A stretch of 64,000 bases of DNA from Proteiniphilum acetatigenes DSM 18083 (GTDB taxonomy: Bacteria > Bacteroidota > Bacteroidia > Bacteroidales > Dysgonomonadaceae), in the NCBI RefSeq assembly GCF_000380985.1, contig NZ_KB905696.1, positions 62,001-126,000 of the forward strand, written 5' to 3'. The translations under genes and the position numbers were made by a program. The notes under the pieces are model-generated. The model worked only from the letters and a program-made list of their open reading frames with translations, was not told the DNA's origin and did not search any database. Shown here piece after piece: positions 1 through 64,000 of this stretch (position 1 is its first letter; each line of letters begins with the position of its first letter).

Positions 1-52
1 TGGAGTATGATTATTCGATCCCCCGGAAATTGGCAATAAAAAGATCGATCCC

Positions 53-373
53 TTACCCCTTAAAAATAAAATAGACTGCGAGTACCAGAAACACAAATCC
101 AACAAGATGATTCCATTTCAATTGGGTCTCGAAGGCGAGGAAGGAGAAAACGACAAATACGACCAAGGTAATCACTTCCTGTGTCACTTTCAGTTGCAGA
201 AGAGAGAAACTCCCCCCGTTCCCGTCAAATCCGATACGGTTTGCCGGCACCTGAAAACAGTATTCGAAAAAGGCGATCAACCAACTAAAAACAATCACCC
301 CAAAAAGCGGCAGTTTACTGAACCATGTATTTTCCGCCAATTTTAAATGACCATACCATGCCTGACGCAGTCT
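53..373 (-). pseudogene. DUF486/DMT-type small membrane protein, N-terminus disrupted
   Basis: The open frame reads AWYGHLKL, then SWLIAFFEYCFQVPANR and a hydrophobic C-terminus ending VYFIFKG. This is the pattern I know from the short (about 110-residue, four-helix) DUF486/DMT-superfamily proteins of unknown transport function. The in-frame stop at 374-376 lies just before AWYGHLK, and no ATG precedes this conserved motif; the only later start is TTG at 340, which would delete it. The expected first helix is therefore missing in this frame. The neighbouring frame upstream (about 380-420) reads MVDSLLNLIKT, which could be the displaced start, so a single-base frameshift is likely. A sequencing error or a real pseudogene are both possible. 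Confidence 0.55.
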
Positions 374-610
374 TTATCAGGTTCAGGAGCGAATCGACCA
401 TCGGGGTATAAATGACGGTACCGGGTGTTGAGGAACAGTCGGCAAGATCATATGACAAATTGGCCGGGGATAAAACCGGGAATAGAAGAAAAAGTACAAA
501 CAAGGTTACGTGTGTGATAGATCGGCGCAGGATAAAACCATCTTTTGAGTTGCAAAAATAATACAACCCGACAGATTACGGAAGAAAAAGTCCTACTCAG
601 TGAAAAAAGG

Positions 611-1774
611 CTATCCTTTCCTTGAAAAGCGGAGGTCTCCTGAGAGTTTTACCCCGATACCGGGCTGGTCAGAAGGTATGATTTTGCCGTTTTCGAGTTT
701 TGCTCCATCAAAACAATCATTCCCGATCAGGAGCGCACCATCGAGGTCTGCAAAATCCATTCCCGAGTAGAGCTGTGATGCAGCCGATATGGCGCAGGAG
801 GTTTCCGTCATACACCCTATCATTACTTTCATTCCCAGCGAATAGGCCAGTTTCCGCATCTTCCACGCTTCAAGCATGCCGGTACACTTCATCAACTTGA
901 TATTGATCCCGGAAAAGACGCCTTTCAGGCGCTCCACATCGGAGAGTCGCTGTATCGACTCATCGGCAAAAACAGGAAGGGGACTTTCTTCGGTGAGACG
1001 TGCAATATTGTCCAGATCCTGCTTCGGCATGGGTTGTTCTACCATCACTACCCCTCTCTCTTTCATCCAGAAAATCATATCGAGTGCCTGACGGCGGTCT
1101 TTCCATCCCTGATTGGCATCCACCGCCAACGGCAGATCGGTTTCAGAGCGGATGGCTTCGATCATCCTCTTATCGTCCGGACCACCCACCTTCACCTTCA
1201 GGATATTGAACCGACCAAGCGCTTCACGCGTCTTTTCACGTACCACTTCATCGGTATCGATACCAATGGTAAAAGTGGTATCCGGCACATCATATTTGTC
1301 CAATCCACGTATCTTATACCACGGCGCCCCTTCGATTTTCCCTACCAGATCATGCAAGGCGATGTCCACAGCTGCTTTCGCCGCAGTATTCCCTACAGCA
1401 ATGCCATCGACATACGACATGATTTCTTCGATATGCCCATAGGGAGTAAAGGCAGAAAGATCCACTTTCTTCAGAAATTCGATCACCGAGGCCTGTGTTT
1501 CACCCAGATAAGGCGGTAATGACGCTTCGCCATACCCTTCCAGGCCGTCGTATTCTATTTTAGTCAATATTATGGGTGTAGTGGTACGTGAAAACCCGGA
1601 AATGGTAAAAGTATGATTCAACTGCAAGTCGTACGGAGTCCAGGATAGTTTCATTTTATCAGTGGAAATTTTAGATAGTTTTTTCACGGATGCAATCGCG
1701 GGAAATAATGGTGTCGCCAATGCCATCGTCGCCAACGCCGATGAACGTATAAATTGACGTCTGTTCTGTTTCAT
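611..1774 (-). CDS. Exported L-Ala-D/L-Glu (dipeptide) epimerase, enolase superfamily
   Basis: 387 residues. The N-terminus has a twin-arginine-like signal (NRRQFIRSS followed by an Ala-rich hydrophobic stretch), so the enzyme is predicted to be exported by Tat. The body is an enolase-superfamily muconate-lactonizing subgroup barrel: KVKVGG (catalytic Lys pair), VDANQGW, VEQPMP and ADES (metal ligands), then KLMKCTG (second Lys) and DLDG, the DxD seen in dipeptide epimerases. The family inverts the Glu centre of L-Ala-D-Glu from murein peptides. Its ATG overlaps the stop of the upstream NlpC/P60 gene by four bases (ATGA, 1771-1774), indicating translational coupling and a shared role in peptidoglycan-peptide breakdown. 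The exact dipeptide specificity cannot be read from sequence. Confidence 0.88.
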   Translation of the reverse strand: MKQNRRQFIRSSALATMALATPLFPAIASVKKLSKISTDKMKLSWTPYDLQLNHTFTISGFSRTTTPIILTKIEYDGLEGYGEASLPPYLGETQASVIEFLKKVDLSAFTPYGHIEEIMSYVDGIAVGNTAAKAAVDIALHDLVGKIEGAPWYKIRGLDKYDVPDTTFTIGIDTDEVVREKTREALGRFNILKVKVGGPDDKRMIEAIRSETDLPLAVDANQGWKDRRQALDMIFWMKERGVVMVEQPMPKQDLDNIARLTEESPLPVFADESIQRLSDVERLKGVFSGINIKLMKCTGMLEAWKMRKLAYSLGMKVMIGCMTETSCAISAASQLYSGMDFADLDGALLIGNDCFDGAKLENGKIIPSDQPGIGVKLSGDLRFSRKG

Positions 1775-2949
1775 TGCTTATAAAATTCATTTTCAAAAAT
1801 ATCTTCAATCCCCGGTGTACCCACTTCACCAATAATCCGTTTGGTGCGCAGGTAACGGTTCGCGTTAAATTCATCATACAGCGTATCAGCAGGATCCAGG
1901 CTGTTGATATGGACATAATCGGAAGCATGGATAAACCGGTTATTACCAATATATATGCCGACATGTACTACACGCTCTTTCGGACTATCATCAGTCGCTT
2001 TCGATCCGAAAAACAACAAGTCTCCCGGCAAGGTATTATTGAAATCTCCGGAGGAGTCTATCAGCTTACCGCAATGAACCTGCTGGGAGGCATCCCGGGG
2101 TAGAATAATACCGTGCATAAAATAGACTGTCCTGGTAAATCCACTACAGTCCAGGCCCTTGGAAGAAGTCCCTCCCCAAAGGTAAGGCACTCCCATAAAC
2201 CGGTATGCGGTATTCACAATACTTTCGCCGGTCAGGTCTATACTTTTCAACCAGTCAGTTGTTTCTATGGCATCCGATTTCCGGACATAAGCTTCACGCC
2301 CGTCAGGATATACTACATGATAAAATCCCTCTTTTTCACCTTTTACAACCAGCATATTGCCAACCACCAGGTCGGAAACAGGGAAAAAATCGCTATCCGG
2401 CCTTTGTAGTGAGTGAGCAAAAACGGATGTAACAATAACCTTCGGTTGCTGCAGATATTGCTGCAGTTCCGACAGTGTCATCGCCTTTACCGATCCGTTG
2501 ATCCAACCGATATATTTATCCGGGGTCTGAATGCGGCACCATCCTCCACGCTTTTCCAATATCTTTACCGGCATGCCCAGCAGTCCCTGTGACACCAGCT
2601 CGGAACCATAGCGGGGTTCGGCACGAAGCGTCCCGACAGAATTATAAATTATGCCCCATATTGTATCACCCAGTTCCTTATCGGGTAAAAGACGGATACT
2701 GTCTTTCATATGATCTGACATACTACCGGCCTGCAGGATCAATTCCTCATAAGCAGGCATACTGGTCGTTTCACCTTTAAGAACAATTGTATCCTTTCTT
2801 TGTGTTGCCACAATGTTAAATACCTCTACACGACTATCAGGAGCGTATTTCTCCTTTAAGAGTTTAATCACAGAGTCCATATCACTATTCTGAGGCATAA
2901 CAGATAACGTTGAAAAGAGCATAAAAAATAAAAAAACCGTTTTTTGCAT
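1771..2949 (-). CDS. NlpC/P60 gamma-D-Glu-diamino acid endopeptidase with SH3 domains
   Basis: 392 residues with a signal peptide (MQKTVFLFFMLFSTLSVMPQ). The middle contains two bacterial SH3-like segments (about 110-155 and 180-230; RIQTPDKYIGWING and YPDGREAYV). The C-terminal NlpC/P60 domain has Cys268 in LDCSGFT, a following GDLLFFG, and the catalytic His in VVHVGIYIG. This order matches YkfC-type enzymes that cut the gamma-D-Glu-diamino acid bond of murein peptides; the family assignment is knowledge, the substrate inference. It is the first gene of a two-gene operon with the epimerase, which would act on the released L-Ala-D-Glu. A near-consensus -7 element (TATATTTC on this strand) lies at 2976-2983, divergent from the pcm promoter. 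Confidence 0.85.
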   Translation of the reverse strand: MQKTVFLFFMLFSTLSVMPQNSDMDSVIKLLKEKYAPDSRVEVFNIVATQRKDTIVLKGETTSMPAYEELILQAGSMSDHMKDSIRLLPDKELGDTIWGIIYNSVGTLRAEPRYGSELVSQGLLGMPVKILEKRGGWCRIQTPDKYIGWINGSVKAMTLSELQQYLQQPKVIVTSVFAHSLQRPDSDFFPVSDLVVGNMLVVKGEKEGFYHVVYPDGREAYVRKSDAIETTDWLKSIDLTGESIVNTAYRFMGVPYLWGGTSSKGLDCSGFTRTVYFMHGIILPRDASQQVHCGKLIDSSGDFNNTLPGDLLFFGSKATDDSPKERVVHVGIYIGNNRFIHASDYVHINSLDPADTLYDEFNANRYLRTKRIIGEVGTPGIEDIFENEFYKQ

Positions 2950-3044
2950 TTTAATTACCGTTTCTAAAATTGTGCGAAATATACGACTTTTTATTGAACT
3001 GAAAATAATACAACGAAAAATTTAGATAAGACACAGAATATCAT

Positions 3045-3052
3045 TATCTTTG
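3045..3052 (+). promoter_or_regulatory. Bacteroidetes-type -7 element for pcm
   Basis: TATCTTTG matches the TAnnTTTG consensus exactly and lies 28 bases before the ATG at 3080. No clear TTTG -33 box is present; TTTA at 3021-3024 has suitable spacing (20). It argues against the longer frame that begins inside the element. Confidence 0.55.
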
Positions 3053-3079
3053 CTTTTATCACATAAGAATTCGCATATT

Positions 3080-3844
3080 ATGAGAAGAGGAAAGCAGCAA
3101 CATCTCATTCCGGTATTCATTATCGTCCTTTGCTGTACAGGGATGATCACCTGTGCATCGAACAATACAAAAAAACAGCAAAAAAAATCAGATATCCATA
3201 TGACAGATCTCTCCCGGCAGCACAACGAAGCCAAAAAACTTTCCAAAGAATTAAGAAAAAAAGGCATTTCTGATGAACGTGTCTTAGCGGCTATCAGTAA
3301 CGTTCCGAGGCATTCCTTTATCGATGAACAACTCTCGGCATATGCTTATCAGGACCGTCCGTTACCGATCGAAAGCGGACAGACCATCTCTCAACCCTTT
3401 ACGGTGGCCTATCAGACCGAACTACTGCAACTGCAAGCGGGCGAAAAAGTGTTGGAGATAGGTACCGGCAGCGGATATCAGGCGGCAATATTATGTGAAA
3501 TGGAGGCGGAGGTTTACAGTATAGAGAGATATTACAATTTGTATCAGACCGCCAAAGAGATACTGAATAAACTGGGATATTATCCGAACCTCTTTTTTGG
3601 TGACGGCTTCGAAGGATTACCAGAGCATGCACCTTTCGACAAGATACTGATCACGGCTGCGCCTGAGAAGATTCCGGAAAAACTGTTGCAACAATTGCGC
3701 GTAGGAGGATGGATGGTCGTTCCACTGGGAGGAAGGGGCGGACAAAAGATGACCGTGATTCGCCGTGTAAGCGACACTGAATTCAAGGAATCGGAGCACG
3801 GGGATTTTATCTTTGTTCCCATGCAGGAAGGAACTGTAGAATAG
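3080..3844 (+). CDS. pcm: Protein-L-isoaspartate O-methyltransferase with lipoprotein-like N-terminus
   Basis: 254 residues from ATG 3080, chosen because the longer frame starts with TTG inside the promoter. The methyltransferase body is clear: VPRHSFIDE, AYQDRPLPIESGQTISQPF, the SAM-binding LEIGTGSGYQAA and the IERY acidic strand end, typical of PCMT, which methylates L-isoaspartyl residues in aged proteins. Ahead of it are about 45 extra residues: a basic start, a hydrophobic stretch and a cysteine in a lipobox-like setting (MITC). This predicts export and lipidation, unusual for an enzyme that needs SAM. The hydrophobic region could instead be an uncleaved anchor. It is a single-gene unit. 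Confidence 0.85.
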   Translation: MRRGKQQHLIPVFIIVLCCTGMITCASNNTKKQQKKSDIHMTDLSRQHNEAKKLSKELRKKGISDERVLAAISNVPRHSFIDEQLSAYAYQDRPLPIESGQTISQPFTVAYQTELLQLQAGEKVLEIGTGSGYQAAILCEMEAEVYSIERYYNLYQTAKEILNKLGYYPNLFFGDGFEGLPEHAPFDKILITAAPEKIPEKLLQQLRVGGWMVVPLGGRGGQKMTVIRRVSDTEFKESEHGDFIFVPMQEGTVE

Positions 3845-3872
3845 AGATTTCCTTCCTTTCACCTATAAAAAA

Positions 3873-3900
3873 GCTGCCGCTGAATTTCTCCAACGGCAGC
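3873..3900 (-). terminator. Intrinsic terminator for the LVIVD lipoprotein gene
   Basis: GCTGCCG (3873-3879) pairs with CGGCAGC (3894-3900) across a 14-base loop. An A-run at 3867-3872 becomes the U-tract for minus-strand transcripts ending after 3926. It may also slow readthrough from pcm. Confidence 0.6.
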
Positions 3901-3925
3901 AGGAAATTGAGCAAACAGGGAAGTT

Positions 3926-5200
3926 TTATTTACCGATCGGTAAACGGCTCAATTGCCTTATACTCTGAACATCGGTATAATCGTACTGGTATATCCCGTC
4001 TTCGGCTATCATCATCAATACATTATTGAATGGAATCACATCAAGCCCGTTTATCTCTTTGAAATGCGCCAATATGTTATCCTTGTGCATAATGGTGCTC
4101 GGGTCTTCTGCATTGAATATTTTCAGGCCCTCGTCACAAACAAAAAGCGTTCCATTGTCTATTCCCAGGCCCTTAGGGTTTTCCATATTGTAGGTCACAA
4201 TGTGTTTGGGTTGCTGTACGTTGCTCACATCCACAATAATCAATGAGTTGGCATTTTGTCCGCAGAAAGTCCCCGAACGGATAGTTACATAAGCGATATC
4301 GTTCTCCACCACTACCGGGTCGCAACCGAACACGTGGGTAATCATAGACTGGTATTCGGGTTTTAACGGATCTTCTACCGAATAAATGATCATACCCGTG
4401 GGAGTACCCATAAACAGACAATTTTTATAACTGAAGATAGTTTCCACATTAAATCCCACAGGTACATCCTCAGCCACTTTCTCAGGTGTCACTTCCGAGA
4501 GATCGAAAATACCAAGCTGGTTGTTTATCACCGTATAGAGATTATCCTGATAAATAGCAAACCGCGACATGGAACCGACTGCTCCTACACTACCTCCTCC
4601 ATACGAAGCGGCATCGTTGTAGACCATATTTTCGGTCAACCCACCCCAACTCCACCAGCGGGGTTTATAAGTGCGGACAAGCTCTTTTCTTTCAACGGTC
4701 CTCCATCCGACAACAATTCCGTTATTCCGATCCATCACTTTTTCGTAATCAATACCGAATCCATTTTCGGTGGGAGGTAACGCCTGCGGGAACACCTCTT
4801 CCTTCCGTCCTTTGAATACCGGTTTGGCCGGATCGTTGATATCGAACCATACCAAATCGATATATGAATCGGCATACAGCACATTATTACGAACGTGCAT
4901 ATCTGCATTTCCCAATAATTCAATAAAAGCAACGTTCCGCGGATTCGACGGATCGCGATTATCGATGATATGAATTCCCTTTTCAGGTTGCGAAATATAG
5001 AGGTAATCGTTATAGAAAGCGATTTTCCCCTGTTTTTCAATAGGTTTAGGCTGCTCTACATCTACTGCACTTCTGAACTCGGAGGCCGACATAAAAACAG
5101 GTTCATTCACTGTGTAGGTTACGTATTCATCTACATAATCCCTACACCCCGGCAAAGCAAACAGACCGGTCATCAATAGCAAAAAACTCAGTTTTTTCAT
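3926..5200 (-). CDS. LVIVD-repeat lipoprotein
   Basis: 424 residues from ATG 5200. The longer frame to 5269 is AT-rich repeat translated into nonsense, so the start at MKKLSFLLLMTGLFALPGC, a good SPII signal with Cys17, is preferred. The rest is a repeated beta-rich pattern: YLYISQPEKGIHIIDNRDPSNP, VLYADSYIDLVWFDINDPAKP, SLIIVDVSNVQQPKHI and FVCDEGLKIFNAEDP. These are LVIVD-type repeats, predicted to fold as a beta-propeller at the cell surface or in the periplasm. The function of the family is unknown. Its 3' neighbour gene is convergent; upstream lies the sigma/OMP pair on the same strand, separated by low-complexity sequence. Confidence 0.8.
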   Translation of the reverse strand: MKKLSFLLLMTGLFALPGCRDYVDEYVTYTVNEPVFMSASEFRSAVDVEQPKPIEKQGKIAFYNDYLYISQPEKGIHIIDNRDPSNPRNVAFIELLGNADMHVRNNVLYADSYIDLVWFDINDPAKPVFKGRKEEVFPQALPPTENGFGIDYEKVMDRNNGIVVGWRTVERKELVRTYKPRWWSWGGLTENMVYNDAASYGGGSVGAVGSMSRFAIYQDNLYTVINNQLGIFDLSEVTPEKVAEDVPVGFNVETIFSYKNCLFMGTPTGMIIYSVEDPLKPEYQSMITHVFGCDPVVVENDIAYVTIRSGTFCGQNANSLIIVDVSNVQQPKHIVTYNMENPKGLGIDNGTLFVCDEGLKIFNAEDPSTIMHKDNILAHFKEINGLDVIPFNNVLMMIAEDGIYQYDYTDVQSIRQLSRLPIGK

Positions 5201-5207
5201 GATCAAA

Positions 5208-5292
5208 CTATTTTTTAAATTAAAAATTAAAAATGAAGAATTAAAACTAAAAACCAGGAAATTCTTCACTCTTAACTATTCATTATTCACTT
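5208..5292. repeat. Low-complexity AT-rich intergenic repeat
   Basis: A run of near-repeats of TTAAAAATTAAAAATGAAG and TTCACTCTTAAC/TTCATTATTCAC. Such degenerate word repeats are common between Bacteroidales genes. No reading frame or promoter is convincing here. Confidence 0.45.
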
Positions 5293-6624
5293 AAACCGTA
5301 ATCTTATCCCCATATTCAAGCCGAATATCAACGGATTTTCCGTGCGGGCACTCATTGGTTGGTTATTTTTAAAATAATATACAATTCTCGGCTCGCCAAA
5401 CAGACTCAGGTTACCCTGCAACCGATAGCTGAAACCGACTCCACCCTGGGCAGAGAACTGGAATCCTTTGATGCGGCTATACAGGTTGGTGTGGTATACA
5501 ATGCCGCCATTGTGCTCAATCTCCTGTTTGTATACAGACCGTAGCCCCTTTTCGACGCTTCCACCACCCAACAGATACACATTCCACGCATCATTCTGCC
5601 ACACGGTATATCTCAGGTTTACCGGTATGCCTATATAATGTTGTCGTAACGTGCCTCTATAGATGAAATCGTCGTTGCGTCTGTAACGTGAAAACAGGTA
5701 AGTGTATGACAATCCGGTTTCCAGACTCATATCCTTTGCAACTGGAAAATCAGCCGTCAGGCTGATGGAAACGGGAAGACGATGCACAACCTCAGTATAA
5801 TCGCCGGGATTAAGCACATTATAATCAGCACCTGAACCCAATCCATTTCCATCATTAAACTCGCCGCCCGGAAAATGATGGTCGTATTGCGGATAATCCG
5901 CATCATAACTTCCTAGTGAGAAATCCAGAGGTGTACCTCCGCTACCCAATGCAGCGATCAGCGACCGAACTCCCTGTTGTTTCTGAACTGGAGAGGAAAG
6001 ATCATTTTCCGCCAGGAATTCTTCCCTCAGAAGCTCTTCCACCGGAGGTTCTTGTTCCGGAAAACCTACCGTATCTATTTTCACAATCTCTCCCGGATAT
6101 GGCATTCTTTCCGGTGCCGAAAATTCCTCCAATTTTACAGTTGCAGCCAACACCCCAGTTACATCGGGCTTTGTAGTTCTTTCGGGAATCATGACCTCTT
6201 CCGGCTTTGTAATTTCTGTTGATTTCTCCCTTTCTATCGGTTTTGAAGCTTCTGCCAACCCCGTAGTTTCTGTCGGCTTTTGTCTCAGATCCAACTCTTT
6301 ATCTGTCCGGTTATCTGTTTCATCTGATATAACTTCCGGAACGACTGCCTCTTGTTGTATTTGTTTTTTTGGTTGTGAATGCTCTGTAAGCAACGGTTCG
6401 TCGACCAAAGGATTAAACAAAAACAACAACACCAATGCCATGGCTGCTATACCTGCAGCCGCCCATGACCAATAGATAAAAACAGGTTTTTTGGATGACG
6501 GGAATCTCTCCGTCAACGAGTCCCACACGCCTGAATCAACAGGCATCTGATGCTCGCGCAGCTTCACCCCGACCTTCCTCGAAAAGTCATCCGGCTTGTC
6601 TATGTATTTATCATCTGACTGCAT
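5287..6624 (-). CDS. Membrane-anchored protein with C-terminal outer-membrane beta-barrel domain, sigma-factor partner
   Basis: 445 residues. Residues 1-45 are soluble and end in a conserved-looking segment (SGVWDSLTERFP); one strong transmembrane helix follows (about 49-68, WSWAAAGIAAMALVLLFLF). Residues 75-200 are a low-complexity Glu/Pro/Thr/Lys linker. From about 230 the pattern is an OMP beta-barrel: LETGLSYTYLFSRY, YIGIPVNLRYTVW, NVYLLGGGSVEKG, GVGFSYRLQGNLSLFGEPRIVYYF, and a final Phe-rich strand. It sits 12 bases behind the ECF sigma gene in the same operon, the position normally held by an anti-sigma factor. I infer a cytoplasmic sigma-binding tail linked to a barrel; no zinc-binding anti-sigma motif is visible. 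Confidence 0.72.
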   Translation of the reverse strand: MQSDDKYIDKPDDFSRKVGVKLREHQMPVDSGVWDSLTERFPSSKKPVFIYWSWAAAGIAAMALVLLFLFNPLVDEPLLTEHSQPKKQIQQEAVVPEVISDETDNRTDKELDLRQKPTETTGLAEASKPIEREKSTEITKPEEVMIPERTTKPDVTGVLAATVKLEEFSAPERMPYPGEIVKIDTVGFPEQEPPVEELLREEFLAENDLSSPVQKQQGVRSLIAALGSGGTPLDFSLGSYDADYPQYDHHFPGGEFNDGNGLGSGADYNVLNPGDYTEVVHRLPVSISLTADFPVAKDMSLETGLSYTYLFSRYRRNDDFIYRGTLRQHYIGIPVNLRYTVWQNDAWNVYLLGGGSVEKGLRSVYKQEIEHNGGIVYHTNLYSRIKGFQFSAQGGVGFSYRLQGNLSLFGEPRIVYYFKNNQPMSARTENPLIFGLNMGIRLRFK

Positions 6625-6636
6625 CTTTGCTACCTG

Positions 6637-7173
6637 TTATTTGTGATCCATTAACTTTATGACTTTCTTTTGTAGCAATTGCCTTGCCCTGAAAAAGAAC
6701 GACCGTGACGTACTTTCGGGTATATTCAGCAACGCGGCAATTTCCCGATGGCTAAAACCTTCCACTGCAAAGAGATTAAAAACCGTTCGATGGGTATCGG
6801 GAAGCTCGTCGATACAACGAATTAAATCGTCAGCTGTGATATCTGCCATATCGGGAACGCTTCCGGAACATTCTATCTCAACATCCGTTAACAGTTCCTT
6901 TTGCTTCAGGCGACTCTTCTTCCGCATATAATCAAGTGAAGTATTCACAAAAATTTTCCTTATCCATCCCCCGAAAGAACCTCTTCCCGAATATTGTCCT
7001 ATCTCAATAAAAATCTTCAGAAACCCTTCCTGTAACACGTCTTTGGCATCTTCCACATCGGAGACATAGCGCCTGCATAGAGCCATCATGGACGGAGCGT
7101 ACTGTTCGTACACCTCTTTTCTCGCCCACAATTTTCCCTGCCTGCAAGCAAGTATTAATCGCTGTTCCGACAT
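6637..7173 (-). CDS. ECF-type RNA polymerase sigma-70 factor
   Basis: 178 residues. Region 2 is seen in YVSDVEDAKDVLQEGFLKIF and GSFGGWIRKIFVNTSLDYMRKK; region 4 in LPDTHRTVFNLFAVEGFSHREIAALLNIPESTSRSFF, a complete helix-turn-helix that would read the -35 region. The length and lack of region 1 fit the extracytoplasmic-function group. It is followed after 12 bases by the membrane/beta-barrel protein, a standard regulator-partner pair in Bacteroidetes. The signal and targets are not evident. Confidence 0.92.
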   Translation of the reverse strand: MSEQRLILACRQGKLWARKEVYEQYAPSMMALCRRYVSDVEDAKDVLQEGFLKIFIEIGQYSGRGSFGGWIRKIFVNTSLDYMRKKSRLKQKELLTDVEIECSGSVPDMADITADDLIRCIDELPDTHRTVFNLFAVEGFSHREIAALLNIPESTSRSFFFRARQLLQKKVIKLMDHK

Positions 7174-7299
7174 AAAATTTCCCTGTTTATTATAATGACG
7201 TTCGTTGAAAGCAAAACGTTGCAGAGATACAACAAATTTTTGATTAATTTTTTTAATCTGAGTGTAATTCGAAAAGTATATGCGTTTAAGGAGAAGAAA

Positions 7300-7415
7300 A
7301 GGTTAACATGTTAATGCGATAATTAGATAATGTGATAATTAATAATCAGCAGATTTATCAATCTACTAATCAGTAAATCAATAAATCTGCTAATCAACGT
7401 ATGCTAATAGCTAAC
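7300..7415. repeat. Degenerate intergenic repeat (AATGTGATAATT / AATCTGCTAATC words)
   Basis: The stretch is built from repeated words: TTAATGCGATAATTAG, AATGTGATAATTAATAATC, and alternating ATCTACTAATCAG/AAATCTGCTAATCA. It resembles the AATGTG-type words at 24274 and 63735. It lies between guaB and the sigma gene and contains no plausible gene. Confidence 0.45.
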
Positions 7416-7426
7416 ATCCGGAGAGG

Positions 7427-8911
<1,485 letters not shown>

Positions 8912-8935
8912 TTACCTTTATTTTTTTATTGCATA

Positions 8936-8943
8936 CAAAAGTA
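8936..8943 (-). promoter_or_regulatory. -7 element for guaB
   Basis: On the minus strand this reads TACTTTTG, matching TAnnTTTG, 31 bases upstream of the guaB ATG. No clear -33 TTTG box is visible. Confidence 0.45.
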
Positions 8944-9094
8944 GATATTTTTTTGCGAATTAATCCGATAGAGGATGTTAATTTTAATGACATATCTACT
9001 TAAGTCCGGGAAACAGTCAATACATGGCATGAACTTATACAGAAAAGAATCGTTCACCCCCGGTATAAATAAGATATTATCAGCAGAGTAATTA

Positions 9095-10288
9095 CTACGG
9101 CAAGATACTCAGTTTTTTAAATATCTTGGTAATATGTTCAATAGAGTAATCGATCTGCTCTTTGGTATGTGTTGCCATCAACGAATAGCGAATCAGGGTA
9201 TCGCCGGCAGAGACTGCCGGTGAAACTACCGGATTGACAAAGATACCTTCTTCAAACAGAAGCTTGGTAACAAGGAAAGTCTTGTCATTGTCACGCACAT
9301 AAAGCGGCATAATGGGTGTTGCGGTCGGGCCCAGTTCAAAACCTCTCTCTTCAAATTGTTTGATGGCATAATGAGTCAGTTCCCATAATGTTTTCACCCG
9401 TTCGGGCTCCGCCTTCAATATATCCAGGGCGGCGGATGCGGCAGCAGTAGCTCCGGGAGTAATACTTGCACTAAATATGTTTGTACGGGCGTTGTGACGC
9501 AGGTAGTTGATAACAGGATAATCACCGGCAACAAATCCGCCTATTGATGCGAGTGATTTACTGAAGGTACCCATTACCAGATCCACATCATTCAGCAAAC
9601 CGAAATGATCGCACACTCCCCGCCCGCTGTATTTCCGGCCGAGAACACCCAGACTGTGAGCCTCATCGACCATAATATTGGCATTGTATTTCTTCGCCAA
9701 CTTCACAATCTCAGACAGATTAGCCAGGTCTCCCTCCATGCTGAAGACACCATCCACAACAATCAACTTCACCTTTCCCTGGTGACAACGTTTCAACTGT
9801 TTCTCCAAATGCGCCATATCGTTATGGCGGAATTTAAACTTTGTCGAATAGGAAGTGCGAAGTCCCTCTATAATGGAAGCATGGTCTCTTTCATCCCAGA
9901 TAATAAAATCATCCCTTCCTGTCAGACATCCCAATACGCCTTCGTTAACGGTGAAACCGGTTGAAAAAACAATAGCCTCGTCCTTATTCATAAAGTTGGC
10001 TAATTTCCGTTCCAACTCCAGGTGAATATCGAGTGTACCATTCAGGAAGCGGGAGCCGGCCATTCCGGTACCATATTTTTTGGTTGCGGCAACGGCCGCC
10101 TCTTTCACTTTCGGATGATTGGTCAACCCCAGATAGGCATTTGAGCCGAACATCAACACTTTTTTTCCGTTGATGACGACCTCGGTATCCTGGTCACTCT
10201 CAATAGCCCGGAAATAGGGGTAGATACCCGCTGCCTTTGCACGCTGCGGAGCATCATATTTCATCATTTTTTCCCTTAAAAGATTCAT
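9095..10288 (-). CDS. spt: Serine palmitoyltransferase (alpha-oxoamine synthase family)
   Basis: 397 residues from ATG 10288 (MNLLREKMMKYDAPQ); the extra ten residues of the longer frame are not family-like. It is a PLP enzyme of the KBL/BioF/SPT group: FGSNAYLGL, GTGMAGSRFLNGT, VDEAHSLGVLGR, and the PLP Lys244 in GTFSKSLASIGGF. The YPYFRAIESDQDTEV start and the close similarity to the Bacteroides enzyme I remember favour SPT, which condenses serine with a fatty acyl-CoA to begin sphingolipid synthesis. Glycine C-acetyltransferase is the main alternative. It is a lone gene, divergent from ferritin. Confidence 0.85.
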   Translation of the reverse strand: MNLLREKMMKYDAPQRAKAAGIYPYFRAIESDQDTEVVINGKKVLMFGSNAYLGLTNHPKVKEAAVAATKKYGTGMAGSRFLNGTLDIHLELERKLANFMNKDEAIVFSTGFTVNEGVLGCLTGRDDFIIWDERDHASIIEGLRTSYSTKFKFRHNDMAHLEKQLKRCHQGKVKLIVVDGVFSMEGDLANLSEIVKLAKKYNANIMVDEAHSLGVLGRKYSGRGVCDHFGLLNDVDLVMGTFSKSLASIGGFVAGDYPVINYLRHNARTNIFSASITPGATAAASAALDILKAEPERVKTLWELTHYAIKQFEERGFELGPTATPIMPLYVRDNDKTFLVTKLLFEEGIFVNPVVSPAVSAGDTLIRYSLMATHTKEQIDYSIEHITKIFKKLSILP

Positions 10289-10512
10289 CTGAAAAAAATT
10301 TAAAGAATAAGCCCCCACTTAAAAAAGTACCGGAAGCATCTTTTCAATCATGAACGCAATCAATTTGCAAAGATAGCAATTAATTTAATTTCTGAAGTAG
10401 GGTTAATTTTTGAAATATGAAGGATACCTTCTGAAACTATGCACTTTTAAACATTTTAATCTGAAAAACGTTTTAACATCAGCAGATATTAATATGATAA
10501 ACAAGAAGAACT

Positions 10513-11034
10513 ATGGTAAGTAAAGAATTAGAAGTTGCAATCAACAAACAGATTAATGCCGAACTCTGGTCGGCTTATCTCTATCTTTCCATGTCGGTAC
10601 ATTTTGCGCACAAAGGTCTCCCGGGTTTCGCCAACTGGTTCAAGGTACAATTCAAGGAAGAGCAGGATCATGCCCATAAGTTGATGAATTATCTTATATC
10701 CAAAGGAAACAGGGTGGAATTACAACCCATCGACAAGGTAGACACCTCGTGGAATTCGTTACTCCATGCATTCGAAGTTACCTTGGGACATGAGAGGGTT
10801 GTCACTTCACTTATCAATAATCTGGTATTCATGTCGAGGAAGGAGAATGATTTCGCTACCGAGAATATGCTGCAATGGTTCGTAAACGAACAGGTAGAAG
10901 AGGAAGAAACGGCCCAGGGTATGATTGATGGGTTAAGCTTGATCGGCGATAACGGTTTTGGTATCTATACAATGGACAAAGAGTTGGCCAAGAGGGCTTA
11001 TACTCCACTCGATACTACTTCCGATACGGATTAG
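10513..11034 (+). CDS. ftnA: Non-heme ferritin
   Basis: 173 residues. It stores iron as a 24-subunit shell. Ferroxidase ligands are at the standard places: Glu17 in NAELWSAYLYLSM, Glu50 and His53 in FKEEQDHAHK, Glu94 in LGHERVV, and the FVNEQVEEEE segment. This matches bacterial FtnA rather than bacterioferritin (no heme Met motif) or eukaryotic chains. It is monocistronic, facing away from the palmitoyltransferase. Confidence 0.95.
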   Translation: MVSKELEVAINKQINAELWSAYLYLSMSVHFAHKGLPGFANWFKVQFKEEQDHAHKLMNYLISKGNRVELQPIDKVDTSWNSLLHAFEVTLGHERVVTSLINNLVFMSRKENDFATENMLQWFVNEQVEEEETAQGMIDGLSLIGDNGFGIYTMDKELAKRAYTPLDTTSDTD

Positions 11035-11129
11035 ATTTAGTCCCAACTGATGCACCACTCTCATCTCATGATTTATCATCCATTTTATCATAAATTTAAA
11101 AAACAGCATCACCTATTCACAGAATTAAA

Positions 11130-11137
11130 TATTTTTG
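11130..11137 (+). promoter_or_regulatory. -7 element for the 7TM AraC regulator
   Basis: TATTTTTG fits TAnnTTTG, 21 bases before the ATG at 11158. No -33 box is obvious. Confidence 0.4.
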
Positions 11138-11157
11138 TATGACAAATATCTCTGCAT

Positions 11158-12288
11158 ATGAATTTATTTGAACCTGTGGCATTCTACTATATATTATCAT
11201 TTGCGACCTCTTCCGTCATCGTGGTATTAGCCGCAATGTTATCAGGCATACATATCCCATCAGATAAAAGGCTTAACAATTTTCGTTCTGCAAGAAATTT
11301 CCTGTCTCTTTCCTACTTTGTACTGGGCATATCCGGTTTCGTCAGTTTTTTCACGCAACAAGAGGCGGAAGATAAAATCCTGCGGGCTTCCTCTACCCTG
11401 ATTATTGCGTCTTATCAGGCCCTGTTCTTCACCTATACCATATTGGCTTTAATACAACCGCTTTTTATCAAACGAAAAGTGATATTAGTGCAATTAGGTA
11501 TTATTACTTTAGCAGGTATCCTTTTATTACTTGCTTTATCGTTACTTCCCCATTCAACATTCCTTATACTCCTGTATATTGCGGTGGCAGGTTATTTCCT
11601 TCAGATTTCCTGTTATGCCCATACATTCAGGTTAAAATACAAAGCATGTTTGGATTCGCTGGAGGAATACTACGAAGAAGACGAGCGTGCCCGTTTACAC
11701 TGGGCCGGCGTTTGTTTTTATAGTGCTTTGGGGATCGGGATACTTGCCCTGGTATCCTTGTTTATGAATCTTTATTTTCATGCCTTATTTTCCATTATCT
11801 ATACCATTTACTACATCTATATGGTGGGTAGGATGTATAATTACCAGATAGATTTTCAATTCGCAATTCCTGTTATAACCCGAAGTGAAGATATGGAAAA
11901 GCCTAAAGAGGCAGATAATGATGTGACATCCGCTCACCTGACGGAAAAAAGTGAACAGTTCAGGAGTATTTTAGCACAATGGGTGGCAGACAAGAAATTT
12001 ACGGAGAAAGATATCAGCGTCGAAGAAATAGCCGAATCACTGGGTATAAACCATAATTTCCTGCAATATTATTTCAGGACCTATATGCAGACCGATTTTC
12101 GCACATGGCGCTCAGGGCTGCGTATCAGTGAAGCACAATCCATACTCAGAGACAATCCCGAAATATCACTCGAGAAAGTGCGCGAACTGGTCGGGTTTAA
12201 TCACCGGGCGAACTTCCATCAACAATTTCAAAAGATTACAGGATTAACCCCTACAGAATACAGACAGCAAAAGTCAAAAGAATCATAA
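11158..12288 (+). CDS. Membrane-embedded AraC-family regulator (multi-TM sensor)
   Basis: 376 residues. The first ~235 are hydrophobic, with about six or seven predicted transmembrane helices (for example FYYILSFATSSVIVVLAAML and ILLLLALSLLPHSTFLILLY). After a charged linker comes an AraC/XylS DNA-binding domain (about 275-372): two HTH units, ISVEEIAESLGINHNFLQYYF and LEKVRELVGFNHRANFHQQFQ, ending with the family signature GLTPTEYRQ. A membrane sensor directly fused to AraC HTHs must bind DNA at the membrane. It precedes a second, differently built membrane AraC protein on the same strand. Ligand unknown. Confidence 0.85.
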   Translation: MNLFEPVAFYYILSFATSSVIVVLAAMLSGIHIPSDKRLNNFRSARNFLSLSYFVLGISGFVSFFTQQEAEDKILRASSTLIIASYQALFFTYTILALIQPLFIKRKVILVQLGIITLAGILLLLALSLLPHSTFLILLYIAVAGYFLQISCYAHTFRLKYKACLDSLEEYYEEDERARLHWAGVCFYSALGIGILALVSLFMNLYFHALFSIIYTIYYIYMVGRMYNYQIDFQFAIPVITRSEDMEKPKEADNDVTSAHLTEKSEQFRSILAQWVADKKFTEKDISVEEIAESLGINHNFLQYYFRTYMQTDFRTWRSGLRISEAQSILRDNPEISLEKVRELVGFNHRANFHQQFQKITGLTPTEYRQQKSKES

Positions 12289-12376
12289 CTCTCCCTTTTC
12301 GTCACTTATTTTGTTATTTTTCTGGGTGTATACTGAAAAATAACAAGGAATAAAAAAACATTTCCTGTAAAATAAA

Positions 12377-12384
12377 TAAATTTG
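12377..12384 (+). promoter_or_regulatory. -7 element for the TPR AraC regulator
   Basis: TAAATTTG fits TAnnTTTG, 84 bases ahead of the chosen ATG (12468). This suggests that the second regulator is also expressed from its own promoter. Confidence 0.4.
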
Positions 12385-12467
12385 CCATAGACACGATCAA
12401 ATACATATAGGGGAAATCTATAATCACAGATTAACATATATTGCATAAATGTTATATCCGCAATAGA

Positions 12468-13994
12468 ATGAGGTGCAATTACAGGGCATTTATATCTCTT
12501 TTTTTATTTTTCCGACTGTTGTCTTTTCCGGCTTTCACACAGGAGGGATTGACACACACTAAGGATTCATTACTTAATGTTATTCCTTCGCTAACGGGAG
12601 AAGAAAAATTGAATGCTTACGACAGGCTACATACAATTTATATGGATAACCTGTTCGACGATGCTTCATTGGAGGATTTTTTTGCTCTGTCAACCGAATA
12701 TGCAACGGAAGCACGTAATCAAAACGCCACTAAGCAGCAGGGGGATATTATGCTTAATAACCTGATTGCCAATTTACGTATGAATCATTTTGATGAAGTA
12801 GATAAAAATATAGATAACACACTGGCATTTCTCAAAGAACATGCACTTACAGATGCAATGTATATAGCTTATAAACAACAGATCCTCAGTTATTGCAGGA
12901 GAGGGATGTATGCCGAATTATGCAATATGTTGCAGGCCACCGGACGTTTCGATGAGTTTTTTGATATGGCCGGACAGACTGAAGAGCTTCTGGAAAAACT
13001 TAGCACGGAAGATAAGCACAAAGACCACAATACTGATAAGATGAATTTATGGACGCTATATGCTTTTGCCTACAACTCCAAAGGTGAATATGACAAAGCA
13101 GAGGCTTATTGCAACCGGATAGACAGCCTGCATGGGCGCGATGCCGTATCACTGGGAAACATCACCTATCTGCATTCGCATATATGGGAGGCAAGGGGCG
13201 ATTATTCAAAGGCATTGGCATATATCAACAAAGCCATTGAAACAGATCCCACTTATACTTATGCGCGGTTTACCAAAGTAAGGATTTTATCACGTATGGA
13301 AAACGCGCCTTTGACCTGGGCCGAAACCGAAGAAACAGTGGAATACATCGACTCACTGCGTTGTATCTCATATGACAGGCAACTTGACGAACTTCGCACC
13401 CAATATGAGGTGGATAAGCACATAGCAGAAAAAGAAAGAGTACGCAACTTTATGTATTTCGCTCTTGCCGGATATATCCTATTAATCATTACACTCGGTA
13501 TATGGATCTATTATAACCGTCAGATCACAAAGAAAAATAAAGCTTTGGTAAAACAGATAAAAGAGCTCCAGACCCAACATGAGAGGGCAGAAACAGAATT
13601 ACTCAATAAGACCAGCTTCGGGATAGAAGATACCGATAACCACCTTTGCCCTGAAACACGGAAAGATCAACTCTGCATGGCTATCCGTGATGTGCTGCTT
13701 AAAGAAAAGGCATACCGGGACCCGACCATAACCCGTGATCACCTGAGTAAACGTTTAGGCAGTAATAAGGATCTGTTCATAGACGCTTTCCAGTATTGTT
13801 TTGGCATGTCATTCCCTGAATATTTAAATTTTCTTCGGCTGAAGGATGCCATCCCCTTGCTTGAAGGTTCGGATCTGACCATAGAAGAGATCTCCGAAAA
13901 GGTGGGTTTCGGGACAGTACGCACTTTCCAACGCCAGTTCCAGTCCAGATACAATATGTCTCCCAAAGACTATCGCAAAGCAGCAATCGCATAA
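12468..13994 (+). CDS. TPR-sensor, membrane-anchored AraC-family regulator
   Basis: 508 residues from ATG 12468; the longer frame starts with TTG. Order: signal peptide or first anchor (ALFLFFRLLSFPAFTQ-type), a periplasmic helical region with TPR-like repeats (AYNSKGEYDKAEAYCNRID, YLHSHIWEARGDYSKALAYINKAIETDP), one TM helix at about 332-352 (FALAGYILLIITLGIWIYY), a coiled-coil linker, and a C-terminal AraC domain (ITRDHLSKRLGSNKDLF, then LTIEEISEKVGFGTVRTFQRQFQ, ending MSPKDYR). This architecture occurs in Bacteroidales next to surface-protein genes. The next downstream promoter holds a direct repeat suited to an AraC dimer, so it likely controls the 14.3-18.1 kb genes. Confidence 0.85.
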   Translation: MRCNYRAFISLFLFFRLLSFPAFTQEGLTHTKDSLLNVIPSLTGEEKLNAYDRLHTIYMDNLFDDASLEDFFALSTEYATEARNQNATKQQGDIMLNNLIANLRMNHFDEVDKNIDNTLAFLKEHALTDAMYIAYKQQILSYCRRGMYAELCNMLQATGRFDEFFDMAGQTEELLEKLSTEDKHKDHNTDKMNLWTLYAFAYNSKGEYDKAEAYCNRIDSLHGRDAVSLGNITYLHSHIWEARGDYSKALAYINKAIETDPTYTYARFTKVRILSRMENAPLTWAETEETVEYIDSLRCISYDRQLDELRTQYEVDKHIAEKERVRNFMYFALAGYILLIITLGIWIYYNRQITKKNKALVKQIKELQTQHERAETELLNKTSFGIEDTDNHLCPETRKDQLCMAIRDVLLKEKAYRDPTITRDHLSKRLGSNKDLFIDAFQYCFGMSFPEYLNFLRLKDAIPLLEGSDLTIEEISEKVGFGTVRTFQRQFQSRYNMSPKDYRKAAIA

Positions 13995-14076
13995 AGTTAC
14001 AATGTCAATTATATTGTTCAGCAATTTGATTACCTGAAAAACACAGACATATACAGTTTATATACAGGCACATATC

Positions 14077-14108
14077 AATTGTCGCATTTTCCGGACGAAT
14101 TGTCGCAT
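14077..14108 (+). promoter_or_regulatory. Direct-repeat operator candidate (two AATTGTCGCAT copies)
   Basis: Exact 11-mers at 14077-14087 and 14098-14108, 21 bases start-to-start (two helical turns). The second ends 20 bases before the -7 element, so it covers the -33 position, where no TTTG box exists. This is the layout of an AraC-activated promoter. The regulator gene ends 82 bases upstream. Confidence 0.55.
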
Positions 14109-14128
14109 GGCTTTTGGGGTCTCCGAAA

Positions 14129-14136
14129 TATATTTG
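14129..14136 (+). promoter_or_regulatory. -7 element of the peptide/fimbrillin-like operon
   Basis: TATATTTG matches TAnnTTTG exactly. The missing -33 box suggests activator dependence on the adjacent repeats. Confidence 0.55.
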
Positions 14137-14303
14137 TGCCACTAAAAAATCATTCATTAAAGTTAGTCGCTTTGAGTTTCCTTCACCCCTCGATTTCCAA
14201 AGCCAATTTAGGGGAAAACAGCGCGAGCCGTCCGGAGATTCCCAAAAGATGAAATAAGCGTAAACTATAACAATAATTAATTCCACTATTTAACTAAAAA
14301 ACA

Positions 14304-14453
14304 ATGGAAACAAATCAATGCAATCCTGCCGGAGAACAATACACTCCGGCATACGAAAAACCATCTATCGAAATTATCAAAATGGAAATGGAAGGCATCC
14401 TCTGCACACCTGAAAGATTATATGTTTATGAAAGCGAAAGCGGAAGATATTGA
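14304..14453 (+). CDS. Small protein, 49 residues, unknown
   Basis: ATG 14304 to TGA 14451-14453. It reads METNQCNPAGEQYTP, then PSIEIIKMEMEGILCTP. The pattern of Glu/Pro-rich start, SIEIIKMEMEGILC and short tail is one I associate with short Bacteroidales proteins encoded at surface-protein loci, but I cannot name a family. No classical signal peptide is present; a single Cys falls in GILC. It is the first frame after the promoter and overlaps the start of the next frame by 32 bases. Confidence 0.55.
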   Translation: METNQCNPAGEQYTPAYEKPSIEIIKMEMEGILCTPERLYVYESESGRY

Positions 14454-14991
14454 AATTGGAGAAGAGAGCGGCGGCGCTATCAACCTCCGGTTCAAACACC
14501 TTTCGTCAGTAGCGCGATTCCATATCATAGAGAATGAAGAGGCTCCCATAGAAGGCTACTTGAGTGGCTTGACACTACGAGCATTGGATTACGCCGGTCT
14601 CATTCATCCACTTCCATCCAATACTTTCCCCTTCTTCCCGGTGGAGGCTTACCTGGAAGAAATGGATGACGATTCGCTCACCCCCATTGAGCCATCCAAA
14701 CAAACCAATCTGCATGTTTTCGGTGATCTATCCTTTGTAGATAAAGGAACCCATAGGGAAATAGATTTCTTTGTGCCGATTTCACCAACAGGCGTACCCT
14801 CCGATTTGGCAAACCACAGGTTAACGTTTGAAACTCAAATTGTAACTCAAACTGAGACAGGCACTAATTACTCACAAGATAGGCTTGGAACCTACTTCGG
14901 ATTATCGTTCAACAATCAGCTTTCATTTATGCCAAAAGGGTTTGAAGCAGGGAAAAGCTATTACTTTAATTTAAAAACAAGCGTATATTAA
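14422..14991 (+). CDS. Fimbrillin-like (Mfa-like) protein, N-terminally truncated
   Basis: 189 residues from ATG 14422 (or Met3 at 14428). The segment LRFKHLSSVARFHIIENEEAP followed by the L-x-L-x-A strand and the end FEAGKSYYFNLK matches the H-x-L-S-x-x-x-F and aGKtYtf-l patterns of fimbrillin-like domains. Normal members begin with a lipoprotein signal and an N-terminal sandwich, about 300 residues in all. Here the start lies inside the preceding 49-codon gene and there is no signal, so the protein looks like the C-terminal half of a fimbrillin. It may be a remnant produced by recombination, or a cytoplasmic protein of another kind. It is 66 bases ahead of the next gene. Confidence 0.5.
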   Translation: MFMKAKAEDIEIGEESGGAINLRFKHLSSVARFHIIENEEAPIEGYLSGLTLRALDYAGLIHPLPSNTFPFFPVEAYLEEMDDDSLTPIEPSKQTNLHVFGDLSFVDKGTHREIDFFVPISPTGVPSDLANHRLTFETQIVTQTETGTNYSQDRLGTYFGLSFNNQLSFMPKGFEAGKSYYFNLKTSVY

Positions 14992-15057
14992 CTTCTGAAA
15001 CCGGCTTAAAAGCCAACTATGCCCTCAATATTTTTAATAATTTAAAGTTTATCCATT

Positions 15058-16458
15058 ATGACACAAGAACAAGAAAAGCAACTGCTCGAAGCAATCTATG
15101 ACCGCCTTTTTGATGCGGTCACCTACCAACCGCAAGGAGGTAAAAACCCGTTTACGGAAGATGAGACATTTATCCATTTTTCAAAAAACGCCGCGGTGGA
15201 TGTGAAATCGTTTGCTAACCCGAGAACACCGTCCAATCCTTTGGGCGATCAGAAAACATCCGAAGAGTTTGCACGGATGGTCGATCAGATTTCGCCACTC
15301 ACACTGGAATGGGAAAATTCGAACAGCCCGCTATCCGAAACATTTGCCAATATTGTCAATAGTGCAAATGCCAACACACAACCCGATGAAAAGGCAAAGG
15401 ATATGTATGAAAAGGCATATAACTATCTGCATCCGGTAATCAAGGAGGTGAATCCCTTCACAGGTGAGGAAACAACAAGCGTGACAGATTCTCAAGACTA
15501 TATTACATATCAAAAGAATATAGATGATTACGTAAATGCTACGGGGAAATATCGTGATGAATACAATAAATATCTGGCGAAGTTGGAAAAAGGGAAGAAA
15601 AATGCCGATCGCGAGTGGCAGGCAAGTGAACCGAAGCTGGCTAATGATATAAAAAGGGCTTTACAAAATATTACTGCCGGGAACGGCAAATATGTTGAAC
15701 AGGCTCTCCAGATTATGGAGACAACCGTAAATGACGGAATTCGTGTGGCTCTTACCAAAGCACAGGAAGCGGTAAAAGATGACAGATGGATCGCCTCTTC
15801 CCTGGGGTTAGTTAACAAATGGCTGTTTTCCTATCCTTCACCGGCAAACTGGACGGACGATAAGAACCTGAATTTTACAGAACTCGAAATCAGCGGGGGA
15901 AATACCAAACAAAGGTCAAAAAGTACGGAACACAGATTCGGTGTGGACACAACTGTAAATTATGGGCTATGGAGGGTCAGAGCCTCGGCAGAGGGTAATT
16001 TTGAACATAAGAATAGCAGTACCGACACGGATAGCCTCTCGATTTCCTGCAAAATTGCCAAAGTAAATATCATGCGTCCGTGGTTCAACGAGTCCCTATT
16101 CAGACTACCTTCCTGGTCCACCAATTTAGTAAAGACGAAAGGCGGCATCTCGAACGGTAAAATAGACACTTCCAATAAGGCAGGCTATTTGCCGATGTAT
16201 CCCGTGGCATTCATCATAGCCAAGGATATCAAAATAAGGGCCGAATTCTCACACGAGGATGCGGAATTTATTAAGCAAGCGGTAACCGGAAGAGCTTCTG
16301 TAGGGTTCGGCCCATTCAGCATCGGCGGCTCGTACGGATATGGGAAGACTGAAGAAAAGCTCAATTCAGATTTTCAAAATGGAACAATCAAAGTACCCGG
16401 TATGCAGATTATCGCATGGGTAAGCCGTGTGGTTCCATTCTCACCACAGGAAGTATAA
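15058..16458 (+). CDS. Unrecognised protein A, coiled-coil plus beta-rich C-terminal domain
   Basis: 466 residues; I recognise no named family. No signal peptide or TM helix is seen. Residues 1-100 are polar and Asn/Pro-rich; about 105-245 are helical and charged (YRDEYNKYLAKLEKGKKNAD, likely coiled coil). From about 265 a beta-rich domain shows strong signposts: FTELEISGG, VNIMRPWFNESLF, KGGISNG, GYLPMYPVAFIIAKDI, FGPFSIGGSYGYG and a terminal MQIIAWVSRVVPFSP. The same signposts, in the same order but weaker, occur in the next gene, so the two are distant homologues over this domain. Position behind an AraC-controlled promoter suggests an induced two-protein complex. A hairpin terminator follows. 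Confidence 0.8.
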   Translation: MTQEQEKQLLEAIYDRLFDAVTYQPQGGKNPFTEDETFIHFSKNAAVDVKSFANPRTPSNPLGDQKTSEEFARMVDQISPLTLEWENSNSPLSETFANIVNSANANTQPDEKAKDMYEKAYNYLHPVIKEVNPFTGEETTSVTDSQDYITYQKNIDDYVNATGKYRDEYNKYLAKLEKGKKNADREWQASEPKLANDIKRALQNITAGNGKYVEQALQIMETTVNDGIRVALTKAQEAVKDDRWIASSLGLVNKWLFSYPSPANWTDDKNLNFTELEISGGNTKQRSKSTEHRFGVDTTVNYGLWRVRASAEGNFEHKNSSTDTDSLSISCKIAKVNIMRPWFNESLFRLPSWSTNLVKTKGGISNGKIDTSNKAGYLPMYPVAFIIAKDIKIRAEFSHEDAEFIKQAVTGRASVGFGPFSIGGSYGYGKTEEKLNSDFQNGTIKVPGMQIIAWVSRVVPFSPQEV

Positions 16459-16469
16459 GGATAATCAGG

Positions 16470-16510
16470 CAGCATAAAGCCCGTATGAGGTTTTATGCTG
16501 TTTTCTCTTT
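16470..16510 (+). terminator. Hairpin terminator/attenuator between proteins A and B
   Basis: CAGCATAAA (16470-16478) pairs with TTTATGCTG (16492-16500), followed by TTTTCTCTTT. Lying inside the A-B gap, it should reduce transcription of B relative to A rather than end the operon, since no B promoter is obvious. Confidence 0.6.
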
Positions 16511-16530
16511 AAAAACCAGGAAAATAATAT

Positions 16531-17487
16531 ATGCCATCCATATCAATAGCATTCGCGACGGCTTTGTCTGAGAAGTTGGAACAGAAAAGGCCATTATTAC
16601 GGTCGGCGCGGACGGCTAGGGTCCATAAAATCGTACAACTCAACCCTTTCCCCGAGACACTGGATTTGAAACGGTACCGGGAACCAATATCCTCATACAA
16701 CCCAGAAGGCGACTATGGGCCGGCTATTCTTTTGTCTGCTTTGGCAAACCGGATTCCATCGGTAACACCTTTTTTTGAGGATAGTGGCAATTCCCTTACG
16801 AATGTATGGAACAGTTTACTGCATGCCGCCATGCCCCAATCGAAGGAAGACAGTTATACACAGCGTGTACTTACTCAAGCACGGGAAAATTTTACACTAT
16901 CCAAAAAGTCAGGTAGAGCCGGCTTTCCCGACGATTGGTATCTGGTCGAGACAGATCCTTACAATTGGTATGACCTACTATCGGACAAGGCAAACCTGAT
17001 ACATCTGGATATAGACCTGCAAAAAAATGACAGGGAGGAGAACGGAAGCATGGAATTTTTGACCATCAACGGCGTGCAATCCCTTACATGGAATATACTG
17101 GGGAATGACGGGAAATGGAAACCCGTACCTGTTCAGCCCGGAACAGAGATACAGAAAATACAAATGGACGTTTTATTGGTAAATTTCACGAGAAAATGGA
17201 TGAATTACGATGTTTTTTCCACGCAATGGAAAATAAACGGACTGAAAAAGGGCTTCTATTCCTCCGGTGAACTGACAGAAAATGAAGGTATATTTCCCTT
17301 AGTTGTCGAATCTATGCTGGTAGCTACCCACACAATAGTAGATGGAATTATCGACAAAAAAGACCAGATGGTTTTAGCACAGTCCCCTTCGGTTTCATTG
17401 GGAGGCTTTGTTTTGAATGATGCTCCCAGAGCACATATAGCTGGTTATATCAGCCGTTTAATCCCTGTTGCTCCTGCTCTGGAATAA
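16531..17487 (+). CDS. Unrecognised protein B, partner of protein A
   Basis: 318 residues; no signal peptide, TM helix or named family seen. The N-terminus is basic (KLEQKRPLLRSARTARVHK). The C-terminal part mirrors protein A: VNFTRKWMNYDVFSTQW against A's VNIMRPWFNESLF...W, KGFYSSG against KGGISNG, GIFPLVVESMLVAT against GYLPMYPVAFIIAK, SVSLGG against FSIGG, and terminal HIAGYISRLIPVAP against QIIAWVSRVVPFSP. A and B are therefore likely products of an old duplication that diverged strongly, with A gaining (or B lacking) the coiled-coil part. A terminator follows at 17625. Confidence 0.8.
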   Translation: MPSISIAFATALSEKLEQKRPLLRSARTARVHKIVQLNPFPETLDLKRYREPISSYNPEGDYGPAILLSALANRIPSVTPFFEDSGNSLTNVWNSLLHAAMPQSKEDSYTQRVLTQARENFTLSKKSGRAGFPDDWYLVETDPYNWYDLLSDKANLIHLDIDLQKNDREENGSMEFLTINGVQSLTWNILGNDGKWKPVPVQPGTEIQKIQMDVLLVNFTRKWMNYDVFSTQWKINGLKKGFYSSGELTENEGIFPLVVESMLVATHTIVDGIIDKKDQMVLAQSPSVSLGGFVLNDAPRAHIAGYISRLIPVAPALE

Positions 17488-17624
17488 AAAATACAATTGG
17501 AAACTCCCTGTCAATTTATCGAATATATCTGACAATATTTTCCTAATAATTAACAAAAAACAATAGAACAAACAATTACACCAAGGCCATAAAAACTGTA
17601 TTCTCTTTTTTAGTTTAACCTTAC

Positions 17625-17656
17625 AATAGCCGAATATCGTTTCCGGCTATTTTTTA
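17625..17656 (+). terminator. Intrinsic terminator after protein B
   Basis: AATAGCCG (17625-17632) pairs with CGGCTATT (17644-17651), followed by TTTTA. It ends the A-B transcription unit; the small membrane gene beyond it needs its own promoter. Confidence 0.7.
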
Positions 17657-17784
17657 TCACCTATATGATCCCTACACTAAAAAAAATCCGGATTTTACGT
17701 AATTGGATAAACCTTTTACTGAAAAAAGACTCTAACACCAAAATTTTATCTACTTTTATTGCACGATGTATAAAACAAACTCTT

Positions 17785-18096
17785 ATGGACAATAAGTATA
17801 AAAAGCTGATCAAATGCGTATTACTGGATGCCGTGGGTATGGCATCCCTGGCCATTCCTGTTGTCGGCCCATTCCTGGACGTCGTTTGGGCGCCCATAGC
17901 CGCCTCTATCAGTTATAAAATGTTCGGAGAAAAAAGAGGAAAATACACCTCACTGATCACTTTCGTTGAAGAGTTGTTACCAGTCACCGATGTGATACCT
18001 TCTTTCACAATCTTCTGGTTTTTATTCGATTTCCTGGGAATAGGAAAAGAACGTTTCGGGAATTCCCCTGATGCCGGTTTCGCAAAAGTACAGTAA
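17785..18096 (+). CDS. Small membrane protein, two predicted helices
   Basis: 103 residues from ATG 17785, preferred over the longer frame from 17665, which crosses the region just behind the terminator. It reads KLIKCVLLDAVGMASLAIPVVGPFLDVVWAPIAASISYKMF, then a short loop and FVEELLPVTDVIPSFTIFWFLF. The D-x-x-W-A-P and E-E-x-x-P-x-T-D-x-I-P motifs recur in uncharacterised short membrane proteins of Bacteroidetes; no function is known to me. TACTTTTA at 17751-17758 is a possible -7 element. Confidence 0.65.
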   Translation: MDNKYKKLIKCVLLDAVGMASLAIPVVGPFLDVVWAPIAASISYKMFGEKRGKYTSLITFVEELLPVTDVIPSFTIFWFLFDFLGIGKERFGNSPDAGFAKVQ

Positions 18097-18175
18097 ACTT
18101 CACTAAATTATTAATAATCAATCCAACCTGATTTTTTAATTATGGGGATTCCATAGACATTACAAAGAAAAAAAT

Positions 18176-19090
18176 ATGAACTATAAAAAAGCCTTTATCG
18201 CTATAACAGCGATATTTTTATTACTCTCCTGTTCCACCGGAGCATCCACTGAGAAGGGAAATTCCCTGTTATGGAAAATATCGGGGAACGGTTTGCAGAA
18301 ACCCTCCTACATCTTCGGCTCACATCATCTTGTGCCAGTCTCTTTCCTGGACAGTATCCCCGGAATTGAGGCCGCTTTCGAAGAAACGGAGCAGACGGTA
18401 GGTGAACTCGATATGAGTGACATGTCGGAGATGCAGATGAAAATCATGGGTGAAGGCATGCTTCCACCGGAAGTTACCTACGGGACATTGCTCTCTACTG
18501 AGGATGCAGCGCTGCTGGACAGTATGCTCCACGCTGTGGTAGGAGTAGGTCTCGACCAGTTGGGACAACTGAAACCGGCAATGTTATCCAATCTGATCTC
18601 CATCTCACTCTACCAGCGATATTATCCTTCCGTAGCTTCGGCACAAAACATAGATTATTACTTTCAGGAAGAGGCACTGAAGCGCTCACGGCCTGTAGTG
18701 GGGCTTGAAACCGCTGAAGACCAGATCTACGTCCTGCTGAATTCACAATCATTGGAGCGTCAGGCAGAAATGCTGACCTGTATGATAAAACATCCGGAAC
18801 TGTTGAAAGAACAGATGGATGAAATGCAGGTCGCTTACCATGCTCAGGATATCCAGTCCCTGCGAAAACTCTACGAAAAGGAAATACCCAACGATCCCTG
18901 TCCTTCTACGGAGGAGGAGAAAAATGTGCTGAACGGCGACCGCAACAGGAAGTGGTTAGAGAAATTACCCTCTATTATGGAAGAAAAATCCTCATTTATT
19001 GCTGTCGGCTGCCTGCACCTGCCGGGAGATGACGGACTGATTGAAGGATTAAGGAAATTGGGGTATAGTGTAGAGGCAGTCAGCCGATAA
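18176..19090 (+). CDS. TraB/GumN family lipoprotein
   Basis: 304 residues with an SPII signal (LLLSCS, Cys near 20). The TraB/GumN hallmarks are present: LWKISGNGLQKPSYIFGSHH near the start (the GTxH-type motif, here GSHH), a central helical part, and near the end DRNRKWLEKLP and FIAVGCLHLPGDDGLIEGLRKLGY. The family is thought to be a metal-dependent protease or erythromycin-esterase-like fold; the activity is unproven. It is predicted to sit on the periplasmic side of a membrane. Monocistronic, convergent with rlmD. Confidence 0.88.
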   Translation: MNYKKAFIAITAIFLLLSCSTGASTEKGNSLLWKISGNGLQKPSYIFGSHHLVPVSFLDSIPGIEAAFEETEQTVGELDMSDMSEMQMKIMGEGMLPPEVTYGTLLSTEDAALLDSMLHAVVGVGLDQLGQLKPAMLSNLISISLYQRYYPSVASAQNIDYYFQEEALKRSRPVVGLETAEDQIYVLLNSQSLERQAEMLTCMIKHPELLKEQMDEMQVAYHAQDIQSLRKLYEKEIPNDPCPSTEEEKNVLNGDRNRKWLEKLPSIMEEKSSFIAVGCLHLPGDDGLIEGLRKLGYSVEAVSR

Positions 19091-19126
19091 CTTCCTGTTA
19101 TCTATTGCCGCCGGACTGTACAAAAT

Positions 19127-20536
19127 TTATCTTTTTTCCAGCAACACCACATTTTCCACATGATGCGTGTGGGGGAACATATCGACGGGTTGCACACGGG
19201 TAATCCTGTACTTTCCGTCGAGCAAACTCAGATCGCGTGCCTGTGTAGCAGGATTACAACTTACATACACAATCCGCACCGGTTCAGCCAAAAGGATCGC
19301 ATCAATTACGTCGTTATGCATACCTGCACGGGGCGGATCGGTGATAATCACATCGGGACACCCATGCTCAGAAATAAAATCGGCGGTGAGTACATCTTTC
19401 ATATCACCTGCAAAAAAGAGTGTATTCCCGATTCCGTTCAGGCGGGAGTTCTCATGTGCATCGTAGATGGCTTCCGGCACATATTCTATCCCCACCACCT
19501 TTTTGGCATTCCGCGCCACGAAATTGGCAATGCTGCCGGTACCGGTGTAAAGGTCGTAGACCGTCTCCTTTCCTGACAATTGTGCAAAATCACGCGCTAC
19601 TTTATAAAGATTATATGCCTGTTCGCTATTGGTCTGGAAAAACGATTTGGGACCGATTTTGAATTTAAGCCCTTCCATCTCTTCGTAAATATAATCGCGA
19701 CCACGCCAGACAATCACTTCCTGATCGGTGATCGTATCGTTGGCTTTTTGGTTGACGATATAGAGTAATGAAGTGATTTGCGGAAATTCTCCGGCAATAA
19801 AATTCATCAGTTTCTCCCTTTTCTCCGGATCATCTTCATAAAATACCACAATCACCATCCATTCTCCAATGGAACTGTTGCGGATGATGAGCGTACGCAT
19901 CAGTCCTACCTGGTTGCGAAGGTCGAAAAAGGTGTAGCCGTTCTCCAGGCAAAACTCCCGGACTGCATTCCTTATCTGGTTAGAGAGGTCATCCTGAAGC
20001 CAGCATTTATCGATATTCAACACTTTATCGAACATACCGGGAATATGAAAACCCAGTGCATTCATATTGTCGAACGTTTCGTTGCTGGCGACTTGTGCTT
20101 CGGTCAACCATTTCTTATTGGAAAAGGTGAATTCCAGTTTATTCCTGTAAAAGGTTGCATGAGGTGCACCCAGAATGGGGTTAAAGTCGGGCAGATCGAT
20201 CTTTCCTATCCGCTCAAGGTTATCCGTCACCTGCTGCTGTTTATGCTTCAACTGCCTTTCATAAGGCAACATCTGCCACTTGCATCCACCGCACACCCCA
20301 AAATGAATACAAAACGGCTCAGTCCTGTTTTCGGAATATTTCTCGAAACGTATTACCCTACCCTCGGCAAAACTATTCTTTTTCCGTGTCAACTGAATAT
20401 CCACCACATCTCCGGGCACAGCAAAAGGGATGAAAACAGCCCTGCCGTCCACTTTGGCAATCGCCTTACCCTCGGCTGCCACATCAGTAATCAATATATT
20501 TTCCAGTAAGGGTAGTTGTTTTCTTTTTTTCGCCAT
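19127..20536 (-). CDS. rlmD: 23S rRNA (uracil-C5)-methyltransferase RlmD/TrmA family
   Basis: 469 residues from ATG 20536 (MAKKRKQLPLL); the longer frame runs through a dispersed repeat and is rejected. Order: TRAM domain (VFIPFAVPGDVVDIQLTRKK), a 4Fe-4S cysteine cluster (FGVCGGCKWQ plus an earlier Cys), then the methyltransferase with LYTGTGSIANFVA, VGIEYVPEAI, DPPRAGMH and the catalytic Cys in YVSCNPATQARDL. It methylates U1939 (or a paralogous uracil) of 23S rRNA. Which of the RlmD/RlmCD targets applies cannot be told from sequence. Confidence 0.92.
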   Translation of the reverse strand: MAKKRKQLPLLENILITDVAAEGKAIAKVDGRAVFIPFAVPGDVVDIQLTRKKNSFAEGRVIRFEKYSENRTEPFCIHFGVCGGCKWQMLPYERQLKHKQQQVTDNLERIGKIDLPDFNPILGAPHATFYRNKLEFTFSNKKWLTEAQVASNETFDNMNALGFHIPGMFDKVLNIDKCWLQDDLSNQIRNAVREFCLENGYTFFDLRNQVGLMRTLIIRNSSIGEWMVIVVFYEDDPEKREKLMNFIAGEFPQITSLLYIVNQKANDTITDQEVIVWRGRDYIYEEMEGLKFKIGPKSFFQTNSEQAYNLYKVARDFAQLSGKETVYDLYTGTGSIANFVARNAKKVVGIEYVPEAIYDAHENSRLNGIGNTLFFAGDMKDVLTADFISEHGCPDVIITDPPRAGMHNDVIDAILLAEPVRIVYVSCNPATQARDLSLLDGKYRITRVQPVDMFPHTHHVENVVLLEKR

Positions 20537-20555
20537 TTTTCCACCGTTTTGAGGC

Positions 20556-20619
20556 ACAAAGATAGTGAAAGCCGACAGCAGTGCCAAACTTGTTTGAGCA
20601 GTGCCAAGGCGCATCCTAT
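20556..20619. repeat. REP-like intergenic element, copy 1
   Basis: Shares ATAGTGAAAGCCGA, GCCAAACTTGTTTGAGC and GGCGCATCCTAT, in that order and spacing, with 58752-58816. The centre CAAAC-TT-GTTTG forms a hairpin, and the ends ATAG/CTAT are inverted. It sits just upstream of the rlmD start, in the same orientation relative to the gene as copy 2 upstream of surE. Confidence 0.7.
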
Positions 20620-20639
20620 ATTCTATAAAGATGAAAAAG

Positions 20640-21008
20640 TTATTTGTCGGTTTTTTTATAACTGGTTAAATTCTCAATGGTGCGTTGCTGTGAATCGATA
20701 ATATTGATTAATTGCCGGTTGATATCAGTTTCATAATGAGCCTCCGGTTCTGTGATCACTTGATTGCTTTTATCATGTCCCTTTCTCATTTCTCCTCTGC
20801 CGGTGATCAACCAATCCGGATTTAACCAATCAATTGATTGGATGATTTTTAATAACATCTCATATCCGGGATAGCTTCTTCTATTTACAACAATATTCCT
20901 GACAGTTTGATCTTTTGATCCGATTTTTTTCGCAAATTGTGCAGGTACCCCATTACACTCAATTTCAATAATTTGAGCAATTCTGTCAAAAATAGTTTCA
21001 TTTTCCAT
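20640..21008 (-). CDS. Phage-repressor-like HTH transcription regulator
   Basis: 122 residues from ATG 21008. The N-terminal 70 residues form an XRE/CI-like helix-turn-helix (FDRIAQIIEIECNGVPAQFAKKIGSKDQTVRNIV), followed by WLITGRGEMRKG, the linker typical of Bacteroidales CI-like proteins, and a short C-terminal helix likely for dimerisation. There is no S24 peptidase domain. It is divergent from a 70-residue gene, with a perfect 22-bp palindrome in its own leader, implying autoregulation. Confidence 0.8.
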   Translation of the reverse strand: MENETIFDRIAQIIEIECNGVPAQFAKKIGSKDQTVRNIVVNRRSYPGYEMLLKIIQSIDWLNPDWLITGRGEMRKGHDKSNQVITEPEAHYETDINRQLINIIDSQQRTIENLTSYKKTDK

Positions 21009-21035
21009 AGAAAAAAGCAATCATTTTATTTGTTT

Positions 21036-21057
21036 ATATCAATAATATTATTGATAT
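21036..21057. promoter_or_regulatory. Perfect 22-bp palindrome, operator candidate
   Basis: The half-site ATATCAATAAT is followed immediately by its exact reverse complement. It lies 28 bases upstream of the HTH gene's ATG and between the two divergent genes; a minus-strand -7 element (TTACTTTG) is at 21081-21088, so a bound repressor would block early transcription. Confidence 0.6.
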
Positions 21058-21150
21058 TTGCAAAACGAAATAAATTATTACAAAGTAAACGTTTTTATTT
21101 CACTTTTGAAATAGCAGGAAAACGCTATTTCCTTAACTAATACATAAAAA

Positions 21151-21363
21151 ATGGAAAGAAATTCGTTTCAGAAAGGCCTCGGGCAAGTACAGGTAAAAGA
21201 TTTGGCTGAAGTTAAGGCTAAATTAATGCAGGCGCTTGGTATTCGAACATCGCAGGGGCTCGGATATCGTATACGGGGTGTGTACTCCCTGAAGGTACAC
21301 GAAAAGGAGTTAATAGAATCTATCTTCGCTGAATATGGAATTAAGGATATCTGGGGTTCGTAG
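21151..21363 (+). CDS. Small conserved protein, possible Cro-like partner
   Basis: 70 residues: MERNSFQKGLGQVQVKDLAEVKAKLMQALGI, then a C-terminal EKELIESIFAEYGIKDIWG. I recall similar 65-75-residue proteins in Bacteroidales, always short and divergent from a CI-like gene, but know no function. Predicted mostly helical and basic; a DNA-binding role is inference. It shares the operator-bearing intergenic region with the HTH gene. Confidence 0.65.
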   Translation: MERNSFQKGLGQVQVKDLAEVKAKLMQALGIRTSQGLGYRIRGVYSLKVHEKELIESIFAEYGIKDIWGS

Positions 21364-21524
21364 AGTGTGTCTTGCAAGTATAAGGAAACCACACAAATCA
21401 GTCCGTCATTCAGATAAATAGAAGAAAATACATATATCACTTCTTTAAAGGAACGGAATCATTATAACTTCCATACACTGATAAAAAATCAATAAAGTAT
21501 GGATGAGAAAGGTAAACTAATCGC

Positions 21525-21632
21525 ATGAAAAAGAAGAATCAAGCCAGTGAAAAGTGGCTCGAGATTATTATTTGTATCCTTTTAGCTATAATACTGATTG
21601 GACTATTCGCTTGTCTGATTATATTAACCACC
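21525..21632 (+). CDS. 35-residue single-TM peptide
   Basis: ATG 21525 to TGA 21630-21632. A basic head (MKKKNQASEKW) precedes one strong TM helix (LEIIICILLAIILIGLFACLIIL). A nine-codon frame (ATG 21499) ends in a four-base ATGA overlap with this start, which suggests coupling. Bacteroidales genomes contain many such tiny membrane peptides near HTH genes; a toxin-like or structural role is possible but unproven. Confidence 0.45.
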
Positions 21633-21793
21633 TGATTTTATGATCTATTACCTTCAGACAAATACAAAAAAATCATTGATACGACTTAAAAAGATTTTTC
21701 AGATTTAATTCAGAAATTATGCCGTTCTTTGCTCCCAAGTTCCAGGTTTTATATCTTGGATCTTGGTTCTTGACTCTAAATATAAATGGTCAT

Positions 21794-22471
21794 ATGAAGA
21801 TATTGATAGTAGAAGACGAACCCTCCCTGCAGGAGTTGATCAGGCGAACCCTGGAAAGAGAAAGATATGTGGTGGAATGTGCTTCAACCTATCAATCGGC
21901 CCTTCGGAAGATCGAAGATTACGAATACGATTGTATCCTGTTGGATATTATGCTTCCCGATGGTAACGGGTTATTGATACTGGAAGCTTTAAAGAAAATG
22001 CAAAAACCGGACAGTGTGATCATTATCTCGGCTAATGACGCACTGGAAGATAAAATTGGAGGGCTGGAACTGGGCGCAGATGACTATCTGGCTAAACCCT
22101 TTCATCTGGCCGAACTGATAGCCCGGATCAGGAGTGTTATACGACGGAAACAACAGGACGGCAACATGGCCATTGAGATAGGCAATGTGAAAATTTATCC
22201 TGATGGATTCAAGGTTATAGTTGGAGACAAGGATATGGATCTTAACCGCAAGGAATACGACATACTTTTCTATTTTGCAAATCGCAGCAACCGGCTGATC
22301 AATAAGCACACGCTCGCAGAAGCGGTATGGGGCGATCATATCGATCAGGTCGATAATTTCGATTTCATTTATGCACAGATCAAAAACCTGAGGAAGAAAC
22401 TGAAAGAATACGGGGCAAGCATAGAAATAAAAGTCGTATACGGTATCGGCTACAAACTAATTATTGAATAA
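21794..22471 (+). CDS. OmpR-family response regulator
   Basis: 225 residues from ATG 21794 (MKILIVEDEPS); upstream codons of the longer frame are repeat-like. Receiver domain with the acidic pocket VEDE, phosphoacceptor Asp51 in LLDIMLPDG, switch Ser in IIISAND and Lys in AKPF. C-terminal winged helix (DLNRKEYDILFYFANRSNRLINKHTLAEAVWG, NLRKKL, VYGIGYKL). The cognate sensor gene starts six bases after the stop. Likely target: the PepSY-like genes downstream. Confidence 0.93.
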   Translation: MKILIVEDEPSLQELIRRTLERERYVVECASTYQSALRKIEDYEYDCILLDIMLPDGNGLLILEALKKMQKPDSVIIISANDALEDKIGGLELGADDYLAKPFHLAELIARIRSVIRRKQQDGNMAIEIGNVKIYPDGFKVIVGDKDMDLNRKEYDILFYFANRSNRLINKHTLAEAVWGDHIDQVDNFDFIYAQIKNLRKKLKEYGASIEIKVVYGIGYKLIIE

Positions 22472-22477
22472 TCGCTA

Positions 22478-23749
22478 ATGAAACTGATCTACCATATCAT
22501 CATCCGTTTGAGCATTATACTCAGTATTGTCCTGGCTATATGGGCCGTCTTCTTTTATATGAGGATGATCGATGAAATAAACGATGAAACCGACGACTCA
22601 CTGGAAGATTACTCCGAACAGATCATCATGCGTCAGCTTGCAGGAGAAGAAATGCCTTCTGAAAGTAACAACTCAAATAACCAATATTACCTGAAAGAAA
22701 TAACAGCCGGGGAGGCACAAAGCAAACCCCATATTCATTATATCGATTCCATGATATATATACCACTCAAAAGGGAAACAGAGCCGGCTCGTATACTCAC
22801 TACCGTTTACAGGGATGAAAACGGAAAATACTACGAATTGGTTGTCGCTATACCCACCATTGAAAAAAAAGATCTCAAGGAGGCTATCCTTTACTGGATG
22901 ATCTTTCTGTATTTCGGACTTTTATTTTGCATCCTCCTGATCAATGTCTGGATATATCACCAGAGTAACCGTCCTCTGCATAAATTACTTGCATGGCTCA
23001 ACAGATACAAGATAGGAAAAGAAAACACTCCTTTAAACAATGATACGGGCATCACCGAATTCAAGAGACTGAACGAGGCAGTCGTCAAAAGCATGCAACG
23101 CAGTGAGGAAGTTTTCGAGGAACAAAAACTATTCATCGGGAACGCCTCCCATGAAATACAAACTCCCCTGGCCGTATGCCGCAACCGACTGGAAAACCTG
23201 ATGGAAGACGAGTCCCTCACCGAAACCCAACTGGAAGAGTTGTCGAAAACACTCCAGACCCTTGAACAGATCACCCGGTTAAATAAAACACTACTACTGC
23301 TCTCCAAAATAGAAAACAGGCAGTTTCCCGGCACACATCAGATTGAGTTAAATTCCATCATAAAAAAGAATATCAACGACTATCAGGAAGTGTATGCCCA
23401 TATGAATATAGAAGTTGAAATCAGGGAATCCGGTATATTTAAAGTAATAATGAATGAAACGTTGGCTGATATACTGGTCAACAACATTATCAAAAATGCT
23501 TTTGTCCACAACATCGCAAATGGAAAGATCGTTATCGAAATCTCTTCGTCGAAACTTGTTATCAAAAATAGCGGACAGGAATTCGCCCTTGACTCCCAAC
23601 TTATTTTCAAGAGATTCTACCAGGGGAATAAAAAACCCGAATCCTCAGGGCTGGGCTTGGCCTTGATCAAATCGACATGCGATTTGGAAAAGCTACATAT
23701 AAGCTATGCTTTTGAGAATAATTTTCATCGTTTTGAAATCTCCCGGTAA
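22478..23749 (+). CDS. Sensor histidine kinase
   Basis: 423 residues. TM1 at about 5-28, an extracellular domain of about 120 residues, TM2 at about 140-160 (YFGLLFCILLINVWIYH). Then a linker with HAMP-like position, the H-box NASHEIQTPL with His225, N-box NNIIKNAF, and G-box SSGLGLALIKSTC. Orthodox inner-membrane kinase that pairs with the upstream response regulator. The sensor domain gives no clear ligand. Downstream PepSY-like secreted proteins are a frequent companion of this kinase type in Bacteroidales. Confidence 0.93.
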   Translation: MKLIYHIIIRLSIILSIVLAIWAVFFYMRMIDEINDETDDSLEDYSEQIIMRQLAGEEMPSESNNSNNQYYLKEITAGEAQSKPHIHYIDSMIYIPLKRETEPARILTTVYRDENGKYYELVVAIPTIEKKDLKEAILYWMIFLYFGLLFCILLINVWIYHQSNRPLHKLLAWLNRYKIGKENTPLNNDTGITEFKRLNEAVVKSMQRSEEVFEEQKLFIGNASHEIQTPLAVCRNRLENLMEDESLTETQLEELSKTLQTLEQITRLNKTLLLLSKIENRQFPGTHQIELNSIIKKNINDYQEVYAHMNIEVEIRESGIFKVIMNETLADILVNNIIKNAFVHNIANGKIVIEISSSKLVIKNSGQEFALDSQLIFKRFYQGNKKPESSGLGLALIKSTCDLEKLHISYAFENNFHRFEISR

Positions 23750-23780
23750 AAAATTTCATTTTCTTTTCAGAATCAAGTTA

Positions 23781-23788
23781 TAGCTTTG
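23781..23788 (+). promoter_or_regulatory. -7 element for the first PepSY-like gene
   Basis: TAGCTTTG matches TAnnTTTG, 35 bases before ATG 23823, with no clear -33 box. It separates these genes from the kinase operon, as expected for a regulated target. Confidence 0.5.
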
Positions 23789-23822
23789 CCAATGTATTCA
23801 CTGAAATAAAAAGAAATTACAA

Positions 23823-24263
23823 ATGAAAAAATTAATTCTTCTATTCCTATGCGTGGCTGCTATTCAGGTATCAACCCAAGCCGGCAACGACAGACCTATC
23901 AGTTTTGATCAACTGCCGGCCAAGTCTCAACAGATGATCAAAAAATATTTCCCCAACCAGTCCGTAGCATTGGTTAAAATGGAGCGTGAATTTTCGGGAA
24001 AAAGCTATGAAGTCATTTTCACCAATGGAAACAAAGCAGAATTTGACAGGAAAGGGATATGGAAAGAGATTGATTGCAAGTACACCGAACTTCCTTCGGA
24101 AGTAGTGCCTCCGCAAATCGCTGATTATGTGAGGACAAATTATCCCGATTTAAAAATAACCAAAATAGAGAAAAAGAGTCGAAACCGGCACGAGATCGAA
24201 TTATTGAATGGCATGGAACTGGAATTCGACGCTAATTTTAATGTAATTGATATTGACGATTAA
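23823..24263 (+). CDS. Secreted PepSY-like (DUF2874-type) protein
   Basis: 146 residues with a signal peptide (LILLFLCVAAIQVSTQA). Two repeats of the PepSY-like fold: LPAKSQQMIKKYFPNQ...EFSGKSYEVIFTNGNKAEFDRKG.W and VPPQIADYVRTNYPDLKITKIEKK...HEIELLNGMELEFDANFNVI. This family is periplasmic and of unknown function; peptide or inhibitor binding has been proposed. Next to a two-component system it may be the sensed or regulated partner. Confidence 0.85.
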   Translation: MKKLILLFLCVAAIQVSTQAGNDRPISFDQLPAKSQQMIKKYFPNQSVALVKMEREFSGKSYEVIFTNGNKAEFDRKGIWKEIDCKYTELPSEVVPPQIADYVRTNYPDLKITKIEKKSRNRHEIELLNGMELEFDANFNVIDIDD

Positions 24264-24273
24264 ATGAATGTGC

Positions 24274-24362
24274 TAATTTGTTAATGCCCCAAACAACGTT
24301 CGACGGAACGAAGTGGAGTCAATGTGCCAATTTGATTTCAAATTTCTAACTTCTAAAAAATA
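24274..24362. repeat. Intergenic AATGTG-word repeat with 28-bp element
   Basis: AATGTGCTAATTTG and AATGTGCCAATTTG flank a 28-base element (24292-24319, starting AACAACGTTCGACGGAACG) that recurs with 22 of 28 matches at 63959-63986. No gene is seen. Confidence 0.5.
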
Positions 24363-24368
24363 AAAACA

Positions 24369-24812
24369 ATGAAACTACAAAAGCACGTAATAATGTTAGC
24401 TCTGGCTATAATAACATTACCATTTTTGAGCTGTGAGGACGACTTTGTATCCAACACTGAGAGCAAGGATATTAAAGCCTTTATTGAAAACAAATATCCG
24501 GGTGCACAGGTCGTGAAGATTGAGCGGGAAGACAACCAAACCATCGAAGCAGATATCATTCATAATAATCTGAGTAAGGATGTTGTTTTCGACCTGAAGA
24601 TCAATTGGCTGTATACATCATGGGATGTAGCAGTTTCCGGATTGCCCGAGGCTGTCAGAAACATCGTGAACGATCCTGCCTACATGGGATATCATATCGA
24701 TGATGCCGATTTTGTAGAGACTCCCCAGGGTAATTACTACCTGTTGGAACTTGAAAAAGGCAATTCCGAAGTAAAAATAAAAACAGACGAAACCGGAAAA
24801 ATATTAAACTAA
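24369..24812 (+). CDS. PepSY-like lipoprotein
   Basis: 147 residues. SPII signal with Cys18 in FLSCEDDF. Two PepSY-like repeats: IKAFIENKYPGAQVVKIEREDNQTIEADII...VVFDLKINWL.TSWDV and LPEAVRNIVNDPAYMGYHIDDADFVETPQGNYYLLELEK. It is paralogous in fold to the preceding gene, but lipid-anchored. Both probably form one regulated pair under the adjacent two-component system (inference). Confidence 0.82.
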   Translation: MKLQKHVIMLALAIITLPFLSCEDDFVSNTESKDIKAFIENKYPGAQVVKIEREDNQTIEADIIHNNLSKDVVFDLKINWLYTSWDVAVSGLPEAVRNIVNDPAYMGYHIDDADFVETPQGNYYLLELEKGNSEVKIKTDETGKILN

Positions 24813-24888
24813 AGTTAGTTTTGTGCCGTAAAGAAATATCACGGCAGTAAACAAAACATCAGGGCAGATATTCCTATATATAATGCGA

Positions 24889-24926
24889 GAGAGCGTGTCA
24901 TAAGCAATAGCTTACAACACGCTCTC
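24889..24926. terminator. Strong bidirectional hairpin between PepSY gene and fumC
   Basis: GAGAGCGTGT (24889-24898) pairs with ACACGCTCTC (24917-24926), with inner TAAGC/GCTTA pairing and an AATA loop. It is followed by TTCTTTTAT on the plus strand. Serves the convergent genes on both sides. Confidence 0.75.
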
Positions 24927-24960
24927 TTCTTTTATCCGATCAAGGATGATCGCCTCTATA

Positions 24961-26358
24961 TCAATCCAGCGATTTGATCATATCTTCGGGGCGCACCCAC
25001 TTGTCGAAATCTTCGGCAGAGACATAACCCAGTCGAACGGCCTCTTCTTTGAGTGTTGTTCCATTCTTGTGGGCAGCATTTGCTATCTCGGCTGCTTTAT
25101 AATAACCGATCTTCGTATTCAAAGCAGTTACCAGCATCAAAGAATTGTTCAGCAATTCCTTAATACGGGGTTTGTTAGGTTCAATGCCCGATACACAGTG
25201 GATATCGAACGATACGGCAGCATCTCCCAGGAGTTGTGCACTCTGCAGGAAGTTAGCCGCCATCACCGGCTTGAAAACGTTCAGTTCGAAATGACCCTGC
25301 ATTCCACCTACGGCAATTGCCATGTCGTTTCCGATCACCTGAGCGCAGACCATGGTGAGCGCCTCGCATTGGGTAGGATTCACTTTTCCAGGCATGATCG
25401 ACGATCCGGGTTCATTAGCCGGGATGATGATCTCGCCGATACCACTTCTCGGCCCGGAAGCCAGCAGACGGATATCGTTGGCTATCTTATTGAGTGCCAC
25501 GGCTACCTGCTTCAGTGCTCCGTGTGTTTCTACCACAGCGTCATGAGACGCAAGTGCCTCAAATTTGTTCGGGGCAGTTACAAAAGGAAGACCGGTAAAT
25601 TCGGCAATGTAACGTGCCACGGTCACATCATAATTTTTGGGTGTGTTCAATCCCGTTCCTACTGCAGTACCACCAAGGGCGAGTTCAGCCAGGTGCGGCA
25701 ATGTGTTTTCAATAGCCTTGATACCATATTCCAGTTGAGCGGCATACCCGCTGAATTCCTGTCCCAACGTAAGGGGGGTGGCATCCATAAGGTGTGTCCG
25801 TCCGATCTTCACCACCTCTTCCATCTCTTTCGATTTGACAGCCAGTGCTTTCTGTAACTGACGCAACCCCGGCAGAGTCACCTCTACAATCTTCTTGTAG
25901 CAAGCAATATGCATTCCGGTGGGGAACGTGTCGTTTGATGACTGCGACTTGTTCACATCATCATTGGGCTGCAGTGTTTTTTCTCCCTCTCCTACTGTTT
26001 TTCCTGCCAGTTGATGGGCACGATGAGCAATCACTTCGTTCACGTTCATATTACTCTGCGTTCCCGATCCTGTCTGCCAGATAACCAGTGGAAACTGGTC
26101 ATCGAGCTTACCTTCCAGAATCTCATCGCACACCTGCGCGATATAATCGCGTTTCTCCTGTGACAATACACCCAGTTCATGGTTGGCATACGCCGCTCCC
26201 TTTTTCAGGTAAGCAAACCCGTAAATGATTTCCAACGGCATGGAAGCGGGGCTTCCAATCTTAAAATTGTTACGCGACCGCTCGGTTTGTGCACCCCATA
26301 GCTTGTCGGCAGGCACCTGCACCTCACCCAGCGTATCCTTCTCAATTCTGTAATCCAT
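24961..26358 (-). CDS. fumC: Class II fumarate hydratase
   Basis: 465 residues, standard length. It interconverts fumarate and malate without an Fe-S cluster. Signature [15 protein letters not shown], substrate-site [22 protein letters not shown] and NDTFPT are all present, and the start [25 protein letters not shown] is typical. ATG at 26358. Single gene, with a terminator at its 3' side. Confidence 0.97.
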
Positions 26359-26690
26359 AAATCCTACGTTTAATATTTATATAATTTTTATCGTTTCCAA
26401 TCTGTTATTCTGGACATATCTGTAAGCAGGACCTCCCTTCTTTCACTATCAATAACCCGGAAAGTGAATGAATTGGTCCGGTCATAATTATTGTTCGCAA
26501 AAATACAAAGAAAAAACGGCATTGAAAAACGAGATAAAGTGAAAAACATACAAATAGCATCCCCTTTTTATAGTATATTCTTACAAAAATATACTCATTT
26601 TACGGGATGGTATTGAGATGAAAAAATTTGTTTCTTTGCAGCCCAAATGCATTGGTGAAATCAGCATAAATAAAAAACGGTAAAAAGACC
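26359..26690. other. Intergenic region upstream of feoAB, no gene
   Basis: About 330 bases between the divergent fumC and feoAB. Two similar promoter-like segments occur: TTTCTTTGCAGCCCAAAT at 26631 and TATCTTTGCAAGCCAAAT at 26691. I see no obvious Fur-type palindrome or structured RNA. Confidence 0.5.
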
Positions 26691-26698
26691 TATCTTTG
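26691..26698 (+). promoter_or_regulatory. -7 element for feoAB
   Basis: TATCTTTG, exact TAnnTTTG match, 28 bases before ATG 26727. A second, weaker copy (TTTCTTTG, 26631-26638) may be an alternative start. Confidence 0.55.
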
Positions 26699-26726
26699 CA
26701 AGCCAAATCAAAAAATTCAGTCATTA

Positions 26727-29243
26727 ATGCGTCTTTCAGAACTACAAACCGGACAAAAAGCATACATCGTAAAAGTAAATGGCAGCGGGGCTTTCAGGAA
26801 ACGCATCCTCGAAATGGGGTTTGTGCGTGGCGAGGAAGTCAAATCGATACTGAACGCTCCATTGAAGGATCCTATCAAATACGAGATCATGGAGTACGAA
26901 GTATCGCTTCGCCGGAGTGAGGCCGTAATGATTGAAATATCCATGCTCGCGGGGGATGTCCGAAATGAAACCTTATACAGAGAAGAATCGCGGTCTGACG
27001 AACAATTTATAACCGATACTGAAAAGAATAATGGCGATGAAACGGAATACAGGATGCCTCCTTATAAGAATAACGGATCTCATCCCGAAAAAAGGATAAA
27101 AGTTGCACTTCTGGGTAATCCCAATTCGGGAAAGACCACCATTTTTAATCTGGCATCCGGTGCACACGAGCACGTGGGTAACTATGGAGGAGTGACCGTC
27201 GATTCAAAAGAAGGAACCTTGCGTCACAACGGATATGAGTTTACACTGGTAGATCTTCCCGGAACCTATTCGCTGTCGGCATATACCCCTGAAGAGTTGT
27301 TCGTCCGGAAACATATCCTGGAGGAAAAGCCTGATGTAATCGTGAACGTGGTATCGGCATCTGCTCCGGAACGGAATCTCTATCTCACCACAGAACTGAT
27401 CGACCTGCAGGTTCCGATGGTGATCGCCCTGAACATGTACGATGAACTGGAAGGAAGCGGCCGTACATTCGACTATGAAACATTCTCCTCACTAATCGAT
27501 ATTCCTATTGTTCCTACCGTAGGCAAGAGGGGTGAGGGAATTCCCCAGTTGCTCGAGAAAGTAATTGATGTGTACAAAAAGGAAGAGCACGATTATGTTC
27601 AGATTCCCTATGGAAGGGTTTTGGAAAAATCCATCAGCATCATGGAGCGGGAATTCAATAGCATCGGATCAGCTGCCTATGCCGAATGGAATATGCCGCT
27701 ACGTTATATCTGCATCAAGCTGCTTGAAGGAGATAGCGATATCGAGAAGAGGGTTCGCAAATTGGAGCAAAAGGAAAAAATCATCACCCGAAGGGATAAA
27801 GAGCGTACTTATATTGAGAAATTGCTGCGAGAAGACCCAGAGGCAGCCTTCACCAATGCAAGGTATGGCTTCATTGCCGGTGGACTGAAAGAAACACTTA
27901 CGGAAAAGACTCTCTTCTCCGATAAAACAAAACTTATAGACACTTTCGTAACCCATAAATATATCGGTTTCCCCCTCTTTTTCTTGTTTTTATGGGTTAT
28001 GTTCGAAGCAACCTTCCGCCTGGGTAATTACCCAATGGAATGGATCGAGTGGCTGGTGGAACAATTAGGTAATCTCATCAGAAACAATATGTCGGAAGGT
28101 CCTCTGAAAGCATTGATCGTAGACGGCATCATCGGAGGTGTGGGAGGCGTCATTGTCTTCCTTCCCAATATTGTGATATTGTACCTTTTCATCGCTTTCA
28201 TGGAAGATTCTGGTTATATGGCGCGCGCTGCTTTTATCATGGACAAGTTAATGCACAGGATTGGCCTGCATGGGAAATCGTTTATCCCGCTTATTATGGG
28301 ATTTGGTTGTAATGTTCCGGCTATTATGGCTACACGTACCATTGAGAGTAGGAGCAGCCGCATGATCACCATGTTCATTGTGCCATTCATGTCATGCAGC
28401 GCCCGGTTACCGGTTTATATTCTTTTCGTCAGCGCATTCATACCTAAATACGGAAGTCTGGTAATGCTTGGATTATATGCCTTTGGCATTTTGATTGCAG
28501 CATTCACGGCAAGATTACTCCGCAAGACCGCTTTCAAGGAAGAGGAAACACCGTTCGTAATGGAGCTCCCTCCTTACCGGATGCCGACCAGCAAGTCCAT
28601 TCTTACGCATATGTGGGACCGGTCAAGTCAGTACCTGCGGAAAATGGGAGGTCCTATTTTGATAGCCTCTATCGTGATCTGGTTCTTAGGTTATTTTCCT
28701 CAGAATGAGGAGAGAGATGCTGCATTCGACAACAAAATAGCCATGGTCGATGCACAATATGACAGAAATGAGATCAGTAGTGAGGAGAGAGAAGATATGG
28801 TAACGGAGATAGAGCATAGCCGCAATACATCGCATCAGGAAAATTCCTATATCGGAAATATCGGAAGATTTATTGAGCCGGTGATGCGTCCACTCGGGTT
28901 CGACTGGAAAATATCTGTAAGCCTACTCTCAGGGATGGCGGCTAAAGAGATTGTCATCAGCACTATGGGAGTGCTTTATACCGGCGATAGTGAGGATCAG
29001 CAGTCATTACAACACCGGTTGAAAGCAGAATCTTATTCCGACGGATCACCCATTTTCACTCCTCTCGTGGTAGCCGGCTTTTTGCTTTTTGTATTGATCT
29101 ACTTCCCCTGCGTGGCCTCGGTAGTAGCCATCAAGGAAGAGTCACACTCCTGGAGATGGGCACTGTTCAGCGTACTATATTCTACCGGCCTCGCCTGGTT
29201 TATAGCATTTCTGGTATATCAGGTAGGAAGCCTGTTAATTTAG
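26727..29243 (+). CDS. feoB: Fused FeoA-FeoB ferrous iron transporter
   Basis: 838 residues. Residues 1-72 are a FeoA SH3-like domain (MRLSELQTGQKAYIVKVNG, RILEMGFVRGEEV). After a polar linker comes the FeoB G domain: G1 GNPNSGKTT from residue 130, G3 DLPGTYSLS, G4 replaced by the FeoB-typical NMYDE. A helical GDI segment follows, then the polytopic transporter with GFGCNVPA and SCSARLPVY core motifs and a second Gate half (GMAAKEIVI). It imports Fe(II) at the inner membrane. FeoA fusion is common in Bacteroidetes. A Cys-rich small membrane gene follows. Confidence 0.95.
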   Translation: MRLSELQTGQKAYIVKVNGSGAFRKRILEMGFVRGEEVKSILNAPLKDPIKYEIMEYEVSLRRSEAVMIEISMLAGDVRNETLYREESRSDEQFITDTEKNNGDETEYRMPPYKNNGSHPEKRIKVALLGNPNSGKTTIFNLASGAHEHVGNYGGVTVDSKEGTLRHNGYEFTLVDLPGTYSLSAYTPEELFVRKHILEEKPDVIVNVVSASAPERNLYLTTELIDLQVPMVIALNMYDELEGSGRTFDYETFSSLIDIPIVPTVGKRGEGIPQLLEKVIDVYKKEEHDYVQIPYGRVLEKSISIMEREFNSIGSAAYAEWNMPLRYICIKLLEGDSDIEKRVRKLEQKEKIITRRDKERTYIEKLLREDPEAAFTNARYGFIAGGLKETLTEKTLFSDKTKLIDTFVTHKYIGFPLFFLFLWVMFEATFRLGNYPMEWIEWLVEQLGNLIRNNMSEGPLKALIVDGIIGGVGGVIVFLPNIVILYLFIAFMEDSGYMARAAFIMDKLMHRIGLHGKSFIPLIMGFGCNVPAIMATRTIESRSSRMITMFIVPFMSCSARLPVYILFVSAFIPKYGSLVMLGLYAFGILIAAFTARLLRKTAFKEEETPFVMELPPYRMPTSKSILTHMWDRSSQYLRKMGGPILIASIVIWFLGYFPQNEERDAAFDNKIAMVDAQYDRNEISSEEREDMVTEIEHSRNTSHQENSYIGNIGRFIEPVMRPLGFDWKISVSLLSGMAAKEIVISTMGVLYTGDSEDQQSLQHRLKAESYSDGSPIFTPLVVAGFLLFVLIYFPCVASVVAIKEESHSWRWALFSVLYSTGLAWFIAFLVYQVGSLLI

Positions 29244-29286
29244 GTCTATCTAAAAACTTTTCAAGTAACAATCCTGTTTTAATCGT

Positions 29287-29451
29287 ATGGATATACAACT
29301 TTTTATCGTTATCATTATCGGTATCGCTGTAGGGATCATCCTCGCACGGGTAGTCTATCGCTTCTTTTTTACCGAAAGAGACCCCTCCCATTGTGGCGGC
29401 TGTACCGGATGTGACATACAAAAAGAGCAAGCCCGCCATCTTAATCGATAA
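29287..29451 (+). CDS. FeoB-associated Cys-rich membrane protein
   Basis: 54 residues: one TM helix (LFIVIIIGIAVGIILARVVY) and a cytoplasmic tail with CGGCTGC. The position 43 bases after feoB and the C-x2-C-x2-C tail match the FeoB-associated Cys-rich proteins found with Feo systems. It may bind iron or redox-regulate FeoB; that is inference. Confidence 0.8.
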   Translation: MDIQLFIVIIIGIAVGIILARVVYRFFFTERDPSHCGGCTGCDIQKEQARHLNR

Positions 29452-29515
29452 CAAGCCTTTATTAGTATTTAGTCCTATCCGTTTTTACTATCCGAACCGG
29501 CGAGAGTCTATTCTA

Positions 29516-30268
29516 TCATTTTATCGCATTAAAATTAATCCCCGCCCTGCGAGCCTGTGAATGTTGTAAACGACGGTCTATATGGTATAATTTTCCGTCT
29601 TTGACGAACCTGGCTCCGGTTTGTTTGAACCAGAACGAAACGTTTTGCCCGATACATAAGTTGTGTAAATCTATGATCCAATCGAAATTACATGTACGGG
29701 CATTGTATCCCGATTCTCCTCCGGCGACCACTTGCTCAACCCATGAACCGATATTGTATGAGGATAAATCTATGCGTTCCAAAAGCGGTTCGCAAATAAT
29801 GATTTTGTGTTTTATAGGTGCTGCTTTATAGATAGGCAGGCGATAATCCGCTCTGTCCTGATTTTCAACTGTACAACAAATGGTTACATGATCATAACCG
29901 TCGCCCCAGTCCTCAGGTAATGATTCATGCAAGCGGTCGATACGCTTGGTTATCATCATAAATGTCAAATCATTTCGAAGACGTATCATTTCCCATGCTT
30001 CCGCACACCATGGATCGGCATCCTCTAAAAAGAAGTCAGAAGTAAAACAAGTGTAAACCATCACTCCCGAGGGGATTTTGTATTCTCCATTCCGCTTTTT
30101 CTGCACAGACAAATCGAAATTCTTTGTTCTGGAAACAACACTACTGTCAATGCCCCGCTTTGAGTCACCGCGGTATACATAGCAATACTTACAACCTGTA
30201 CTTAACTTATGACAGCCATGCCATAGGTTCCACATCTTCGACTTTGGTTCAATAGCATTCTTTGTCAT
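29516..30268 (-). CDS. DUF5131 (phage Gp37/Gp68) family protein
   Basis: 250 residues from ATG 30268 (MTKNAIEPKSKMWNLWHG). The start is supported by a truncated relative at 43099, whose GTG start aligns here. Cysteines C19-x6-C26-x2-C29-Tyr (GCKYCY) resemble a radical-SAM-like cluster site; VMVYTCFTSDFFLEDADPW and VAGGESGYNARTCNFDW are family landmarks. DUF5131 proteins occur in phages and mobile regions; their reaction is not known to me. The 5' neighbour frame is a decayed relative of the gene at 43.1-43.3 kb, so the whole block is duplicated. Confidence 0.85.
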   Translation of the reverse strand: MTKNAIEPKSKMWNLWHGCHKLSTGCKYCYVYRGDSKRGIDSSVVSRTKNFDLSVQKKRNGEYKIPSGVMVYTCFTSDFFLEDADPWCAEAWEMIRLRNDLTFMMITKRIDRLHESLPEDWGDGYDHVTICCTVENQDRADYRLPIYKAAPIKHKIIICEPLLERIDLSSYNIGSWVEQVVAGGESGYNARTCNFDWIIDLHNLCIGQNVSFWFKQTGARFVKDGKLYHIDRRLQHSQARRAGINFNAIK

Positions 30269-30315
30269 CAAACTGTTTTCTCTTTTATCATTATTGTCAA
30301 ACAAACTACACAGTT

Positions 30316-30459
30316 CTATAAAGTTTCATAATCTTCACACTGCTTTTTTATGTAATTTTCAAACAATGTTTTTTGTTCGGGATATTTCTTTATCAATTCA
30401 TTGTATCTGAATGTAATATAATCAAAATCCTGCAATATGTAAGGAAGATACTGTAAGTA
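30316..30459 (-). pseudogene. Decayed copy of the 75-residue gene at 43.1-43.3 kb
   Basis: The minus strand reads FDYITFRYNELIKKYPEQK, then LFENYIKKQCEDYETL and a TAG, matching FDYITLRCNELINRYPEQK...LFEHYMEKQREEYEVL of the other copy. The TAG replaces a Glu codon and the 5' part is missing. It directly precedes the DUF5131 gene, as in the other copy. Confidence 0.65.
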
Positions 30460-30576
30460 TTAATCTATCTCCAAAGATAGGGAACTTTGCGGGATATCCA
30501 TTGTGATTTCCCTCAATTTAGGAAGAAGCGTTTATTTAAATTCATTTTCTGTTTCCTCTGTCATCCCCATTTATAA

Positions 30577-30612
30577 TGATTTTTCCATCAAAAATCATCA
30601 TTTTTGATGATT
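30577..30612. promoter_or_regulatory. Overlapping palindromes at the operon promoter
   Basis: TGATTTTT (30577-30584) is inverted at 30590-30597, and AATCATCA (30593-30600) is inverted at 30605-30612; arms are perfect and the two hairpins exclude each other. The last arm overlaps the -33-like TTG. Good operator candidate. Confidence 0.5.
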
Positions 30613-30641
30613 GACAAACGTTATGGAATCATATTACTTTG
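30611..30641 (+). promoter_or_regulatory. Candidate promoter of the TonB/protease operon
   Basis: TTGA at 30611-30614, 19 bases, then TTACTTTG at 30634-30641, close to the TTTG-N19-21-TAnnTTTG consensus. Confidence 0.45.
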
Positions 30642-30816
30642 TAACTTAATATATAGGAAATAAATTGTTACGACAACCAATCATTCAGGTTGCTCCTCAT
30701 TTTATATATTTTGGTGGAACTATCAGGAATACTCGTTTGAATTTAGGTTGAACTCTTAATTTCCCGGAAGCCCCTCTAACTCCAAGAATCGTAGTTAGAT
30801 ATTTCCCGTAGTGAAT

Positions 30817-33678
30817 ATGAAAAAAATTCATACTTTTTATAAGACTGTCCTTATCGCAGTGGCTGCTCTTATGGTTTGTCATATAGAGAGCGTAAAATCC
30901 CAAAGCAATCATTTTCAAATTAACGGTGTTTTACTGGATTCTACGGATTCAAACCCGATAGAGATGGCCGTTGTCTCGATTGCCAATCTGGATCTCTGGT
31001 CGATTACGGATAAAGAGGGCCGTTTTTCATTTGATAATGTTCCACAAGGGACCTATACGTTCAATTTCCGGCTGCTGGGTTACCAGGAGCTGCACATTTC
31101 CAGAATGGTCGATGCGGATATTCATAACTGGCAACAAAAATTGCAACCGGCAACCCTGGCTTTGGAGGAAATAACGGTTACTGCAACGCAGAGTAAATTA
31201 GGTTCGTCATCGAAGATAGAAACAACGGCTATCGAGCATATACAACCGAAAAGCCTGACGGACATCTTTCAGTTGTTACCCGGGCAAGTGACTGAGAATC
31301 CGACACTGGCATCACCGGGACAAGTAAAGATCAGGGAAATAACCGAAAATCCGAACAGCGCGTTAGGTACGCTGGTGATGGTAGACGGCGCTCCCATGTC
31401 GAATGATGCCAACATGCAAACATTTAATACTACCCGCTCAGGCAATCTCTCCGTCGCCGCAAATACAGTAGGCAGAGGTGTCGATCTCAGGGAGATATCT
31501 GCCGATAACATCGAAGAAGTGGAAGTGATCCGGGGAATACCTTCTTCGGAATACGGTAACCTCACCTCAGGAGTAGTATTGGTTAAAACGAAAGCGGGCA
31601 TCCAGCCCTGGAGGGTAAAAGCCAATATGGATCCGAACACCAAGATGGGAAGCCTGTCAAAAGGATTCCGTCTGCCTAGCCGGTCCGGCACACTAAACCT
31701 CGGGGCAGATTACGCACAGGCTTACAACGACATTCGCTATAAGTACCGTGGTTATAAGCGCCTCACAGGAACAGCCATTTACTCCAACACCTTTATGGAG
31801 AAATCGACTCCGTTGGATATAAATGCGCGTATTTCCTATTTCCAGACGATAGACGACAATAAAACTGACGTGCAGTTGAACAAGCAGGAAGCCATCCGGT
31901 CATCCAATAAAGGTATACGGGCCGGGATAAACGGTAAATGGATGCTGCGCAAACCGTGGATCACCAATCTCGAATACAGTTTGTCGGGCGATTATTCCTG
32001 GTCTGAAAACTATGTAAAGCAATTACAGACGCTTACGACGGGAGTTGTTCCCTATCCTACCTCTTATGTAGACGGAATATTCGAAGAAAACTATCTGCCG
32101 GCAATTTTTTACACGGAATACACCATCGACGGTAAACCCTATAATTTTTTCGTGAAGATCAAAGGTAACCTGAACCGCCAGTTCGGAGAAACATTCAATT
32201 CGCTCGTCGCCGGGTTCGATATCTCAGTGAACGGGAACAACGGAGAAGGACTACAGTACGACCTGTCCGCCCCTCCCATGTCGACGCTCGAATCGAGTAT
32301 CCGCCCCAGGGCAGATAAAGACCTTCCGGTTTTGAGAAACTATGCGCTTTTTATTGAAGATAAAGCAATCCATCCGATAGGAAAAACAATACTTACAGCG
32401 CAAGCGGGGATACGGTTCTCGCTCACCCGTCCGGGGAATTATTCTTCCATAGAACCACGCCTCAACACCTCCTGGGAGGTTCTCAACAAAAACAACAACA
32501 GACTGTTTGACCGCCTGAGCGTCAATATCGGCTATGGAGTTTCCGCAAAAATGCCCACACTATCCTACATTGTCCCCGATAAAGCATACTTCGACAATGT
32601 CAGCTTTAACTATTATGATACGGATCATATGCTGGCAGTGGTAACTACCAAAGTGATCGATACGGCGAATCCGGAATTGAAACCGGCACGCAGCACTAAA
32701 AAAGAAATCGGGCTCTCTTTCGATATCCGAAAAATATCGGTTTCCGTAACAGGTTTTCACGAAAAACTGAAAAACGGGATGACTTTTTCATCCGTCCCTT
32801 ACTTCGCCCCATACCGAAAATTTACAGTCGAGGGAGCCGGCAAAACGCCGGAATTCGAGAACGGGGAGGTCTATTATTACGAGAACGGAGAACGATTACA
32901 GGCTCCTTCTGTCATGGACACGGCTGTTTACACCTACAACATGCCGACCAATAACCAGGTTCTCATCAAAAAAGGGTTGGAATATATTATACATATCGGG
33001 CAAATAAAGTCTATCCGCACGTCATTTGTCATTGACGGAGCCTGGCTGTTCCAGGAATCCTACAATATCAATCCGACGTATGTAAAAAGATCCAGGGTTG
33101 AACAGGGCGAACTCGTCTCTTATGTCACCATAATGCCGCCGGGAGACAAAAAGATCCGACAGCGCATCAATACCAACATCCGCATGATCACCCATATTCC
33201 GGAGCTGAAGATGATCGTCTCCCTCACCCCGCAAATCATCTGGAATACAAAGGAAAGAGACAGATGGGACGACGAAGGAGGGAATTCGCTGGTATATTAT
33301 TACAACGACAACGGGGAAAGGGTATACGACCATACCGCCCTGCGGGATACGGAAACATCACGCTACATTGACCCTTTGGCTTTTTTCGACAAGAGCGGAC
33401 AAAAGCATGAATGGAAAGAAGAATATGCGCAGGATTCACGGTACGCCTTTCTTCGGTCAAGCAACCAATATACGTATGAATACGTGGAAGAAAGCCTTCC
33501 TCCTGCATTGCAATTCAACCTTCGCCTGACCAAGGAGTTTTCACGCAATTTAACGTTATCCTTTATGGCAAACAATTTCCTAAAGATGAATCCTTTACAC
33601 CAAAGCAACAGAACATCACAATACGTGCAACGAAATACCAATTTTTATTTCGGAGCAGAGATTCAATATAAATTTTAA
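30817..33678 (+). CDS. TonB-dependent outer-membrane receptor
   Basis: 953 residues from ATG 30817 (a GTG lies two codons upstream). Signal peptide, then a carboxypeptidase-regulatory-like beta-sandwich (INGVLLDSTDSNPIEMAVVSI...GRFSFDNVPQGTYTFNFRLLGY), a plug domain (LGTLVMVDGAPMSNDANMQTF, VEVIRGIPSSEYGNLTSGVVLVKTK) and a 22-strand barrel ending in FYFGAEIQYKF. It imports or moves a large substrate using TonB energy. There is no SusD partner; instead it leads an operon with DUF4876, DUF6850-type and protease genes, so it is not a standard glycan PUL. Substrate unknown. Confidence 0.93.
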   Translation: MKKIHTFYKTVLIAVAALMVCHIESVKSQSNHFQINGVLLDSTDSNPIEMAVVSIANLDLWSITDKEGRFSFDNVPQGTYTFNFRLLGYQELHISRMVDADIHNWQQKLQPATLALEEITVTATQSKLGSSSKIETTAIEHIQPKSLTDIFQLLPGQVTENPTLASPGQVKIREITENPNSALGTLVMVDGAPMSNDANMQTFNTTRSGNLSVAANTVGRGVDLREISADNIEEVEVIRGIPSSEYGNLTSGVVLVKTKAGIQPWRVKANMDPNTKMGSLSKGFRLPSRSGTLNLGADYAQAYNDIRYKYRGYKRLTGTAIYSNTFMEKSTPLDINARISYFQTIDDNKTDVQLNKQEAIRSSNKGIRAGINGKWMLRKPWITNLEYSLSGDYSWSENYVKQLQTLTTGVVPYPTSYVDGIFEENYLPAIFYTEYTIDGKPYNFFVKIKGNLNRQFGETFNSLVAGFDISVNGNNGEGLQYDLSAPPMSTLESSIRPRADKDLPVLRNYALFIEDKAIHPIGKTILTAQAGIRFSLTRPGNYSSIEPRLNTSWEVLNKNNNRLFDRLSVNIGYGVSAKMPTLSYIVPDKAYFDNVSFNYYDTDHMLAVVTTKVIDTANPELKPARSTKKEIGLSFDIRKISVSVTGFHEKLKNGMTFSSVPYFAPYRKFTVEGAGKTPEFENGEVYYYENGERLQAPSVMDTAVYTYNMPTNNQVLIKKGLEYIIHIGQIKSIRTSFVIDGAWLFQESYNINPTYVKRSRVEQGELVSYVTIMPPGDKKIRQRINTNIRMITHIPELKMIVSLTPQIIWNTKERDRWDDEGGNSLVYYYNDNGERVYDHTALRDTETSRYIDPLAFFDKSGQKHEWKEEYAQDSRYAFLRSSNQYTYEYVEESLPPALQFNLRLTKEFSRNLTLSFMANNFLKMNPLHQSNRTSQYVQRNTNFYFGAEIQYKF

Positions 33679-33702
33679 TTATTCATTTAAATTATACAGC
33701 GT

Positions 33703-34977
33703 ATGAAAAAAATAATATTCAACAATCAACATGGCGAAAGAAGCGCTTTCCATTGGAAATGGAGTGCTTTTCTATTTATTTCTGCCATATCACTGTTCCT
33801 TTTCTCCTCCTGCGAGGACGGGGAAGAAGAGGCGGTAAGATATACCGTCAATGTAACGGTTCAGTATCCCGAAGGGTATCCCAATGGCTCCGCTTCGGAT
33901 ATCGAGGTAAAAGCGACCAATTCACAAACCGGGACAGCTGTTTCCGCTAAAACCAATACCGATGGCGTAGCACAATTCTCCCTTGTATCGGGTATTTACT
34001 CATTCAGCGTTGCCCACGAAACCGAAGAATTTGCTCTCAACGGGTTGCTGGAGAACACGACCATAGCAGAAGATAAGTCACTCACCATTACACTCCATGC
34101 AAGTTCTCTCGCAGGTGGACTCGTGTTTAAAGAGATCTATTATTCGGGATCTCCGGTTGAAGGCTCTTTCAGCTCCAGTTATTTTCATGATAGTTTTACC
34201 GAGATCTACAATAACTCCGATGAGGTGATCTATCTGGATAATATCGGTTTCGGCGCATTAGATCCGGCAGCTTCCAACAGCGCTTCGCCTTGGGTGGATG
34301 AAAATGGGAATCTGCAGGATCGCTTGCCTTTATACGGATATACCTTTTATTTCAAAGGTTCCGGCACGGATCACCCTTTGGCTCCGCGCACAAGCATCGT
34401 AATCGCGATGGATGGTATCGATCACCAGACAGATCCTGCGGGAAATCCCCTATCACCGGTAAACCTGGCCAATGCAGATTGGGAGCTATATGTGGGACAC
34501 ATAAATAACGGAAGAGACGCAGATGCCCCGGGAGTTCCCAACATGGAGATCCTGCACACGACATCGACATCATTGGTTGATGCCTTGTATTCTGTCTTCG
34601 GACCGGCAAAGGTTATCTTCCGGTTCCCGGAGAACATCGATCCTGCCGTTTTCGCGTCGGACGAAACCAATCTTTCCACGAAGCCGGGGACTTCGTCTCA
34701 GGTCCAATATTTAAGGATCCCCAAAGAATACGTTATCGACGCGGTTGAATGTATGAACCACGATCCAAACAGACGTAATAAAAGAGTTCCTTCCGATCTG
34801 GATGCAGGATACACATTTATTTCTGCAGGAACATACAGCGGCAAAAGCATACGTAGAAAAGTAAACCAGATCATCGACGGAAAAGTGATTTACAAGGATA
34901 CGAATAACTCGACGGAAGATTTTCTGCAAGACCAAACGCCTACTCCGTTTGTTCACCCGACAACCGTCGATCAATAA
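33703..34977 (+). CDS. DUF4876 lipoprotein
   Basis: 424 residues. SPII signal with Cys in LFSSCEDGEEE near residue 36. A first beta-sandwich (YTVNVTVQYPEGYPNGSASDIEVKATN, GVAQFSLVSGIYSFSV) resembles a carbohydrate/peptidase-regulatory domain. The remainder carries LVFKEIYYSGSPVEG, FTEIYNNSDEVIYLDNI and KDTNNSTEDF, landmarks I associate with DUF4876. Predicted surface-exposed partner of the TonB receptor 24 bases upstream, in the place of SusD. No enzymatic motif seen. Confidence 0.82.
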   Translation: MKKIIFNNQHGERSAFHWKWSAFLFISAISLFLFSSCEDGEEEAVRYTVNVTVQYPEGYPNGSASDIEVKATNSQTGTAVSAKTNTDGVAQFSLVSGIYSFSVAHETEEFALNGLLENTTIAEDKSLTITLHASSLAGGLVFKEIYYSGSPVEGSFSSSYFHDSFTEIYNNSDEVIYLDNIGFGALDPAASNSASPWVDENGNLQDRLPLYGYTFYFKGSGTDHPLAPRTSIVIAMDGIDHQTDPAGNPLSPVNLANADWELYVGHINNGRDADAPGVPNMEILHTTSTSLVDALYSVFGPAKVIFRFPENIDPAVFASDETNLSTKPGTSSQVQYLRIPKEYVIDAVECMNHDPNRRNKRVPSDLDAGYTFISAGTYSGKSIRRKVNQIIDGKVIYKDTNNSTEDFLQDQTPTPFVHPTTVDQ

Positions 34978-34992
34978 CAGCTATTCTCTTTA

Positions 34993-36546
34993 ATGAAGTT
35001 TATATCCAAAATAATTATCATTACAGGTGTTGCCTGCCTGTTTTCAACCGTGACAGGCCACGCCCGGACAAACGACAGTGTGGTCTACCCGGTTGACTAT
35101 TCACTGTTGCCGATACGCCATCTATGGCTTCAGGTAGAGAACCCGGTGGCTTATGCCAGTATTGGCGATGCCATGGATATACGCCTGAGATACAACCATA
35201 CCTCCGGATCTTATAAACACCTCTCCAATCCGAAGAGCATAAACGGGGGAAAAGTATCGGTGGAAGGGTTCAAGCAGGTGGGGCAGCTTCATTTCTTCGG
35301 AGATTTCTCTTATGGAATCTCCACGTTGAACGGGCAAAAGTGGAACAATGTATTGATGCCCTCTCCCGGCAATCCCTACCTTTTGGCAGACAGTATCGGA
35401 GGTAATTACAACAATGAATTATTTGATATCCGTGGAGGGGTAGCTTCGTCCGTTAAGGATAGACTCACATGGGGTATCGCCGCCACTTACAAGGGAGGCT
35501 CTTCGTCGGACGAAAATGACCCGAGGACATTGATCGATGCCGTCAGGTACTCGTTGCGACCGGGTATCCTCTACCGTTTCTCCCGTTGGTCGTTGGGGGC
35601 AGATATCGGCATGGAAGGGTATGCTGAAAAAATTGGGATGGACTCCTATTACGGCACATCGAATTTCGTCTTTTTCCAGTTTCAGGGATTGGGTAATTAC
35701 TTTCCCGATTCAGGGAACAGCCATTCACGCCGCTATAAAGGGAAAGTCTTAGGAGGGAACATCCAACTGGGCTGGGAAGGGAGAGGCATGGAGAATATCC
35801 TCCAATTGGGATACAGGAATAATGTGGAGAAATCGGAAGATGGCAGCACCTTTGCTCCCTTTAAATCGGGAGATTACAAGGAGAATCGCTTTTCCATATC
35901 GAATCTTTTTTCATTGAAACGCAATGATATCACCCAGATTGCCAAACTCTCATTCGACTATATTCCTTCTAAAGGTATCTGGTACGATCAGCAAAGGGTA
36001 ACTAATGTGAACAACCAGACCGTATGGGAGGTATTCAACCAGTCGGTGCAGTACCGCAACCGGGTTTATCATGCAGCGGCAGATTACGGATTAACGAAAG
36101 AGAGGGAGGGTTTCGCGGCCTATGCCTTTGGAGGAACGGTCATCTTCGAACAGCAAAACAGCTCTTTCCTTCCCGAAATGTATCTGCAACAATATTCCAA
36201 CATCACGATTGCATTGAAAGGGGAAAAAACATTGCGATTGCCAAAGATGTTTCTGCTGGGATTAAAGGTCAACGCAGGTTATCGAAAAAATCTTTCTTCA
36301 AAAGCCGATTTTGAAGGAATAACCCTCGCCGGTATATGGTCATATCCCGTACTCGAATACCTGACATCGGACTATTATACGGGCGGCGTACAAGCTAAAC
36401 TCAATAAGCGAACATTGTTTGGAAAATTACCAACCACTGTGTACTTGACAGCCGGTATTGATTATACGAAATCGACGTTGAAAACAACGAACTTCACCGA
36501 ACCCCACAGGATAAACGTTTCCACCGCATTCGGATGTACATTTTAA
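34993..36546 (+). CDS. DUF6850-type outer-membrane beta-barrel protein
   Basis: 517 residues with a signal peptide (ACLFSTVTGHA). The rest alternates aromatic and polar residues as in a large OMP barrel (GQLHFFGDFSYGIST, LSLGADIGMEGYAEK-like strands, VYLTAGIDYTKSTLK) and ends in a Phe (AFGCTF). The fit to DUF6850 is from memory and from its usual neighbours (TonB receptor, DUF4876). Fifteen bases separate it from the preceding gene. Role inferred: export or surface display within this operon. Confidence 0.72.
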   Translation: MKFISKIIIITGVACLFSTVTGHARTNDSVVYPVDYSLLPIRHLWLQVENPVAYASIGDAMDIRLRYNHTSGSYKHLSNPKSINGGKVSVEGFKQVGQLHFFGDFSYGISTLNGQKWNNVLMPSPGNPYLLADSIGGNYNNELFDIRGGVASSVKDRLTWGIAATYKGGSSSDENDPRTLIDAVRYSLRPGILYRFSRWSLGADIGMEGYAEKIGMDSYYGTSNFVFFQFQGLGNYFPDSGNSHSRRYKGKVLGGNIQLGWEGRGMENILQLGYRNNVEKSEDGSTFAPFKSGDYKENRFSISNLFSLKRNDITQIAKLSFDYIPSKGIWYDQQRVTNVNNQTVWEVFNQSVQYRNRVYHAAADYGLTKEREGFAAYAFGGTVIFEQQNSSFLPEMYLQQYSNITIALKGEKTLRLPKMFLLGLKVNAGYRKNLSSKADFEGITLAGIWSYPVLEYLTSDYYTGGVQAKLNKRTLFGKLPTTVYLTAGIDYTKSTLKTTNFTEPHRINVSTAFGCTF

Positions 36547-36558
36547 AAATATTTTTTT

Positions 36559-38739
36559 ATGAAGTATAGATTACTGATCATATTGCTAGCCGCTTTTACG
36601 GTAGCATTACAGGCAAAAAAAACGTCAAACGGTTTTGCCATTGTCATAGACAGTGCAAGTTACCAGCAGGCGGAAAACGAGGTAAAACGGTATGCCGAAT
36701 CGATAGAAGCCGACGGACTTAAAACGTATCTCATTATTGACCGATGGTTCCATCCCGATTCCATCAAACAGGAATTGAAACGGTTATACCATGTAAAGAA
36801 AAATCCGATCGAAGGCGCCGTATTGATAGGTGACATCCCCATTGTAATGGTAAGGGACGCCCAGCATCTGACCTCCGCTTTCAAAATGAACCAGAAACGG
36901 GACTGGCAGCAATCCAGCGTTGCATCCGACCGTTTCTATGACGATTTCGACCTCTCTTTTGATTTTCTCAGGCAGGATTCACTCAAACCGCTTTTCTTCT
37001 ATTATTCGTTACGACCCGACTCAAAACAGACAATCCGTTCGGATATCTATACGGCGCGTATCAAGCCGCTGGAAAAAGGGAAAAAAGACAAGTACGCCCA
37101 ATTGCGTGACTATCTGACAAAAGTGGTTGATGTCAAGACGAAAGAGAAAAACAATATCATTGACAATCTTTCGGTTGCTCGCGGATACGGATACAATTCC
37201 GAATCGAAAGTGGCATGGTCGGGCGAGCAATTGGCGCTTAAAGAGCAGTTTCCCACCCTGTTCAATCCGGAGAGCTACGTGAAGTTCATGGATTTCGATT
37301 CCTATTGGCCGATGAAACCCTACTGGATGAACGAGATCCTTCGTCCGGACCTGGATATCATGCTATTCCACCATCACGGGTCCAACGACCGGCAATATGT
37401 CAACGGATATAAAAGCGGCAGCGACACAAATACGTCGATAGAAAACATAAAAATATACCTGCGCAGCAAAGTATCGTCAGCCGTAAAAAAAGGGAAAGAC
37501 AAAGAAGAGACCATAGCATATTATACCAACCTGTTGGATGTTCCGCGTGCATGGTGTGAGGAAGCCTTCGATCCCGTTTTGATGGAGAAGGATTCAGTGA
37601 TGAACGCATCCCTCGAAATATCAGTGGATGACATCCTTTCCATATCGCCCAATGCAAGGTTTGTCATGTTCGATGCCTGCTATAACGGCTCCTTCTACGA
37701 AGATGAGTATATTGCCGGCGCCTATCTGTTCAACGACGGGCAAACCGTTGTTACACAGGCGAACACCGTCAACACCATCCAGGACAAGTGGCCTGATAAA
37801 TTCCTGGGGCTGCTCGATCACGGATTACGGATAGGACAATGGGGAAAGTACACCCATTTTCTGGAAACACATATTCTGGGAGATCCTACTTTCCGGTTCG
37901 CGAAAAACAGTGCCGGTGATTTTGACATCAATGACGCACTGACCATACACCGGAATGATAACCGTTTTTGGAGAAAGGCACTTGCCAGTCCGGATGTCGA
38001 TATACAGGCAATGGCATTACAGATGCTGTATGAGAATAATGATCCCGGTATAAGCGATTTATTGAAAAAATCCTATTTCGAATCTCCCAGTATGATTGTA
38101 CGGCTCCAGTCCCTGATGCTGTTGTCCCGGCTCAATAACGACGCATTCGTGGAAGTACTGGCTGCAGCCGCAACAGACAGCTATGAACTCACAAAACGGT
38201 ATGCCCTTGATTTTATCGGAAAGAACGGATCGGAAGAACTATTGCCGGCTGTCGCCCGCGCCATATTGAACGACAATACTTCGAAACGTATAAACTTTAA
38301 GATCTCTTCCGCATACAGGATGCTGAATCTGGATAAACTGGAAGCAGAATTACTGAACCAGTCAGAAAATCGGCCTTTCTATACAAGGGAAATGCTGGAC
38401 AATACGCTGAAGAGTATCCGGTCGGCCAATCAAAGCAAAAAGAGCGATATCCCTTCCATATCGGATAAATCGATAAGCGTCAGCAAAAGAGCATCAGAGA
38501 TTTCCCGGTTCCGTAACCATCCAGCTTCGGATGAAGCGGACATCTTGCTCTCGGTACTGGCAGACCGGACAGATGATCCCGAATTACGCACGGCTACAGC
38601 CGAAGCGCTTGGCTGGTATAATTATTCCTACCGCAAGGAATACATTATCGGACAGTTACAGCAGCTAGTTTCAGCGGAACCGAACGAAACCGTCCTTTCC
38701 GAAATAAAAAAATCCATTAACCGGTTATCCGGTCAATAA
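36559..38739 (+). CDS. Gingipain-like (C25, clan CD) cysteine protease with HEAT-like repeats
   Basis: 726 residues, signal peptide (LLIILLAAFTVALQA). An alpha/beta N-terminal half (FAIVIDSASYQQAENEV, EGAVLIGDIPIVMV) as in C25 peptidases leads to the catalytic dyad: His273 in FHHHGSND and Cys374 in FVMFDACYNGSF, both following hydrophobic strands as in gingipain and caspases. A strand with VVTQANT and THILGDPTFRF closes the domain. From about 470 helices form HEAT-like repeats (DVDIQAMALQMLYE, SMIVRLQSLMLLSRL, DPELRTATAEALGWYNYS). No gingipain prodomain and no type IX C-terminal sorting domain are seen, so it is probably periplasmic. Operon partner of the TonB receptor. Confidence 0.82.
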   Translation: MKYRLLIILLAAFTVALQAKKTSNGFAIVIDSASYQQAENEVKRYAESIEADGLKTYLIIDRWFHPDSIKQELKRLYHVKKNPIEGAVLIGDIPIVMVRDAQHLTSAFKMNQKRDWQQSSVASDRFYDDFDLSFDFLRQDSLKPLFFYYSLRPDSKQTIRSDIYTARIKPLEKGKKDKYAQLRDYLTKVVDVKTKEKNNIIDNLSVARGYGYNSESKVAWSGEQLALKEQFPTLFNPESYVKFMDFDSYWPMKPYWMNEILRPDLDIMLFHHHGSNDRQYVNGYKSGSDTNTSIENIKIYLRSKVSSAVKKGKDKEETIAYYTNLLDVPRAWCEEAFDPVLMEKDSVMNASLEISVDDILSISPNARFVMFDACYNGSFYEDEYIAGAYLFNDGQTVVTQANTVNTIQDKWPDKFLGLLDHGLRIGQWGKYTHFLETHILGDPTFRFAKNSAGDFDINDALTIHRNDNRFWRKALASPDVDIQAMALQMLYENNDPGISDLLKKSYFESPSMIVRLQSLMLLSRLNNDAFVEVLAAAATDSYELTKRYALDFIGKNGSEELLPAVARAILNDNTSKRINFKISSAYRMLNLDKLEAELLNQSENRPFYTREMLDNTLKSIRSANQSKKSDIPSISDKSISVSKRASEISRFRNHPASDEADILLSVLADRTDDPELRTATAEALGWYNYSYRKEYIIGQLQQLVSAEPNETVLSEIKKSINRLSGQ

Positions 38740-38842
38740 ATACTCCCGAGGCAACCCTCAGGCATATCAAATCAAGCCCCAAGGCTATCAAATAAGGAAT
38801 TTTTAATTCCCAACCCGGAGGGACAGGTGTTAAACCAACTTT

Positions 38843-39718
38843 ATGAAGAAATATTCCTATTTAGCGTTTTTACTTATTTTATCGCTTGTTCTGTCCTGTA
38901 AAAGCAAGCAACAAGTAGTCCCGGTGGGTATCGGAATGTCTGTTCATATTCAGGAACAACGACTCATCGATTCCATTCTGCAATACGCCCTCGATTATGA
39001 GGCGCTATACACCCTATTGGGCAATGTGAAACCCATGAGCTCGGTGAGACTGTATCGTTTTCCTTTGGCCAATACGGACAGCGTAAAACAAACAAGCTCC
39101 GATATTGTCGACCGGAAGAAACAAGGAAGCTATTTAGATCGGTTATATACTATTCAACAAGCGGTTAACCGGCTAAATTTCCCTGATCTGAAATTTGTAC
39201 TGATCCCTTATAAAACGGCACAGGACAGCATTCGGTTGATGCAGTTAAGCGTTGTCAGGGTGAGTTCGCTGGACAGCCTTCTGCGGGCCAAAGAAAGTTT
39301 TTTCGGCCAATTCGGATTAGTACCCGGAGCCGATCCTTCGACCGTAGTCAGTACAATTGAAAATGCGGATCGCTATGAACGATACAGAGGATATGGCTAT
39401 TTGTTCGGGTATCCGGATTATGCTGTCGATTTTTTTGTTGAAGCTGCTTTTGAATCTTACAAATCAAAGAAGCTTCTACCCCGGAAATTTTTCCAGATAC
39501 CGGTATATGCAAGAGAAGCGGGATCTTTCACCTATGCCTATCCGGAAGATCATATACCTACATTTACCACAGATTCTGTCATTTATTACCGGTCGGAGAA
39601 AGTGCTGGAAAAATACAGGAAGATCCGAAACAACTATCTGAACCCAGACAGCACAATCAGGGCGTATCAATTGCTGCAGGACTTTTATAAACGGTCTCCT
39701 TTAACAACCGAAAACTAA
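38843..39718 (+). CDS. Lipoprotein of unknown function, last gene of the operon
   Basis: 291 residues. SPII signal with Cys19 in LVLSCKSKQQ. No domain recognised. The text is polar, with Ser/Asp-rich helices and YERYRGYGYLFGYPDYAVDFFVEAA in the middle and a basic C-terminal helix. It follows the protease after 103 bases, in which there is a short direct repeat but no convincing terminator, so cotranscription is likely. Could be an inhibitor or processing factor for the protease; this is a guess from position only. Confidence 0.7.
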   Translation: MKKYSYLAFLLILSLVLSCKSKQQVVPVGIGMSVHIQEQRLIDSILQYALDYEALYTLLGNVKPMSSVRLYRFPLANTDSVKQTSSDIVDRKKQGSYLDRLYTIQQAVNRLNFPDLKFVLIPYKTAQDSIRLMQLSVVRVSSLDSLLRAKESFFGQFGLVPGADPSTVVSTIENADRYERYRGYGYLFGYPDYAVDFFVEAAFESYKSKKLLPRKFFQIPVYAREAGSFTYAYPEDHIPTFTTDSVIYYRSEKVLEKYRKIRNNYLNPDSTIRAYQLLQDFYKRSPLTTEN

Positions 39719-39734
39719 GTTTTTTTCCCGTTAT

Positions 39735-40568
39735 TCATGATTCTATTTTCTGGCATTCGGGGCAATAATAAACCGAACCACCTAAGTAGGCTTCTTTTAC
39801 AATTATACTACCGCAACGGGGACAGGGGTTTTTCCATGTTTTGGAGGAAAGGATTGTACGGTAGCCGCCGTTGTTACCATAGAGGTCGGTTTGCGTATTG
39901 CGCCCGCCTTCGAAAGCCATTTCCGATAAAGTATCTTTCAGGGAAAAGAACAGCGTTTCTTTCTTTTTGTCAGACAGCCTTAAGATCTGTTGCCTCGGAT
40001 TAATTTGTGCGTTAAAAAGAATATCTTGTATGACGCCGTTTCCTACGCCGGGGATTCGTTGTTCGGTGGCGAGCAGGGCCTTGGCGGTCAGAGTCTTTTT
40101 TGCTTCGGTAAAGAGTTTATCGAATTGTTTTTCCGTGTAATCCTTGCTCAGCGGAGAGATACTTTCTCTGCTTAGTTTGTAATATTTATTGTCAATAATC
40201 CCGTCGGGATAGGCATTGATAAATCCATACATGGCAACGCTAAAAACCAGGAACGAATCATCATCGAAAACCAACAGCAACTGATAACCGGCCGGGATCT
40301 TATCGCCCGGACTGTAGTAACGGGCAATGACTCCGTCACCGATATTCATCGTCACATTGTCCGAAAGATAGAAGTCTACAAACATGCCGTATCCTTCAGA
40401 CGACAGGATCGTCTTTCCGATAAGCAACTTACCGTATTCCAACGGATCGCCGTTATAGAAGGTAAACTTATGCGGTTTGGTGGCGTTAAATATCTGCGTG
40501 ATCGTTTTACCGCTTAATGTGTTATTCGCTTGCTTACTCAGGGTAAGGACTTCGGGTAATTCCAGCAT
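39735..40568 (-). CDS. Endonuclease VIII/Fpg-family DNA glycosylase variant
   Basis: 277 residues. It has the Fpg/Nei layout: beta-sandwich N-terminus, H2TH segment (LLATEQRIPGVGNGVIQDILF), and a C-terminal zinc finger (CPRCGSIIVKEAYLGGSVYYCPECQ). But position 2, which is the catalytic Pro of Fpg/Nei (PELPE), is Leu here (MLELPEV); Glu3 is kept. I recall this as a feature of a whole subfamily (MIEIPE-type starts), so it is not a local mutation. Without Pro2 the usual Schiff-base glycosylase/lyase chemistry is in doubt. Monocistronic; convergent with the protease operon. Confidence 0.85.
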   Translation of the reverse strand: MLELPEVLTLSKQANNTLSGKTITQIFNATKPHKFTFYNGDPLEYGKLLIGKTILSSEGYGMFVDFYLSDNVTMNIGDGVIARYYSPGDKIPAGYQLLLVFDDDSFLVFSVAMYGFINAYPDGIIDNKYYKLSRESISPLSKDYTEKQFDKLFTEAKKTLTAKALLATEQRIPGVGNGVIQDILFNAQINPRQQILRLSDKKKETLFFSLKDTLSEMAFEGGRNTQTDLYGNNGGYRTILSSKTWKNPCPRCGSIIVKEAYLGGSVYYCPECQKIES

Positions 40569-40634
40569 ATTATTATTTATTTGTCAATGGGAATATGAAT
40601 TTGCATCAATAATTCATTCATACTGCAAAGATAC

Positions 40635-40672
40635 GATGCCTGTTCCGGATATGGATGTCAAAAACAGGCATC
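40635..40672. repeat. GATGCCTGTTCCGGA hairpin, copy 1
   Basis: GATGCCTGTT (40635-40644) pairs with AACAGGCATC (40663-40672), followed by TTTTTAAT. The left arm GATGCCTGTTCCGGA recurs at 41690-41704 on the other side of the AraC gene. Confidence 0.5.
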
Positions 40673-40721
40673 TTTTTAATAAAGATATTCTTCCTCTGTA
40701 AAATATCGAAACGATCAGGTT

Positions 40722-41582
40722 CTATTCTACAGGGATATAAATCTCCGTTTTCAACTTTTCCGGGACCGTTTTACCGGGATGGTTGAGGTACTTTTCAAAA
40801 CAATGATAATCCCTTAGTCTCAGATTGTTATCAGGTAAAAGCTTACTATAAATGGTATTATATACCTCGTCAAGATGATCGTATGAGCCTTTATAAAGAA
40901 ACATGGCAAACTTTCCGCCTTTTATCTCTTTTACGCCTATTTCTCCCTGTGGTCTGGCCTCTTTTTTAATGGTCAGGCATATGTCTGTCCTGAGTTTTTC
41001 GCTTTCTGTTACTTTCGGATCGTCGTGATAAATGGCAATATGCTCCATACCCGCAGAAAACAGTTTCTTCTCTTTTACAAATTGCCATAAACGCTGCCAT
41101 GAACCGCTAAAATCCAGGCTCCCATAACGTCCTGTCAAACTAATGTAAAGTGCTTTTGTTACAGGGATATCCATTACTTTAGGCCCTTTTATACTCAGCT
41201 GTAAAATTTTCTTTTCTGTTTTCATGATTGTATATTCTCTATTCGTTCTATAATCTATCGGTGAAATACCATACTGTTGCCTGAATGCTTTCGAAAGTGA
41301 AGTAGGGACATCATAGCCTACCCTACAAGCGATTTCGGAAACGGACATATCGGTATATCGCAGTAATTTGGCGGCTGTTTCCAATCTTATCCGGACGACA
41401 TAACTCCCTATAGGTTCACCAAGCAGGGCACGGGTTATCCGATGGAAGTGCCAGGGAGAGAAATGGCTTATTTCAGCCAGTTCGGACAAATCAATCGGTT
41501 TATCCAGATTATTATTGATATAATCCTTAATGATATTTATCTGCCTCTGGTATTCTTCTGTCGTTGAAGTTCGCTGTTGCAT
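40722..41582 (-). CDS. AraC-family regulator with GyrI-like effector domain
   Basis: 286 residues. N-terminal AraC HTH pair (INNNLDKPIDLSELAEISHFSPWHFHRI, MSVSEIACRVGYDVPTSLSKAF, ending GISPIDYR). Residues 125-286 are a GyrI-like/BmrR-type ligand-binding fold (LYISLTGRYGSLD, GGKFAMFLYKGSYDHLDEVYNTIY, ending KTEIYIPVE). It is likely a soluble activator that senses a small hydrophobic or cationic molecule. No obvious target gene is adjacent. The gene is flanked by related hairpins. Confidence 0.88.
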   Translation of the reverse strand: MQQRTSTTEEYQRQINIIKDYINNNLDKPIDLSELAEISHFSPWHFHRITRALLGEPIGSYVVRIRLETAAKLLRYTDMSVSEIACRVGYDVPTSLSKAFRQQYGISPIDYRTNREYTIMKTEKKILQLSIKGPKVMDIPVTKALYISLTGRYGSLDFSGSWQRLWQFVKEKKLFSAGMEHIAIYHDDPKVTESEKLRTDICLTIKKEARPQGEIGVKEIKGGKFAMFLYKGSYDHLDEVYNTIYSKLLPDNNLRLRDYHCFEKYLNHPGKTVPEKLKTEIYIPVE

Positions 41583-41689
41583 ATCGATAATTTATTTTCT
41601 GCAAAAATAGAGTATAATATTATATATATCCTTTCCGATCTTGCTAACATCTGATAAGAGTTATCTTATATAACTGACGCTGATATACA

Positions 41690-41727
41690 GATGCCTGTTC
41701 CGGACACAATTCTCCGAAACAGGCATT
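41690..41727. repeat. GATGCCTGTTCCGGA hairpin, copy 2
   Basis: ATGCCTGTTCCGGA (41691-41704) pairs with TCCGAAACAGGCAT (41713-41726) with one mismatch. Same left arm as copy 1; no T-tract on either side, so it is less likely to be a simple terminator. Confidence 0.45.
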
Positions 41728-41754
41728 ATGCAAGATCACTGAAAATGAGAAGGA

Positions 41755-41850
41755 TTATTTCAAAAAAAGCAACATGATATAACCTTCTTCATTCTCGTCA
41801 ATTATCTTAAAACCTAACCGCTCATAGAGCCGGAGAGCCGGATTACCTTT
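41755..41850 (-). pseudogene. C-terminal remnant of a GNAT acetyltransferase
   Basis: The frame reads RRKGNPALRLYERLGFKII, then ENEEGYIMLLFLK and a stop, the classic end of a GNAT enzyme (NPALRLYERLGF). Nothing of the acetyl-CoA loop precedes it; the methyltransferase stop is ten bases upstream. A truncated leftover of a lost gene. Confidence 0.65.
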
Positions 41851-41860
41851 ACGGCGCCTC

Positions 41861-42709
41861 TCATATTTTCTTTCCGATATAGAACACATAGCCATAAAAG
41901 CTTTTATACTTATCGTACAATTGCATCTCGTGGCGTTGGTTTGAGATAAGTTCCCCGGCTGTTTTATTTCCTGCATACTTTGTAAGGAATTTCTCCTGTG
42001 CTGCAATTTGTGGAGCATAGAAGTGTTCCGTCCAACAGTTTTCTGGCAGGATAAAGGTACTGACAGGGATATACCCTGCTTTCTGCATTTGGGCAACTTT
42101 ATTCGGAATGATATCTATTTCGGGATAAGCATCCATCCAGAAATCATTGATTTCAGCCGGACGTTCATCGGTAAACCATGACGCTTCCGAAACGGCAATA
42201 TACCCGCCCGTTTTCAGAAACTCCCGCCATTCATTCAATCCCCGTTGAAAACCTATATTGTAAATCGCTCCTTCCGACCAGATCAGATCTAGTTCTTCTT
42301 TCTGAAAAGGAAGTTCATCCATTGAACCGATGATTCCCTTGACCCTGTCTTGCAAATTGAGTCGCTCGGCATTCCGGTTAAAGATATGGATAAATTCAGG
42401 GAACAGGTCGAGTCCGGTGATTCGTCCCGGAGCGTGTATGGCTAATGTCATTGTTTGCCCACCCGTACCGCAGCCGATATCGGCAATCCGGGATTCGTCC
42501 GTGAGGTTGTCGATAAAACTTAATGCTTTTAGTGTTATCTCGGGACTGCCCGGTCCTTGACGTTCTACATTTGAAAAATATTCGCAGATTAAATTGAAAT
42601 CGAATTCGTGAATTGACCGATTAAGTGAAGACGGAGCGAGTTCGCTCGGTTCGTCGGGCGTGAGGTCATTGGAGCGTAGCTCAATTGTTTTAATATTTTC
42701 GTTACTCAT
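41861..42709 (-). CDS. Class I SAM-dependent methyltransferase
   Basis: 282 residues. Motif [17 protein letters not shown], then [21 protein letters not shown] and [13 protein letters not shown] are the usual methyltransferase elements (Methyltransf_11/25 type). Substrate unknown; the C-terminal part ([17 protein letters not shown]) is not diagnostic. It sits among decayed accessory genes, and its 3' side abuts the GNAT remnant. Confidence 0.85.
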
Positions 42710-43010
42710 GATATTTAAATTTTTAATGAGATGATGCCGGAACAGGGATTATATCACCTGCCGCCATATCAGAAATATGTTCAATAAATTTAGACTATTT
42801 CTACACTCGGCATAACCAAAGCAAGCTTTGTTTCTGCTCTCGCTTAACGAAATAGTTAGTATATAAATATGAAAATAACTCCGGCAAGAATATGCCTGAG
42901 TGTAACCTTAAGGGATAACCTTGCCAGGATAGCAAAGGTTATTTACTTCACGGAATCCTTCTTAAATTTAAACATCCAATCGTTTTAACGGGACAAAGAT
43001 AATATATTTT
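42710..43010. other. Intergenic region with an imperfect palindromic element
   Basis: 300 bases without a gene. It contains the palindromic element at 42795-42855 and GATGCCGGAACAGGG at 42731, which is close to the inverse of the GATGCCTGTTCCGGA hairpin arm. The remainder is AT-rich. Confidence 0.5.
42795..42855. repeat. REP-like palindromic element (related architecture)
   Basis: Ends CTATTTC (42795-42801) and GAAATAG (42849-42855) are inverted; the centre CAAAGC-AA-GCTTTG is a hairpin and CGGCATAACC lies beside it. The layout matches the elements at 20556 and 58752, although the sequence differs. Confidence 0.45.
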
Positions 43011-43099
43011 TTATTTTATCGTATTAAAATTAATTCCCGCCGCAAGCCATACCACAGATTCCATATCTTCGACTGTGGCTCGATAGCGTTCCTGGTCAC
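43011..43099 (-). pseudogene. Internally deleted DUF5131 gene
   Basis: GTG 43099 starts VTRNAIEPQSKIWNLWYG, matching the first 18 residues of the gene at 30268. It then joins directly to sequence matching the last ten (aligned AAGINFNTIK against RAGINFNAIK), out of frame. About 660 bases, including all conserved cysteines, are gone. The GTG overlaps the upstream stop (GTGA), which shows how the intact operon was coupled. Confidence 0.75.
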
Positions 43100-43372
43100 T
43101 CAAGGTGTTTCTCTTTTATCACCATTGTCAAACAAACCACACTATTCTCTAAAACCTCATATTCTTCACGCTGCTTTTCCATGTAATGCTCAAACAATGA
43201 TTTTTGTTCAGGATATCTATTTATCAGTTCATTGCATCTCAATGTGATATAATCAAATTCCTGTTCATGCTCCGATTTTATTTCTTCCGGATTGCCCGCG
43301 ATCTTTTCGTCAATCAATTCCATTCCTGGCCATAACAACACTTTCCTCTATGGACGTGTCTTTTAGTTTCAT
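43096..43372 (-). pseudogene. Small DUF5131-linked gene, probably frameshifted
   Basis: The frame 43323-43096 encodes MELIDEKIAGNPEEIKSEH...FDYITLRCNELINRYPEQK (75 residues). Two bases after the upstream stop, ATG 43372 opens MKLKDTSIEESVVMA in another frame and stops after 20 codons. The two parts most likely formed one protein of about 90 residues. Mostly helical, charged; function unknown. A partial copy lies at 30316-30459. Confidence 0.5.
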
Positions 43373-43374
43373 AT

Positions 43375-43650
43375 TTACTCTTTCTTCCAGCGTTTTAGCG
43401 TTGACAAAAACTCACGGAGCATCGGACGCGCTTCATCGGGTGTAAAATTATTTCCCGTCTCTTTGTTCCAGTGATCGAGATACTCCAGGTTTGTCTCCAC
43501 CATCTCTTCCATGGTTACATCACGGGTAAAAGTCCCGTTCTGATAGCAGTAAAGGCAATACTCTTCATTTCTTGTCCCGTCGGCATTCGTGCCGAAATCT
43601 TCTGCGGATTTCATATTCATACCGCAACTTTGGCAAATTTTTTCTTCCAT
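43375..43650 (-). CDS. Zinc-ribbon domain protein
   Basis: 91 residues. The start MEEKICQSCGMNMKSAEDFGTNADGTRNEEYCLYCYQNG gives C-x2-C ... C-x2-C, a putative zinc-ribbon of the type found in small bacterial proteins (GTxxDGSxxxEYCxYCYxxG). The helical C-terminus (FTPDEARPMLREFLSTLKRWKK) is also family-typical. Role unknown. First gene of the small operon that leads into the decayed DUF5131 block. Confidence 0.82.
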   Translation of the reverse strand: MEEKICQSCGMNMKSAEDFGTNADGTRNEEYCLYCYQNGTFTRDVTMEEMVETNLEYLDHWNKETGNNFTPDEARPMLREFLSTLKRWKKE

Positions 43651-43662
43651 GATTAATTGAAT

Positions 43663-43794
43663 TTATTGTGGGTTATAATCTGCAAATCCTAATCTGTTAC
43701 CCGAAGGATCATCGGTAAACTCGACAGCCCAACCGATACGGATGCGGAAAGATTAAGGATATCTCTCAGTTATTTTGTTGATCTCGAGATTCAT
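43663..43794 (-). pseudogene. Remnant of a VOC (glyoxalase/bleomycin-resistance) family gene
   Basis: ATG 43794 gives 13 codons (MNLEINKITERYP), a TAA, then in the same frame RIGWAVEFTDDPSGNRLGF and a stop. The G-W-x-x-x-F-x-D-P-x-G-N-x-L-G end is the VOC C-terminal metal-binding strand. The middle of the gene is deleted. Confidence 0.6.
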
Positions 43795-43797
43795 ATT

Positions 43798-44247
43798 TTA
43801 CAATTCTATCTGATATATTCTTGATTCTTCATTCCAAGGGTGATATCCCTGTCCGATATACTTGAACCCAAATTTCTCATAATAACCGACATGACCGGTA
43901 GATAAGTACAATTTTTTGAATCCGAATCTTTTAGAATCATCTTTTGCTTTGTTAATCAGAAGTTCCGCATAGTTGTTTCCTCTTTGTTGTTCCGAAATAA
44001 ACACTGCGCAAATCCACGGATACAAATCCATCCGACTGATAAAATCGTTTGTGATTAGTCCGGCACATCCAATAATCTCATCTTCTTTTTGCAGCAAATA
44101 CCATTGTGGCAGAGAATTTTCCGCATTTATACTATGGCTTATACTGTCTTCGTAGATAATTGGCGATACCGTAACCCAGCTTTGTTGGAAGAAACGAACC
44201 GCTTTTTCCTTGTATTCGGGGTTTTCCCGAACTGATATAATTTTCAT
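43798..44247 (-). CDS. GNAT family N-acetyltransferase
   Basis: 149 residues. The acetyl-CoA site is ISEQQRGNNYAELLINKA (Q/R-x-x-G-x-G/A), preceded by the beta4 strand WICAVFI; the end YYEKFGFKYIGQGYHPWNEESRIY is typical for a subgroup acting on small amines. One base downstream of the next GNAT gene's stop, so the two form an operon. Substrate unknown. Confidence 0.85.
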   Translation of the reverse strand: MKIISVRENPEYKEKAVRFFQQSWVTVSPIIYEDSISHSINAENSLPQWYLLQKEDEIIGCAGLITNDFISRMDLYPWICAVFISEQQRGNNYAELLINKAKDDSKRFGFKKLYLSTGHVGYYEKFGFKYIGQGYHPWNEESRIYQIEL

Positions 44248-44248
44248 T

Positions 44249-44758
44249 TTATATTCTGATTAATCCGTAATAATGTAAATCTATGACTTTACCGTTTTTG
44301 ATGGCTGCTTGTTTCAGAATAGCTTCCCTTTCAAATCCGGCTTTTTCCAGAACCCGTTGTGAAGCTTTGTTGAAATCGAAAACAGGTGCATACAACTTCT
44401 TTATCTGGAAATGAGAGAAAGCATAATTAACCATTTCTTTTACAACATTTGTCATAATTCCTCTATTCCAGTAACATTCTCCCAACCAATAGCCGATTTC
44501 GGCGCTTATTCGTTCTACATCTGAGTTCAAAACAATTCCAATTCCTCCGACAGCTTTTCTGTCAACGTCAATCGCAAAATCGGTAAAGGGTGGTTCTTTG
44601 CTTAAAACCATATTGATAAACTGCACCCCATCCTCAACCGTATATGGGTAAGGGAAATAATCCCTTACATTGTTCCAGATATTTATATTGTTGGCATTTT
44701 CAGCAAGAGATTCCTTATCTGACAATTTCCATTCTCTTAGCAGATAGTTTTTGTTCAT
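44249..44758 (-). CDS. GNAT family N-acetyltransferase, RimJ/RimL-like
   Basis: 169 residues. Start YLLREWKLSDKESLAENANN, central IGYWLGECYWNRGIMTNVVKEMVNYAF (Q/W-x-x-G-x-x-T acetyl-CoA loop), and end FDFNKASQRVLEKAGFEREAILKQAAIKNGKVIDLHYYGLI. This is the ribosomal-protein-alanine or antibiotic acetyltransferase type; the exact acceptor is unknown. Upstream member of a two-gene operon. Confidence 0.88.
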   Translation of the reverse strand: MNKNYLLREWKLSDKESLAENANNINIWNNVRDYFPYPYTVEDGVQFINMVLSKEPPFTDFAIDVDRKAVGGIGIVLNSDVERISAEIGYWLGECYWNRGIMTNVVKEMVNYAFSHFQIKKLYAPVFDFNKASQRVLEKAGFEREAILKQAAIKNGKVIDLHYYGLIRI

Positions 44759-44976
44759 ACTTTTTATCCATTTGTCCGGAAAGAAATATCTTCTCCTCTT
44801 GCACGGGGCTCCTTGACCATCTGTTGGTATTCTTTCGGCAACGATTCGATTGGCAGAAATTAGAGACCAGCTCGATCAATTCCTCTTCTTTTTTCTTTTG
44901 ATTTATTTTGTATCCATATATTATACCTTATAAATAATTCTGTAAAGGCATTCTAGAGTTTACGAACGCTCCCCAA

Positions 44977-45003
44977 CTTGAAGTCACAAATCGTGACTTC
45001 AAG
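44977..45003. repeat. Perfect palindrome with 11-bp arms
   Basis: CTTGAAGTCAC (44977-44987), loop AAATC, GTGACTTCAAG (44993-45003). The core TCACAAATCGTGA recurs as TCACAAATTGTGA at 45048-45060. No T-tract follows. Located 77 bases beyond the rhuM stop. Confidence 0.6.
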
Positions 45004-45046
45004 TTTTGAAACTCGTTATCAGTCAATATTAATATTTTGGTTTAAG

Positions 45047-45061
45047 ATCACAAATTGTGAT
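45047..45061. repeat. Palindrome ATCACAAATTGTGAT
   Basis: 15 bases with 7-bp arms around a central A, 19 bases beyond the rhuM stop codon. Shares TCACAAATYGTGA with the larger palindrome. Confidence 0.55.
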
Positions 45062-45079
45062 TTATACTGTCAGAAACTC

Positions 45080-46087
45080 TTACTCGTCTTTTCTATCTTT
45101 TTTCTTATTAGCCTTTCTTTCCAATTGCTTAATCGTATCCAGATAGGCTTGCTCAACAGGAGATACAGTTTTCACCTGATATTTTCTGTACTCAGCTTTT
45201 GCTTTCTCCATCGCTTGTTGATGACTGACACTACCAGCATCGGTCAATAACTTTTCTCCGGTTGAAGAAAGAATATTATCTAACTGATTGACATAGTCCG
45301 ACATATACATTGGATTACGCCGCATAGCTTGAATTTCCGCAAAGTCGAAATACCCGGAAACAAGATTGTTCAATATCTTAAGTTCATCAGTTGTCAGGTA
45401 ATTTTTTGCAACAGTTATATCTTTGCTTGTGGGAAGATCTCCAGAGAATGTAGTCAGCCCCATGAACGGTTTGTCAGAATCTGCCCGTTCGTAGATGACT
45501 TCTGCAGCGGTATGTCCATGTGCCGCGAAGTGTAGCTTATTTTGTACAATTTTGAAGAATTGAATGGAAACATCAGATTTAGGATCATAATCCACACTTG
45601 TCGCATAAAGGTCGAGCACCTGGCGATAAAGCACTTTCTCAGAAGAACGAATATCCCGGATCCGGTCTAGCAGTTCTTTCCAATAACCTCCACCACCTAA
45701 TTGCTTCAGGCGTTCATCATCCATCGTGAAACCTTTGATCATATACTCTTTCAAACGTTCGGTGGCCCAACGCCGGAAGTGTGTGGCAACAATGGATTTA
45801 ATACGATAGCCAACAGAGATAATAGCATCCAGATTATAAAACTGGGTTTGATATGTCTTCCCATCTTCGGCAGTATGTGCAAATTTTGCACATACTGAAT
45901 CTTTGTCTAATTCTCCTTCTTCAAATATATTACCTAAATGCTTAGTAACCACCGATCGATCTACATCAAACAATATGGCTATTTGCGCTTGCGTCAACCA
46001 TACAGTTTCGTCTTCCATCTTCACCTCAATACGGGTATGCCCGCTTTCAGCTTGATAGATAATGATATTTCCTTGATTATTGCTCAT
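45080..46087 (-). CDS. rhuM: RhuM family protein (virulence RhuM/COG3943)
   Basis: 335 residues from ATG 46087. The N-terminus VWLTQAQIAILFDVDRSVVTKHL is a winged-HTH-like motif; QFYNLDAIISVGYRIKS and FRRWATERLKEYMIKGF are the RhuM hallmarks, followed by a long helical C-terminal half (MDDERLKQLGGGGYWKELL, KHHFAAHGHTAAE-type His-rich turn near LHFAAHGHTAAEVI). The family is named after a Salmonella SPI-3 gene and often sits next to restriction or defence genes; its biochemical role is unknown. It follows the giant helicase gene by 93 bases on the same strand, so they may act together. Confidence 0.88.
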   Translation of the reverse strand: MSNNQGNIIIYQAESGHTRIEVKMEDETVWLTQAQIAILFDVDRSVVTKHLGNIFEEGELDKDSVCAKFAHTAEDGKTYQTQFYNLDAIISVGYRIKSIVATHFRRWATERLKEYMIKGFTMDDERLKQLGGGGYWKELLDRIRDIRSSEKVLYRQVLDLYATSVDYDPKSDVSIQFFKIVQNKLHFAAHGHTAAEVIYERADSDKPFMGLTTFSGDLPTSKDITVAKNYLTTDELKILNNLVSGYFDFAEIQAMRRNPMYMSDYVNQLDNILSSTGEKLLTDAGSVSHQQAMEKAKAEYRKYQVKTVSPVEQAYLDTIKQLERKANKKKDRKDE

Positions 46088-46180
46088 CAATACATCTTTT
46101 ACTTATTAATCCTGCATTAAATTTTTTATTTTCCTATATTTTAGCGGAAATATTTTTACCGACTGCAATAAACAGCTAAT

Positions 46181-49100
46181 TTACAAAATAATAGCCCGTC
46201 CTTTTTCCACTTTTATATAACCCCGCCTTACAGCTTCCCGTATACCCTGATACATAGCGTTATCTACATTATTACCTGTTCTGGCAAAACCGAAAAGTTG
46301 TGCTGTAATACGTGCCAAATCTTTTGTCGGAAGGCTGATCTGTGATGCCAGTAAATATTTTATCGCATTCGCCACTTCATCAGGAGGTAAATCGAGTGCA
46401 GTACGTTCCGATGCTGGCCTGAAAGTATCATATGAAATCATCTGCTCTTCACTTCTCCAAAAGAAGATAGATTCGTCGTCTCTTTTCTGGTAGTATTCAA
46501 CTTTATTGAACAACTCATTAAAATATGCATCTATTCGGGATCCTAAACGGGAAATTCCCCAGGAATTAAGTACACGCTTACATAACAGAGAGCGGCTTAT
46601 GGGCGCTTCCGCTTCAAGAACTATCTGTATCTGTCTTACAATGTAACTCTCATTGTGAGGAAAAAGAAATGATTCTGAAGGAAATGGTACTTTTGGAAGA
46701 TTTGCATACACATATCTATCATGTATATCGGATTCTTCTGTTTTTATTGGCTCTTCCTGCATTACGATTGACTCTTCTTTCATCACAACCGGCTCTTTCG
46801 CCATTGTATTTGGTTTTTCCGGCATCACTCCCCGACCCTCAAAATTATTTTTGATCAGCCCCTCTTCATCACCCGTAACCAACACTTTTTCATCTTGTTT
46901 TTTGGCTATGACCGGTTCAGTGATTCTCTTTTTAGCATTTTCGATGGCAGATTCAATCATGATCATTACTTTCGTAGGATCCTCCCACCAATCGAGCGTC
47001 CATACACGGCATATATTCCATCCCAACATACGCAATACACTGTTCTGCACAACTTCCCTATCCCTGGTGGTTTTTGTCCTTTTATAATTTTCACCATCAC
47101 AAATGATACCTAAAATATAGTTACCGGGATTATTCTCATCCACAACGGCAATATCGACCTTATAGCCGGAAGTCCCGATATTTGTATGCACCTCATACCC
47201 TATTTCCCTCAATCTTTCAGCAACAAGATATTCAATTGAAGCGTCTTTGGTTATAGCCAACTGCCGCTCCCTATTCAGCCGCTCTCCCTTTTCCGCAAAA
47301 TCGAGAAAACGTTTCAGACTTTTGACACCTATGGCAGAGGTGCGATTCAAATCGATCTGGTCGGAACGTAGTGATGAGAAAATTATCATTTCATACCTTG
47401 CGCGGGAGACAGCCACATTCAGACGCCTCTCCCCTCCATTACGGTTTAATGGCCCGAAGTTCATACTCACCCGACCTTCCGCGTCCGGGCCATATCCCAC
47501 GGAAAATAGAATCACGTCGCGTTCATCGCCCTGTACATTTTCGAGATTCTTAATGAACAGGGGCTCTTTGCATTCCAGAGCAATAGCCTCTAAATCGGAT
47601 CTGAAAACAAACAGATCTGACAACAGGTCTTCAATAAGATTCTGTTGCACTGCACTAAAGGTAACTACTCCAATACTTTTTTTTCTTAACTCCTCATCGG
47701 ACAAACGACGTTTGATCTCATTGACTACGGCTTCGGCCTCATTTCTATTCTGCCGGCTTCTCCCTATGTCATAGAGTCCATCTATATGAACCATGCGGAC
47801 TTTCGATTCGATATTATCAGGGGAGGGAAAAGTAAGCAGTTTATTATCATAATACTCTGAATTGCTAAACGCTATCAGGCTTTCATGTTTACTGCGGTAA
47901 TGCCACAGTAGATAGCGGGAGGGGATAGATAGCGCCAGACTGTCGTCCAGGATACTTTCCAGATCTTCTTTATCCAGATTATCCTCATCTATGTTATTGA
48001 CAGAGAAAAAGCTTGTCGGAGGCATTTGCTTGGGATCACCCACAATGATCATGTTCTTTCCCCTGGCGATAGCACCCACAGCCTCATACGTCGGCATTTG
48101 AGAAGCTTCGTCAAAGATAATCAGATCAAACTTGTCGGCATCGGGATTGATATATTGCGCAACAGAGATCGGACTCATCAGCATGCAAGGACACATGCGT
48201 GATAATAAAGTAGGAATTTGATCGAACAGGTTGCGGATGGACATGCCACGCGCATTATTCCTGATACTGCGTTGCAATATTCCCACCTCCGAATTTTGGG
48301 TTGCCTCGATTGTAAAAGAGGGGATATTCGCAGCCAATCTGGCATATAATTCTTTCCTGGTAATCTCAGCAAAATTATCATTCAACTCCTTGTACTTTGA
48401 AATCACATCATTGAATAATTCTCCTTTGAAAAGTTCCAATCCCGACTCTTGTGCAATAATATAGTCAACCGCTGCATGATAGAATCCTTTCAAAAAACTG
48501 TTTTTCAATTGATTCGTTGGAATATTCTTCTCCTTGTATTCATCAGCGACAAACCCAATTTGAAGACCGACCGCTCTCTCTTTTGCTGAAAGCCATTGAC
48601 ACCAGTCTTTTAGCTTGTCGATATGAGAAACCCAACTATTTAACTGCGATAAAGCGTTGTCTAACCATAATGCATCATTACTCATTAGCACAGTATCATC
48701 CACATTCAATACCCTCGACAAGTCGGATAATCCATTCTCGAGTTGCAACAGTAACCCTTTAAATTCATTGAAAGATTTTTCGTGTACTTTTCTGAAAGTA
48801 TCTATCCCGCTCACTAACTGTTTGGCGATACCTTGCTTCAGTTCATTGGCTTTCACGATATCGTTCGTAAAAACAAGCACAGCATTGTCCAATAAAGAAA
48901 AATCGTTGATTATTTGAAGGATCGTCTCCCATTGTTCATTTTCCTGCTTGGCAAACTTCCCGAACAGCAATTGGAACTTTTGGGAATAGTCATTCACCAA
49001 TTTCTGCTCCTGCTGGTATTGGATAATGTTTGTAAGTGTGTTCTTTATATCAATATGCTTAATTGTGCCACCATCAATATATAATTTCAATTGATCACGC

Positions 49101-52099
49101 ACCTTCTTTTGTCCCAAAACCCGGGGGATATACCATTTATTGGTGGCGACATTCCATGCATTCAATAGAGATTTGGCATTGATAGTAAGGATATCTTCGC
49201 TGAAATGCTGTCGAATTTCTTTCTTATATCGGTCACGTTCCGTTCCATGCCCTATCACTTCTCTACATTCCGTGAACAGCTCATTCGGTTTATGTTCGTG
49301 CAATAAAGCAGGTGTCAACTCGGGTATTTGAAGTAAAACAGAAAAAAGCGTTGCCGCGCTATCAAACTGCCCCCGGGTATATTTTGTTTCAGGAGCATCA
49401 CCAGTCAGCGTATTTAATAGCGTTATTTGCTTTTTCAGACCCGAAAAAACTTTAATGGCCTCCTGCAAGACAACAGAAGTTTTCTCTTTCACTTCAGATG
49501 TATATCTTGACAGGTTGATCCCGGTCAGAGGATGATCATAAGGATGTCCGCAAGCATTGCCAACGCTTACCAGCAAATCAACCGTATCCTGCCACTCAAG
49601 CAGTTTGTCTTCTGTTAGGTCAGGAAACAGATGTAAGGAAAATATCACCTCGTGATCGGTCTCTGTATGCAAATAATTTGTGATAGCCTGGTATAACGAT
49701 AAACCAAACGGATACTGTTTATGCAATGCTTCCACGTATACATTCAGGTTTTTACGTAGTTCGAATAAACGTTTGGCATCTCGATCGAAGTTCTCAGGAG
49801 AACGATGCTTCACAATTTCGGTCGTCCTTTTTAACTGCGACAAGACATCTGTTTTCTTCGCTTTATTTGAATGAAGCTCCAGACAGAAAGGTGCCAATCC
49901 GATAGCCTCCAGGCGGCTTTGCACAACCGATAATGCAGCCATTTTTTCAGCAACGAACAATACTCTTTTCTTCCGATATAAAGCATTCGCTATGATATTG
50001 GTAATAGTCTGCGATTTCCCTGTTCCGGGAGGTCCATGCAAAATATAGGTCTTATTATTGACTGCTTCATAAACGGCTTCCAACTGGGATGAATCGGCAC
50101 TTATAGGGAGTACAATGTCTGCCGGACTCAAAGTTTTATCCAAATCCGACGCATTGGTCATCGTATCATCCATTTCGAACTCAATTTTTCCGTTGACAAG
50201 ACTCTGTACCAATTTATTCCGTAACAACTTATCCGAATTATTGTGAATATCATTCCACATAATGAATTTGTTGAACGAGAATATACCCAAAATAGCCTGT
50301 TCTTCCACATCCCATCTCGGCAGGTTTTTGATGCTATTCCTGATGATGGAATAGATAAGCCGTACATTGACACCACTTTCGTCCTGTGGAAGAGGTTCCA
50401 AACCGGGCACATTGATACCGAAATTTTGCCTGAGCATCTCAAGCAAAGTAATATTCAACATGACATCTTCCTCCCGGGAACGAATGATATATCCTTTAGC
50501 AGCCGATTTGCGAATCATTTCTACCGGAAGCAGCAATATTGGGGCGTAACGAGGGCGTTCACTATTGGGAGTTTCATACCAGCGAAGTAACCCGAGCGCC
50601 ATATAGAGTGTATTGGCTCCATTTTCTTCAATCGACAATCTGGAGGAACGGTACAAATGCTTTAATGACTTATCCAATTCCGATTCTGTCAGGTAGGTCC
50701 TTAATCTCTTCTGATCCATTTCCGATTTGATCAACTCGATAATAGGATCGGAAGAGGCCAGAGAATGATAGACTCCAAAATCATATAACGGATTGTCCCA
50801 GTCTGTAGGTTTCGGCATAAGCCTGAACTCGCTCCCATCGGCTAAGGCATCTTCAAATTTATCTAAATCGGCTGAAATTAATTGAAGTGTATTTCTCGTT
50901 ATTCTGGTATTCAATAGATTATTTCGTAAGCTCAAATCCAATAATTTTCGTTCCCACATCAATTGCTTGGTAACTTGGATATCGGTGGAAAGATTGGATA
51001 AATCATATGGATTAATCGCTTCCGGATTGACAATTTCCTTTTCTATGAATTGATTCTCGCTCTCTTTTATCTGCCAATGCTCACCATTCAAAACACGTTG
51101 CGGCAGAGGCCGTACTCCCGAATACCGGGAACGTTTCACATCCAAAGCCAAAACAAAATCACCAATTCGCTTGACAGCATCGTGTGCCTGCTTTACCGCC
51201 TGGTCGAAAGTAGCGTCATTTCCCTTATTCATACAGGTAGTTTCCACCAGGATAATCTCATTGACCCCTTCGGCTGTTCTTTTTGTCAGGAACGAACAAT
51301 CATCAATCACGCTATCGGGAAAAGTGTCCGGCATAAGCCACGCACCCGCGAAGGCGTGTCCCCGGGTAACAACAATCAAGGGGTGGATGCCGATCGCTTC
51401 CAGACAAGAAGCATACAATAAGGCCATATCCAGGCATGTCCCCAGTTTCCGCGATGTCACACTATCTACCATTCTAACGCGCTGTCCATACTTCTCAAAA
51501 CTTGCCGGAACCGAGCTGTATATGATACCCTGTTCCGCAATGGCATTATAGATAGCCGCCAGCTGATTCTTTACCCGGTTGGGATTCCTGCTCTGGTATT
51601 CGTCAAGCGCCGGATTGCCCGTCATCTTTTCCAAAATATCAGCCGCCCTCCTCTGTATGGGAATAACAGCAGGGTGGTTAGGAGTGACAAAAGTGGACAG
51701 CATCTCCGGCAGGATGGAAACCCCGCTCCACTGATCAAAAGCCAAAACGTCGATAGGATAATCCTCCTTGAAAATAATCTCATCCTCCAGTTTAATTGTT
51801 AACAAAATATTCCCGGCAATCCGCTCGGTGAGTTGAATAAAAAAGTTAGTCGACAATTTTAGTTTCAGATCATCAATCCGGACTATATGGTTTGCAGGAA
51901 TTTCCTCTAACAGATAAGGTACTGTCTCGGCAAAATCGGGTTCGGTAGTCAGTTCCGCACGAATATTGCTTAACGGCTTTCCTGAAATATTTTCAATGGT
52001 GAAAGCACGAATGACAGAAACGCGATTCTGCTGGAACGCGAAATTGATCACAGGAAGATAGACGAATTCTACTTTTATCAAATTAGATCCTTCACTCAT
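46181..52099 (-). CDS. Giant transglutaminase-like / superfamily I helicase / nuclease protein (DUF4011-DUF3320)
   Basis: 1972 residues from ATG 52099. Order: N-terminal beta region; a transglutaminase-like core with Cys222 (GTCLDMALLYASCLEAIGI) and His248 (GHAFAGAW); DUF4011-like segment (WERKLLDLSLRNNLLNTR); SF1 helicase with Walker A HGPPGTGKS (Lys695), a long helical insertion, Walker B IIFDEAS (Asp1330), GDPKQMPP, VQGDERDVILFS and NVAVSRAR; an MTES_1575/Vsr-like nuclease (VDIAVV with Asp1649, then GIICDGENY); and a C-terminal DUF3320 (SWGISRLGSRIDAYF). Upf1-like helicases with this tail occur in defence islands. Function in phage or plasmid defence is inference. Adjacent tRNA-Leu and RhuM support an island. 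Confidence 0.88.
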   Translation of the reverse strand: MSEGSNLIKVEFVYLPVINFAFQQNRVSVIRAFTIENISGKPLSNIRAELTTEPDFAETVPYLLEEIPANHIVRIDDLKLKLSTNFFIQLTERIAGNILLTIKLEDEIIFKEDYPIDVLAFDQWSGVSILPEMLSTFVTPNHPAVIPIQRRAADILEKMTGNPALDEYQSRNPNRVKNQLAAIYNAIAEQGIIYSSVPASFEKYGQRVRMVDSVTSRKLGTCLDMALLYASCLEAIGIHPLIVVTRGHAFAGAWLMPDTFPDSVIDDCSFLTKRTAEGVNEIILVETTCMNKGNDATFDQAVKQAHDAVKRIGDFVLALDVKRSRYSGVRPLPQRVLNGEHWQIKESENQFIEKEIVNPEAINPYDLSNLSTDIQVTKQLMWERKLLDLSLRNNLLNTRITRNTLQLISADLDKFEDALADGSEFRLMPKPTDWDNPLYDFGVYHSLASSDPIIELIKSEMDQKRLRTYLTESELDKSLKHLYRSSRLSIEENGANTLYMALGLLRWYETPNSERPRYAPILLLPVEMIRKSAAKGYIIRSREEDVMLNITLLEMLRQNFGINVPGLEPLPQDESGVNVRLIYSIIRNSIKNLPRWDVEEQAILGIFSFNKFIMWNDIHNNSDKLLRNKLVQSLVNGKIEFEMDDTMTNASDLDKTLSPADIVLPISADSSQLEAVYEAVNNKTYILHGPPGTGKSQTITNIIANALYRKKRVLFVAEKMAALSVVQSRLEAIGLAPFCLELHSNKAKKTDVLSQLKRTTEIVKHRSPENFDRDAKRLFELRKNLNVYVEALHKQYPFGLSLYQAITNYLHTETDHEVIFSLHLFPDLTEDKLLEWQDTVDLLVSVGNACGHPYDHPLTGINLSRYTSEVKEKTSVVLQEAIKVFSGLKKQITLLNTLTGDAPETKYTRGQFDSAATLFSVLLQIPELTPALLHEHKPNELFTECREVIGHGTERDRYKKEIRQHFSEDILTINAKSLLNAWNVATNKWYIPRVLGQKKVRDQLKLYIDGGTIKHIDIKNTLTNIIQYQQEQKLVNDYSQKFQLLFGKFAKQENEQWETILQIINDFSLLDNAVLVFTNDIVKANELKQGIAKQLVSGIDTFRKVHEKSFNEFKGLLLQLENGLSDLSRVLNVDDTVLMSNDALWLDNALSQLNSWVSHIDKLKDWCQWLSAKERAVGLQIGFVADEYKEKNIPTNQLKNSFLKGFYHAAVDYIIAQESGLELFKGELFNDVISKYKELNDNFAEITRKELYARLAANIPSFTIEATQNSEVGILQRSIRNNARGMSIRNLFDQIPTLLSRMCPCMLMSPISVAQYINPDADKFDLIIFDEASQMPTYEAVGAIARGKNMIIVGDPKQMPPTSFFSVNNIDEDNLDKEDLESILDDSLALSIPSRYLLWHYRSKHESLIAFSNSEYYDNKLLTFPSPDNIESKVRMVHIDGLYDIGRSRQNRNEAEAVVNEIKRRLSDEELRKKSIGVVTFSAVQQNLIEDLLSDLFVFRSDLEAIALECKEPLFIKNLENVQGDERDVILFSVGYGPDAEGRVSMNFGPLNRNGGERRLNVAVSRARYEMIIFSSLRSDQIDLNRTSAIGVKSLKRFLDFAEKGERLNRERQLAITKDASIEYLVAERLREIGYEVHTNIGTSGYKVDIAVVDENNPGNYILGIICDGENYKRTKTTRDREVVQNSVLRMLGWNICRVWTLDWWEDPTKVMIMIESAIENAKKRITEPVIAKKQDEKVLVTGDEEGLIKNNFEGRGVMPEKPNTMAKEPVVMKEESIVMQEEPIKTEESDIHDRYVYANLPKVPFPSESFLFPHNESYIVRQIQIVLEAEAPISRSLLCKRVLNSWGISRLGSRIDAYFNELFNKVEYYQKRDDESIFFWRSEEQMISYDTFRPASERTALDLPPDEVANAIKYLLASQISLPTKDLARITAQLFGFARTGNNVDNAMYQGIREAVRRGYIKVEKGRAIIL

Positions 52100-52253
52100 G
52101 ATGCTTTTGGTATAAGAATATATAGATATTTGTATTGTTTTTAATTGACTCTCAAAGATAACAATTTTAGCAGGGATATACAGGAGTAAACCACAAAAAA
52201 TCCCCAAAAGTAATTTTACTTTCAGGGACTTAATAAATCATTATTTTTATCTG

Positions 52254-52335
52254 TGCGGCTGAAGGGACTCGAACCCCCACGCCTCTCGGCACCAGATCCT
52301 AAGTCTGGCGCGGCTACCAATTACGCCACAGCCGC
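52254..52335 (-). tRNA. tRNA-Leu (anticodon UAG)
   Basis: 82 bases. Acceptor GCGGCTG pairs with CAGCCGC, with discriminator A; D-arm TGGCGTAATTGGTAGCC; anticodon stem CCAGA/TCTGG around loop CTTAGGA (anticodon TAG); a variable arm typical of class II tRNAs; T-arm with GGTTCGAGTCC. CCA is not encoded. It borders the accessory region on its left, a common integration site. Confidence 0.95.
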
Positions 52336-52417
52336 AAGAGTGAAACGTAGTACAAAGATACGATTTATTTTGCTACCTATCGTTTTCCCTACTTATTTTT
52401 TTCACGGAGAACGGTAA

Positions 52418-53026
52418 TTAGAGTTCTTTTCCGGCAGGAGAAGCAGAATTCCGGGGATACAGTCCTTTTGCCACTGCTTCTATCACCTTGGGAAAATGAT
52501 CATATTCCAATGCATGCACTTTCCGGGCCACTTCTTCGGGTGTGTCTCCGGGAAGCACCTCACAGGTTGCCTGAAAAATTATGTCTCCTTCATCGTAATT
52601 CTCATCTATATAATGAATAGTGATGCCCGACTCCGTTTCACCCGCTTCCACCACGGCCTGATGTACCCTGTCACCATACATCCCCTTACCGCCAAATTTG
52701 GGCAACAGTGCCGGATGGATATTGATGATCCTACCGGGATAGGCATCCAGCAGCGGCTGCGATACTTTCAGCAGAAATCCTGCCAATACAATATAATCGA
52801 TGCCGGAAGTACGAAGGAGGTCTATTATAGCCAATCCTTCATCGAACTCAGCCTTACTGAATGTAAAGGAAGGAATTCCCAGACGGCCGGCGCGTTCATG
52901 AACATAAGCATCTCTTTTATTGGAGATGATAAGCGGGATTGATATATCTTCTTTTTCGGAAAAATAGCGGACAATATTCTCCGCATTACTGCCACTTCCC
53001 GATGCAAACAGGGCGATACGAGTCAT
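52418..53026 (-). CDS. purN: Phosphoribosylglycinamide formyltransferase
   Basis: 202 residues from ATG 53026 (MTRIALFASGSGSNAENI). Transfers formyl from 10-formyl-THF to GAR in purine synthesis. The SGSGSN phosphate loop, the catalytic NIHPALLPKFGGKG (Asn-His) and the Asp in DENYDEGDI are in place. The longer frame (to 53089) begins in poor sequence. Divergent from acpP. Confidence 0.95.
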   Translation of the reverse strand: MTRIALFASGSGSNAENIVRYFSEKEDISIPLIISNKRDAYVHERAGRLGIPSFTFSKAEFDEGLAIIDLLRTSGIDYIVLAGFLLKVSQPLLDAYPGRIINIHPALLPKFGGKGMYGDRVHQAVVEAGETESGITIHYIDENYDEGDIIFQATCEVLPGDTPEEVARKVHALEYDHFPKVIEAVAKGLYPRNSASPAGKEL

Positions 53027-53092
53027 AAAACGGTTGTTTCCTGCACAAAAAAACATAATTTGTGCACTTTTCTTGATTTTAATAGACAAAAA

Positions 53093-53125
53093 TTTGCTCA
53101 GTTAGAGAAAATTTGTGTTACTTTG
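53093..53125 (+). promoter_or_regulatory. Promoter of acpP-fabF-rnc
   Basis: TTTG at 53093-53096, 21 bases, TTACTTTG at 53118-53125: the Bacteroidetes TTTG-N19-21-TAnnTTTG layout with one mismatch in the -7 element. Confidence 0.6.
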
Positions 53126-53177
53126 CATCGCAAATTTAAGAATAAATTTTTTTATTTATTAATTAATATCGAAAGTT

Positions 53178-53414
53178 ATGTCTGAAGTAGCACAAAGAGT
53201 AAAATCGATTATTGTCGATAAATTGGGTGTTGAAGAAGTTGAGGTTACTGAAACCGCAAGCTTCACCAATGATTTGGGAGCTGACTCTCTTGATACGGTT
53301 GAATTGATCATGGAATTCGAAAAAGAATTCAATATTTCAATTCCGGACGATCAGGCTGAGAAAATCTCTACTGTTGGTGACGCAATTTCTTACGTAGAAC
53401 AACACGCAAAATAA
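53178..53414 (+). CDS. acpP: Acyl carrier protein
   Basis: 78 residues, acidic. Ser37 in [12 protein letters not shown] is the 4'-phosphopantetheine attachment site. Carries growing acyl chains in type II fatty-acid synthesis. Followed after nine bases by fabF, as in other Bacteroidales. Confidence 0.97.
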
Positions 53415-53423
53415 TCCATTTTT

Positions 53424-54686
53424 ATGGAGTTAAAGAGAGTAGTAGTAACAGGCCTGGGTGCGATTACCCCCCTTGGAAACGACGTGAAAACCACGTGGGA
53501 AAATGCTTTGGCGGGTAAGAGCGGAGCCGGGCCTATTACTCATTTTGATGCATCGCTTTTCAAAACGCAGTTTGCCTGCGAAGTAAAAGACTTCGATCCG
53601 AGCGATCTGTTCGATCGTAAAGAAGCCAGAAAATATGACCGGTATGCCCAGTTAGCCATCCACGCAGCCAAAGAAGCGATGGAAGACTCGGGACTCAATC
53701 TCGAAAACGAGGATGTAGACCGTATCGGGGTTATTTTTTCTGCCGGGATCGGAGGAATAAGAACATTCGAAGAGGAAGTTGGGAGTTATTATACCAACAT
53801 GGACAAAGGGCCACGTTTCAATCCCTTTTTCATTCCGAAAATGATAGCGGATATCGCTGCCGGCCATATCTCTATGATTTATGGACTGAGAGGTCCTAAC
53901 TACGCGACCGTGTCGGCTTGCGCTTCCTCTACCAATGCAATTGTCGACGCATTCAATCTTATTCGCCTGGGTAAAGCCAATGCCATTGTAACAGGTGGTG
54001 CCGAAGCAACTATCAGTCCCTCGGCAGTGGGAGGATTCAACGCCATGCATGCGTTGTCTACCCGCAACGACTCCCCGCTAACAGCATCACGTCCTTTCAG
54101 CGCCAGCCGCGACGGGTTCGTGATTGGAGAAGGCGGATCGACGCTCATCCTCGAAGAGTTAGGCCATGCACTGGCACGTGGAGCTACTATCTATGCAGAA
54201 GTAGTCGGCGGAGGCATGTCAGCCGACGCACACCATATCACTGCTTCCCATCCCGACGGATTGGGTGCCAAGTTAGTGATGCGGAATGCTTTGGAAGATG
54301 CCGAAATGAACCCGGATGAGATCGATTACATTAACGTACACGGCACATCCACTCCTGTAGGCGATATCTCGGAAGTGAAGGCAATCCTCGATGTATTTGG
54401 TGAACACAGCTACAACCTGAATATCAGTTCTACCAAATCGATGACCGGCCACCTTCTGGGAGGCGCAGGTGCTATTGAGGCGATGTTCACTATCCTGGCA
54501 ATAAGGGATCAGATAGTTCCCCCAACAATCAATCATGAAGAAGGGGATAACGATCCGGAAATTGATTACAATCTGAATTTTACATTCAACAAAGCTCAAA
54601 AAAGGAAGATAAGAGCTGCGTTATCTAACACTTTTGGCTTTGGGGGACACAACGCAAGTGTAATTCTCAAGCAATTCAACAAATAG
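53424..54686 (+). CDS. fabF: 3-oxoacyl-ACP synthase II
   Basis: 420 residues. Condenses malonyl-ACP with acyl-ACP. Nucleophile Cys166 in SACASSTNAI, His residues in NVHGTSTPVGD and TKSMTGHLLGGAGA, and GFGGHNASVIL at the end. Second gene of acpP-fabF-rnc; the rnc start codon is one base after its stop. Confidence 0.97.
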   Translation: MELKRVVVTGLGAITPLGNDVKTTWENALAGKSGAGPITHFDASLFKTQFACEVKDFDPSDLFDRKEARKYDRYAQLAIHAAKEAMEDSGLNLENEDVDRIGVIFSAGIGGIRTFEEEVGSYYTNMDKGPRFNPFFIPKMIADIAAGHISMIYGLRGPNYATVSACASSTNAIVDAFNLIRLGKANAIVTGGAEATISPSAVGGFNAMHALSTRNDSPLTASRPFSASRDGFVIGEGGSTLILEELGHALARGATIYAEVVGGGMSADAHHITASHPDGLGAKLVMRNALEDAEMNPDEIDYINVHGTSTPVGDISEVKAILDVFGEHSYNLNISSTKSMTGHLLGGAGAIEAMFTILAIRDQIVPPTINHEEGDNDPEIDYNLNFTFNKAQKRKIRAALSNTFGFGGHNASVILKQFNK

Positions 54687-54687
54687 T

Positions 54688-55515
54688 GTGTTAAGAAGAC
54701 TCATAAAGAGGATAAAGGCTCTCCCACACAGAGGGAAAGAGCCTTATCTCTCGTTTTATAACATATTGGGATTCTATCCCGACAGGATAAATCTCTATAA
54801 GGAAGCCATGACTCACCGATCTTCGTCCATCCGGTCGGAGAAGGGACGATGGGTGAATAATGAACGTCTCGAATTTTTGGGAGATGCCATTCTTGATGCC
54901 ATCGTCGCCGATATCCTTTATAAAGATTTCGAACACAAAAAGGAAGGATTTCTCACCAGTACCCGTTCACGTATAGTACAAAGGGAAACGCTCAACAAAC
55001 TGGCCATAGACCTTGGGCTTGACAAGCTTATTGTCTCATCTACCCGCAACCTGGCTCATAACACCAATATATATGGTGATGCTTTGGAAGCCCTCATTGG
55101 CGCTATCTATCTCGATCAGGGATATCGGGTAGCCAAGAAATTCGTGTTTGAAACACTGATCAAACAGCACCTGAATATCGACAAGGTATTGAAGAGTGAA
55201 GTCGATTTTAAATCCAGGTTGATTGAGTGGGGTCAGAAAAACAGGATTGAGGTCAACTTTGAAGTGACCGAATCCACTTATGATGCGCAAAATAACCCCG
55301 TGTTCTTCTCCCGCGTAAAAGTAGGAGGGGCAGAAATTGGGTCCGGAAAAGGATACTCAAAGAAAGAATCTCACCAAATGGCGGCAAAAGTAGCGATCAA
55401 AAAGCTACGTGAGAGCAACGAACTGCAAGAAGCGCTCGTTGAAACAATGAAAAATGAATCTGAGGAAACAGATAAAAAAACAGGATCACCCGCTTCCTCC
55501 CCGGAGAACGAATGA
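54688..55515 (+). CDS. rnc: Ribonuclease III
   Basis: 275 residues from GTG 54688, one base after the fabF stop. Cleaves double-stranded RNA (rRNA precursors and others). The signature NERLEFLGDAILDAIVADILY contains the metal-binding acids; a second set is in GDALEALIGAIYLD. The C-terminal dsRNA-binding domain (EVNFEVTESTYDAQNNPVFFSRVKVGG, GYSKKESHQMAAKVAIKKL) is complete. It has a basic N-terminal extension and an acidic tail, as in Bacteroides orthologues. The GTG is the only suitable start. Confidence 0.95.
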   Translation: MLRRLIKRIKALPHRGKEPYLSFYNILGFYPDRINLYKEAMTHRSSSIRSEKGRWVNNERLEFLGDAILDAIVADILYKDFEHKKEGFLTSTRSRIVQRETLNKLAIDLGLDKLIVSSTRNLAHNTNIYGDALEALIGAIYLDQGYRVAKKFVFETLIKQHLNIDKVLKSEVDFKSRLIEWGQKNRIEVNFEVTESTYDAQNNPVFFSRVKVGGAEIGSGKGYSKKESHQMAAKVAIKKLRESNELQEALVETMKNESEETDKKTGSPASSPENE

Positions 55516-55531
55516 TCGGTATTATCGATAT

Positions 55532-56557
55532 TTACCAGACACCAAAAGAAATACCCATTCGTTTGCCCTGCAACACGAGTCGATTATCGGGTGTAACTAA
55601 ACGGAGTTTACCTGCCACTTCCGACAAAGGCACATCGGTTATTTCCGATCCGATTTTGGCTACCATCCGTCCGAATTTTCCTTCATGGATCAGTTCTGCG
55701 GCATGTCCTCCCAGAGATGTACCGAGATTCCTGTCGTATGGCGACGGCGATCCACCCCGCTGGATATAACCGAGCACCGTCTCGCGGGTTTCATAACCGG
55801 TCTGTGCTTCGATCTCACGGGCAAAATAGGTGGCGGGGCGTTCCTTGGTAGGCAACTCCACTCCTTCGGCTACAGCTACAATAGAGTAGGCTTTCCCCAT
55901 CTCCATCCGTTGATTGATCTTATCGATAATCACCTTCATATTGTATCCTAGCTCCGGCAATAAGATGATATCAGCCCCTCCTGCCATCCCTGCATGAAGC
56001 GTAATCCATCCGGCATGGTGGCCCATTAACTCGATCACCATCACACGACGATGTGAACTGGCGGTAGAGTGCAGCCTGTCAATAGCGTCGGTAGCAATAT
56101 TCACTGCTGTATCGAACCCGAAGGTTACATCTGTACCGTATACGTCATTATCAATGGTTTTGGGTATCCCCACTACGTTCAGTCCCAGTTCCGAAAGCAT
56201 CCAGGTAGTACGCTGCGTACCGTTTCCACCTATACAGACTAAACAATCAAGTCCCAGTTCATTATAAGCATTCTTGATCTGCTCCCTGTCTTTCTCGTCA
56301 GGTGAAGTAATCATTTTCCGGAACACTTTCTCGCGTGCAGTGCCCAGAATTGTCCCTCCCATATTCAGAATTCCAGAAAGAGACTGATCGGTGAGTTCCA
56401 CGATATCCTTATATAGCAATCCGGAAAACCCATTCTGAATACCGATCATCTGCATGCCATAATTATTGATGGCTGTTTTTCCTACGCCACGTATGGTCGC
56501 ATTAATTCCCGGGGCATCACCACCGGATGTAAGAATACCTACCTTCATCTGATTCAT
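55532..56557 (-). CDS. pfkA: 6-phosphofructokinase (group III-like)
   Basis: 341 residues. Phosphorylates fructose-6-phosphate. MKVGILTSGGDAPGINATIRG and GHHAGW are typical; the ATP/PPi loop reads GGNGTQ and the other diagnostic site PKTIDND. In E. coli PFK these are GGDGS and PGTIDND; in PPi enzymes the loop has Asp where this has Gly. Gly with Lys is the mix seen in ATP-using group III enzymes, so ATP use is predicted, but the Asp-to-Asn change is unusual. Start ATG 56557 or 56548. Convergent with rnc, 16 bases apart. Confidence 0.93.
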   Translation of the reverse strand: MNQMKVGILTSGGDAPGINATIRGVGKTAINNYGMQMIGIQNGFSGLLYKDIVELTDQSLSGILNMGGTILGTAREKVFRKMITSPDEKDREQIKNAYNELGLDCLVCIGGNGTQRTTWMLSELGLNVVGIPKTIDNDVYGTDVTFGFDTAVNIATDAIDRLHSTASSHRRVMVIELMGHHAGWITLHAGMAGGADIILLPELGYNMKVIIDKINQRMEMGKAYSIVAVAEGVELPTKERPATYFAREIEAQTGYETRETVLGYIQRGGSPSPYDRNLGTSLGGHAAELIHEGKFGRMVAKIGSEITDVPLSEVAGKLRLVTPDNRLVLQGKRMGISFGVW

Positions 56558-56574
56558 TTTTATTTTTTAGTTTG

Positions 56575-56760
56575 ATGTACAGAACATTGAAAACCTATGA
56601 ACTTAGAACTAAGAAATCAGAACTTAGAACTAAGAAGTCGGAAGTAAAGAAGTGGAGAAAGGGAAAACTAAAAGTGAATAGGGTTACATATCACCGGACC
56701 GACATCCAACATCCCAAGTCCCAAGTCTTGGTTCTTGATACTTGCAAAGAAAACAAAAAA
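56575..56760. repeat. Intergenic word repeat (GAACTTAGAACTAAGAA and CCAAGTC words)
   Basis: Two direct copies of GAACTTAGAACTAAGAA with an internal palindrome CTTAG-AA-CTAAG, then CCCAAGTCCCAAGTCTTGG. The latter resembles TCTTGGATCTTGGTTCTTG at 21757-21775 upstream of the response regulator. A frame across it is only repeat translated. Confidence 0.5.
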
Positions 56761-56814
56761 GGGAGAAAAAATAAAGTTTCGGTAAAATTATTTTCCGGTA
56801 AACGTTAGCAAGCT

Positions 56815-57966
56815 CTACCTGTTACTCTCATTGACTGTTCTTTTGGCATAAATGATCGCAGCAGCCCGATCCGAAGCACCCGGTCCGCCAAGGATCTGTC
56901 GCATCTCTTCATAATTGTCGAGCATATTCTTCCGGTAAGTCTGCACATGGAGTATCTGTTTCAACTCATTACGGATATTATCTACCGTGAAGAAGCGGGC
57001 GAACAGTTCTTTGACAACAGGACGACCGCATATCAGATTCACCAGGGAAATATAAGGTGTATGAAGAATATTTTTAAAAACCCAATAAGTGATCCGCGGC
57101 ATCGGCGTCCGGTAGCAAACCACCTGAGGTACATTGAGCAGCGCTGTCTCCAGCGTGGCCGTCCCCGACGTCACTAAAGCAGCATCCGATTGTGCCAGAA
57201 TACGGTAAGTCTGATTAAAAAGCACTCTTACAGGAGGAAAGGAGCCGATAAAGTCGTTATAGAATGCCGGATCAATACCCGGTGCGCCTGCTACGACTAC
57301 CTGATAACCGTCGGAATAGCCTTTTACTGCTTCCAACATAGGAGGCAGGTTACTAGCGATCTCCTGCTTGCGGCTCCCGGCCAGAAGAGCAATCACCGGC
57401 TTGTTATCCAGTCCGCTCATCGCTACAAACTGAGCAAAGGTCTCTTCTTTATGGTCTCGTTGTACAATAGCATCTACCGTAGGATTTCCTACATAGTGCA
57501 CCTCATATTGATGTTCTCTGAAAAAATCGACCTCAAACGGTAGAATCGACAGCATTTCGTCCACATATTTTTTGAACGATTTCACCCGGTACTTTTTCCA
57601 TGCCCACACCTTGGGCGAAATATAATAGTAAACCGGGATATCCAATCTAGTTTTTACATACTTGGCAATCTTCAGATTAAAGCCGGGATAATCGATCAGG
57701 ATCACCGCGTCGGGACGATAAGCAGCAATATCTTTTTTGCAGAACGCAAGATTCCGCAGAATAGTACGTGCATTCAATACTACCGGAATAATACCCATAA
57801 AAGCCATATCGCGATAATGCCTTACCAGCGTACCGCCGGCAGACTGCATCAGATCCCCTCCAAAGAAGCGAAAGTCAGCTTCTTTATCGAGTTTCCGTAA
57901 CGACTGCATCAGATTGGACGCATGTAAATCGCCCGATGCCTCTCCTGCTATAAGGTAATACTTCAT
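56815..57966 (-). CDS. lpxB: Lipid-A-disaccharide synthase
   Basis: 383 residues. Joins UDP-2,3-diacyl-GlcN with lipid X in lipid A synthesis at the inner membrane. MKYYLIAGEASGDLHASNLMQSL, FGGDLMQSAGG, DYPGFNLKIAKYVK, YYISPKVWAWKKYR and GNPTVDAI are family signatures. One base separates its ATG from the surE stop, so the two are cotranscribed. Confidence 0.96.
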   Translation of the reverse strand: MKYYLIAGEASGDLHASNLMQSLRKLDKEADFRFFGGDLMQSAGGTLVRHYRDMAFMGIIPVVLNARTILRNLAFCKKDIAAYRPDAVILIDYPGFNLKIAKYVKTRLDIPVYYYISPKVWAWKKYRVKSFKKYVDEMLSILPFEVDFFREHQYEVHYVGNPTVDAIVQRDHKEETFAQFVAMSGLDNKPVIALLAGSRKQEIASNLPPMLEAVKGYSDGYQVVVAGAPGIDPAFYNDFIGSFPPVRVLFNQTYRILAQSDAALVTSGTATLETALLNVPQVVCYRTPMPRITYWVFKNILHTPYISLVNLICGRPVVKELFARFFTVDNIRNELKQILHVQTYRKNMLDNYEEMRQILGGPGASDRAAAIIYAKRTVNESNR

Positions 57967-57967
57967 T

Positions 57968-58732
57968 TTATACTCTCCATTCCTTCAACTGGGGAAGAAA
58001 GTCGTAAGCTGTCATATCGATCTTTACCGGCACAACTGCAGCATATCCGTTTGCCAAAGCCCATTCATCGCTGTTGTCATTCTCCTCTTCCCAGTTTTCG
58101 AAATTACCGGTCATCCAAAAAACATCTCTACCTGAACCGTCTTTAGATCGATGATACTCATTCACCCACTTCCCATGCGTTTGTGTAGTCATCTTGATTC
58201 CTTTCACCTCCCCGGCAGGAACATTTACGTTCAGGCATATCCCTCTGGGAAGACCTTGTTCAATAACTGTTGCGGCCAGTTTCCTGGCAATCTCCATCGT
58301 GAAAGAGAAATCGGCATCGGGGGTGAAATCACACAATGAAAAGCCGATAGAGGGCACATCAAATACACAACCCTCGATGGCTGCTCCCATAGTGCCGGAA
58401 TAAATAACACTGATCCCGGCATTGGACCCGTGATTGATTCCCGAAACCAACAGGTCGGGTTTACGCTCGGTAAACTCGTTTAACGCCAATTTCACACAAT
58501 CGACAGGTGTACCGTTACACATATAAACGGTCAGATTTTCTTCTTTTCGGTACAACCTTGCCCGAAGCGGATGGCTGGTCGAAATGGCACTCGACATGCC
58601 AGAACGGTGTGAGTCGGGCGCAAATACAATCACTTCTCCTAAATCTCTCATCGCTTCCGTCAGCGAAGCGATCCCTTTCGCCTGATACCCGTCGTCATTA
58701 GTGACAAGGATCAGGGGTTTTCTATTCGTCAT
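57968..58732 (-). CDS. surE: 5'/3'-nucleotidase SurE
   Basis: 254 residues from ATG 58732 (MTNRKPLILVTNDDGYQAKG). Survival-protein nucleotidase that removes phosphate from nucleoside monophosphates. TNDDG, APDSHRSGMSSAI, GTPVDCVKL and SGINHGSNAG are all present, with acidic metal ligands in the first motif. The longer frame runs through a dispersed repeat and is rejected. Upstream member of surE-lpxB. Confidence 0.95.
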   Translation of the reverse strand: MTNRKPLILVTNDDGYQAKGIASLTEAMRDLGEVIVFAPDSHRSGMSSAISTSHPLRARLYRKEENLTVYMCNGTPVDCVKLALNEFTERKPDLLVSGINHGSNAGISVIYSGTMGAAIEGCVFDVPSIGFSLCDFTPDADFSFTMEIARKLAATVIEQGLPRGICLNVNVPAGEVKGIKMTTQTHGKWVNEYHRSKDGSGRDVFWMTGNFENWEEENDNSDEWALANGYAAVVPVKIDMTAYDFLPQLKEWRV

Positions 58733-58751
58733 TCTATTATTTTTTCCAAAA

Positions 58752-58816
58752 TACAAATATAGTGAAAGCCGAGTGAAAAGCCAAACTTGTTTGAGCTTAT
58801 CCGAGGCGCATCCTAT
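58752..58816. repeat. REP-like intergenic element, copy 2
   Basis: Same words as copy 1 at 20556: ATAGTGAAAGCCGA, GCCAAACTTGTTTGAGC, GGCGCATCCTAT. It lies in the leader of surE, 20 bases from the start codon, in the same relative orientation. Confidence 0.7.
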
Positions 58817-58934
58817 GTAGTGCAATAAAACTTGAAAACAACTAAGTTCACTTGAACTAACCACTATCCCTCTGCACAGATGTTACAAAATGGTTAATTC
58901 TGTAAACCTTGATAAAAAGGTAACAATTTTTTTA

Positions 58935-58942
58935 TACCTTTG
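58935..58942 (+). promoter_or_regulatory. -7 element for the alkaline phosphatase
   Basis: TACCTTTG matches TAnnTTTG, with a TTG about 23 bases upstream. The leader is about 110 bases. No Pho-box was recognised. Confidence 0.45.
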
Positions 58943-59053
58943 GGCATTCACAAAACAACTATATGAAATGGAACTGTTGTTCGGTGCATTTACGCACCGG
59001 CCGGCGATTCTACAGGTTCCAAACCATATTCACAAAAAACAATGACAATTGCT

Positions 59054-60682
59054 ATGAAGAAATTCGGCACACTTCTTTATCTGTTTCTTGCCGCCTCACT
59101 CATATTTGCACAGGAAGTGAGGCCTGTAAAAAATGTAATCATGATGATCCCCGACGGCACTTCCGTAGGAGTCTATTCCGCCGCACGGTGGTTCAAGTTT
59201 TACAACGGTACGGATGATAAACTCAACATCGACCCTTATTTTACCGGCACCGTCACTACTTTCTCATCTAACGCCCCGATCGGTGACTCCGCTCCTACCG
59301 GTTCTACTTACGCAACCGGTGTATTACAACAATCGGGGAACGTAGCTATTCATCCTGAAGTTTCTGAGAACGACCTGTTTCCCGTAGATGCATCACGTAC
59401 TTATCAACCTGCCGCCACAATCCTCGAAGCATCAAAGATTGAGAAAAAGAAAGCAGTAGGATTAGTAGTTACCTGCGAGTTTCCGCATGCCACTCCGGCC
59501 GATTTCTCTGCACATCATTATAACAGAGGCAACTACAAGGCGCTTGCTCCACAAATAGCTTATCAGAATTTAGATGTGATGTTTGGTGGTGGGAACGGTA
59601 TACTTACCGATGACATCAAAAAACATTTTGCGAATAACAGAACTACCCTCATTCAGAATGACAAAGAAGCATTACTTAACTATAACGCCACCGGAAAAGT
59701 CTGGGCGCTGTTCGGTGAGCGAGCTTTACCTTACAATATCGACAGGAATCCAGATAAAGTACCTTCGCTTGCAGAGATGACGGAAAAAGCGTTAGAAGTG
59801 TTATCTAAAAACGAAAACGGTTTTTTCCTGATGGTAGAAGGAAGTCAGGTGGACTGGGCGGCACATGCCAACGACGCAGCTACTATAATCAACGAATATC
59901 TTGCTTTTGACGAAGCAGTAGGCAAGGCGATGGCATTTGCCGAAAAAGACGAGAACACGGTAGTAGTGGTTGCAGCCGACCACGGAAATAGCGGTTTCAC
60001 CATCGGTACAAGGGATTGTCCGGGATACGACAAACTCTCCATAGAGCAACTTTTCGGCACAGTCTCTAAATACCAGTTGAGCGCCAATGGATTGGAATCG
60101 ATATTGGTCAACACGAAACCCGACGATATAAAAGCTGTATTCAAACAATATACCGATATCGATATCACTGATGAAGAACTTGAGACACTACTTGCTTCCA
60201 AAAATTATAAAGAAGCAGATTATATGAAAGTCGGCACCAGCAATAATCTGGCACACAACATTGTAAACATATTGAATTCCAGGACCTGTTTTGGGTTCAC
60301 TACGGGAGGACACACCGGCGAAGAAGTGCTTCTTGCCTCTTACCATCCACAAGGTGATGTGCTCAGAGGACATGTAAAGAATACAGAATTGAACCAATAC
60401 CTACAGAAAGTAACCGGCCTGGAGACATCCCTACAGGAATTGTCCGATCAGATATTCGCTAAACATGACCAGGTCTTTTCGGGATTAAACTATTCAATTG
60501 ACAAGAAAGATCCGGACTTTCCGGTACTCCGGGTAAAAAAAGGAAGAAATACCCTTGAAGTGAAAGCATTCTCCTCAATAGCAACATTGAACGGAAAACC
60601 ATTCGACTTAGGGTCTGTAACAGTCTATATCGATAAGAACGATACTTTCTATTTGCCGGCAGCACTGGTAGAGAAATTATAG
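59054..60682 (+). CDS. Alkaline phosphatase
   Basis: 542 residues from ATG 59054 (MKKFGTLLYLFLAASLIFA, signal peptide); an in-frame ATG four codons earlier is possible. It is a PhoA-superfamily phosphomonoesterase: first metal site MMIPDGTSVGV, nucleophile region DSAPTGSTYATG where Thr takes the position of E. coli Ser102, then EGSQVDWAAHANDA, VVAADHGNSGF and GGHTGEEV. Predicted periplasmic with two Zn and possibly Mg. A Thr nucleophile is known in related Bacteroidetes enzymes. A strong terminator follows. Confidence 0.93.
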   Translation: MKKFGTLLYLFLAASLIFAQEVRPVKNVIMMIPDGTSVGVYSAARWFKFYNGTDDKLNIDPYFTGTVTTFSSNAPIGDSAPTGSTYATGVLQQSGNVAIHPEVSENDLFPVDASRTYQPAATILEASKIEKKKAVGLVVTCEFPHATPADFSAHHYNRGNYKALAPQIAYQNLDVMFGGGNGILTDDIKKHFANNRTTLIQNDKEALLNYNATGKVWALFGERALPYNIDRNPDKVPSLAEMTEKALEVLSKNENGFFLMVEGSQVDWAAHANDAATIINEYLAFDEAVGKAMAFAEKDENTVVVVAADHGNSGFTIGTRDCPGYDKLSIEQLFGTVSKYQLSANGLESILVNTKPDDIKAVFKQYTDIDITDEELETLLASKNYKEADYMKVGTSNNLAHNIVNILNSRTCFGFTTGGHTGEEVLLASYHPQGDVLRGHVKNTELNQYLQKVTGLETSLQELSDQIFAKHDQVFSGLNYSIDKKDPDFPVLRVKKGRNTLEVKAFSSIATLNGKPFDLGSVTVYIDKNDTFYLPAALVEKL

Positions 60683-60701
60683 ATTCTCATTTTACAAAAA
60701 C

Positions 60702-60730
60702 AAAAAATCCACCAGAAAGGTGGATTTTTT
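60702..60730. terminator. Perfect 12-bp bidirectional terminator
   Basis: AAAAAATCCACC (60702-60713), loop AGAAA, GGTGGATTTTTT (60719-60730). A- and T-runs at both ends serve the convergent alkaline phosphatase and DUF4251 genes. Confidence 0.9.
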
Positions 60731-60752
60731 GTTTTTGATCCAAATAGTGTAG

Positions 60753-61256
60753 TCACTCTTCTTTCCTGAGCACCAAATCTCCCTGAAATGAGATTTGTTG
60801 TCTATCCACATCATTCACACTGAGACGGGCCGTTCCGTTCTCCCAGATATCGAATCGGAATGTAACAGGACGACCCAGATCATGCAGTGTGATCTCTACA
60901 TTCCAGTTCCCTCTCTCATTCCCCTTATCCGCACGATACTCAAAATCCGTGCTCGTGAAACGGTATCCTCCTTCACGTGGATCCATAGGAGCCCGATAGG
61001 CACGGCCGTAATAAGGCAGATAGGCCACCACAGTGTCGGGCGACACCTTCACATCGTAATAAGGTGAAAGGTACACAGACTTGTAACCGGTGGGATATGC
61101 GTAGGTAGCTTTAAATGTAAAGTCAGGCACCTCCACCGCATTCCGCACATCAGCAGCCTGTTTTTCTTTTTCAACAGCTGTTTGCGCACTTCCACAGGCA
61201 TAGAAAATCCATACCAGAAGAAGTACCGCGAATCCAAATAATGGCAACTTTTTCAT
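60753..61256 (-). CDS. DUF4251 lipoprotein
   Basis: 167 residues. SPII signal with Cys21 in WIFYACGSAQ. The body VPDFTFKATYAYPTGYKSVYLSPYYDVKVSPDTVVAYLPYYGRAY and ISFQGDL-type end matches the DUF4251 pattern: a small beta-barrel-like protein of unknown role. Monocistronic. Confidence 0.88.
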   Translation of the reverse strand: MKKLPLFGFAVLLLVWIFYACGSAQTAVEKEKQAADVRNAVEVPDFTFKATYAYPTGYKSVYLSPYYDVKVSPDTVVAYLPYYGRAYRAPMDPREGGYRFTSTDFEYRADKGNERGNWNVEITLHDLGRPVTFRFDIWENGTARLSVNDVDRQQISFQGDLVLRKEE

Positions 61257-61355
61257 ATATATCCTCCTCCATCAATAAGATACTTTATATACCGGCAATC
61301 ATCATACCACCGGCAACGTAACCATATAATAAACAGAGGAAAATAGTTTTTTGTT

Positions 61356-62375
61356 TTATAAAAGAGTCTCTATCGACGGGAGAAGATGTGATAAATAGAG
61401 TAGCAACATCAATGAAAGTATAGCATATGCCACATAAATATGGTTTTTCAAGATCGTTCTTGAGTAGAAATAAGCGTTCAGATAGGAGGTCAATGTAAGG
61501 GAAAGCAAGAGGAAGAAAAAAGTTTCCTGCCAGTACACCATCTGAAGAAGCAATAGAAAAACAATCAGGAAGACCACAAACTGCATTAATGAAAGAGTGA
61601 GCGCCTTATCACGACTATATATCCTGATACTGAAAATCATATTGGATATAAAAAACAATCCGACAAACAATACTCCACCCCATTCCAGAATAGAAAACCG
61701 GGGGATTTCGGGTATTGAAAAGGAGACAAACTGCAGAAACGGCCTGACGAAACGGGGAATATCATCAAGTAGCCAATAAACAGAGAACAACGTTACGTAC
61801 ACAAGGAAAACACCGAACCAGGACGAAACAAACGAACGAAACTGAGGTCCCCGCATCGACCGCTCTCCGATCCACCATAAGGGAAATAACACAAAGGCAT
61901 AGATCTGAAACAGTGAAGCCATTGCGATGAGTATGGATGCGCGAAACGAACAAAGATAAGAGTCAGGTTTCTGATACGACTCCAGAAGCGGAAAGAACGC
62001 CAGAAGAACAAAGATGATACTGATATAATCACCCGACATCACTAAAAAATAGGGATGAAGGCTTAATAAGAACAACGGTGCAGTAAAAGGTAGGTTGGAA
62101 CGTGAACGAAGAAGATTGAACCTGCTGTTTAACAGGGAGAGGAGCCAGGCGATCAAAAAAACAGCCAGCGTGGAAGTAATCAGCGAGACCTGTGGATGGG
62201 CAAAAAGATATGCTATTGGCTCCCAAACATAATTATCCCCGAGGGAAGTAATCCGGGGCAACCCTTGCGTATAGAACAATGCAAACCGCATACCGATCAT
62301 TCCAAAAGCGGCGAGCAGAGGAGCAAAACGCCCCTCGACAAAAGCTGCACGAAACGACCTGACAACAGAATGCAT
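61356..62375 (-). CDS. Polytopic membrane protein, unknown
   Basis: 339 residues with about nine to ten TM helices (LITSTLAVFLIAWLLSLL, LALTLSLMQFVVFLIVFLLL-type stretches). An early SLGDNYVWEPIAYLF and aromatic-rich loops resemble uncharacterised Bacteroidetes membrane proteins (DUF6427-type, from memory, not certain). Its 5' end is 16 bases from the purD stop, so it may be cotranscribed with purD. No catalytic motif seen. Confidence 0.72.
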   Translation of the reverse strand: MHSVVRSFRAAFVEGRFAPLLAAFGMIGMRFALFYTQGLPRITSLGDNYVWEPIAYLFAHPQVSLITSTLAVFLIAWLLSLLNSRFNLLRSRSNLPFTAPLFLLSLHPYFLVMSGDYISIIFVLLAFFPLLESYQKPDSYLCSFRASILIAMASLFQIYAFVLFPLWWIGERSMRGPQFRSFVSSWFGVFLVYVTLFSVYWLLDDIPRFVRPFLQFVSFSIPEIPRFSILEWGGVLFVGLFFISNMIFSIRIYSRDKALTLSLMQFVVFLIVFLLLLQMVYWQETFFFLLLSLTLTSYLNAYFYSRTILKNHIYVAYAILSLMLLLYLSHLLPSIETLL

Positions 62376-62390
62376 GAGCGCCTTAGATTG

Positions 62391-63665
62391 TTATATACTG
62401 AGATCGAAGCCTATATCTTTTCTGAAATAACTATTCTCAAATTTTATCTTCGCTATATTCTTATAAGATGTCTCCAATGCTTCATCCATAGTTTTCCCGT
62501 AAGAGGTGACAGAAAGTACGCGCCCTCCCGAAGTAATTACTTTATCCCCTATCTTTTTCGTGCCGGCATGGAATACAATACTGTCCTGCACATCATTCAA
62601 CCCCTCAATGATTTTTCCATTTTCATATCTTTCGGGATAGCCGCCGGAGACCATCATCACAGTGACGGCATGACGGTCGTCTGTCTCCAATGTTTTCTCA
62701 TCTAATGTTTCGGTAGCTACGGCAGTAAATAATTCCAAAAAATCCGATTTGATCAGCGGCACCACTACTTCCGTCTCCGGATCACCCAAACGGACATTGT
62801 ACTCAATCACTTTCGGATCCCTTCCTACATTAATCAGCCCAAGAAAAATAAACCCTTTGTAGTCTATTTTTTCTTTTTGTAATCCTTCGATAGTCGGCTC
62901 CACAATCCGGCTACGCACTTTTTCCATAAATAGTTCATCGGCAAAAGGTACAGGTGACACTGCCCCCATTCCTCCGGTGTTCAGACCAGTATCACCCTCA
63001 CCGATCCGCTTATAATCTTTCGCTACCGGCAGAATTTTATATGATTTCCCGTCGGTCAGCACAAAAACCGAGCACTCGATACCCGACAGAAATTCCTCTA
63101 TCACCACGCTCTTACTGGCGGCTCCGAACTTTCCGTTGAGCATCTCCCAGAGTGATTGCTTCGCTTCATTCAGATCATTGACAATCAATACGCCTTTCCC
63201 TGCTGCCAGCCCATCCGCTTTCAGCACATAAGGCGATGAAAGTAAATCGAGAAAAGCATTCCCTTCCATCACATTCTCCAGGGTAACTGTCTTAAAACGT
63301 GCGGTAGGGATATTATAGCGGGACATAAACCTTTTGGCAAAATCCTTACTTCCTTCTAACTGTGCCCCTTCTTTAGATGGCCCAATCACAGCAATATGGC
63401 AGATATCCTCATCTTCATGGAAGTAGTCATACACACCCTCCACCAGAGGAACCTCGGGCCCGACGACGATCATATCTATGTCATGATCAAGCGAAAACCG
63501 CTTCATCGCTTCAAAATCCGCCACATCTATATCGATGTTCACACCTAACGATGCTGTACCGGCATTCCCCGGAGCGATATAAAGATTATTCAGGAGTCTG
63601 CTCTTTTGAATTTTCCAGGCCAACGCATGCTCGCGTCCACCGGAACCAAGAAGAAGGACGTTCAT
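62391..63665 (-). CDS. purD: Phosphoribosylamine-glycine ligase
   Basis: 424 residues, full length. Joins phosphoribosylamine and glycine with ATP in purine synthesis. MNVLLLGSGGREHALAWKI, VGPEVPLVEGVYD, VLKADGLAAGKGVLI (ATP-grasp) and YNVRLGDPETEVV are present. ATG at 63665. The downstream membrane gene on the same strand begins 16 bases later. Confidence 0.97.
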   Translation of the reverse strand: MNVLLLGSGGREHALAWKIQKSRLLNNLYIAPGNAGTASLGVNIDIDVADFEAMKRFSLDHDIDMIVVGPEVPLVEGVYDYFHEDEDICHIAVIGPSKEGAQLEGSKDFAKRFMSRYNIPTARFKTVTLENVMEGNAFLDLLSSPYVLKADGLAAGKGVLIVNDLNEAKQSLWEMLNGKFGAASKSVVIEEFLSGIECSVFVLTDGKSYKILPVAKDYKRIGEGDTGLNTGGMGAVSPVPFADELFMEKVRSRIVEPTIEGLQKEKIDYKGFIFLGLINVGRDPKVIEYNVRLGDPETEVVVPLIKSDFLELFTAVATETLDEKTLETDDRHAVTVMMVSGGYPERYENGKIIEGLNDVQDSIVFHAGTKKIGDKVITSGGRVLSVTSYGKTMDEALETSYKNIAKIKFENSYFRKDIGFDLSI

Positions 63666-63935
63666 ATAATTTTCAATTACAAATTAGCAATTACTAATTA
63701 CCAATTATTAATTACCACTTACAGTATTCTTATTGGCATATTGACACATCGGCACATTAGTCACATTGAATATGCAAAGCTACTAAAAAAATTGAAACTG
63801 TAATGTAACGAAATTTGAAATTTGGATGGATAGAGGTAGGAATAAACGGGAATAGACGACCTCTTCCAAAACCGATTCCAATAAGCAAAATTGATTTTGT
63901 CCTACGACAATGAGGTAAAATCGTCGGGAGGTTGC

Positions 63936-63943
63936 TATCTTTG
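63936..63943 (+). promoter_or_regulatory. -7 element for a gene beyond the right edge
   Basis: TATCTTTG, exact TAnnTTTG match, on the plus strand. Confidence 0.4.
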
Positions 63944-63958
63944 TAACTTTATACGACA

Positions 63959-63986
63959 AACAACGTTCAACGGAGTGAAACGTAGT
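63959..63986. repeat. 28-bp dispersed repeat, copy 2
   Basis: Starts AACAACGTTCAACGGAGTG; 22 of 28 bases match 24292-24319. Both copies lie next to AATGTG-word repeats. Confidence 0.55.
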
Positions 63987-64000
63987 TAAATATCTCAAAC

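What the first reader, a model, noticed from the sequence alone, without database searches (positions are those of the whole stretch)
15058..17487. Two adjacent unrecognised proteins share a divergent C-terminal domain
Proteins A (466 aa) and B (318 aa) show the same five signposts in the same order: V-x-x-x-R-x-W-[FM]-N-x-x-[LV]-F; K-G-x-x-S-x-G; G-x-[LF]-P followed by a hydrophobic strand; S-[IV]-x-x-G-G or FSIGG; and a final [IA]-x-x-[IV]-S-R-[VL]-[IV]-P-x-[SA]-P. A also has a coiled-coil region. Neither has a signal peptide, so a cytoplasmic or non-classically exported hetero-oligomer is likely. I cannot name the family.
Basis: partly seen in the sequence, partly recalled or inferred. Interest (0 to 1): 0.78.

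Follow-up and report, generated by a model that had tools for sequence, protein, structure and literature searches.

The report
Undescribed long-short bacterial protein pair
Two neighbouring genes encode a long and a short version of the same undescribed protein; the pair recurs side by side in scattered, unrelated bacteria, in some of them next to a cell-wall-cutting enzyme, which suggests (but does not prove) a two-part membrane-perforating machine.

Summary
A (15058-16458, 466 aa) and B (16531-17487, 318 aa) are homologous over nearly all of B, not only at the C-terminus (profile-profile E 3e-38). B lacks A's middle (about residues 110-230) and two Ser/Gly-rich segments. Neither has a significant match in Pfam, NCBIfam, PHROGs or PDB sequences. 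A-type genes occur in 8 of 395 Bacteroidota genomes (own included), 2 of 398 Pseudomonadota (search centre included), 36 of 148 Chryseobacterium and 4 Hyphomicrobiales plasmids, mostly with B beside A; A and B distances correlate (r 0.85). In 6 of 22 hand-distinguished contexts, not the window's, the pair adjoins a peptidoglycan hydrolase without a hydrophobic leader. An RNA stem-loop often lies between A and B (17 of 25 gaps). In the window's genome the pair is on an accessory insertion of about 6.6 kb. Best reading: a two-component beta-hairpin pore-forming pair that works like CDCL/complement or holin-endolysin systems but failed their sequence definitions. Family and pairing are shown; pore formation is inferred, because structure prediction could not be completed.

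The parts
15058..16458 (+). A, long subunit, 466 aa: shared N-terminal part (about 34-109), middle part present in A only (about 110-230, probably helical, inferred), shared C-terminal part with two Ser/Gly-rich segments
   Evidence: no significant family or PDB sequence match
15916..16029 (+). Segment H1 of A (residues about 287-324), S/G/T/N-rich, alternating polar/apolar around an aromatic tip (GLW); proposed first membrane hairpin
   Evidence: not seen in B
16063..16101 (+). Core motif VNIMRPWFNESLF of A (residues 336-348)
   Evidence: W342 invariant in the 16 rows of A10
16273..16386 (+). Segment H2 of A (residues about 406-443) around GFGPFSIGG; proposed second membrane hairpin
   Evidence: G418, P419, F420, G423, G424 invariant in 13 A-type rows; B-types keep a short version of the strand without the S/G-rich extension
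16467..16503 (+). RNA stem-loop between A and B (about 15 pairs), terminator-like; proposed to lower B relative to A
   Evidence: 4 terminator-like sites found against 4.3 expected in shuffles, so the scan alone is no evidence; z -3.55; 17 of 25 A-B gaps z <= -3 against 19 of 97 control gaps
16531..17487 (+). B, short subunit, 318 aa, whole-length homologue of A without the A middle and without the S/G-rich segments
17179..17217 (+). Core motif VNFTRKWMNYDVF of B (residues 217-229)
11158..12288 (+). AraC-type regulator (376 aa) on the same insertion; possible regulator
   Evidence: HTH_18 E 2e-14; position; regulation of A-B inferred only
12441..13994 (+). TPR-AraC regulator (517 aa) on the same insertion; possible regulator
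   Evidence: TPR and HTH_18 E 8e-16; position; regulation of A-B inferred only
11035..17784 (.). Accessory insertion, net about 6.6 kb (two regulators, a 189-aa ORF, A, B) between ferritin and the TraB-side genes; edges approximate
   Evidence: absent in 6 of 6 same-genus genomes examined; junction compared with one of them, G015

Best explanation
A and B are the long and short subunits of an undescribed two-component protein family that most likely perforates membranes. Proposed steps: (1) A and B are made as soluble proteins, A in excess because a stem-loop after the A gene lowers transcription of B. (2) They assemble through their homologous bodies; B, which lacks the hairpin segments, would seed, cap or aim the assembly. 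(3) In many A subunits, segments H1 and H2 form beta-hairpins that insert together as a beta-barrel. (4) In lineages with an adjacent leaderless peptidoglycan hydrolase, the lesion lets that enzyme reach the wall, as in holin-endolysin lysis; the window's copy has no such neighbour and would act by perforation alone. Shown: homology, pairing, correlated distances, hydrolase neighbourhood in part of the contexts, excess of RNA structure between A and B, accessory insertion. Inferred: assembly, insertion, pore, target membrane, stoichiometry. Whether the target is the producer's own membrane or another cell's is open; the mostly missing signal peptides lean towards acting from within or release by lysis.
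For: A-B homology with the S/G-rich segments in A only. H1 and H2: 45-46% S/T/G/N against 29% in whole A, and polar/apolar alternation beyond shuffles (z 4.0, -5.2, 6.5, 3.8 for the four strands; 14 of 17 rows matched each tip pattern). Porin_4 is the commonest weak Pfam hit among A-types, 3 of 16, best E 0.0023. Pairs across Bacteroidota and Pseudomonadota. A and B distances r 0.85, 16 loci after dropping three near-duplicates, 0 of 5000 permutations. Hydrolases beside the pair: PG_binding_1+Muramidase type in 18 of 18 Chryseobacterium loci that have the pair, of 19 fetched from that genus, in 3 of 3 other positive genomes of the window's genus (homology tested for one) and in L024; TIGR02594/CHAP+PG_binding_1 in L025 and PG_binding_1+CHAP in L042; Hemopexin with a sub-threshold Amidase_2 in L036. 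Seven such proteins plus one recognised by eye have no strongly hydrophobic N-terminus (12-residue maximum 1.26). RNA structure between A and B: 17 of 25 gaps z <= -3 against 19 of 97 control gaps and 5 of 17 gaps after B.
Against: No structure could be predicted, so the hairpins are a sequence reading. No significant match to any known pore-former. In 16 of 22 contexts, the window included, no hydrolase was found beside the pair; not every neighbour was scanned, and L034 and L016 lie near contig ends. The Chryseobacterium loci share the same upstream neighbours, so they count as one lineage. The alternation test used offsets chosen by eye, rows are related, and one H1 row (L083) is in fact its second segment. 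Outside Chryseobacterium the stem-loop excess is 7 of 9 gaps, p 0.015; L036 and L031 lack it, as do 6 of 16 Chryseobacterium gaps at z <= -3. Topology is not uniform: L007 A and B, L042 B and L043 B have hydrophobic N-termini, the L083 A looks leader-bearing, and the OmpA-like neighbour in L008 has a leader. Some loci have an A-type without a recognised B (L008, L016, L027, L082, L083). An assembly with no membrane role is not excluded.
Confidence: 0.4

Rival explanations
1. Secreted or lysis-released antibacterial weapon: A+B open the outer membrane of a competitor and the hydrolase, where present, digests its wall; like CDCL killing but with different proteins.
For: The architecture (long and short homologues, adjacent) resembles the published CDCL pairs of Bacteroidota (PMC11169675, section 6). 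Scattered distribution and accessory insertion. A few members have hydrophobic or leader-like N-termini.
Against: Window A and most members show no clear signal peptide in a crude scan. The T6SS sheath family PF05943 was found in 2 of 25 A-positive genomes, not in the window's. An immunity gene was not searched for.
Confidence: 0.25
2. Abortive-infection or programmed-lysis effector: a sensor or protease triggers A+B, which lyse the infected cell from within.
For: L024: Peptidase_C14 (E 4e-31) and a Trypsin_2 match below its cut-off, upstream; L023/L031: a DUF4062 protein upstream; L007: TIR proteins about 5 kb away; leaderless hydrolases.
Against: Each of these neighbours was seen in one context; PADLOC had no model for A or B beyond one weak Cas7b hit, E 0.005; none was seen in the window.
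Confidence: 0.15
3. Non-membrane assembly: A and B form a shell, filament or scaffold, and the hydrolase association in some lineages is incidental.
For: No structure and no activity is known; only weak helical matches; 16 of 22 contexts without a hydrolase found.
Against: Association with wall hydrolases of several domain types in six contexts; S/G-rich alternating segments confined to A.
Confidence: 0.2

Closest known systems
CDC-like (CDCL) long/short toxin pairs of Bacteroidota (MACPF/CDC superfamily)
   Same: Two adjacent homologous genes of unequal length, reported in Bacteroides and Chryseobacterium among others (PMC7527733 passages); one partner makes most of the barrel there
   Different: No YGR motif in 33 A/B proteins, no PF01289 hit, no PDB sequence match, mostly no clear signal peptide; the long gene is usually upstream here, while in the first published type the short one is
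Phage holin-endolysin lysis cassettes
   Same: Leaderless endolysin-like hydrolase (PHROGs endolysin for L038 and L042) beside proteins that would open the membrane
   Different: A and B show no transmembrane helix by hydropathy; no relative in 50,697 phage records or in four viral-contig scans; hydrolase in 6 of 22 contexts only
Bacterial gasdermins with protease partners
   Same: L024 has a caspase-like and a weakly trypsin-like gene next to A-B
   Different: One context only; no gasdermin family hit; A-B comes as two homologues

Membership tests
CDCL / CDC (MACPF/CDC superfamily) | F/Y-F/Y-Xn-YGR motif (PMC7527733, passages) | tested here: not met
   0 of 33 A/B proteins, and no YGR at all in them
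CDCL / CDC (MACPF/CDC superfamily) | PF01289 match (used in PMC11169675) | tested here: not met
   Not among the hits of 16 A-type and 11 B-type proteins at E <= 0.1
CDCL / CDC (MACPF/CDC superfamily) | SpII signal peptide (criterion for the pairs in PMC11169675) | tested here: not met
   Crude hydropathy and eye only: not seen in window A or B; one B-type (L043) looks like a lipoprotein
CDCL / CDC (MACPF/CDC superfamily) | Adjacent long and short homologous genes | tested here: met
CDCL / CDC (MACPF/CDC superfamily) | MACPF/CDC fold with helix bundles that become hairpins | not testable with these tools
   Structure prediction interrupted, then switched off
MACPF proteins | MACPF signature (pattern recalled, from no call) or Pfam MACPF match | tested here: not met
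   0 of 33 by regular expression; no Pfam MACPF hit
Phage holin-endolysin cassette | Adjacent endolysin-like hydrolase without leader | tested here: inconclusive
   6 of 22 contexts; not found beside the window's pair
Phage holin-endolysin cassette | Small membrane protein with transmembrane helices | tested here: not met
   Best 19-residue hydropathy mean 1.74 over 33 A/B proteins
Phage holin-endolysin cassette | Found in phage genomes | tested here: not met
T6SS effector | Producer has a T6SS | tested here: not met
   PF05943 in 2 of 25 A-positive genomes, not in the window's (the control rang in E. coli only)

The most novel reading that the evidence does not exclude
A widespread non-phage lysis system: soluble A and B subunits, made in unequal amounts through an intercistronic stem-loop, assemble a beta-barrel lesion that admits a leaderless wall hydrolase, so that a complement-like pair does the job of a holin. 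The family would be a new pore-former fold or a MACPF/CDC branch beyond sequence recognition.
Probability: 0.25. Interest if true: 0.85.

Novelty: new variant of a known kind. Interest (0 to 1): 0.6.

Why it matters
If right, this is an unnamed family of two-component membrane attackers shared across phyla: the window's Bacteroidia genome, Chryseobacterium, Hyphomicrobiales plasmids and an intranuclear parasite of mussels (Ca. Endonucleobacter MAG). It would link beta-barrel pore formation with wall digestion outside phages. Even without the mechanism it is a co-inherited gene pair without a significant match in any library tested here, with a long/short division that makes assembly and stoichiometry directly testable.

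Tried and rejected
Family libraries: Pfam, NCBIfam, PHROGs, PADLOC and PDB sequences gave no significant match for A or B; single weak hits (MIT, APG6_N, BAR_3, RcGTA_tape, HAUS8 at E 0.011, Cas7b at 0.005, NrS1-1_pol-like_head) were treated as chance.

CDCL/MACPF membership was rejected at sequence level. Phage origin was not supported in the collections searched. T6SS delivery was judged unlikely.

A clean split of all A from all B on one tree was looked for and not found: L006 A and B group together and several deep branches have low support. The parts that do mirror each other are window/L035, L037/L034 and L031-L033.

Muramidase PF11860 elsewhere in the window's genome: no match, but the control rang in no genome, so absence is not shown. 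Repeats at the insertion edges: none convincing.

Stem-loop test: the first comparison used 17 of the 30 gaps measured; that subset held 16 of the 19 gaps with z <= -3 and is therefore biased. It is superseded, which listed 33 gaps, 25 of them within 40-260 nt (8 out of range). Not listed there: L007, L033, L037, L041 and loci without B.

The profile used to mark family members was built from all 25 sequences, two unrelated neighbours included, because an inner script failed; the marking was repeated with separate A and B profiles (which contain the members they find).

Literature: eight searches listed no paper that I recognised as describing this pair. Seen: PMC11169675 outline and section 6; passages of PMC7527733, PMC11952106 and PMC11521996; all others as search listings only.

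Full report
Observation. Both ORFs are intact at the given places. The five signposts are present in both proteins in the same order. BLASTP gives E 1e-6 for the single comparison, Smith-Waterman 98 against at most 64 in 1000 shuffles, and profile-profile comparison of 13 A-type with 11 B-type sequences gives E 3e-38. The aligned range, A 34-466 with B 30-318, shows that B is a whole-length short paralogue; it skips A's middle (about 110-230) and the S/G-rich segments that I call H1 and H2.

No known family. Neither protein reaches a curated cut-off in Pfam or NCBIfam, PHROGs has nothing at E 0.01, and PDB sequence searches with A, the A profile and the B profile give nothing significant. Scanning 16 A-type and 11 B-type proteins one by one against Pfam gave only weak hits, Porin_4 in 3 of 16 being the commonest.

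Distribution. A-type genes were found in 8 of 395 genomes of the phylum, the window's own included; 2 of 398 in a draw around a betaproteobacterial MAG, that MAG included; 36 of 148 in a genus that contains three named Chryseobacterium by matching contig lengths; and 4 of 39 of the window's genus, the window's own included. Protein search of 72,556 plasmids gave 4 records, all Hyphomicrobiales. A degenerate-pattern scan of named genomes returned 13 loci, among them Xanthovirga aplysinae (closest to window A, 66%), three Chryseobacterium, Flavobacteriales and Betaproteobacteria MAGs and Ca. Endonucleobacter. No relative was found in 50,697 phage records or in four viral-contig scans.

Pairing. 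In 16 loci measured, B starts 8 to 147 nt after A in 15 and 1431 nt after it in L037; in Chryseobacterium the gap reaches 403 nt. In Sinorhizobium (L007) the B-like gene comes first and a third, unlisted family member follows. An A-type without a recognised B was seen in L008, L016 (short contig), L027, L082 and L083. In the Chryseobacterium search 34 of 36 positive genomes list more than one match; in G884 the B gene was seen on fetching the locus (L070), and G876 has a single 1,076-aa protein (L082). Pairwise distances of A and B correlate (r 0.85, 16 loci after dropping three near-duplicates, 0 of 5000 permutations). This can reflect joint inheritance as well as contact.

Neighbours. I distinguish 22 contexts by hand: the Chryseobacterium site; the site in the window's genus (L028-L030); L024; L025; L041/L042; L036; and, without a hydrolase found, window; L035; L034; L037; L031; L032/L033; L043; L026; L027; L016; L006; L007; L008; L009; L082; L083. 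The first six have peptidoglycan hydrolases beside the pair: PG_binding_1+Muramidase, TIGR02594/CHAP with PG_binding_1 (L025), PG_binding_1+CHAP (L042) and Hemopexin with a sub-threshold Amidase_2 (L036); a second L036 neighbour looks NlpC-like by eye only. L008 has an OmpA-family neighbour with a leader, not counted. Of 19 loci fetched from the Chryseobacterium genus, 18 have the pair and all 18 have A-B-muramidase with the same upstream neighbours, so this is one lineage. The same triplet lies at another site in three relatives of the window and at a third in L024. Six seed hydrolases, themselves taken from these loci, found homologues among 384 ORFs of 24 loci only beside A-B pairs. Pfam was run on 27 selected neighbours (less three A/B-type rows) and five window neighbours, not on every neighbour, and there is no matched random control. 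Seven recognised hydrolases and the NlpC-like one have no strongly hydrophobic N-terminus.

The window's insertion. In 6 of 6 same-genus genomes examined the segment with the two AraC-type regulators, the 189-aa ORF, A and B is missing; in G015 only 111 nt separate ferritin from the next small gene, against about 6.75 kb here. In G012 the ferritin ORF was not seen either. No convincing repeat was found at the edges.

Hairpin segments. H1 and H2 of A are rich in S, T, G and N and show polar/apolar alternation around an aromatic tip; each tip pattern matched 14 of 17 rows, and the four strands give z 4.0, -5.2, 6.5 and 3.8 against shuffles. Offsets were chosen by eye, rows are related and one H1 row (L083) is really its second segment, so this is indicative only. 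B-types keep a short GPF-like strand but not the S/G-rich stretches.

Stem-loop. Between A and B of the window lies a stem of about 15 pairs (z -3.55; the simple terminator scan found no excess). Of 33 listed A-B gaps, 25 are 40-260 nt long; 17 of these have z <= -3, against 19 of 97 other same-strand gaps and 5 of 17 gaps after B. Outside Chryseobacterium it is 7 of 9, p 0.015. The stems differ in sequence between lineages. This fits partial termination and more A than B; expression was not measured.

Mechanism. The simplest account of a long partner with two insertable segments, a short partner without them, a stem-loop between the genes and leaderless wall hydrolases in some lineages is a two-component beta-barrel pore used with a hydrolase. 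It works like CDCL/complement pairs and like holin-endolysin lysis. It is not a member of either by the features tested. Pore formation was not tested, and structure prediction could not be completed.

Confidence. Family and pair: high. Membrane perforation as described: about 0.4. Action on the producer or on a competitor: open.

Noticed in passing
L024:5978-8215: Caspase-like gene (PF00656), a sub-threshold trypsin-like gene and a 117-aa gene that resembles only part of A (HMM E 8e-11), directly upstream of an A-B set with a muramidase.
   Followed up: partly
L007:5669-6793: A third family member (374 aa) after the Sinorhizobium pair, not in the plasmid gene table; TIR-domain genes lie a few kb further.
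   Followed up: partly
L082:5610-8840: A 1,076-aa protein in a Chryseobacterium-genus genome with an A-like region and no Pfam match.
   Followed up: no
L033:9471-9911: A 146-aa gene (looks like a small heat-shock protein; recalled, not tested) sits between A and B, whereas the near relative L032 has them 14 nt apart.
   Followed up: no
L083:9334-12320: Three consecutive genes with leader-like N-termini follow an A-type gene; none matches Pfam, one is a weak family hit.
   Followed up: partly
14422-14991: 189-aa ORF upstream of A without a Pfam or NCBIfam match; reminds of fimbrillin-like proteins (recalled, untested).
   Followed up: partly
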